A DNA stretch of 33,939 bases. Origin: Pyrinomonadaceae bacterium (GTDB taxonomy: Bacteria > Acidobacteriota > Blastocatellia > Pyrinomonadales > Pyrinomonadaceae). A program made the position numbers and the translations under genes. Each line of letters opens with the position of its first letter. Position 1 is the stretch's first letter. This document shows, piece after piece, positions 1 to 33,939 of this stretch. The notes under the pieces were generated by a model. The model searched no databases. It was not told the origin of the DNA and saw only the letters and a program-made list of their open reading frames with translations. The DNA lies in the NCBI GenBank assembly GCA_030372865.1, contig JAUCQE010000648.1:1-33939 (forward strand), read 5' to 3'.

Positions 1-115
1 CCTTACCCAAAGTTCGGCAAAGAAGCTTTATAGTTACAACTGTGTTACGACTGTGTTACAGAAGCAGGATAATTCAAAAAAAGTTCATTACCTCGCAATA
101 AAAAATCAATGAATG

Positions 116-703
116 TTACGAGCCGAGCCAAAGGGCCGCGACAACCATTGGAACTCCGACCGCTAACGGAAAAAGATGTTTCGATTCAATATGTTCGTCA
201 ACGCTGAGTAAGCGCATGACGACCGCGAATGGGGTTACTGCGAATAATCCGATCACGCCGCCGAAGCTGGCTCCGAAGATCGCCCCGATCAAGAACAGAA
301 ACAGGCCGCCCAATGCTCCTGATGCCGCACCCCAAGCCAAGCCCACGACTGGTAGAAGTGTTAAATACCAGGACAAACGGAACGACGCAATCCGCTTTTC
401 CCAACGCGCGGCACGACCGCCGAGAAGGTATCCGAAAAATCCGGTCGCGATCGACGCGAGAAACCAAATGCTCCAAAACCCGAGGTTTCGGCTGATATCT
501 TGAATTTCGTACGCAAGTGAAACTCGGGCCGGAACGCTCAACATCGGGACAATACCAAGCAACAGGCCGAAAATTGCATACGCTTTTTCCAGTGAAACAG
601 GCCTAGACATTTCGTCTACGTGTGATTGATGAACTCCGTCATCGTGTTCCATTTCGAAACTGGCGATGCAATGCTCGGCGGTGTTCCGGAAGTCCGAGTT
701 CAT
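116..703 (-). CDS. hypothetical multi-pass membrane protein
   Basis: ORF 116..742(-) with several hydrophobic Gly-rich segments (LGGLFLFLIGAIFGASFGGVIGLF). The start is placed at 703 because TGATG overlaps the stop of the upstream ORF. Confidence 0.6.
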   Translation of the reverse strand: MNSDFRNTAEHCIASFEMEHDDGVHQSHVDEMSRPVSLEKAYAIFGLLLGIVPMLSVPARVSLAYEIQDISRNLGFWSIWFLASIATGFFGYLLGGRAARWEKRIASFRLSWYLTLLPVVGLAWGAASGALGGLFLFLIGAIFGASFGGVIGLFAVTPFAVVMRLLSVDEHIESKHLFPLAVGVPMVVAALWLGS

Positions 704-1419
704 CAATTCAAAGCTCTTTCGGTCTCTTGTTCGGGTATCCATTTGTCCCTCTCCGAATTGGCCGAAAGGCCAATCGACGCATAAATCTTCGTGTCCAATT
801 CTTGTACCGTCGTACGATCTCCGAAATGTTCAGCGATGTCACGCAGACGGGCGATCGACTGCGATCGCGAGTCTGCGTCGCGATCGATCGCGACGACACT
901 TTGGACTGCGTCCTCGGCAGCCGCCGACCGATGCTGCTCAAGCCTCCGGCGATGAATTCGAGCGAGGCATGCCGCTCCTGTAGCCGGATCCGGATGGCCG
1001 GCGACCGAAAGCAACTCGACCCCAGACAACGGCGTTCCGTCGGCCGCCGTCGCTATCGAAATACCTACATATCGCTCGATCGCCTCAGCTCCAGATGAAT
1101 AAACAGCTCCGTTCTCGCCGTGAAAACGCTCCGCTATCAGGGAATCTTTTAAAATATTTACGTTCTCGATGATACGAGCATCCAAACTTCTACGCGTATC
1201 GAAATTAGAGACATCAGCTTCGCCCCGAAGATTCGACAAGAATATCCTGGCCGCACCGACCGGCCAGAGCAGCAAGGCGGAAAAGACGCTAATGACCGTT
1301 GCCGCCCTAAACGGCCGAGGCAATTGGAAAAAGCGATACATGGCGACGGGAGCCCCGAGAGCTGAATAAATGATGACGGCTTCAAATAATGACATCGCCC
1401 GCTTATTGGCAATCACCAT
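703..1419 (-). CDS. hypothetical membrane-anchored protein
   Basis: 238-aa ORF with N-terminal hydrophobic segments; stop overlaps the next ATG (TGATG, 701-705 on the minus strand). Confidence 0.6.
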   Translation of the reverse strand: MVIANKRAMSLFEAVIIYSALGAPVAMYRFFQLPRPFRAATVISVFSALLLWPVGAARIFLSNLRGEADVSNFDTRRSLDARIIENVNILKDSLIAERFHGENGAVYSSGAEAIERYVGISIATAADGTPLSGVELLSVAGHPDPATGAACLARIHRRRLEQHRSAAAEDAVQSVVAIDRDADSRSQSIARLRDIAEHFGDRTTVQELDTKIYASIGLSANSERDKWIPEQETERALN

Positions 1420-1742
1420 TCCCGCGTGACGATATCCGATTTTTTCGTGCTGGTGCGTATTGATACACAGGAAAACACTGCGATCGAGGGAAATATTTCG
1501 GGAACAAAGCGGTGTTCGAATTCGTTACCTAGTTTGGCAGTTCGCAAACTTTCGGCTAATTGCTTTGCAAAATGCAAATTGCGGCCCGGGTCGCAAACAA
1601 TAAAACCGGTTCCAACGCAAAAACGCATTTCCCATTCGTTCTAATTTGGCACACGGCTTGCACCAATCGAGAGTGTGGCACTCAGATCCAGAACAGATCG
1701 AAAAATCTGAACGGAATAAGTACAAGGAGGAGATAAAGGTCC

Positions 1743-1961
1743 ATGACTGAGAAAATGAAGATCAAAGTGATCAAGAAGGGGACGGTCAAAGAAGCGGTTC
1801 AGCCGGAGCGGACCGAACTTCGAACCAAGCGTGCAGCGGCTCGCGAAATGGTTGCCAACGTTACCAGTTGGGTCAACGATTTCCAGACCCGCAAGCGTGA
1901 TGAAACGAAGATCGCTTTCGAACAGCTTTTTGCCAATCGTCCGCAGCCTACGGAATCCTAG
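1743..1961 (+). CDS. small basic conserved-type hypothetical protein (72 aa)
   Basis: ORF preceded by a strong SD (aaggaggagataaaggtccATG); followed by an intrinsic-terminator-like hairpin. Confidence 0.6.
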   Translation: MTEKMKIKVIKKGTVKEAVQPERTELRTKRAAAREMVANVTSWVNDFQTRKRDETKIAFEQLFANRPQPTES

Positions 1962-2019
1962 GCTTTCCGACCATAGAGCAAGCGGGTATTTAGGCAGCAA
2001 TCATACTTTTTCTTACGAA

Positions 2020-2048
2020 AAGACGGTCGTCACGGCCGTCTTTCCATT
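2020..2048 (+). terminator. putative intrinsic terminator
   Basis: AAAGACGG-TCGTCACGG-CCGTCTTT hairpin with T-rich end. Confidence 0.55.
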
Positions 2049-2145
2049 TGGTTACGCAAAATATCGGGATTCTAGACGTCATTTGCATGACGGCGGAATT
2101 GATTGTTATCCTAGCGGTCACTCAACCTTAGAAAATAATCAAACT

Positions 2146-2907
2146 ATGGAAGGAAAGGTCGCTCTTATTTCAGGAGCTAGCAGCGGTATCGGCCGTGCTG
2201 CGGCTCTTGTTTTCGCCGCGAATGGTTATAACGTCGTCGCTGTCGGCCGCAACGAACATGAGCTCGGTTCGCTCCGCGATGAGGCCCGTGAAATGCCGGG
2301 AACCGTACGAATACACCTCGCTGATATTACCGAAGCGTCTCAAGTCGACCGTCTGATCTCCGAGACCTTGCAGCATCTGGGACGGATCGACGTGCTTGTG
2401 AACTCGGCGGGGATAATCAAGAACGGCAGCATCGAAACGACGACACTGGACGATTGGGACAAGATGATGAACATCAACGTCCGTTCGATGTTCCATTTCA
2501 TGCAAAAGTGCGTACCGCATCTTGAGACGACGAAAGGGAACATCGTCAACGTTTCCAGTATTACAGGCCTCAGAGCATTTCCAGGCGTACTCGCATATTG
2601 CGTCTCAAAAGCGGCCGTAGACCAGCTAACACGCTGTGCAGCACTCGAATTAGCCCCAAAAGGCATCCGTGTCAATGCGGTCAATCCGGGGGTGGTTGTG
2701 TCAAATTTACACAAGCGCGGCGGCATGAATGAAGAGGACTACGAAAAGTTTCTCGAGAATGCAAAAAATACTCATCCGCTTGGCCGCCCGGGTCAGCCTT
2801 CGGATGTTGCCGAGCTCATTTACTTCCTTGCCTCGGAGAAAGCGAGTTGGATAACCGGCGTCACCTATGAGGTCGACGGCGGACGGGGCCAAACCTGCGC
2901 GCGGTAG
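2146..2907 (+). CDS. SDR family NAD(P)-dependent oxidoreductase
   Basis: GASSGIG cofactor motif, NSAG motif, YCVSK catalytic motif, C-terminal DGGRGQT. Start MEGKVALISGAS chosen within the longer ORF 1831..2907. Confidence 0.93.
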   Translation: MEGKVALISGASSGIGRAAALVFAANGYNVVAVGRNEHELGSLRDEAREMPGTVRIHLADITEASQVDRLISETLQHLGRIDVLVNSAGIIKNGSIETTTLDDWDKMMNINVRSMFHFMQKCVPHLETTKGNIVNVSSITGLRAFPGVLAYCVSKAAVDQLTRCAALELAPKGIRVNAVNPGVVVSNLHKRGGMNEEDYEKFLENAKNTHPLGRPGQPSDVAELIYFLASEKASWITGVTYEVDGGRGQTCAR

Positions 2908-2924
2908 CCGCAACGTAGAACATA

Positions 2925-3698
2925 GTGAGACTTCAGCTTTTGCCCAGCACCATCGAAACGAACGGATCAGCCCGCCAAGGGCAACATTTCACGTGTTTCG
3001 TTATCAACGACAACATCGCGTTCGATGCGGGCAGCCTGGCGACATCGGTCACTGACGTCCAGCGGGATAACATTCGGGACATCGTGCTCTCACACGCGCA
3101 CTTGGACCACGTTGCGGGCCTTCCGCTTTTTATAGACGATCTATTTGCGACCCTGACCGCTCCGGTCCGCGTTCACGCAAGTGCGGAAGTTGCCGCCATC
3201 TTGGAACGCGACATCTTTAACTGGTCGATCTACCCGCGGTTTTCCGAGTTGAACAATGAGAATGGGCCCGTTATTGAATATTGCATTTTTGAGGACGGTG
3301 TTCGCTTCAGAGCGGCCGGTGTTGAAATAACGCCGGTGCGTGTGAACCACAAGGTGCCTACCAGCGGCTTTATTATCGAGGATGGAAGCACAAGGATAGC
3401 GATGTCCGGAGACACGGCAGAAATGGATGATTTCTGGCGGGCCATCGGAGAAGCGGGCGAGATCGATGCACTTTTGATCGAGTGCGCATTCCCAAACGAA
3501 CTTGGCGGGCTTGCAAATGCTTCGTATCACCTGACGCCGGAACGCCTGCATTCGGAATTGGAAAAATACCGCCCCGACCGTCCTGTCTATATCATTAATA
3601 TGAAGCCCGCCTATCGAGACAGGATCATCGAGCAGATCGAGTCGAACAGAACCGCAAATGTGGAGATCCTGGAAGTCGGGCGAGTATACGAGTTCTAG
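2925..3698 (+). CDS. MBL-fold metallo-hydrolase, resembling class II 3',5'-cyclic-nucleotide phosphodiesterases
   Basis: HAHLDHVAGLP zinc motif, MSGDTAEMDDFW, further His/Asp motifs (NHKVPTSGF). Confidence 0.8.
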   Translation: MRLQLLPSTIETNGSARQGQHFTCFVINDNIAFDAGSLATSVTDVQRDNIRDIVLSHAHLDHVAGLPLFIDDLFATLTAPVRVHASAEVAAILERDIFNWSIYPRFSELNNENGPVIEYCIFEDGVRFRAAGVEITPVRVNHKVPTSGFIIEDGSTRIAMSGDTAEMDDFWRAIGEAGEIDALLIECAFPNELGGLANASYHLTPERLHSELEKYRPDRPVYIINMKPAYRDRIIEQIESNRTANVEILEVGRVYEF

Positions 3699-3943
3699 CC
3701 CTTTCGGGCGACAGCCTTTTGAAAGTTTAACGGCTCGAATGCCCCGCGACGATGCTCGTCAGGGAAGTCGTAAAGAGTTACACGGCCATTCGCAAGAACG
3801 GTCTTTATCCTGAAGGTCCTTTCTTCGGCGTTTTTCCCGGGCATTATCTCGGCACGAAATGTTACGAGCATCTCGGGCCTTGCCCAGACGTCGCTTTTTG
3901 CAGGTTTCCGATCTACTTTTGGCCTCTTTTTGAATATTGGCAT
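3695..3943 (-). CDS. small hypothetical protein (82 aa)
   Basis: ORF abutting the upstream small ORF (TAA at 3944-3946, ATG at 3941-3943). Convergent with the MBL gene, sharing CTAG. Confidence 0.55.
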   Translation of the reverse strand: MPIFKKRPKVDRKPAKSDVWARPEMLVTFRAEIMPGKNAEERTFRIKTVLANGRVTLYDFPDEHRRGAFEPLNFQKAVARKG

Positions 3944-4108
3944 TTAATCTTCAGGCTCCGGTTTTCTCTTATACTTCGAACCCCGGCCCGCCGGGTGCAC
4001 CTTCTCCTCCGGCTTGTCTTGCCCGAGTTTGCGGCTGGGCGGTGCGGTCGGTTTACGAATAGAATCGAAAACCGGACGCTCAGGTTTCTTCTTGGTACGC
4101 GAACCCAT
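3944..4108 (-). CDS. small basic/proline-rich hypothetical protein (54 aa if it starts at MGSRTKKK)
   Basis: C-terminal part of ORF 3944..4246(-); start choice uncertain. Confidence 0.35.
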   Translation of the reverse strand: MGSRTKKKPERPVFDSIRKPTAPPSRKLGQDKPEEKVHPAGRGSKYKRKPEPED

Positions 4109-4234
4109 CGCCTGAATTATATCAGAGCCGGAACCGCGGCAACGGCCGATCGATGGGACAAATCCGTTGAGCGGCATCGGATTGACAAGAAATTTCAAAA
4201 TTCGCACTATTAAGGTCACGTTTGCGGGATTCGA

Positions 4235-5200
4235 ATGCCTGAACATTTTTCAAATCATCGATCGCGCGGGCCGGTGCGGATATCGGGCGGCTCGAGGGAA
4301 CAGCGATTCCGGAAGCCTTTCTGGTTTCCGGCATCGAATTATTATGCCCTGACGGCGGCCTCGACGATGGGAACATTCTTCCTCTTATGGGGAATGCTTC
4401 AGGATACGAACAATGAAACCCCATGGATCGACGCGGGGCTTGGGGCGAGCATCGTCCTCGGAAGCGCGGTTTTCATTAGGGAAATACTGCTTGTACGAAC
4501 GCGGCGTCGCATCCGTGAAGCAGAGAGGCAGCTCGACCGCAGCCTATCTGCGTTTCCCGCATCGCTGATACGTGGCCACGATGAGTCGAAGCTTACGCTC
4601 GAAAAGAACGCAGCACTTGTACGCCATATAAGGAAGAAATCCGAGGCGGCGAAAGTCCTCGGACGCCTGCCGGACGGGCACCGCGAGGTTTTTGACCTTT
4701 GCGATGAATACCTTCAAATGGTCGCGAGCGAACTGCCGACGGTTGCCGCCGGGTCTCCGAGATTGGCGGCATTCCGCAATGGGAATGAGGTCGTGCGGGG
4801 ATATCACCGCTATCATTTGATGAAATGGGCCGAAATAGAAGCGAAAGCCCTTACCCACCAAGCGAACAGCCGTGATAGAATAGTCGAGAGCCTTCGCGCT
4901 ACGCAGCAGGCGGTCGATGTCGTCGATTTCGCTCTTCGGTATTACCCGGAAGAAGCTGAACTTCTCGACTCCTTGGACGTGCTGAATCATTTGGTCGACT
5001 CCTTGAAGGTCAAGGATCTGGTCGAAAAGGCTGAGAGAGCAGCGATCAAGGGGAATAGTAAACGGGCACGGAACCTTTACACGGATGCCCTCTACATTCT
5101 TGATCGTTCAGACCGTTTGACCCGGGAAGCAGGTGATGCTGCCGAAAAGATCAGGTCAGAGATCGAGAAACTGGATGCTTTATCGGCAAATGCCGACTGA
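4235..5200 (+). CDS. hypothetical protein with N-terminal transmembrane segments and a helical/charged C-terminal region
   Basis: 321-aa ORF; hydrophobic segments then a long charged helical region. Exact start uncertain. Confidence 0.6.
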   Translation: MPEHFSNHRSRGPVRISGGSREQRFRKPFWFPASNYYALTAASTMGTFFLLWGMLQDTNNETPWIDAGLGASIVLGSAVFIREILLVRTRRRIREAERQLDRSLSAFPASLIRGHDESKLTLEKNAALVRHIRKKSEAAKVLGRLPDGHREVFDLCDEYLQMVASELPTVAAGSPRLAAFRNGNEVVRGYHRYHLMKWAEIEAKALTHQANSRDRIVESLRATQQAVDVVDFALRYYPEEAELLDSLDVLNHLVDSLKVKDLVEKAERAAIKGNSKRARNLYTDALYILDRSDRLTREAGDAAEKIRSEIEKLDALSANAD

Positions 5201-5226
5201 TCGTTCGAGCGATCTGCGTTTCAATA

Positions 5227-5433
5227 ATGATTTCCCAAAAATGTCCCAAATGTCGCAGTTCCAGGATCCGCAAAGGATATCGGCCGACTCCGTTCTGGTC
5301 AAAATTATTGTTTAGATACAACCTTCTTTGTGACTCCTGCAATTTAGAATTCAAAGGTTTTGCGGTACCGTTCACAGTCAATACCCATTACAGCAAGCGA
5401 CGGAAGCAGCGCTCGAACGAGGCGACACGCTGA
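5227..5433 (+). CDS. small zinc-ribbon protein
   Basis: CPKC...CDSC pair in a 68-aa ORF (MISQKCPKCRSSRIRKGY...YNLLCDSCNLEF). Confidence 0.6.
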   Translation: MISQKCPKCRSSRIRKGYRPTPFWSKLLFRYNLLCDSCNLEFKGFAVPFTVNTHYSKRRKQRSNEATR

Positions 5434-5446
5434 CAACTCGGTCCGC

Positions 5447-6421
5447 ATGCGGTTTTACGGGATATTACTTCGCGTTTTGGCCAGCCTGGCAATAGTTGCC
5501 TTGCCGATATCAAGCGCATTGCCGCAATCCTCCAACGACCTGTCTAGACGCGCAGCCGAACTTATTCATTACGGCGACCTGATCGATATCGACGTGGTCG
5601 GCAGCTTTGAGTACGACTGGCGTGGCACCTTAACTCAAGAAGGTTTTATAGATGGAAACGAGCGGCTGCAGTAACCGGTCTTTGCCTTATGCAAGAACGA
5701 AGGAGACGTCGCGACACAGGTCGCTGCCCAGCTTTCCAAGTTCCTTCGTGACCCGCAGGTGACCGTCCGTGTCCTTGACCGATCGAGTCGGCCGCAGGTC
5801 CTGCTGACCGGGGCCGTCAGAACGCCGCTTCGTTTTCAGCTCCGCCGAAATCCGCGATTGAACGAATTATTGATCCGTACCGGCGGTATCACGGATCTTG
5901 CCAGCGGCGAGATCTCGATATTCCGCCCTGTTGGCACGGCCTGCGTCGCCGACGGCATTGACTTCGTTCCGCGAAAAGAGCCCGCGACGCTTTCACTCAA
6001 GATCGCCGACCTTTTGAAAGGCGTTGAGTCGGCGAATCCGATCATTGAAAGCGGCGATATTGTGGAAGTCGTGCCTGCCTGGCCCGTTTACGTTATCGGA
6101 GGAGTGAACAATCCGATGCAGCTCTCGCTGAGGTCGGAGTTGACGGTCTCTAGGGCAGTGGCGGCAGCGGGCGGTATTGCGAAAGACGGTGTTTCGGGAA
6201 CTGCGACGATCTTTCGCCGCCGCGATGGCCGTTCGCAGGTTATAGACGTGGACTTGTCGAAAATCGAGGGCGGAAGTGAGGAAGACATCCCGCTTGCAGC
6301 CTATGACATCGTAGAGGTGCCGCAAAAGGGGAAGGAAAAACGAAAATTCCCGCCGGTGATCGACGATCAGTCGGCGAACCGGCTCTCAGGAGACCAACTT
6401 CCGATGCGGGTCATTGATTAG
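5447..6421 (+). pseudogene. polysaccharide export / SLBB-domain protein interrupted by an in-frame TAA (5672-5674)
   Basis: Signal peptide MRFYGILLRVLASLAIVALPISSALPQ; IHYGDLIDIDVVGSFEYDW export-domain start; after the TAA the same frame continues PVFALCKNEGDVATQVAAQLSKFLRDPQVTVRVLDRS...VLLTGAVRTP...VYVIGGVNNPMQLSL (two SLBB-like units). Confidence 0.8.
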
Positions 6422-6517
6422 CAGGCCGAGGCTGAACGGACGGATGTTGTCTTGAGCCGAAAAATTTGATTTACTAAGAAGATACCGCTTTTCGAGGAAG
6501 CGACTATCGTTCCGTCT

Positions 6518-6730
6518 ATGTCTAAATCATCGAAGAAACTTGGCCGCCGTTCGGTCGCATTGTTGTGGTTGGTCGCAGTAGCGATCGTGATCGGAGTGCT
6601 CATCGCCATTGAGCAGATCCCTGTGCTTTATTTACTTGCGACGCTAGCTCTCGTTGCTCTTCTTTTGCTCGTTGCTTATTCCGATCTGGAGTCGGTCGGA
6701 CGCGGCGACCACGAGGAGGCAGCCGGCTAG
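6518..6730 (+). CDS. small membrane protein (two hydrophobic helices)
   Basis: 70-aa ORF with basic N-terminus and two hydrophobic stretches. Confidence 0.5.
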   Translation: MSKSSKKLGRRSVALLWLVAVAIVIGVLIAIEQIPVLYLLATLALVALLLLVAYSDLESVGRGDHEEAAG

Positions 6731-6746
6731 GCGTTACTGCCAGCTG

Positions 6747-8024
6747 ATGCTTTTTCTTTCTCGCATTTTAGTTTCCGTTCTCTTCTTAGCCGTGACGGCA
6801 CCTGTCGTCGCGGCTTCGTCGACTTCGATAAATGGTGAGAATCGGGGAATCGCGCTTCGTTGGCGGAGTGCGAAACTAAAGATCGCGGTTTCTTCTTCTC
6901 TCGCTACTGAATCCACATCGATCAAACCCGCAAGCGACGTTGACGGGGCGATCGCCCGAAGTTTCGAACGGTGGCGTCAGGCCACCGGAATAGAGTTCGA
7001 GATCGTGAACTCGGGCCGAACCAACGTCAGTCCGTCCGGCCCTACGGGCGACGGCGTCAGCCTTATCACCATTGCACCGTCACAGGCCAATCTTTCCGTC
7101 TTCGCCGCCGGGGCTGCAGATGTCCCGGCCACAACGCGCATCTTTTTCAGCCGACAGGGATATATTTCCGAGGCGGACATAGTCCTGAACCCGACGCAGG
7201 TATTTTCGACGGATGGTACGTTCGGTACGTTCGACCTTGAGGCAGTTCTGGTTCATGAGATCGGCCATTTGCTTGGCCTGGAACACGCCCCAATCTCCGG
7301 GGCCATGATGTACCGCAGTCAGGCTCGCAACGGACACTTCGCCTCGCCAGCACCGAACCGCGAGATTTCCCCGGCAGATATCGCTGCTGCCCGTGCTCTC
7401 TACGGCAGTATTGACCCGGACGTGGAATGTTGTTTTGCCGTCGACGTAGCGACAGGAGCCGGGTTTGCGAAAGGCACTTCAGTCGTGTGGGCCGAAGAGG
7501 CCGATACCGGGCGAGTCGTGGCCGCCGCGAATCCGCAGCCTGAGCGGACGCGAACGTCGCTCGAGGGCCTGACCGCGGGAAACTACAAGATCTATGTCCA
7601 GAATTCGATAAACGGAGCGACGAGGTCAGCGCTTGTGCCGGTAGTGATCGAGTCAGGCGGCCGGGACCGCACTGTTAAAACACTGCCCGACGCGGCCGCT
7701 TCAGCAGCTGAGCTTGAATTCATAGGTACTAACGGACAACTCTCGAAAATGCCCCTTACGCTCGACGCCGGACGGACACATACGGTCTTGATAGCGGGCA
7801 AGGGAATTGACGCGAAAAGCCTTACGATCGGCTCGACCTCCCCGTTTGTTCGCGTTGTGACTGAGTCGGCTCGTCCGCTTGACTACGGAGAAAAGATAGA
7901 GGCCATAAGCGTAGAGGTAGCCGTCGCTGCAGATGCGTTACCCGGTTCATATACGTTAATTGCGACCGATCGATCCGGCGCCGCCATATATTTTCCCGCC
8001 GCTATCAATATTCCAAGCCGATAA
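6747..8024 (+). CDS. secreted matrixin-family (M10) metalloprotease with C-terminal extension
   Basis: Signal peptide MLFLSRILVSVLFLAVTAPVVAA; HEIGHLLGLEH zinc motif followed by GAMMYRS Met-turn. Start 6747 inside the longer ORF. Confidence 0.88.
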   Translation: MLFLSRILVSVLFLAVTAPVVAASSTSINGENRGIALRWRSAKLKIAVSSSLATESTSIKPASDVDGAIARSFERWRQATGIEFEIVNSGRTNVSPSGPTGDGVSLITIAPSQANLSVFAAGAADVPATTRIFFSRQGYISEADIVLNPTQVFSTDGTFGTFDLEAVLVHEIGHLLGLEHAPISGAMMYRSQARNGHFASPAPNREISPADIAAARALYGSIDPDVECCFAVDVATGAGFAKGTSVVWAEEADTGRVVAAANPQPERTRTSLEGLTAGNYKIYVQNSINGATRSALVPVVIESGGRDRTVKTLPDAAASAAELEFIGTNGQLSKMPLTLDAGRTHTVLIAGKGIDAKSLTIGSTSPFVRVVTESARPLDYGEKIEAISVEVAVAADALPGSYTLIATDRSGAAIYFPAAINIPSR

Positions 8025-8065
8025 CCCTTTCATTTACAAGGCTTTTTCGCTAAATAAAAAAGTGT

Positions 8066-8093
8066 TTGCAAATCGGACGATTTGGTGCATAAT
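8066..8093 (+). promoter_or_regulatory. sigma70-like promoter (TTGCAA-N16-CATAAT)
   Basis: TTGCAA 8066-8071, CATAAT 8088-8093; predicted TSS at about 8100, at the first hairpin. Confidence 0.5.
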
Positions 8094-8099
8094 CGAGGG

Positions 8100-8191
8100 G
8101 TTCACCTCCCCGGTGAACATTTGGTCACAAGGGGTGAGGACTTGTGGCCGGCGGGGCGACGGTGTGGGAGACGTCGCCCCTTAATCTTTTT
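8100..8191 (+). ncRNA. candidate structured RNA (three consecutive hairpins, terminator-like 3' end); family not recognised
   Basis: GTTCACC-TCCCC-GGTGAAC; GGTCACAAG-GGGTGAGGA-CTTGTGGCC; GGGGCGACG-GTGTGGGAGA-CGTCGCCCC then TTAATCTTTTT. Confidence 0.55.
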
Positions 8192-8208
8192 GGAGCACGA
8201 GTTTAGCT

Positions 8209-8236
8209 TTGTCGTATGCAGTTTTTCGCGTAGAAT
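8209..8236 (+). promoter_or_regulatory. sigma70-like promoter (TTGTCG-N16-TAGAAT)
   Basis: TTGTCG 8209-8214, TAGAAT 8231-8236, upstream of the APC permease. Confidence 0.45.
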
Positions 8237-8311
8237 TTTGGTATGGGACATGAACTGGACGCTACGCGCCTGACGTTCGTCTTTGATCGGAATATTTGAG
8301 ATAGGTGTCTT

Positions 8312-8349
8312 GACCGCTTGTTGAACCATAGGCGGTCTTTTCTTTTGCT
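8312..8349 (+). terminator. intrinsic terminator in the APC permease 5' leader (possible attenuator)
   Basis: GACCGCT-(loop)-GGCGGTC followed by TTTTCTTTT, ending a few nt before ATG 8353. Confidence 0.7.
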
Positions 8350-8352
8350 GTC

Positions 8353-10356
8353 ATGAAGATAAACGAACGAAGCCGACTTAAGAAATGGCTGTTCAAGAAT
8401 GTCGAGGAAATGGAGGCACCGCACGAGAATCCCGGGCGGCATCCTCAGCACGCTTGGTGGAAGGTAATGTGCCTGACGGGCGTCGATTACTTCTCGACGC
8501 TCGGATATCAGCCCGGCATCGCGCTTTTGGCTGCAGGTGCGGTCTCGCCCTTCGCCACACTGGTTCTCGTGCTACTGACGCTGTTCGGCGCATTGCCGAT
8601 GTATCGCCGCGTAGCTGAAGAAAGCCCGCACGGTGACGGTTCCATCTCGATGCTCGAAAAGCTCCTGTCGCGTTGGAAGGGCAAGATGTTCGTACTTGCT
8701 CTGCTTGGGTTTGTCGCGACCAGTTTTATCATTACCATCACGCTATCATCCGCGGACGCGACCGCCCACATTATCGAGAACCCATACGTCGAGGACAACC
8801 TTGAGTTCCTGCATCACGAGATCATCGTTACGCTTGTGCTTATCGGCATTCTGGGTGCGATGTTCTTGCGGGGCTTCAACGAGGTCATCGGACTTGCGGT
8901 CGTGATCGTCGCTGTATTTCTTGTTCTGAACTTCATCACGATCAGCGTCGGCTTCTATGAGATCTTTTGGGTGCATCCCGAGGCATTCCCGAACTGGACC
9001 GCACTTTTGTGGAATTCGCCGAACGTCGGGGGCAGTTGGGTTTGGCTTGTCGTCGCATCATTTCTGGCCTTTCCTAAGCTTGCACTCGGACTTTCGGGAT
9101 TTGAGACCGGTGTCGTGGTGATGCCGCTCGTGAAGAGCGACGTTGAGGTCCCCAAAGCGAAGCTGACGTCGTTTCATGCAACCGAAGTTGATCAATCGGA
9201 AGCTCCACCGGACGTCCGCGAGCATCTCGAAGGGCGCATAAGGAACGGCAAAAAGCTGTTGACCGGTGCGGCCGTAATTATGAGTTTTTATCTCGTCGGA
9301 AGCAGCATCATCACTACGATGCTGATCCCGGCAAGCGAGATCCATCCGGGCGGAAAAGCGTATGGACGAGCGATCGCTTATATCGCCCACGAGTATATGG
9401 GCACCGTGTTCGGGACGCTTTACGACCTATCGACCATCGCGATCCTATGGTTTGCCGGCGCGTCGGCTATGGCGGGGCTATTGAATATCGTTCCACGCTA
9501 TTTGCCGAGGTACGGCATGGCGCCGGATTGGGCCAAGGCTACCCGTCCGCTGGTGTTTGTCTTCACGGCGATCTGCTTCCTTGTCACGATCCTTTTTGAA
9601 GCGGACGTCGCCGCACAGGGCGGAGCGTACGCGACCGGCGTCTTGATGCTGATGACATCGGCGGCCGTTGCCGTAACCATCTCGGCGCGTCAGCGGGGAG
9701 AAGGCCGTTGGCTGATATATCTGGCCATTACGATAGTCTTTATTTACACGACGATCGTTAACATGGTCGAACAGCCGAGCGGCATCAAGATCGCGGCGTT
9801 GTTCATCCTTGGCATAATCATCACGTCGTTCATCTCAAGGGCCTTGCGAACGACCGAGGTCCGGATAGATAAGATCGAGTTCGACGAGAAGGCGTTAGAG
9901 TTTATCGACGACATTGCGGACGGCGAGATCCGGATCGTGACGAATCGTCGTGAGGTTGGCAACGTCGGCGAATACAGGTTTAAGGAACACGAGAAGCGAA
10001 TCGACAATCATATTCCATCGACGGATCCGGTGGTGTTTTACGAGATCGATCTCGGCGACGCGTCTGAGTTCACAGGTGAACTTAAGATTCGAGGAGTAGA
10101 TATCGAGGGGTACAAGATCCTTCGAACCGAATCTCCTGCGGTGCCGAACGCCATCGCGGCTCTGCTTTTACACCTGCGTGATAGGACAGGGAAGATACCG
10201 CACGTCTATTTCGGTTGGAGCGAGGGTAACCCGATAATGTACCTTGCCCGGTACATCTTGTTCGGTGAGGGAGACACCGCGCCGGTGACACGAGAGATAC
10301 TAAGACAAGCCGAGCCGGACCCCGAGCTCAGGCCGAGTGTCCATGTGGGCGGTTGA
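8353..10356 (+). CDS. APC-superfamily permease with C-terminal cytoplasmic domain
   Basis: 667 aa; many TM segments ([32 protein letters not shown]...); soluble C-terminal ~170 aa. Architecture resembles KimA/KUP-like K+ importers, but substrate is not determinable. Confidence 0.85.
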
Positions 10357-10761
10357 TCAGTGGATCGGGTCCGAAGGCTGATCGGGCAGCAGCACCGACG
10401 GGTTCATCTCAAGGAAACACGAACGGCAATAGACCGGCCGGCCCTGTGAAGGGTAGAACGGGACCGTCGTCGATTCGCTGCATCGTGCGCATTTGACGGA
10501 AACTTCTATCCGCTGCTTGATACCGGACGCCTGTGCTGCAGCAATTACGGCCAAGCGTTCATTCTTTGCCTGCTTACAGCCCTTGCAGCGTTTCGGCGGG
10601 TTCTGAAGGTTTTTGTCGCGGAAAAATACCTGCTCGCCGGAGGTCCAGGTGAAATCGGACCCACAGTCGATACATCTTATACTTTTATCTTCGAATTCAT
10701 TGTCCGGTGAAGACCCGGAACTGGCAGTACCGCTTAATCCAATAAAAAGATCGTCAGACAT
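10357..10761 (-). CDS. zinc-ribbon domain protein (two zinc-binding motifs)
   Basis: CIDCGSDFTWTSGEQVFFRDKNLQNPPKRCKGCK and CARC...VPFYPSQGRPVYCRSCF. Confidence 0.8.
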   Translation of the reverse strand: MSDDLFIGLSGTASSGSSPDNEFEDKSIRCIDCGSDFTWTSGEQVFFRDKNLQNPPKRCKGCKQAKNERLAVIAAAQASGIKQRIEVSVKCARCSESTTVPFYPSQGRPVYCRSCFLEMNPSVLLPDQPSDPIH

Positions 10762-10993
10762 TACGGCTTCCCTCCCCTGATTGGATCCGCCGGCCTAAGA
10801 TTCCAGCCGCCGCCGGAGCAAGAATGGAACATACACATGCTCCACGAACGGGCTCCGATTGAAAAGAATATCATATTGAAGGCGGATGAAAAACAAGACT
10901 ACGGACCTAGAAAAATTATACCGTGGGCAACTTTGTGTCAAGCAGGCAGCAGTTTGCGCGGCAGGAAATGTTTTGTAAAGATTAAATTCGATT

Positions 10994-12265
10994 ATGAAAA
11001 TCCTTGTTGTCGGTTCGGGCGGCCGCGAACACGCGATCTGCTCGGCATTTCTTAAAAGCTCCAAAGTAAAAGAGATCTTTTGTGCGAACGGGAACGCTGG
11101 AATTGCGGCGATAGCCGAAACTGTCGATATCAGACCGGACAACATTCCGGCTTTAGCGGACCTTGCTGAAGCGAAGGGCATCAACCTTACATTTGTCGGC
11201 GGTGAAACGTCGCTTGCGCTCGGGATCGTCGATGAGTTCGAGAGCCGCGGGCTGAAGATCATCGGCGCATCGAAAGCCGCCGCGAGGCTCGAGGCGAGCA
11301 AGGCATTCGCAAAGGATTTCATGGCCCGCCATCAGATCCCGACAGCAGCGTATGTAGTTGCGAATTCGATCGAAGAGGCGAAGGCTGCACTTGAGCATGG
11401 ACGGTTCGTTGATGAGAACAGCCCCGTCGTGGTGAAGGCCGACGGCCTTGCGGCAGGAAAGGGTGTGGTCGTTGCGGCAACGCGAGCGGAAGCTATAGAC
11501 GCACTCGGAGAGCTTGAATCGATCGCAGGCAAAGAGGCGTCAAGCCGGATCGTGCTTGAAGAATGCCTCATCGGACGCGAGGTTTCGCTCATCTTGTTCT
11601 GTGACGGCGAGAACTTTGCGATGATGCCGCCGACTCGCGATCACAAGCGAATTGGCGAGGGCGATACCGGACCGAATACGGGCGGGATGGGAACGATCAC
11701 CGATGCCGCGTTGCTGAGTGCCGATCAGACAGCAGAGATCGTCGAAACGGTGATCAAGCCGACTCTCAACGGATGTCGGGAAGAGGGCTTCCCGTTCCGC
11801 GGGATATTATTTCTCGGGCTGATGATGACGCCGAACGGTCCAAAGGTGCTCGAATACAACGTACGCTTTGGCGACCCGGAGACTCAGTCAATTCTTGTGC
11901 GGCTTGAGACCGATATAGTTGATATTTGCGAGGCGATGCTTTCGGGAACTCTGGACCAGACCGATATTAAGTGGCGATCCGGCAATTCGGCGTGCGTTAT
12001 TCTTGCGGCGGAGAATTATCCCGGCAGGCCGCGGACTGGCGACGGTATCAACGGCTTGGAATCCGCCGGTCAACACGCAGACGTTTCGATCTTTCACGCC
12101 GGAACGACCAAGGATGACGAGGGTCGGTTCGTTACCGCCGGCGGCCGGGTTCTTGGTGTGACGGCCGTCGGAGACGATCTGGATTCTGCGCTCAAAAATG
12201 CGTACGAGGCAGCAGCAGAGATCTCCTGGCCCGGGATGCAGTATCGTCGCGACATCGGCAAATAG
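10994..12265 (+). CDS. purD: phosphoribosylamine--glycine ligase
   Basis: MKILVVGSGGREHAICSAF, DGLAAGKGVVVA, RDHKRIGEGDTGPNTGGMGT, EYNVRFGDPETQ. Confidence 0.98.
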   Translation: MKILVVGSGGREHAICSAFLKSSKVKEIFCANGNAGIAAIAETVDIRPDNIPALADLAEAKGINLTFVGGETSLALGIVDEFESRGLKIIGASKAAARLEASKAFAKDFMARHQIPTAAYVVANSIEEAKAALEHGRFVDENSPVVVKADGLAAGKGVVVAATRAEAIDALGELESIAGKEASSRIVLEECLIGREVSLILFCDGENFAMMPPTRDHKRIGEGDTGPNTGGMGTITDAALLSADQTAEIVETVIKPTLNGCREEGFPFRGILFLGLMMTPNGPKVLEYNVRFGDPETQSILVRLETDIVDICEAMLSGTLDQTDIKWRSGNSACVILAAENYPGRPRTGDGINGLESAGQHADVSIFHAGTTKDDEGRFVTAGGRVLGVTAVGDDLDSALKNAYEAAAEISWPGMQYRRDIGK

Positions 12266-12295
12266 AAAAGGCGGCAACTTCGCCGCCTTTTTCTT
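12266..12295. terminator. bidirectional intrinsic terminator between convergent genes
   Basis: AAAAGGCGGC-AACTTC-GCCGCCTTTTT; T-tract on both strands. Confidence 0.85.
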
Positions 12296-12305
12296 TCGAT
12301 CGTGA

Positions 12306-13169
12306 TCACTCGGACGCGCGGTCAACTTCGCTTATCCGCTGCGGAGCAAGGTTCAAAACATTCTCCCCCGCAATTACCGATACCGGAGCACTCCAAAGTG
12401 CGAATCCGTTGGGTGTCTTTGTTATCCCAAACAGATAATAGCTTCCGGGGTTTACGCCGGAAAGCTCTGCCTTTCCGCTGGCATCGGTCGTTCCGGAATA
12501 TTCGATGTACTTGTTTATCGCCGAAAGTGCATCGCTTCGGAAATCCGGATACCGGTCAGGGAAAGTTATCGCCAAACCCAGGCTGTTCGACAGCGTGTTT
12601 CCTTCAATAGGTTCAAGCCCTGCATCGCTAAGGATCATCTCGATATCGCGTTCAAGGAGATAGAATTTCTCGTTCCGAACCGCCTGAGGGCTGCCGTTCT
12701 GCGTTATGACCTTCGCATCTATTTTCACGACGCCCTTTGTCGGATTCGCAGGAACCCTCGTCTGCGAACCGGGAACGGTCGATTCGATTCCAGGAACATC
12801 GCTCGGAACGGTTTCACCCTCGGTCGGGGGCACAGTCGTTGTGCTCGAAGGATAGTCCTCGGCCGTACTTCTTCTTGCATCGCCCGAGCGACGATCAGCT
12901 TCCGCGCACACCCGAACATTGGTGTTGTCAGACAAACCGTCCGAGTCGCGGGAAACCAGAAAGAACACAAAAAAGAGCAATAGAATAGCCGCGACGCCGA
13001 AGGCGACAAACGCCCACGGCGGCAAGCCGGATTCTTTCGGTCCGGCATCAACAACTACAGGTCTCGCGGGCGGTACTGTACGGTTTTGTAGCGGGCGGCC
13101 ACAATTTGGGCAAGCAACGGCCGCAGCCGAAACATCGTGTCCGCATTCAGGACAGTTTACTAATGACAT
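12306..13169 (-). CDS. zinc-ribbon plus single-TM protein with C-terminal extracytoplasmic domain
   Basis: MSLVNCPECGHDVSAAAVACPNCGRPL; TM WAFVAFGVAAILLLFFVFFLV; SD GGAGG upstream of ATG 13169. Confidence 0.7.
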   Translation of the reverse strand: MSLVNCPECGHDVSAAAVACPNCGRPLQNRTVPPARPVVVDAGPKESGLPPWAFVAFGVAAILLLFFVFFLVSRDSDGLSDNTNVRVCAEADRRSGDARRSTAEDYPSSTTTVPPTEGETVPSDVPGIESTVPGSQTRVPANPTKGVVKIDAKVITQNGSPQAVRNEKFYLLERDIEMILSDAGLEPIEGNTLSNSLGLAITFPDRYPDFRSDALSAINKYIEYSGTTDASGKAELSGVNPGSYYLFGITKTPNGFALWSAPVSVIAGENVLNLAPQRISEVDRASE

Positions 13170-13262
13170 TGCTAAAATTCCTCCCTCTTTCGCATATCTA
13201 CGGTGGAAAGGGGCAAAGCCTATGCCATGCAGCCAAAAGATCCGTGCGTTGAGAATCAAGAA

Positions 13263-13290
13263 GGGCCCGCGAATTATTGATCGCGGGCCC
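13263..13290 (-). terminator. strong hairpin, probable terminator of the TPR gene
   Basis: Perfect 10-bp stem GGGCCCGCGA-ATTATTGA-TCGCGGGCCC just downstream of the minus-strand stop; weak T-tract. Confidence 0.55.
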
Positions 13291-13321
13291 CGGAAAAATC
13301 GGCAAAACGAGGTCGGCCGGA

Positions 13322-14428
13322 CTACTTTGCAGCGGGCTTGTAGGTTTTTGCCCAGTTAAGAAACTGTTCGATCTTGAGCGAGTTGGTCTCAAGCCATTTA
13401 GCTGCGTTTTGATTGCCGGAACGGTACATTACGAGATACGCGAATGCTCTCGAATAACCGAGTTCCTTCATTTCCGCGAGAAACGGAATGTATTGCTTGC
13501 CCACGAACGTCTTTTTGAGTTCTTTGTCTTCGCTCAGCATCGCGATCAGCGAATCCAGATTGTCCGCAACCATTTCCTCCGCAGTCTTCGGTTCTTTGTC
13601 CTTGTTCTTTTCTTCGTCGATGATGCCGAGCGTCGGGATCAACAGGTCGTACATCGCAAACTTGCCTTCGTCCTCGGGAGCAAAGAAGTCGAGGTTGATG
13701 GTTGTATTGCCGGTCTTCTCATCCTTTTTGGCAGCGGCCATTACGGAATTATAGATCGCGACCGCGCGTGAGGTCCGACCGGAATTATGCTCAAGCGAGA
13801 TCAACCTGGCAGCAGCCATCATTGCCGGCACCTTATACTTTGTACCGATGAAGATCTCTGCGAGAAGGTAGTGCGGGCTGGGATACGTGTGTTCCAGCTC
13901 AACAGCGCGTTTTAGTTCGGCTTTTGCCTCTGCATACATTTTCTGCCGCGTATACGTGACCCCGAGGTTGTAGTGGACGCTTGGGATATGATGCTGGAGA
14001 AGGGGGTCGTTCTTTAGGATCTTCAACGCGTCACGATAAAGCTTTATCGCGTCTTTCGGCTTTCCGGCATCGTCAATTACATTCGCGATAGTAGCGTAAA
14101 ATAATGGAAGTTCCTGAGACTTGTATTGCGAACCGCGTAATGAGGTCTCCGCGGCTTTGTACTTTTCGCCCTTGGCGTAATACGTTAACGCCAGTTCGTA
14201 TAATGCGAGGGTTGAGTCCGGACTCTCCTTTAAAACCGTCTCGTACTTTTCTATCGCTTCGTCGTATTTCTTCGCGTCGTGTAAGGCGATACCGGCTCGA
14301 ATGGTCTCGGTCTGTGAGTCGGTGATGGATTTGGGCGTCAGGGTCGGTTTCTTTATGTCGAAACTCTGCGCAAGGGCGGAGAGAGAGGCGAGCACGATAA
14401 TGCAGCTGAGGAAGATAGTTCGTTTCAC
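13322..14428 (-). CDS. secreted/periplasmic TPR-repeat protein
   Basis: Signal peptide MKRTIFLSCIIVLASLSALAQ; TPR-like repeats (ALHDAKKYDEAIEKYETVLKESPDS, VHYNLGVTYTRQKMYAEAKAELKRAVELE). Confidence 0.8.
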   Translation of the reverse strand: MKRTIFLSCIIVLASLSALAQSFDIKKPTLTPKSITDSQTETIRAGIALHDAKKYDEAIEKYETVLKESPDSTLALYELALTYYAKGEKYKAAETSLRGSQYKSQELPLFYATIANVIDDAGKPKDAIKLYRDALKILKNDPLLQHHIPSVHYNLGVTYTRQKMYAEAKAELKRAVELEHTYPSPHYLLAEIFIGTKYKVPAMMAAARLISLEHNSGRTSRAVAIYNSVMAAAKKDEKTGNTTINLDFFAPEDEGKFAMYDLLIPTLGIIDEEKNKDKEPKTAEEMVADNLDSLIAMLSEDKELKKTFVGKQYIPFLAEMKELGYSRAFAYLVMYRSGNQNAAKWLETNSLKIEQFLNWAKTYKPAAK

Positions 14429-14522
14429 AATTTACTCCTTTAGATTGGCTCTAACTACCATTTCGATGCAGGTATACTGAGACGGTTGTTCCGACGCAAA
14501 AAATATTCGGGTGAATTCGTTT

Positions 14523-15689
14523 CTAGTATGACCTGACAGTTGAAACATACGAGTCGAAATTACGTCTCATTTCGCTTAGCGAATCACCGCCGAATTTCTC
14601 ACGCATCGAGTTTGCGATGACGATCGCGAGCATGGCTTCGCCGATCACGCCCGCGGCAGGAACCGCGGTTATGTCCGAGCGTTCGAACGCCGCGGGGCTG
14701 TCTTCTTTCGTATCGATGTCGACCGAGTTCAGAGCCTTTCGCAATGTCGAGATCGGTTTTAGGTAACCGCGGACGCGTAGTTCTTCTCCGTTAGTTATGC
14801 CGCCCTCGAGCCCGCCGGCCCGATTTGTCCGGCGTTCAAAGTTTCCGTTGGAGCTAAAGATCTCGTCGTGGACTTCCGACCCGAACCGGCCCGCATTTGC
14901 AACACCGTCACCGATCTCGACGGCCTTGACCGCGTGGATCGACATCATCGCCCGTGCTATGCGGCCGTCGAGCTTTTCTTCCCACGATGTGTGCGAGCCG
15001 AGGCCTACGGGTAAGCCGTGAGCGACTACTTCGAATATTCCTCCAAGCGTGTCGCCATTCGCCTTTGCCTCATCGACGTGAGCGACCATTTCAGCTTCGA
15101 TCTCCTTATCGACGCACGCGAGCGGAGCATCCGCGGAAATGGCACTTATCTGCTCCCATGAGGCAACGATCGGATTTTCGGGAACTGCACCGAGTTTCGC
15201 AACGTGGCTGCGGATCGTTACGCCGAAATGATCGAGCAATTGTTTCGCAACCGCTCCTGCCGCAACGCGGGCAGCGGTCTCGCGGGCCGAGGCGCGCTCT
15301 AGAATGTCGCGCAGGTCGCGGGCCTGGTATTTCTGGCCGCCCGGGAGGTCGGCGTGGCCGGGACGCGGCCGTTTGACGAGCCTTGGATTCTTCGGCTGTG
15401 TCTCGAGTTCTTCTGCCGACATGATATCTTCCCAGTGAACGAAATCGCGGTTCTCGATCATAAGGGCGATGGGTGACCCGAGTGCTTTTCCGTGTCGGAC
15501 TCCGGAGAGGATTCGAACCGTGTCAGATTCGATCTTCATTCGTCCGCCCCGGCCGTAGCCCTGCTGCCGCCGCCAAAGTTCATGGTCGATCGCGGCTTTA
15601 TCGAATGGCATGCCAGCGGGCACGCCCTCGATGATGGTTACCAACGCAGGACCATGAGATTCTCCGGCCGTTGTAAATCTAAATTGCAT
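14523..15689 (-). CDS. aroC: chorismate synthase
   Basis: [71 protein letters not shown]. Confidence 0.97.
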
Positions 15690-15698
15690 AGAAATCTT

Positions 15699-15845
15699 TA
15701 ACCACGAATTAGCACGAATTAACACTAATTCGGTGCCTCGAAGCCAATCTGTTGAAAAACCGTTACGCGAGACCGTCGTGAACAATACCGAAATCTGCGT
15801 ACGAACGAAAAACCAATTCGTGAAATTCGTGTTAATTCGTGGATA
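15699..15845. repeat. imperfect inverted repeat built of ACGAATTA-type units
   Basis: Left arm CCACGAATTAGCACGAATTAACAC (from 15702); right arm GTGAAATTCGTGTTAATTCGTGG (to 15842). Confidence 0.7.
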
Positions 15846-16719
15846 ACTCTTTCTTCTTCGGTCTGAAAACGATCAACCCGATGGCTGCGAGAATTAGGAT
15901 ACCGCCAACCAATGTTTGAGGCGGCAGAGTTTCGCCGAGGACGAGATTACCGATGACGACCGCGAGCAGCGGCGTGACCAGCGAGATCATCATCGCCTTC
16001 GTCGATTCGATCCTGACCAGAAGCCAATAGTATAGCCAAAAGGCGGCGATAGTGCCGAGCAGGCTAAGGTAGAGCACGGAGAACGCAGCCATTCCGGTCC
16101 AGCGGTGTGCGAACGGATTTCCTTCTTGTACCAGAGCGTAAATCAGAATTGCGGGCAGGCCGCAGATCATTTGTGCGCAGAGAAGGCTCGCCGGATGGAG
16201 GTTCGTGCCCTTTGCTTTTATCAGGATCGACGCTTGTGCCGCTGCGTAGGCACCGACAACGATCGCTACGGACGCCGCGAATGCCAACACGCTTTCAACC
16301 CGAAGTTGATCGGCAAAGATGACCGCGACACCGATTATGCCGATCGCGACCGCAATGATCTTGAGCGGCGTGATGCGCTCGGCCGGGAGAAAGATCCACG
16401 CCAGGACCAGCCCGAACACCGTTATCATCGCCTGTAATACTGCGGCGAGCCCCGACGAAATATACTGCTCTGCCCAAAATACCGCGCTGTAATTCAGCGA
16501 GAACTGCAGAAAACCCGTAAGTGCTATCAATCGCCACTCGCGCGGCGTTTTCGGCAAAGGATGCTTCTGAAAATAAATGACGGGTATCAGCACCGCGACG
16601 CTCAACAGAAAGCGCACGGATGCGAACGTTATCGGCGGCAGATCGTCAAGGCCGATCTTTATGAAGATCCATGTCGAGCCCCAGATCAGGCACAGCACGA
16701 TCCAGACGAAGACTTTCAT
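15832..16719 (-). CDS. EamA/DMT-family transporter
   Basis: About 10 [50 protein letters not shown]. Confidence 0.9.
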
Positions 16720-16731
16720 CGTTGGCTGTCC

Positions 16732-17283
16732 TTAATTTCTCTCATAAAAGCTAAGCCGCGTTTCGCCCTGTTTATAAACGCGCCAGCGGCGGAGCAGGCC
16801 GATCTCGTCGGGAAGCTCATTCTTGGCATGATGCTCAACGATAAGCACGCCGTCGTCATTCAAAAGCTTCGATTCCTCTGTACCGAACTCAAACAGCACA
16901 ACCGAGTAATCAAGGGCGTACGGCGGGTCGAGATAGACGATATCCCAGCCGTGATCATGCTTACGCCCAACGAAGTTCTCAGCCGGCAGGTCGGAAACTT
17001 CCGTCACTTCTTCAGGAACGCCGAGGTTGTCGAGGTTCTCTTCGATCAATGCACAGGCGCGGCGAGATCTGTCGACAAAGGTCACGTGCTCGGCACCGCG
17101 GGAAACCGCCTCGATACCGATCGCCCCGGTTCCGGCACAGAGATCGAGAAATCGAGAGCCTTCGATACGCGGAGCAAGGATGTTGAAAAGCGTCTCGCGA
17201 AGCCGGTCGGATGTCGGCCTCGTTTTGTTGTCGGGCGGGCTTTTCAAAATACGCCCGCGATATGTTCCGGCGATCACTCGCAT
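16732..17283 (-). CDS. rsmD: 16S rRNA (guanine(966)-N(2))-methyltransferase
   Basis: MRVIAGTYRGRILKSP, TRPTSDRLRETLFNIL, FLDLCAGTGAIGIEA, VYLDPPY. Confidence 0.95.
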   Translation of the reverse strand: MRVIAGTYRGRILKSPPDNKTRPTSDRLRETLFNILAPRIEGSRFLDLCAGTGAIGIEAVSRGAEHVTFVDRSRRACALIEENLDNLGVPEEVTEVSDLPAENFVGRKHDHGWDIVYLDPPYALDYSVVLFEFGTEESKLLNDDGVLIVEHHAKNELPDEIGLLRRWRVYKQGETRLSFYERN

Positions 17284-17289
17284 AAACTT

Positions 17290-19593
17290 CTATCCGATAC
17301 CTGCCAGCTTATATTTCGCGTCAGAGGTGACTCGTGCCACCAGCATTTCGGCGTCTTTGGTACCGCGTTTCTGAGTCAAATACCGCTCGGCTTCCGAACG
17401 GGCCGCCTCGAGGATTTCAAGGTCGCGGACGATATTCGCGATCTTGAACAGTTGCAGTCCGGATTGTCGCGTGCCGAGGATCTCGCCCTGGCCGCGGATC
17501 TCGAGGTCTTTCTCGGCGATCTTGAATCCGTCGTTCGTCTCTTCCATTATCCCGAGACGCTCGCGGGCGACGGCCGTCTTTTTGTCGCCGGTCAGGAGCA
17601 CGCAGTAGCTTTGCTCCGCTCCGCGGCCAACCCGTCCGCGAAGCTGGTGCAGCTGCGAAAGCCCGAAACGCTCGGCGTGCTCGACGACCATTACCGAGGC
17701 GTTAGGAACGTCGACGCCTACCTCAATGACGGTGGTCGAGACGAGGATGTCGATCTCGCCGGCCACGAAGCGGCCCATCATTTCTTCTTTCTCCGCTCCT
17801 TTCATCTTGCCATGGAGCAAGCCGACTTGGCGGTCGGGAAAGATCTTGGTCCGCAGTTCGTCGTACATCGCGGTCGCGGCTTTCAGGTCAAGCTTCTCAG
17901 ATTCGTCTATCAATGGATAGACGACGTAAGCTTGTCTGCCGAGGCCTATTTCTCGCGCTATCCCTTTGTAAACGCCCGAGCGTTTGTCTTCGCCGACCAC
18001 GACCGTTTTTATGGGCGTCCTGCCCGGCGGCATTTCATCGATGATCGAAACATCGAGATCGCCGTAGACGGTCATCGCGAGCGAACGCGGGATCGGCGTA
18101 GCGGTCATTACCAGTACGTCCGGATTTGATCCGCTCTCTCTCAGAGCAGCTCGCTGCAGCACGCCGAAGCGGTGCTGTTCATCTATCACGGCGAGGCCGA
18201 GGCTCTCAAACTGCACACCTTCCTGAATTACTGCATGCGTGCCGATGAGCATCTGTATCTCGCCGGTTCGGACTGCTTCGTGTACCTTTCGCTTTTCGGC
18301 GGCTTTGAGGCTACCGATGAGAAGAGCGATACGATAACCGGTTCCTTCGAATAGTCGAAGTGCGTTTCGGTAATGCTGCTCAGCGAGTATTTCCGTCGGT
18401 GCCATCAGCGCCGCCTGGTAACCGTTTTCCATGGCGGCGAACATCGCCATGAAGGCCACTATCGTCTTTCCGCTTCCGACGTCTCCTTGGATAAGACGGT
18501 TCATCGGCCGTTCTGAGGACATGTCGTCGAAGATCGCGCGGGTTACGCGTTTCTGTGCTCCGGTGAGCGGAAACGGCAGGATGCCGGCGATGCGTTTTTT
18601 GAGCGGATCCGATATTTCGATTACCGTGCCTTTCGGCTCCTTTTTTCGTTCACCGCGGACGAGTTGAAGAGCGAACGTCAGCCAGAAGAATTCCTCGAAG
18701 ATCAGCCGCCGGTGTGCGTCGCTTCGAAAACGCTCGTAATCGGAGATACGTGCGCTGTCCGGCGGGAAGTGGATCTCGCCGATCGCGGCTGCCCGCGAGA
18801 TCAAGTGATTGTTCGCGACGATGTCGGCAGGCAGGTTCTCGGGTATTGTCGCGGGTTCTAGTTCCCGTATGACCGAGTACATTATTTCGCGCAGCCGTTT
18901 GGTCTGGAACGGGCCGAGCTTTCGATAAACCGGGACGCGTCGTGCCGTGTGGACGGTCGCGAACTCCGGGCTTTCGACATCGGCCTCAAGATCTTCAGGA
19001 TCTTGTGATTCGCCCGGAACTGCAGGACTCTCATCCTTGAGAAGGCCAAAGGCGTCGGGATCATCCTCCGGCGGCAAGATCTCAAGTTCATCGGGTTTTG
19101 CAGCCTTTAAGGCAAACGTATTTCGCCGGCCGTCCCATTCCCACGTACCGTGAGCAACAAAGCGAACGCCGCGCGCAAAGCGTTTTTGGTAGTAGTCGAT
19201 GATCGGAGCGGCATTCTTGCCTGAGAGGAACCACCAGACAACGACAGGTTTCCGTGTTCGCTCGCGGTCACTGCCGGTGATCTCAAAAATAAATAGCTTG
19301 GGCTGCTTCGGGCCGCGGTTCCTGCCGACCTGATATCCGCCGGCGACGCGCGCGTAAAGTTCGACGGAAGCCTCGAGGCCGTCGTAGAGCTGGTCGATCG
19401 CGATCAGGTTCGAACGGTCCTCGTAACGGGAAGGGAAGTAGGCGAGAAGGTCTTCAACGGTCGCTTCGGTAAGGTCGGTTCGTCCGGCGTAGTTCGCCAC
19501 AGCTGCTGCAAGTTTCGCCGCCATCGCAGCGGAAAGCCGTGCGATGCCGTGCCGGTGCAGTTCGACGACGGGCGTTGTCAGCGTGAGATCCAT
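17290..19593 (-). CDS. recG: ATP-dependent DNA helicase RecG
   Basis: LIQGDVGSGKTIVA, DEQHRFGVLQR, VMTATPIPRSLAMT, HQLRGRVGRGAEQSYC. Confidence 0.97.
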   Translation of the reverse strand: MDLTLTTPVVELHRHGIARLSAAMAAKLAAAVANYAGRTDLTEATVEDLLAYFPSRYEDRSNLIAIDQLYDGLEASVELYARVAGGYQVGRNRGPKQPKLFIFEITGSDRERTRKPVVVWWFLSGKNAAPIIDYYQKRFARGVRFVAHGTWEWDGRRNTFALKAAKPDELEILPPEDDPDAFGLLKDESPAVPGESQDPEDLEADVESPEFATVHTARRVPVYRKLGPFQTKRLREIMYSVIRELEPATIPENLPADIVANNHLISRAAAIGEIHFPPDSARISDYERFRSDAHRRLIFEEFFWLTFALQLVRGERKKEPKGTVIEISDPLKKRIAGILPFPLTGAQKRVTRAIFDDMSSERPMNRLIQGDVGSGKTIVAFMAMFAAMENGYQAALMAPTEILAEQHYRNALRLFEGTGYRIALLIGSLKAAEKRKVHEAVRTGEIQMLIGTHAVIQEGVQFESLGLAVIDEQHRFGVLQRAALRESGSNPDVLVMTATPIPRSLAMTVYGDLDVSIIDEMPPGRTPIKTVVVGEDKRSGVYKGIAREIGLGRQAYVVYPLIDESEKLDLKAATAMYDELRTKIFPDRQVGLLHGKMKGAEKEEMMGRFVAGEIDILVSTTVIEVGVDVPNASVMVVEHAERFGLSQLHQLRGRVGRGAEQSYCVLLTGDKKTAVARERLGIMEETNDGFKIAEKDLEIRGQGEILGTRQSGLQLFKIANIVRDLEILEAARSEAERYLTQKRGTKDAEMLVARVTSDAKYKLAGIG

Positions 19594-19638
19594 TCGGCGT
19601 TCCTAGAATATCAAAACAACCGCACTTCGCGGAAAACG

Positions 19639-20337
19639 CTACGTTTCGAGGGTGAACGGGTTGAAATCCGTGTCACGGTCGTAATGGTCTTCCTGTTCCG
19701 CCCGTTTCAGGAACCCGACGATGACGTACGTGAACGGCGTCGCCAGGACCTCCCACAGCACCTTTATGAAATAGTTGCCGATCATAACGCTGATAAGCTG
19801 CTCGTTCGACCATGTTCCGAAAAAGGCGATCGGGTAAAAGATCAGGCTGTCCGCCATTTCACCGAAGATGGTTGAACCGATGGTTCGCATCCAGAGCCAT
19901 TTGCCGGATGTGAGTATCTTTAGCTTTGCGAGGACGAATGAGTTGACGAACTCGCCGACCCAGAATGCGATCAGCGAAGCGGCGACGATCCTTGGTGTCT
20001 GCCCAAAAATGAGATTCAAGGCGTCGATCTGCCCGAGTGACATTGTTCGTGCAGCGGGCAGGCTCGTTACGACATATGCCATCACCGATGCGAAGATCAA
20101 CCCGCCGAAACCGGCCCAGATAACCTTACGCGAACGGGCATAGCCGTAAACCTCCGTCAGGATATCGCCGAAAAGATAGCTGATCGGAAAAAAGAGTACG
20201 CCGGCACCGAAGATATATTCGCCGTAAAAGGGAAGGTTGGCGTATGAGACCTTGTGAACGCCGATCAGGTTTGAACAGAGCAGGACCGCGACAAATGCGG
20301 CCATCAAAAGGTCGTAGTATTTGAATTGTCGCTGCAG
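19639..20337 (-). CDS. queuosine precursor transporter (YhhQ/VUT family)
   Basis: YGEYIFGAGVLFFPISYLFGDILTEVYGYARSRKVIW; GNYFIKVLWEVLATPFTYVIV. The start may be a CTG at 20337 downstream of AAGGAG; the ORF track start is 20307. Confidence 0.88.
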   Translation of the reverse strand: MQRQFKYYDLLMAAFVAVLLCSNLIGVHKVSYANLPFYGEYIFGAGVLFFPISYLFGDILTEVYGYARSRKVIWAGFGGLIFASVMAYVVTSLPAARTMSLGQIDALNLIFGQTPRIVAASLIAFWVGEFVNSFVLAKLKILTSGKWLWMRTIGSTIFGEMADSLIFYPIAFFGTWSNEQLISVMIGNYFIKVLWEVLATPFTYVIVGFLKRAEQEDHYDRDTDFNPFTLET

Positions 20338-20388
20338 GGCGGTTTCTCCTTAAGCGCGTAGTGAGTTTAGCAAACGACCGGCGGCCAA

Positions 20389-20425
20389 CAAAAAAGCGGA
20401 AGCAAGCTTTTGGCTCGCTTCCGTT
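20389..20425 (-). terminator. terminator of rpsT
   Basis: Minus strand CGGAAGCGAGC-CAAAA-GCTTGCTTCCGC followed by TTTTTTG. Confidence 0.75.
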
Positions 20426-20466
20426 AACTCATAAGGAGGATGCTACGATCGAGCAGCCAAAAAAGG

Positions 20467-20730
20467 CTACGCGAGATTGTTGACGTGCTTAGTTAAACGC
20501 GATTTGTAGCGGGCAGCCGTATTCTTATGAATGATGCCCTTGTTGACCATCTTGTCGATGATCGAAACGGTCGGGTTGAGAAGCTCTGTGCTCTGTGCCT
20601 TGTCGGTCGAGGCTACGGCACTGCGAAGCTTTTTGACCTGCGTGCGAAGCTTGCTGCGGTTCGCGCGATTGTTTGCGTTCCGCTTTTCGTTCTGTCTAAC
20701 TCGTTTCTCGGCTGATTTATGATTTGCCAT
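20467..20730 (-). CDS. rpsT: 30S ribosomal protein S20
   Basis: MANHKSAEKRVRQNEKRNANNRANRSKLRTQVKKL. Confidence 0.97.
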   Translation of the reverse strand: MANHKSAEKRVRQNEKRNANNRANRSKLRTQVKKLRSAVASTDKAQSTELLNPTVSIIDKMVNKGIIHKNTAARYKSRLTKHVNNLA

Positions 20731-20829
20731 TTTCTTCTAGTCCAAATAGATCAAAATGCCCTTTAATAAGACAAACCCCAGATTTTAGCGGGACGCAGGC
20801 CTTATGTCAAGCAAAGAAAGGCCCATAGT

Positions 20830-21639
20830 TCAGTTGTCGACCCGCAGGGCGAATACGTGAACAAGGTCGACGAAAAGGACGAAGATCGGAGGATACAAAA
20901 GAGCTTCGAAGTGAAGCTTGGTCGAGAACATTTGCGGCATCATAGCCGCCACCCAGTCCATATAATTTCCGATCAAAAGCCCGACCCCGAAACACGCGGC
21001 GAGCCCGAGCACGAGAAAGGTCGCTGCAACGGTCCGGGAATACGGGCGTTTCGGCGGTTCCGCGTCGTCAAGGATAGAATCATGGATGTTCTCGTCGTAG
21101 GTAAATCGTTCCAGCCCGTCGCGAATTCTCCCGATCAAATGAAAGACGCCGGCTGCGAAAAGGGAGATAAAGATGATCTTCCCGACGACCGCTGAATTCG
21201 CGAACGCGACCGGTTTGAACATCGCGACAATCAATACTGAAATGAACAAGGCGACGGTCGGGAAGATCACCTTTTGTAAAGCCATCGCCTCACGACGTTC
21301 TTCGATGATCATCCGGTTTATGATCTCGTTATAGCGGTGCTCGTAGACCATCTGTCGCCAACGCCGGGCATGAGCGTTTTGTGAACCGAATACCGAATCC
21401 CCGTTCGTCCCGCCGTTGTATTGAACCTGCAGAAGTTGTTTGTCGTAAGCCGCCCGGTCTTTTTGATTACCAAGCACCTCATAGGCCTCGGCAATGGCGG
21501 CGAACGCGCGTGCGGTCTCTTCGCTTCCGTTGTTCTTATCAGGGTGAAGTTTGCGCGCAAGTCGGCGATACGCCGATTTTATCTCGGCGGATGAAGCTTT
21601 TGGTGAAACTTTCAGGGTGTCGTAGTAATTCACCACCAA
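20830..21639 (-). CDS. J-domain membrane protein
   Basis: N-terminal J domain (YYDTLKVSPKASSAEIKSAYRRLARKLHPDKN) followed by several hydrophobic helices. Confidence 0.88.
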   Translation of the reverse strand: MVVNYYDTLKVSPKASSAEIKSAYRRLARKLHPDKNNGSEETARAFAAIAEAYEVLGNQKDRAAYDKQLLQVQYNGGTNGDSVFGSQNAHARRWRQMVYEHRYNEIINRMIIEERREAMALQKVIFPTVALFISVLIVAMFKPVAFANSAVVGKIIFISLFAAGVFHLIGRIRDGLERFTYDENIHDSILDDAEPPKRPYSRTVAATFLVLGLAACFGVGLLIGNYMDWVAAMMPQMFSTKLHFEALLYPPIFVLFVDLVHVFALRVDN

Positions 21640-21751
21640 GCTATTCGATGCCGGGGAGGAGGATTCGTGCCGTCCGTATTTGTATCCGGGAGACGGACCG
21701 GGACGTCGCCGAGATTATAACATAGCCTTGGGAGGGACGGTTAAGCAGTGC

Positions 21752-22192
21752 TTACAAAAGCCCGTCGATCTGCAGGCTTACAGGATCGGCTCCGGCGGCC
21801 TTCACGGCATCCACCACGAAAGCGACGTTCCCATAAGAGATCGACTTCGGAGCTTTTATGAATACGGTGGATTCGACTCGGCTTGGGTCTTTGGCACTCG
21901 TCGCTCCATTTCTTGCCCTTTCCGCGAAGATCTGCCTGAGGCGTTCTGATAAAACGTCTGCCGAGCGTGTGCTCGCGCCTGTGCGTTCGCCGTTCAGGTC
22001 GATTGCCAGATCTCTGCCGATCGACACGACCAGAGTATGAGGATGCGGATCGGCGGGTGAGTCATGACGTGGCTCGCTAGGTACGCGTGCCTCAAAACGG
22101 CTCAGCTTTTGCGGCGTCACGATCATGAAAATGATCAGCAAAACGAGAAGGATGTCGATAAGCGGTGTTACGTTGATCTCGGGTCGTATCAT
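21752..22192 (-). CDS. ExbD/TolR-family biopolymer transport protein
   Basis: MIRPEINVTPLIDILLVLLIIFMIVTP. Start placed at 22192. Confidence 0.9.
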   Translation of the reverse strand: MIRPEINVTPLIDILLVLLIIFMIVTPQKLSRFEARVPSEPRHDSPADPHPHTLVVSIGRDLAIDLNGERTGASTRSADVLSERLRQIFAERARNGATSAKDPSRVESTVFIKAPKSISYGNVAFVVDAVKAAGADPVSLQIDGLL

Positions 22193-22229
22193 TTCGGCTG
22201 CCTCCTGGGACTTTAGACACCGGGACCCG

Positions 22230-23554
22230 CTAAATGTTCCCATCCGGCGATGAACAACCGATGGCACGAAGGAGAGCCGAGGCTTTTAAAAGCGATTCGT
22301 CGTATTCCAGTGCCGGGTCGCTGTCAATTACGATCCCGCCGCCGACATTGAAAACCACTTGGCCGTCGCGGATCACCATTGTTCGGATCGCCACGCTAAG
22401 ATCGGTGCGTGCGTGCGGAAACCCGAACTCACCGGCAGGAATATGGTAACCGATGGCGCCCATCGAAAGGCCTCGCGGGTCCGGTTCGATCTCGTTAATA
22501 ATCTCCATTGTTCTGACCTTGGGGCTCCGGTGATCGACCCGCAAGGGAAGACCGCGGAGATAACGTCCATAAGCCCGATGTTGCCCCGAAGCTCTCCACT
22601 GATCGTCGAGACCAGGTGAAACAAAGTAGGGTGCTCTTCGAGATCGCATAGCTTTTCGACACGAACACTCCCAAACTCGCAAACACGTCCGAAGTCATTC
22701 CGGAGCAGGTCGACGATCATTGTATTCTCGGCCCGGTCCTTTGCGCTCGACAACAGTTCGGCCTTTAGCCGATCATCTTCCGCTGCGGTTCTTCCTCGGC
22801 GGCGTGTGCCTTTGATCGGCGACGCCGTAATTATTCCGTCGGCGATCGAGAAAAAGCGTTCCGGTGAAGCGGAGACCACGGTCGAAGAATCCCTTTGAAT
22901 GAAAGCCGCGAACGGTGCGGGGTGCTGTTTTCGAAGGCGTGCGAATATCCCGGACGGAGAATCGTTCGCGTCCATCGTGACGCTGATCTGCTGCGTCAAG
23001 TTGGCCTGGTATGTGTCGCCTCTGCGAATGAACTCTTTGATATTTTCGACGGAAGAGAGATATTCGCTGCGTGAGAAATTTGAAGTCCATGGCAACGCGG
23101 CAGGCGAGCGAACATCCCGCTCAACGCCTAATGTCGCCACTGTTGACGCAGTTCCGAGGGCAGAGGAATCTTGTCCAGCGATTTTGGTCGTCCCGTTTCT
23201 ATAATCGTGAAGTATCAAACTGTCAAATAGGGATACAGAGAAGAACGGCTCTCCCGTTTGTTGCCGTCCTTTGCCGGAACGTGAAGTTATGGCGTCGCCA
23301 AAGTCGTAGGAAAGGGTGAAGATCGCGGCAAGTCCCGACGATTCGATCTCGGCAAGTGTGTTTAAGACGGCTGCCGCATCATTTTGGATCTCGATCCGTT
23401 GAATTGGATCAACCCCGGCGATCAGAAGATGCGAACCTAAATGTCCGACACCGCTGCTGTCCAATACAGTCGGAAAACGCTCCGCCGGCAGGGCGGAAAT
23501 GCCCAACGCCAGTGACTCGGCGTCAGTGCTTATTTTTATTGTTTCCCATGCCAT
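22230..23554 (-). pseudogene. pabB: aminodeoxychorismate synthase component I-like (chorismate-binding) gene split by an apparent 1-nt frameshift near 22521-22524
   Basis: Frame 1 (22373..23554): GDTYQANLTQQI, ASPIKGTRRRG, DLLRNDFGRVCE, FPCGSITGAP. The conserved continuation KVRTMEIINEIEPDPRG...AIRTMVIRDGQVVFNVGGGIVIDSDPALEYDESLLKA is in ORF 22230..22682. Confidence 0.88.
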
Positions 23555-23707
23555 TCAGGTTGCTACAAAAACGAGTTGACTTTCTGCTTGTTTGGCTCAA
23601 CAATGCACGGTGAAAGTACCTCAATTTTGAATACTTTAACTGACCTGCCCCTCATTTCCGAATGCGGGCCACTGAACATTGCCATCGATCTTTCGAGGAG
23701 AAAATCT

Positions 23708-25396
23708 ATGAGAGTGAAGTTTTTAGCCGGCGTTTTTACCGTGCTCATGCTTGCGGGTACGGCCCTGGCCGACACCTTTTTTACTGCAGACCTGAATGCT
23801 GCACAGGAAGTTCCGCCTAATGGATCGACTGCAACGGGGTTTGGGCGGGTGACGCTTAACCCGGAAGAAACAGAGGTCCGAGTGTCGGTGCTGTGGCTTG
23901 GGCTTTCCGGCGGAGCGACAGGCGGGCACATTCATGGCCCAGCTCCCGCGGGAGCCAATGGCCCGATAATTTTCAACCTAAATCCTGCCGCGACCACGTC
24001 AGGTACGGTCATTGCCCAAAACTTTGCGGTCACCCCACAGCAGGTGGCCGACCTAAAGGCGGGGCTTTGGTATTTCAATATTCATACTGCGGCAAATTCG
24101 GGCGGTGAAATACGTGGCCAGATATTGGTCGATTCGCCTTTCATCGCCTATATGGACCCGAACCAGGAAGTGCCCGCAACCAGCACCGCAGCCCGCGGGT
24201 ACGGAGCGGTGAGCCTCAATGCTGCCGGAACGATCGCATACGTCAATATGATCTTCCTGAACTTGTCCGGTCCGGCCACCGCCGGCCATGTTCATCAGGG
24301 ACGATCCGGTACGAACGGCCCGGTCGTACAGAATCTCGCACCGCCGTCAGTGACAAGCGGAGGAAGCGTTGATTTCATCTGGAACTTGACGGCCGGCCAG
24401 GCAACCTTGTTGAAACAAGGCCAGTTCTATTTGAACGTGCACACCGCGGCGAATCCCGGCGGCGAGATCCGAGGTCAGATCCAAAGGCGGCGAAGCACCG
24501 TGCTTGATTTCGATGGCGACTCGAAGACCGATTATGCGAACACGCGATCGAACGCAACTGCCGGGACGACCGAATGGTGGATCAACTTGAGCGGCGGAGG
24601 CATATCGGCTTTCCCGTTCGGGCTCAACACCGATAATGTTCGTCCAAGAACCGTAGCTTGCGATTTCGACGGCGACGGAAAAGACGACCCGGCGATCTGG
24701 CGGACGGGTGCAACCCCGGCCGCTGCGTTCTATATTTACCGGAGCAGCGACTTTACAGTGCAGGTCGAGCAATTCGGCACTACCGGCGACAACCCGAGCG
24801 TCGTTAACGATTACGACGGCGATGGGCGCTGCGACGTAGCTGTATACAGACCGACGAGCCCGTCGACATGGTATTACCTTGGAAGTGCAAACAACCCGAA
24901 TAAGAACATTACATACACGGTGTTCGGTCTCGGTAGTTTCCCGAATCCGGGTGACTATGACGGCGACGGCAGAGGAGACTTTATGGTCCAGTCAAACGCA
25001 AACTGGTGGATCCTTCATGCCGACGGAACGATCCGTGTAGTGAACTTCGGAACCGGTTCATTCTTCGGAAATCCGGGCGATTTTGACGGAGACGGAAAAA
25101 CCGACGTAGCGGGATCGATAACTGAGGGTTCAAACCGTGCATGGTATTACGTCAGCAGTCTGAATCCGGCGCAGAACGTTTACAACACACGTGTCGCGTT
25201 TGGTGACACCAGTGCGAGACGTGCTCAGGGCGACTACGACGGGGACGGCAAGTCGGATCCGGGTGTTTACGTGACCTCGACGACCATCAGTCCTGTGCCG
25301 ACTTACTGGGTGCTGAATTCAAGCAACGGTTCGGTGACAACTGTCCCGTGGGGGCTATCGACCGATATTTCGGTGAACAACTACAACAACCGGTAA
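23708..25396 (+). CDS. secreted protein with two CHRD domains and VCBS/FG-GAP-type DxDGDxxxD repeats
   Basis: Signal peptide; two AAQEVPP/NQEVPAT...GHIHGP/GHVHQG...NIHTAANSGGEIRGQI units; repeats DFDGDSKTD, DFDGDGKDD, DYDGDGRCD, DYDGDGRGD, DFDGDGKTD, DYDGDGKSD. SD gaggag before ATG 23708. Confidence 0.9.
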   Translation: MRVKFLAGVFTVLMLAGTALADTFFTADLNAAQEVPPNGSTATGFGRVTLNPEETEVRVSVLWLGLSGGATGGHIHGPAPAGANGPIIFNLNPAATTSGTVIAQNFAVTPQQVADLKAGLWYFNIHTAANSGGEIRGQILVDSPFIAYMDPNQEVPATSTAARGYGAVSLNAAGTIAYVNMIFLNLSGPATAGHVHQGRSGTNGPVVQNLAPPSVTSGGSVDFIWNLTAGQATLLKQGQFYLNVHTAANPGGEIRGQIQRRRSTVLDFDGDSKTDYANTRSNATAGTTEWWINLSGGGISAFPFGLNTDNVRPRTVACDFDGDGKDDPAIWRTGATPAAAFYIYRSSDFTVQVEQFGTTGDNPSVVNDYDGDGRCDVAVYRPTSPSTWYYLGSANNPNKNITYTVFGLGSFPNPGDYDGDGRGDFMVQSNANWWILHADGTIRVVNFGTGSFFGNPGDFDGDGKTDVAGSITEGSNRAWYYVSSLNPAQNVYNTRVAFGDTSARRAQGDYDGDGKSDPGVYVTSTTISPVPTYWVLNSSNGSVTTVPWGLSTDISVNNYNNR

Positions 25397-25420
25397 GGCC
25401 GGTTCGGTTGACGCATGAGA

Positions 25421-25458
25421 AACGGGGGCGGGGGAAATCCTGCCCCCGTTATTGTTTT
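25421..25458 (+). terminator. intrinsic terminator
   Basis: AACGGGGGC-loop-GCCCCCGTT followed by ATTGTTTT. Confidence 0.75.
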
Positions 25459-25508
25459 GCTCGAAGCACGATTTCGCGTAATATGCTACAAACATCTGTC
25501 CTCAACAT

Positions 25509-26987
25509 ATGAACTCCGAAACAATTGACCGGCAATCTCTCATTCGCGGACTCGGTTTGATCGCGGCGATCTCGATCATCATCGGCAACGTCATCGGCAC
25601 CGGCGTGTTCCTAAAGGCACGCGTCATGACGTGCAACGTAGGAACGCCGGGCTGGGTCGTTATGGCGTGGGTCGCGGCGGGTGTGCTTTCGCTCGCCGGG
25701 GCACTTACGTACGCCGAGTTGACCGCGATGAAGCCGCAGGCAGGCGGACCGTATGTGTTCCTGCGTGACTCGTACGGAAAGCTCTCGAGTTTCCTTTTCG
25801 GCTGGATGCAGATGTTCGTCGCCAGGACAGGTGCCCAGGCTTCGGTGGCTGTGGTATTTGCGATAGCTCTTAACGATTATCTCGGCGGAGCATTGAAGCA
25901 GACGCTGTTTCAGACGACCGTGCTCGGCTATCAGTACGAACTGACCTCGCTTCAACTGATCGCAGTCGTCCTGATCGCTATCTTCACTACGCTTAATTGT
26001 CTTTCGGTAAGTCTTAGCGGGCAGATCGCGACGGTACTTACGGCGATAAAGATCGCCCTTGTAATAATGGTCGGCGTCGGGGCATTTCTTTTCGTTACGG
26101 GCGGGGCGTTCGACAATTTTTCTTTGGCGTCAACCGGCGGAGCGTGTGAGGGCGTTGGCGACTCGGTGCGGTTTGGTTCTCCCGAATATTCGTTCTTCGC
26201 GGGTTTCGCGGCGGCGATGCTCGGGGCACTTTGGGGCTATGACGGCTGGGATAACCTGACGTATGTTGCCGGCGAGGTGAAGGATCCGAACCGAAACATC
26301 CCGATCGCGATCATTGGCAGTGTGCTTTTGATCATCCTTCTTTACGTTTCGGCGAACGTAGCCTATTTCTATGTTCTCGATCCGACAGCCGTTGCCTCGG
26401 TCTCAAAGGACTCGTCGGTTGCGATGGCCGTGGTGAGCAAGTTCTTTACGGGCGATATAACGACCTTTGCAACCGGGTTTGCGGTCGCGATCTTCACGGT
26501 CGGACTAATGCTTTCGTCGCTCGGCACGCTTCATACCTCGATCCTGGCGGCATCGAGAATTCCCTACGCGATGGCGAATGACCGGGTAATGTTCCCGCTC
26601 TTCAAACGACTGTCGGTAAACGCCGTGCCCGTGAATAGCGTCATCTTCATGGGTATTTGGGCCAGTATTTTGGCACTTTCGGGGTCTTTCGACACCCTGA
26701 CCGATTATGTGATCTTCGGTTCCTGGATATTCTACGCGTTGGTGACGTCGTCTATCTTCGTTTTTCGGCGGAAGTATCCCAACGCGGAACGTCCCTATAA
26801 AGCCTGGGGATATCCGTTCGTGCCGATCGTCTTCCTTTTGGTCACAGGCTGGCTACTATTAAGCACTCTACTGAATAATCCGAAGCAATCTGTAACAGGG
26901 ATCATCCTGATCTTGCTTGGTTTGCCCGTTTATTACTACGTTACGAGACATCAAGTTAAGGAAATCCGAACGGAGGGCGAAAGCTAG
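25509..26987 (+). CDS. APC-family amino acid permease
   Basis: GLIAAISIIIGNVIGTGVFLK, about 12 TM, GALWGYDGWDNLTYVAGEVKDPNRNIP. Confidence 0.93.
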   Translation: MNSETIDRQSLIRGLGLIAAISIIIGNVIGTGVFLKARVMTCNVGTPGWVVMAWVAAGVLSLAGALTYAELTAMKPQAGGPYVFLRDSYGKLSSFLFGWMQMFVARTGAQASVAVVFAIALNDYLGGALKQTLFQTTVLGYQYELTSLQLIAVVLIAIFTTLNCLSVSLSGQIATVLTAIKIALVIMVGVGAFLFVTGGAFDNFSLASTGGACEGVGDSVRFGSPEYSFFAGFAAAMLGALWGYDGWDNLTYVAGEVKDPNRNIPIAIIGSVLLIILLYVSANVAYFYVLDPTAVASVSKDSSVAMAVVSKFFTGDITTFATGFAVAIFTVGLMLSSLGTLHTSILAASRIPYAMANDRVMFPLFKRLSVNAVPVNSVIFMGIWASILALSGSFDTLTDYVIFGSWIFYALVTSSIFVFRRKYPNAERPYKAWGYPFVPIVFLLVTGWLLLSTLLNNPKQSVTGIILILLGLPVYYYVTRHQVKEIRTEGES

Positions 26988-27323
26988 ATGGGCGGAACTG
27001 ATCGGAGAAGCGGAATCGATCGCCGAAAAACCCGGCGAGCCCGCGTTAACACGCCGATCGAGTGGGAAAGCCATTCAGGGAAACGGACGGGGACGGTTAG
27101 CGACCTAAGCCGCGACGGTTGTTTCGTTCTTACTTCGGGCGACGTCAGTGCCGGTGAAAGAATATTTATTAACTTCCCGCTGACTGATGGCGGCAAAGCA
27201 AGATTGCCGGCAGAGATCGGGGAGACCGTGTTCGACATCGGGTTTGCGGCGAAATTTGTTGGGCTAACGGTTGCCCAGAACGAATTTCTCGAACGATTTG
27301 TCGAACTGAACATGGAAAGCTAA
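26988..27323 (+). CDS. PilZ-domain protein
   Basis: RRKTRRARVNTPIEW...GTVSDLSRDGCFVLTSGDVSAGERIFINFPL. ATG directly follows the permease TAG. Confidence 0.8.
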   Translation: MGGTDRRSGIDRRKTRRARVNTPIEWESHSGKRTGTVSDLSRDGCFVLTSGDVSAGERIFINFPLTDGGKARLPAEIGETVFDIGFAAKFVGLTVAQNEFLERFVELNMES

Positions 27324-27353
27324 TACCATGAGAGCTTTGCCAGAAAAGGAATG

Positions 27354-27384
27354 GGGCGGCTAGTGAGGCCGCCCTATTTGTCTT
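27354..27384. terminator. putative terminator hairpin between convergent genes
   Basis: GGGCGGC-TAGTGAG-GCCGCCC then TATTTGTCTTT; overlaps the murE stop. Confidence 0.55.
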
Positions 27385-28861
27385 TGACGGCGTCTACGGC
27401 TGCAAGGGCGACCTCTCGATCATCGAAGTGAAACTTGTCTGAGCCGACGATCTGGTAATTTTCGTGACCCTTACCGGCGATGATCACGACATCGCCGGTT
27501 CGGGCTGCCACGACCGCTTTATGGATCGCTTCGCGGCGGTCCGAGATCGCCCGGTATTCGGTTCCGGTTTCCGCAACTCCGGTTTCGATCTCCGCGATTA
27601 TCTTCAGCGGGTCCTCAGTTCGAGGGTTGTCGGAAGTTATAAAAACCAGATCCGAGTTCTCACCCGCGACCCTGCCCATCGGGGCACGCTTTGTTTTGTC
27701 ACGATCTCCGCCGCACCCGAAAACGGTAATGACACGGCCTTCCGTCAGGTCGCGTGCCGTTCGGAGCGTGTTGAGCAAAGCGTCGTCCGTATGGGCATAA
27801 TCGACGACCACCGCGAAATCGCCATCGTGCGGGACGCGTTCGAAACGACCCGGGGCACCAACACACTTGCCCAATCCTGCCACGATCGAGTCCAGATCGT
27901 AACCAAGTTCAAGGGCAGCGGCCGTTGCCGAAAGCATGTTGTAAACATGCGGCCTGCCGACCAGCGGGGAAGTCACGCGGTGTTCACCCGCCGGCGTCCG
28001 GAGAGTGAAAGACGTTCCCTTTATCAACGAAACGTCGATATCGGACGCAGTCAGGTCAGCATCGGAATCTTGTGCGAACGTAACCACTTTGCCACCACCG
28101 GCACGCAGGTCCGCGACGAGCATTCTGCCCCATTCATCGTCGATGTTTACCACGCTCGCACCGGGCCGCTCGCCGAGCCGGCCGTCAAAGAGCTTCTTCT
28201 TCGCGTCGAAGTAATTCTCCATTGTGCCGTGGTAGTCGAGATGATCCTGGGTCAGATTCGTGAAAACCGCGACGCGGAATCGCAGTGAATCGCAGCGGTG
28301 GAGGTCGATCGCCTGTGAGGATGCTTCCATCGCAGCAAATCCGCATCCGGCTTCGACTGCCTGACGGAGATAGCGATTGGTATCAGATGCTTCCGGCGTT
28401 GTGCGTATCGCGGGCTCGCTTTGCTCGCCGATCCGATATTCAACGGTCGTGAGCATTGCGGGTTTTACGCCAGCGGCCTCTGCGAGCGCGTAGCAAAGAT
28501 ACGTTGTAGTGGTCTTGCCGTTGGTTCCGGTGATGCCGACGAGGTCCAGCTTACGCGAAGGGTCACCGTTTATGATCGACGCCGCCTTCGCAAGTGCGAC
28601 GCGTGCGTCCGCGACCTTGAGCCACGGGCAAGCAAAGCCGTCGGGTGCGTCGAACTCGGAGATAATACCTGCGGCCCCGCGACGGAGGACATCGTCGATG
28701 AAGCGATGGCCATCGACTGTTGCTCCCTTAATCGCAACAAAAAGTGTGCCCTTGCGAGCCTGTCGCGAATCGTGCGTCACATCCAGTACTTCTGTGTCTG
28801 CGCTTCCCGTTAACTTGGCATCCAATGCCGCCGCTACATCATTTATAGAAATATTGCCCAC
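27374..28861 (-). CDS. murE: UDP-N-acetylmuramoyl-L-alanyl-D-glutamate--2,6-diaminopimelate ligase
   Basis: GITGTNGKTTTTYL, ASSQAIDLHR, FTNLTQDHLDYHGTM, DNPRTEDP (DNPR motif typical of meso-DAP-adding MurE). Confidence 0.95.
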   Translation of the reverse strand: MGNISINDVAAALDAKLTGSADTEVLDVTHDSRQARKGTLFVAIKGATVDGHRFIDDVLRRGAAGIISEFDAPDGFACPWLKVADARVALAKAASIINGDPSRKLDLVGITGTNGKTTTTYLCYALAEAAGVKPAMLTTVEYRIGEQSEPAIRTTPEASDTNRYLRQAVEAGCGFAAMEASSQAIDLHRCDSLRFRVAVFTNLTQDHLDYHGTMENYFDAKKKLFDGRLGERPGASVVNIDDEWGRMLVADLRAGGGKVVTFAQDSDADLTASDIDVSLIKGTSFTLRTPAGEHRVTSPLVGRPHVYNMLSATAAALELGYDLDSIVAGLGKCVGAPGRFERVPHDGDFAVVVDYAHTDDALLNTLRTARDLTEGRVITVFGCGGDRDKTKRAPMGRVAGENSDLVFITSDNPRTEDPLKIIAEIETGVAETGTEYRAISDRREAIHKAVVAARTGDVVIIAGKGHENYQIVGSDKFHFDDREVALAAVDAVKDK

Positions 28862-28994
28862 TTGAAGTGTTCCGTTTTATGAACTTATCTTTATAAATCA
28901 ATTTTTCCCGCAAATTATACGATACGCAAAAACTTTGCACGAACAACCTGAAGGGAATTTCGTATAGATGACCAACACGGAGGTTTGACGCGAC

Positions 28995-29258
28995 ATGAGA
29001 TTAATTAAGATCGTACTGACAGTTATCGCGATCGTATTCGGAACAATGGCGGCTTTCTGGCTGCTCGGAGTTGTCTGGTCGCTATTCGGATACGCGTTTT
29101 GGCTTGGTCTATTGGCAGCTGTCGGCTACGGCGGATACAAACTTTTTACCAGGGCGGAACAAAAATACGTGACCGGGCCTTCGGCACGCGGCGAGATCGA
29201 GGATCGGGATTTTTCGCTTTCGTGGGAAGAGTACGGCCGTAAGTATCTGAATAAGTGA
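28995..29258 (+). CDS. small membrane protein
   Basis: 87-aa ORF with hydrophobic N-terminal half and charged C-terminus; upstream SD-like ggagg. Confidence 0.6.
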   Translation: MRLIKIVLTVIAIVFGTMAAFWLLGVVWSLFGYAFWLGLLAAVGYGGYKLFTRAEQKYVTGPSARGEIEDRDFSLSWEEYGRKYLNK

Positions 29259-29344
29259 ACGACTAGACATTTCCGAACGCCTTGGCTACATTGTCGTATT
29301 AGCGTACGGTGGCACCGGAACGGTTTACCCGTCAGCTAGTAAAA

Positions 29345-29429
29345 GCCGAGGTGGCGAAATTGGTAGACGCACTAGACTTAGGATCTAGCGTCGAAAGACA
29401 TGCAGGTTCGATTCCTGTCCTCGGCACCA
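29345..29429 (+). tRNA. tRNA-Leu (anticodon UAG), CCA encoded
   Basis: Acceptor GCCGAGG/CCTCGGC, anticodon loop CTTAGGA, long variable arm, T arm GCAGG-TTCGATT-CCTGT, 3' ACCA. Confidence 0.96.
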
Positions 29430-29444
29430 ATTTTCAGTAACAGT

Positions 29445-29473
29445 CGGCCGGTGATTTCTCACCGGCCGTTTTG
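29445..29473 (+). terminator. intrinsic terminator after tRNA-Leu
   Basis: CGGCCGGTGA-TTTC-TCACCGGCCG-TTTT. Confidence 0.85.
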
Positions 29474-29562
29474 CGTTTATCGGGCCTCCGGCCAGCTATT
29501 CGACTTTTACATCCTGCTCCGTTATTCTTTTTATTGATCAAAAACAGGTATTCAGACCATTA

Positions 29563-31014
29563 ATGAAAAGCGAAATTAAAGAGATTTCCCCGACACAGCG
29601 GGAATTGCATATTGAGGTCGATGCGGCTCTGCTCAAGGACGCATACGGCAAGGTAAGCCAGCGTTATCAGAAGGGTGCGAGCATCCCGGGATTCCGCAAG
29701 GGCTATGCGCCCCTTGACGTTATCAAGCTCCGGTATAAGGACGAGATCAAGCAGGAAGTGCTCCAGCTTGTGCTGCCGGAAAAGGTTACCGAGGCGATCC
29801 GCGAGCACGGGCTCCAGCCGCTTTCAGAGCCGCATCTTCACGTCGACAATATTGAGTCGGTTAAGGTGAACGGCTCCGAGTCGATCAAACTTCACGCCCA
29901 CGTAGAGGTGATGCCCGAGATTCCGATGCCGGATTACAAAGGCATTGAACTTACCCGCCGCGTGAAGCCGGTGGACGATAGCGAGATCGAAGACCTTATC
30001 GCTAATCGTTTGAATCAGGAGGCCGCGTTGATACCGGTCGAGGGCCGTGCCTCAGAGATGGGTGACACCGTTATCGCTGACCTTGAAGGGAAGTTTGAGG
30101 ACGCACCGGACGGTGACCCGATAACCGCCAACGACCTAGAGATCAAGCTCGGTGACGAGGTGATCGAGCGTTCGTTTACAGAGAATTTGGTCGGCGTAAA
30201 GGAAGAGGACGAGAAGGAATTCACGGTGTCGTATCCCGACGATTTCTCATCGGCGGCACTTGCCGGCAAGACCGTTCATTACAAGGCAAAGATCAAATCG
30301 GTCGGCCGAATGGAAACTCCGGAATTGAACGACGATTGGGCGAAGAGCCTTGACGAGGGCTACGAATCGCTTGCGGATCTTCGTAAAAAGCTTCGCGCGG
30401 ATCTTGAGACCTATGCGAAGTCTGACTCTGATGCGCGGCTTCGAAACAACGCCATCGCGAAGTTGATAGAAGCGAATGCTTTTGAGGTTCCGAACACGCT
30501 GATCGAGAACCAGGCCCGCAACCTGTTGAACAATTTTGCCCAGGACCTGCAGCAGCGGGGTGTCGACCTGAATAAGGTGGAGAACGACTTTATCCAGATG
30601 GCGTTTCATCAGATGCGGACGCAGGCCGAACGTGACGTTCGTGGTGCGATGCTTCTTGAAAAGATCGCCGAAGCCGAAAAGGTCGAGGTCAAGACCGAAG
30701 AGGTCGATGAAGAGATCGCGAAGATGGCCGAGTATTACCGCGTCGAGCCTGACCAGATCAAAGCTTCGCTTGAGAAGCAGGGCAGCGGCGGAACGATCGA
30801 GAACAACCTTCGGACACGTAAATCGATCGAGGCAATGATCGAACACGCGAAAATAACCGACGGCCCTTGGGTCGATGAAGATGCCATTGCGGACGCCGAC
30901 GCGGCTGCGGCGGCAGAAGAAGACGAAAAGCCGAAAAAGACTTCCAAGGCGAAGGCATCCGAAGCCAAGGAACCGAAGGCTGCAAAAAAGAAGTCGGCGA
31001 AGACCGAAAGTTAG
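29563..31014 (+). CDS. tig: trigger factor with Lys/Ala/Glu-rich C-terminal tail
   Basis: Trigger-factor N-domain (YGKVSQRYQKGASIPGFRKGYAPLDVIKLRY) and FKBP-like domain (EMGDTVIADLEGKFED); upstream of clpP-clpX. Confidence 0.96.
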   Translation: MKSEIKEISPTQRELHIEVDAALLKDAYGKVSQRYQKGASIPGFRKGYAPLDVIKLRYKDEIKQEVLQLVLPEKVTEAIREHGLQPLSEPHLHVDNIESVKVNGSESIKLHAHVEVMPEIPMPDYKGIELTRRVKPVDDSEIEDLIANRLNQEAALIPVEGRASEMGDTVIADLEGKFEDAPDGDPITANDLEIKLGDEVIERSFTENLVGVKEEDEKEFTVSYPDDFSSAALAGKTVHYKAKIKSVGRMETPELNDDWAKSLDEGYESLADLRKKLRADLETYAKSDSDARLRNNAIAKLIEANAFEVPNTLIENQARNLLNNFAQDLQQRGVDLNKVENDFIQMAFHQMRTQAERDVRGAMLLEKIAEAEKVEVKTEEVDEEIAKMAEYYRVEPDQIKASLEKQGSGGTIENNLRTRKSIEAMIEHAKITDGPWVDEDAIADADAAAAAEEDEKPKKTSKAKASEAKEPKAAKKKSAKTES

Positions 31015-31023
31015 GTTGAGATT

Positions 31024-31049
31024 GGGCGGCCGACTTTGGTTGGCCGTCC
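31024..31049. other. hairpin in the tig-clpP intergenic region
   Basis: GGGCGGCCGAC-TTTG-GTTGGCCGTCC, 11-bp stem with two wobbles, no T-tract. Confidence 0.45.
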
Positions 31050-31170
31050 GAATAAACACGCTTGCATTTTCCGGTATTCCGTGTAAAATCTGCAATCGGT
31101 CATTTTTCAACCACTTATCGTCACCGCATTAAACTAAAACTTAAAGAATTAGCTCAAAAAGAGGGGATCT

Positions 31171-31758
31171 ATGGCCTTAGTACCAATGGTAGTCGAACAA
31201 ACGTCCCGTGGAGAACGTGCGTTCGACATTTACTCGCGGCTGTTGAAGGACAGCATCATTTTCATCGGAACCCCGATCGACGACCAGATCGCGAACCTGA
31301 TCGTCGCACAACTCCTGTTCCTCGAGGCAGAAGACCCGGAACGCGATATCAACCTGTATATCAACTCACCGGGCGGTTCGATCACCGCGGGCATGGCGAT
31401 CTACGACACGATGCAGTTCATTAAGAACGACGTCACGACGATCTGCGTCGGGCAGTGCGCATCGATGGGTGCATTGCTGCTGACCGCCGGTACGAAGGGC
31501 AAGCGATTCGCACTTCCGCATTCGCGAATCCTTATCCACCAGCCTTCCGGCGGTGCCCAGGGGCAGGCGACCGACGTTCGCATCATGGCCGAGGAGATAC
31601 TTCGCATGCGTGAAATGACGTCGCGGATACTTTCGTTCCACTCGGGCCAGGCATTTGACCAAGTGGAAAAAGACGTCGAACGCGACCGCATTCTCTCGCC
31701 GCTCCAGGCTAAGGAATACGGCTTGATCGACGAAGTTATCGAGCATCGGGACAAGTAA
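31171..31758 (+). CDS. clpP: ATP-dependent Clp protease proteolytic subunit
   Basis: [32 protein letters not shown] catalytic Ser, [12 protein letters not shown] catalytic His. Confidence 0.98.
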
Positions 31759-31800
31759 GTCCAGGAAGTCCAAGACTGTCCAGACTGACCACTGTTTTTT

Positions 31801-33045
31801 ATGGCCAACTTCCGCAGACCTGAAGAATTACTTTGCTGTTCGTTTTGCGGCAAATCGCAGAACGATGTCAAAAAGCTGATCGCCGGGCCGGGCGTGTACA
31901 TCTGTAACGAGTGCATTGATATCTGCAACGAGATCATCAATGACGACGAGCAGACGGACACGGCGACCACGCGGACGCACCTTCCGAAGCCTGCGGAGAT
32001 CAAGACCTTTCTCGACGAATACGTCATCGGGCAGGACGAGCCCAAAAAGCGGCTTGCGGTTGCGGTTTACCAGCACTACAAACGTCTTGAGCTTGCCAAA
32101 CGCCGGGGCGATATCGAGCTCCAGAAATCCAATATCCTGCTTATCGGCCCAACGGGCACGGGCAAGACCTTGCTTGCCCAGACGCTGGCTCGGCAGCTTA
32201 GCGTGCCGTTCTGCATTGTTGACGCCACAAGCCTGACCGAGGCCGGATATGTCGGTGAGGATGTGGAAAACATCCTGCTTCGGCTGCTGCAGGCGGCGGG
32301 TAACGACGTCGAGCTTGCACAGCAGGGGATCATCTACATAGACGAGATCGATAAGATCTGCCGCAAGGACGACAACCCTTCGATCACGCGTGACGTTTCA
32401 GGCGAGGGTGTCCAGCAGGCGCTTCTGAAGATCCTCGAGGGCACTGTTGCCAACGTGCCGACCGGCGGCGGCCGCAAGCATCCTCAGCAGGAATTTACCC
32501 AACTCGACACGACGAACATCCTATTCATCTGCGGCGGCGCGTTCATCGGCCTTGAAAAGGTGATCGAGAAACGGCTCCGCAACAAATCGCTGGGTTTCCA
32601 GGCCGATGTGAAGTCTAGCAAGCAGCGACGCGGCGAAGCCTTCAACAGCCTTGAGCCCGAGGACCTTATCCATTACGGCCTTATCCCGGAATTCGTCGGC
32701 CGCCTGCCGGTGCTCGGCGTGCTTTCCGAATTGGATGAGGACGCACTGATCAAGATCCTGACCGAACCGAAGAACGCACTTGTGAGGCAGTATCAGCGGA
32801 AGTTCGAGTTCGACAACATCGCCCTCAAGTTCAGCGAAGGAGCATTGCGTGCCATCGCCGAACAGGCCCATAAACGCAAGGTCGGTGCCCGCGGATTGAT
32901 GATGATCATGGAAGAGATATTGCTCGATTCCATGTACTTCCTGCCTTCCGAAAAGAAGGTCAAGGAAATACTGATCACCCGCGAGATGGTCGAACGCAAG
33001 ACCCCAGTCTTCGACGTCGTCGCCCCGGTCGACCAGGCGGCTTAG
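31801..33045 (+). CDS. clpX: ATP-dependent Clp protease ATP-binding subunit ClpX
   Basis: Zinc-binding CSFCGKSQ...CNECIDIC, Walker [18 protein letters not shown]. Confidence 0.98.
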
Positions 33046-33075
33046 GCCAAGCATTTAGGGAATCCGTTTTCACGT

Positions 33076-33105
33076 AAAGGCACCCGTTATCGGGTGCCTT
33101 TTTAT
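33076..33105 (+). terminator. intrinsic terminator after clpX
   Basis: AAAGGCACCCG-TTAT-CGGGTGCCTTTTTATT. Confidence 0.9.
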
Positions 33106-33352
33106 TGCCCAACCTGAACTCCGCCTGTGGTTACGTTCGCGATTCCGCGAATAATCTCTCACCGCGAGGCCCGCATTATTCAGCGGCAAGCCGATAGGAC
33201 AGGGCTTCGCGGCAGAGAATGGCGGGCACAGTGTTTGCGGAATCGATTATTAACACGACGTTAGTCTTTGCGGCCGCCTGCAGGTTGGCCCGATGATGTT
33301 TGGTCATTAGCGTCAATCGCGGCAGAGATCGTCTTTTAAGGGGGCGACTGTC

Positions 33353-33885
33353 ATGAAGGCGTTAACACGAACTGCCTCGATCTTGCTTGCGGGATTCCTT
33401 TTACTCGCTCAAATCACAGGTTTCGGAACCGGGTCACATTTCGATGTGGCCCGTACGGTTTTAAAAGAGCACGGCTTCAGCGAAGACGCGATAAAGATGA
33501 TCCAGGTGAGTAACTGGCTTACGGATTACTACGCGACTAGCCCGACGCGGAGCGACGAGCACCGGGCCGATCTGGAAAAGCTCCATTTCGATAATCTCTA
33601 CTCTGAGGAGCAGGTGCTGGACTACTGGTCCTTGCTGCTTCGCAATCTCCGCAATTCTACCGAGTCTGCTGCAAAAAAGGATGACGTTTTCCGAATGCTG
33701 CTCGTGATCGGCATCGGGTTACACGCCGTGCAGGATTTCTATGCCCATTCGAATTGGGCCGAACTACACCCCCGCGGAAAGGACGGCTATTATCGTTCCG
33801 ACACCATCATCAAGGCTCTGGCGACCACGCCGGTGCCATCGCTGAAAGGCCTGAAAACCGGGAAGTATCCGGATGACCGGGTAAC
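33353..33885 (+). CDS. secreted HET-C / zinc-dependent phospholipase C-like protein, 3' truncated
   Basis: Signal peptide; SHFDVARTVLKEHGFSEDAIKMIQVSNWLTDYY and GIGLHAVQDFYAHSNWAEL (HET-C-like). Native sequence ends at the adapter junction. Confidence 0.65.
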
Positions 33886-33939
33886 CTGTCTCTTATACAC
33901 ATCTGACGCTGCCGACGAGTTCCGAACGGTGTAGATCTC
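33886..33939 (+). other. Nextera/Illumina adapter sequence (not genomic)
   Basis: CTGTCTCTTATACACATCT + GACGCTGCCGACGA + about 10-nt index-like GTTCCGAACG + GTGTAGATCTC. Confidence 0.98.

Follow-up and report, generated by a model that had tools for sequence, protein, structure and literature searches.

Untrimmed Nextera adapter at the end of a Pyrinomonadaceae contig provides the tail and stop codon of a truncated Het-C/VWA7_N-like ORF

The last 54 bases (33886-33939) of the window, by which we mean the whole stretch of 33,939 nt analysed here, are virtually beyond doubt untrimmed adapter read-through from a Nextera (Tn5 tagmentation) library, and the tail and stop codon of the final ORF are adapter-encoded. 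We observed the identity of the adapter, a single index pair across the assembly, a position at the contig end and a loss of homology at the junction, and found no evidence against adapter read-through.

Composition of the terminal stretch

The window spans the whole of contig C648, one of 718 in an assembly that totals 3.80 Mb, with a completeness of 96% and a contamination of 5.9%. Its terminal 54 nt read, in sequence, CTGTCTCTTATACACATCT GACGCTGCCGACGA GTTCCGAACG GTGTAGATCTC, such that a 19-bp mosaic end is followed by the Read-1 tail GACGCTGCCGACGA, then by the index and directly by P5. Set against the Nextera i5-side construct (P5 + N10 + Tn5ME-A) in reverse complement, these 54 nt agree at all 44 fixed positions, which bears out the proposal of an earlier note on this DNA that the contig ends in a mosaic end plus read-through adapter, an index-like 10-mer and the start of the i5-side primer. 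The 33-mer CTGTCTCTTATACACATCTGACGCTGCCGACGA at 33886-33918 has no mismatches and occurs once in the window, with an expected number of copies of 0 in 100 dinucleotide-preserving shuffles of the window (three or fewer mismatches); no adapter was found at the 5' end of the window with up to three mismatches allowed. The parts of the stretch and of the ORF that runs into it are as follows.

33353..33885, + strand: authentic 5' portion of a truncated gene, 177 whole codons (Pfam PF25107 and PF07217; relatives)
33886..33904, + strand: Tn5 19-bp mosaic end (Tn5MErev, CTGTCTCTTATACACATCT), artefact; exact, unique in the window, 0 expected; oligo in PMC7402673
33887..33934, + strand: artefactual C-terminal codons CLLYTSDAADEFRTV plus stop (codon table over the junction)
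33905..33918, + strand: Nextera Read-1 (Tn5ME-A) tail, reverse complement, GACGCTGCCGACGA, artefact; exact match
33919..33928, + strand: 10-nt i5 index GTTCCGAACG (i5 oligo CGTTCGGAAC), artefact; identical in 21/21 assembly places
33929..33939, + strand: reverse-complemented P5, first 11 nt, GTGTAGATCTC, artefact; 11/11 match

Adapter copies across the same assembly

The assembly to which the window belongs contains 271 copies of the mosaic end with two or fewer mismatches, 257 of them exact, against 1 and 0 for reversed-pattern controls. Indices can be read only where read-through was long enough to reach them, and at every such place they are the same: the i5 index is GTTCCGAACG at 21 of 21 places and the i7 index is AGCGCTGTGT at 16 of 16. 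The presence of one i5 and one i7 index across unrelated contigs indicates a single dual-indexed library. Distances to contig ends and upstream contexts were taken from 40 sampled junctions out of the 271 copies; the 25-mers upstream were distinct in all 40, and 38 of the 40 copies lay no more than 58 nt from a contig end. A search of 119 genomes from this family found the mosaic end in two, the present genome and one other, and it is absent from all other searched members of the same genus; its distribution therefore does not follow descent.

The two internal copies in the sample (in contigs C132 and C251) both appear to be chimeric joins that the adapter created. In C132 (3882-4380) the internal adapter is followed by 439 nt encoding part of elongation factor G (TIGR00484, 2.6e-55), with a GC content of 69% after the adapter and 58.5% before it, and contig C440 of the same assembly holds another EF-G-like match with 74% identity; C132 has the appearance of a chimera bridged by the adapter, to which two organisms may have contributed. 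In C251 (1-158) the adapter breaks off within the i7 index, where it meets 117 nt of a different coding sequence that weakly resembles ArgJ (E 0.0013), and this looks like a second chimeric join.

A truncated Het-C/VWA7_N-like ORF with a false tail

The ORF at 33353-33934 is present as described previously; it is a secreted Het-C/VWA7_N-like gene that has been cut short and whose tail and stop are encoded by the adapter. Its N terminus carries a signal-peptide-like segment, and it matches PF25107 (VWA7_N; 4.3e-08, 33.3 bits versus a cut-off of 27.5) and PF07217 (Het-C; 6.2e-07, 28.8 bits versus a cut-off of 21). Both matches reach the gathering score with each profile covered only in part, and both run through the GIGLHAVQDFYAHSNW region of the ORF; NCBIfam and PDB searches returned nothing for it. 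Relatives in this bacterial family have lengths of 490, 498 and 523 aa and share 47-53% identity with the ORF, and a further relative copy is cut off by its own contig end. The ORF is thus not full-length, having 177 genuine residues versus the 490-523 of its relatives. Of 98 other genomes of the bacterial family, only 4 gave a strong match to this Het-C/VWA7_N-like protein family, none of them from the genus of the window, and the full-length relatives have a second conserved region toward the C terminus, with a weak C2 match in one of them.

The alignment to relatives holds through TGKYPDDR (R176), with the junction codon lying two codons further on; past R176 the relatives continue with a conserved HGDY...NHDS...RPxWxEAYVFAY that is absent from the window ORF. 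Genomic sequence supplies the whole of codon 177 (GTA) and the first two bases of the junction codon 178 (ACC, T178, 33884-33886). The third base of codon 178 is adapter, and residues 179-193 (CLLYTSDAADEFRTV) are wholly adapter- and index-derived, forming a false tail of 15 residues. That homology stops before the junction codon agrees with the earlier claim that this ORF ends in adapter-encoded residues. The stop codon TAG at 33932-33934 sits in the P5 stretch, and the truncated ORF therefore falsely looks complete. When the final 300 genomic bases were searched against the assembly, none of its other contigs overlapped this end, so the true continuation past 33885 is not readable from the genome's own assembly.

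Occurrence in other sequence collections

Exact copies of the 33-mer are present in at least 118 GTDB species-genome stretches and at least 120 IMG/VR stretches, and 235 of 244 copies among the GTDB and IMG/VR matches listed are at most 60 nt away from where a stretch ends. Some of these copies are followed by a poly-G or poly-A tail, as read-through gives. No copy was found in complete E. coli genomes, so the 33-mer is not a natural sequence that enterobacteria commonly carry. In two isolate-assembly loci (L022 and L078) a long poly-G follows the adapter, as dark cycles of two-colour chemistry would give, and in one isolate-assembly ORF the poly-G after the adapter is translated as a glycine run. 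A contig of another genome (G048:C109, near 2371) has a mosaic end adjoining an NN scaffold gap inside the scaffold, and a further scaffold (locus L128, near 2154) has one beside an NN gap; mosaic ends at such gaps are contaminated contig ends joined through scaffolding.

ORFs run into the i5-side adapter in all three of its frames, which give CLLYTSDAAD(E), VSYTHLTLPT and LSLIHI*, and among ORFs of at least 100 aa that enter the adapter in the fetched loci these peptides occur 36, 37 and 27 times respectively. The 33-mer was also found in 26 phage records and eight plasmid records, the latter from Klebsiella and Enterococcus and with several copies far from record ends. In GenBank and RefSeq phage records the adapter lies inside annotated coding sequences, including those for a terminase large subunit, a tail fibre and hypothetical proteins. 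Translated at their annotated coordinates, the terminase large subunit YP_009877169.1 carries ...LTCLLYTSDAADDPAG..., YP_009909638.1 has the C terminus ...VSYTHLTLPTICSV and QBQ77263.1 the C terminus ...TLSLIHI. The expectation that CLLYTSDAADE would spread into protein databases as a false shared motif is thus upheld as regards the spread, which is seen in annotated phage proteins, but not as regards a single motif, since CLLYTSDAADE represents one of three frames.

Discussion

The 19-bp mosaic end was derived from the ends of Tn5, and this favours reading it as the terminus of a natural or engineered Tn5-type transposon residing in the genome. The match, however, does not stop at the mosaic end but runs on into the synthetic Read-1 tail, the index and P5; there are about 270 copies in the assembly, those sampled lying mostly at contig ends and each in a different context, and all other searched members of the genus are without a mosaic end. 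A transposon end is refuted by the fixed index and P5 sequence, and we regard it as extremely improbable. The tail of the ORF could also be taken for a real conserved peptide motif, given that many unrelated proteins end in CLLYTSDAAD, a peptide that terminates 36 ORFs of at least 100 aa in the fetched loci and sits in annotated phage proteins. Yet this peptide is the adapter translated in one frame, the other two frames are about equally frequent (27 and 37 ORFs), and complete relatives of the ORF carry a different sequence at the position of the tail; frame analysis and relatives together refute a conserved peptide, leaving it a probability that is effectively nil.

Adapter read-through probably arose from a short tagmented fragment that ended at genomic base 33885, its insert being shorter than the read, so that the sequencer would have run beyond the fragment, through the mosaic end and Read-1 tail to the i5 index and P5. 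The reads would then have been left without Nextera trimming, and the assembler would have carried the untrimmed adapter into the contig end, where coverage was presumably thin. The terminal stretch of the window is an ordinary assembly artefact with nothing biologically novel, and quality control calls for ending the contig at 33885 and labelling its last ORF as partial.

The consequences extend beyond this contig. The false shared C-terminal peptides CLLYTSDAAD, VSYTHLTLPT and LSLIHI can lead motif searches, clustering and protein language models astray, and false peptides in adapter frames are already present in RefSeq phage proteins. Our literature searches returned no relevant paper for adapter-encoded peptide motifs or for the index letters. 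It is likely that Nextera read-through occurs commonly among species-representative genomes and in collections of viral contigs, that it bridges organisms as chimeras and seeds several recurring false C-terminal peptides, and that it would be missed by a screen restricted to TruSeq.

Contamination of microbial genome databases by sequencing adapters, concentrated at contig ends, has been described previously (Moeller et al., 2024; PMC11536531), with the adapter forward at 3' ends and as its reverse complement at 5' ends, in both MAGs and isolates, and with a link to broken contigs. The window resembles those cases in having adapter at a contig end, but differs in that theirs is a TruSeq adapter whereas the window carries a Nextera mosaic end with a 10-nt dual index. 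That screen used only the TruSeq universal adapter AGATCGGAAGAG, and Nextera cases such as the window therefore fall outside its count. The sequences of the Nextera/Tn5 tagmentation oligos Tn5ME-A, Tn5ME-B and Tn5MErev are printed in PMC7402673; the terminal letters of the window are the same as these adapters at every fixed position, and the sole difference in its 54 nt is the sample-specific index.
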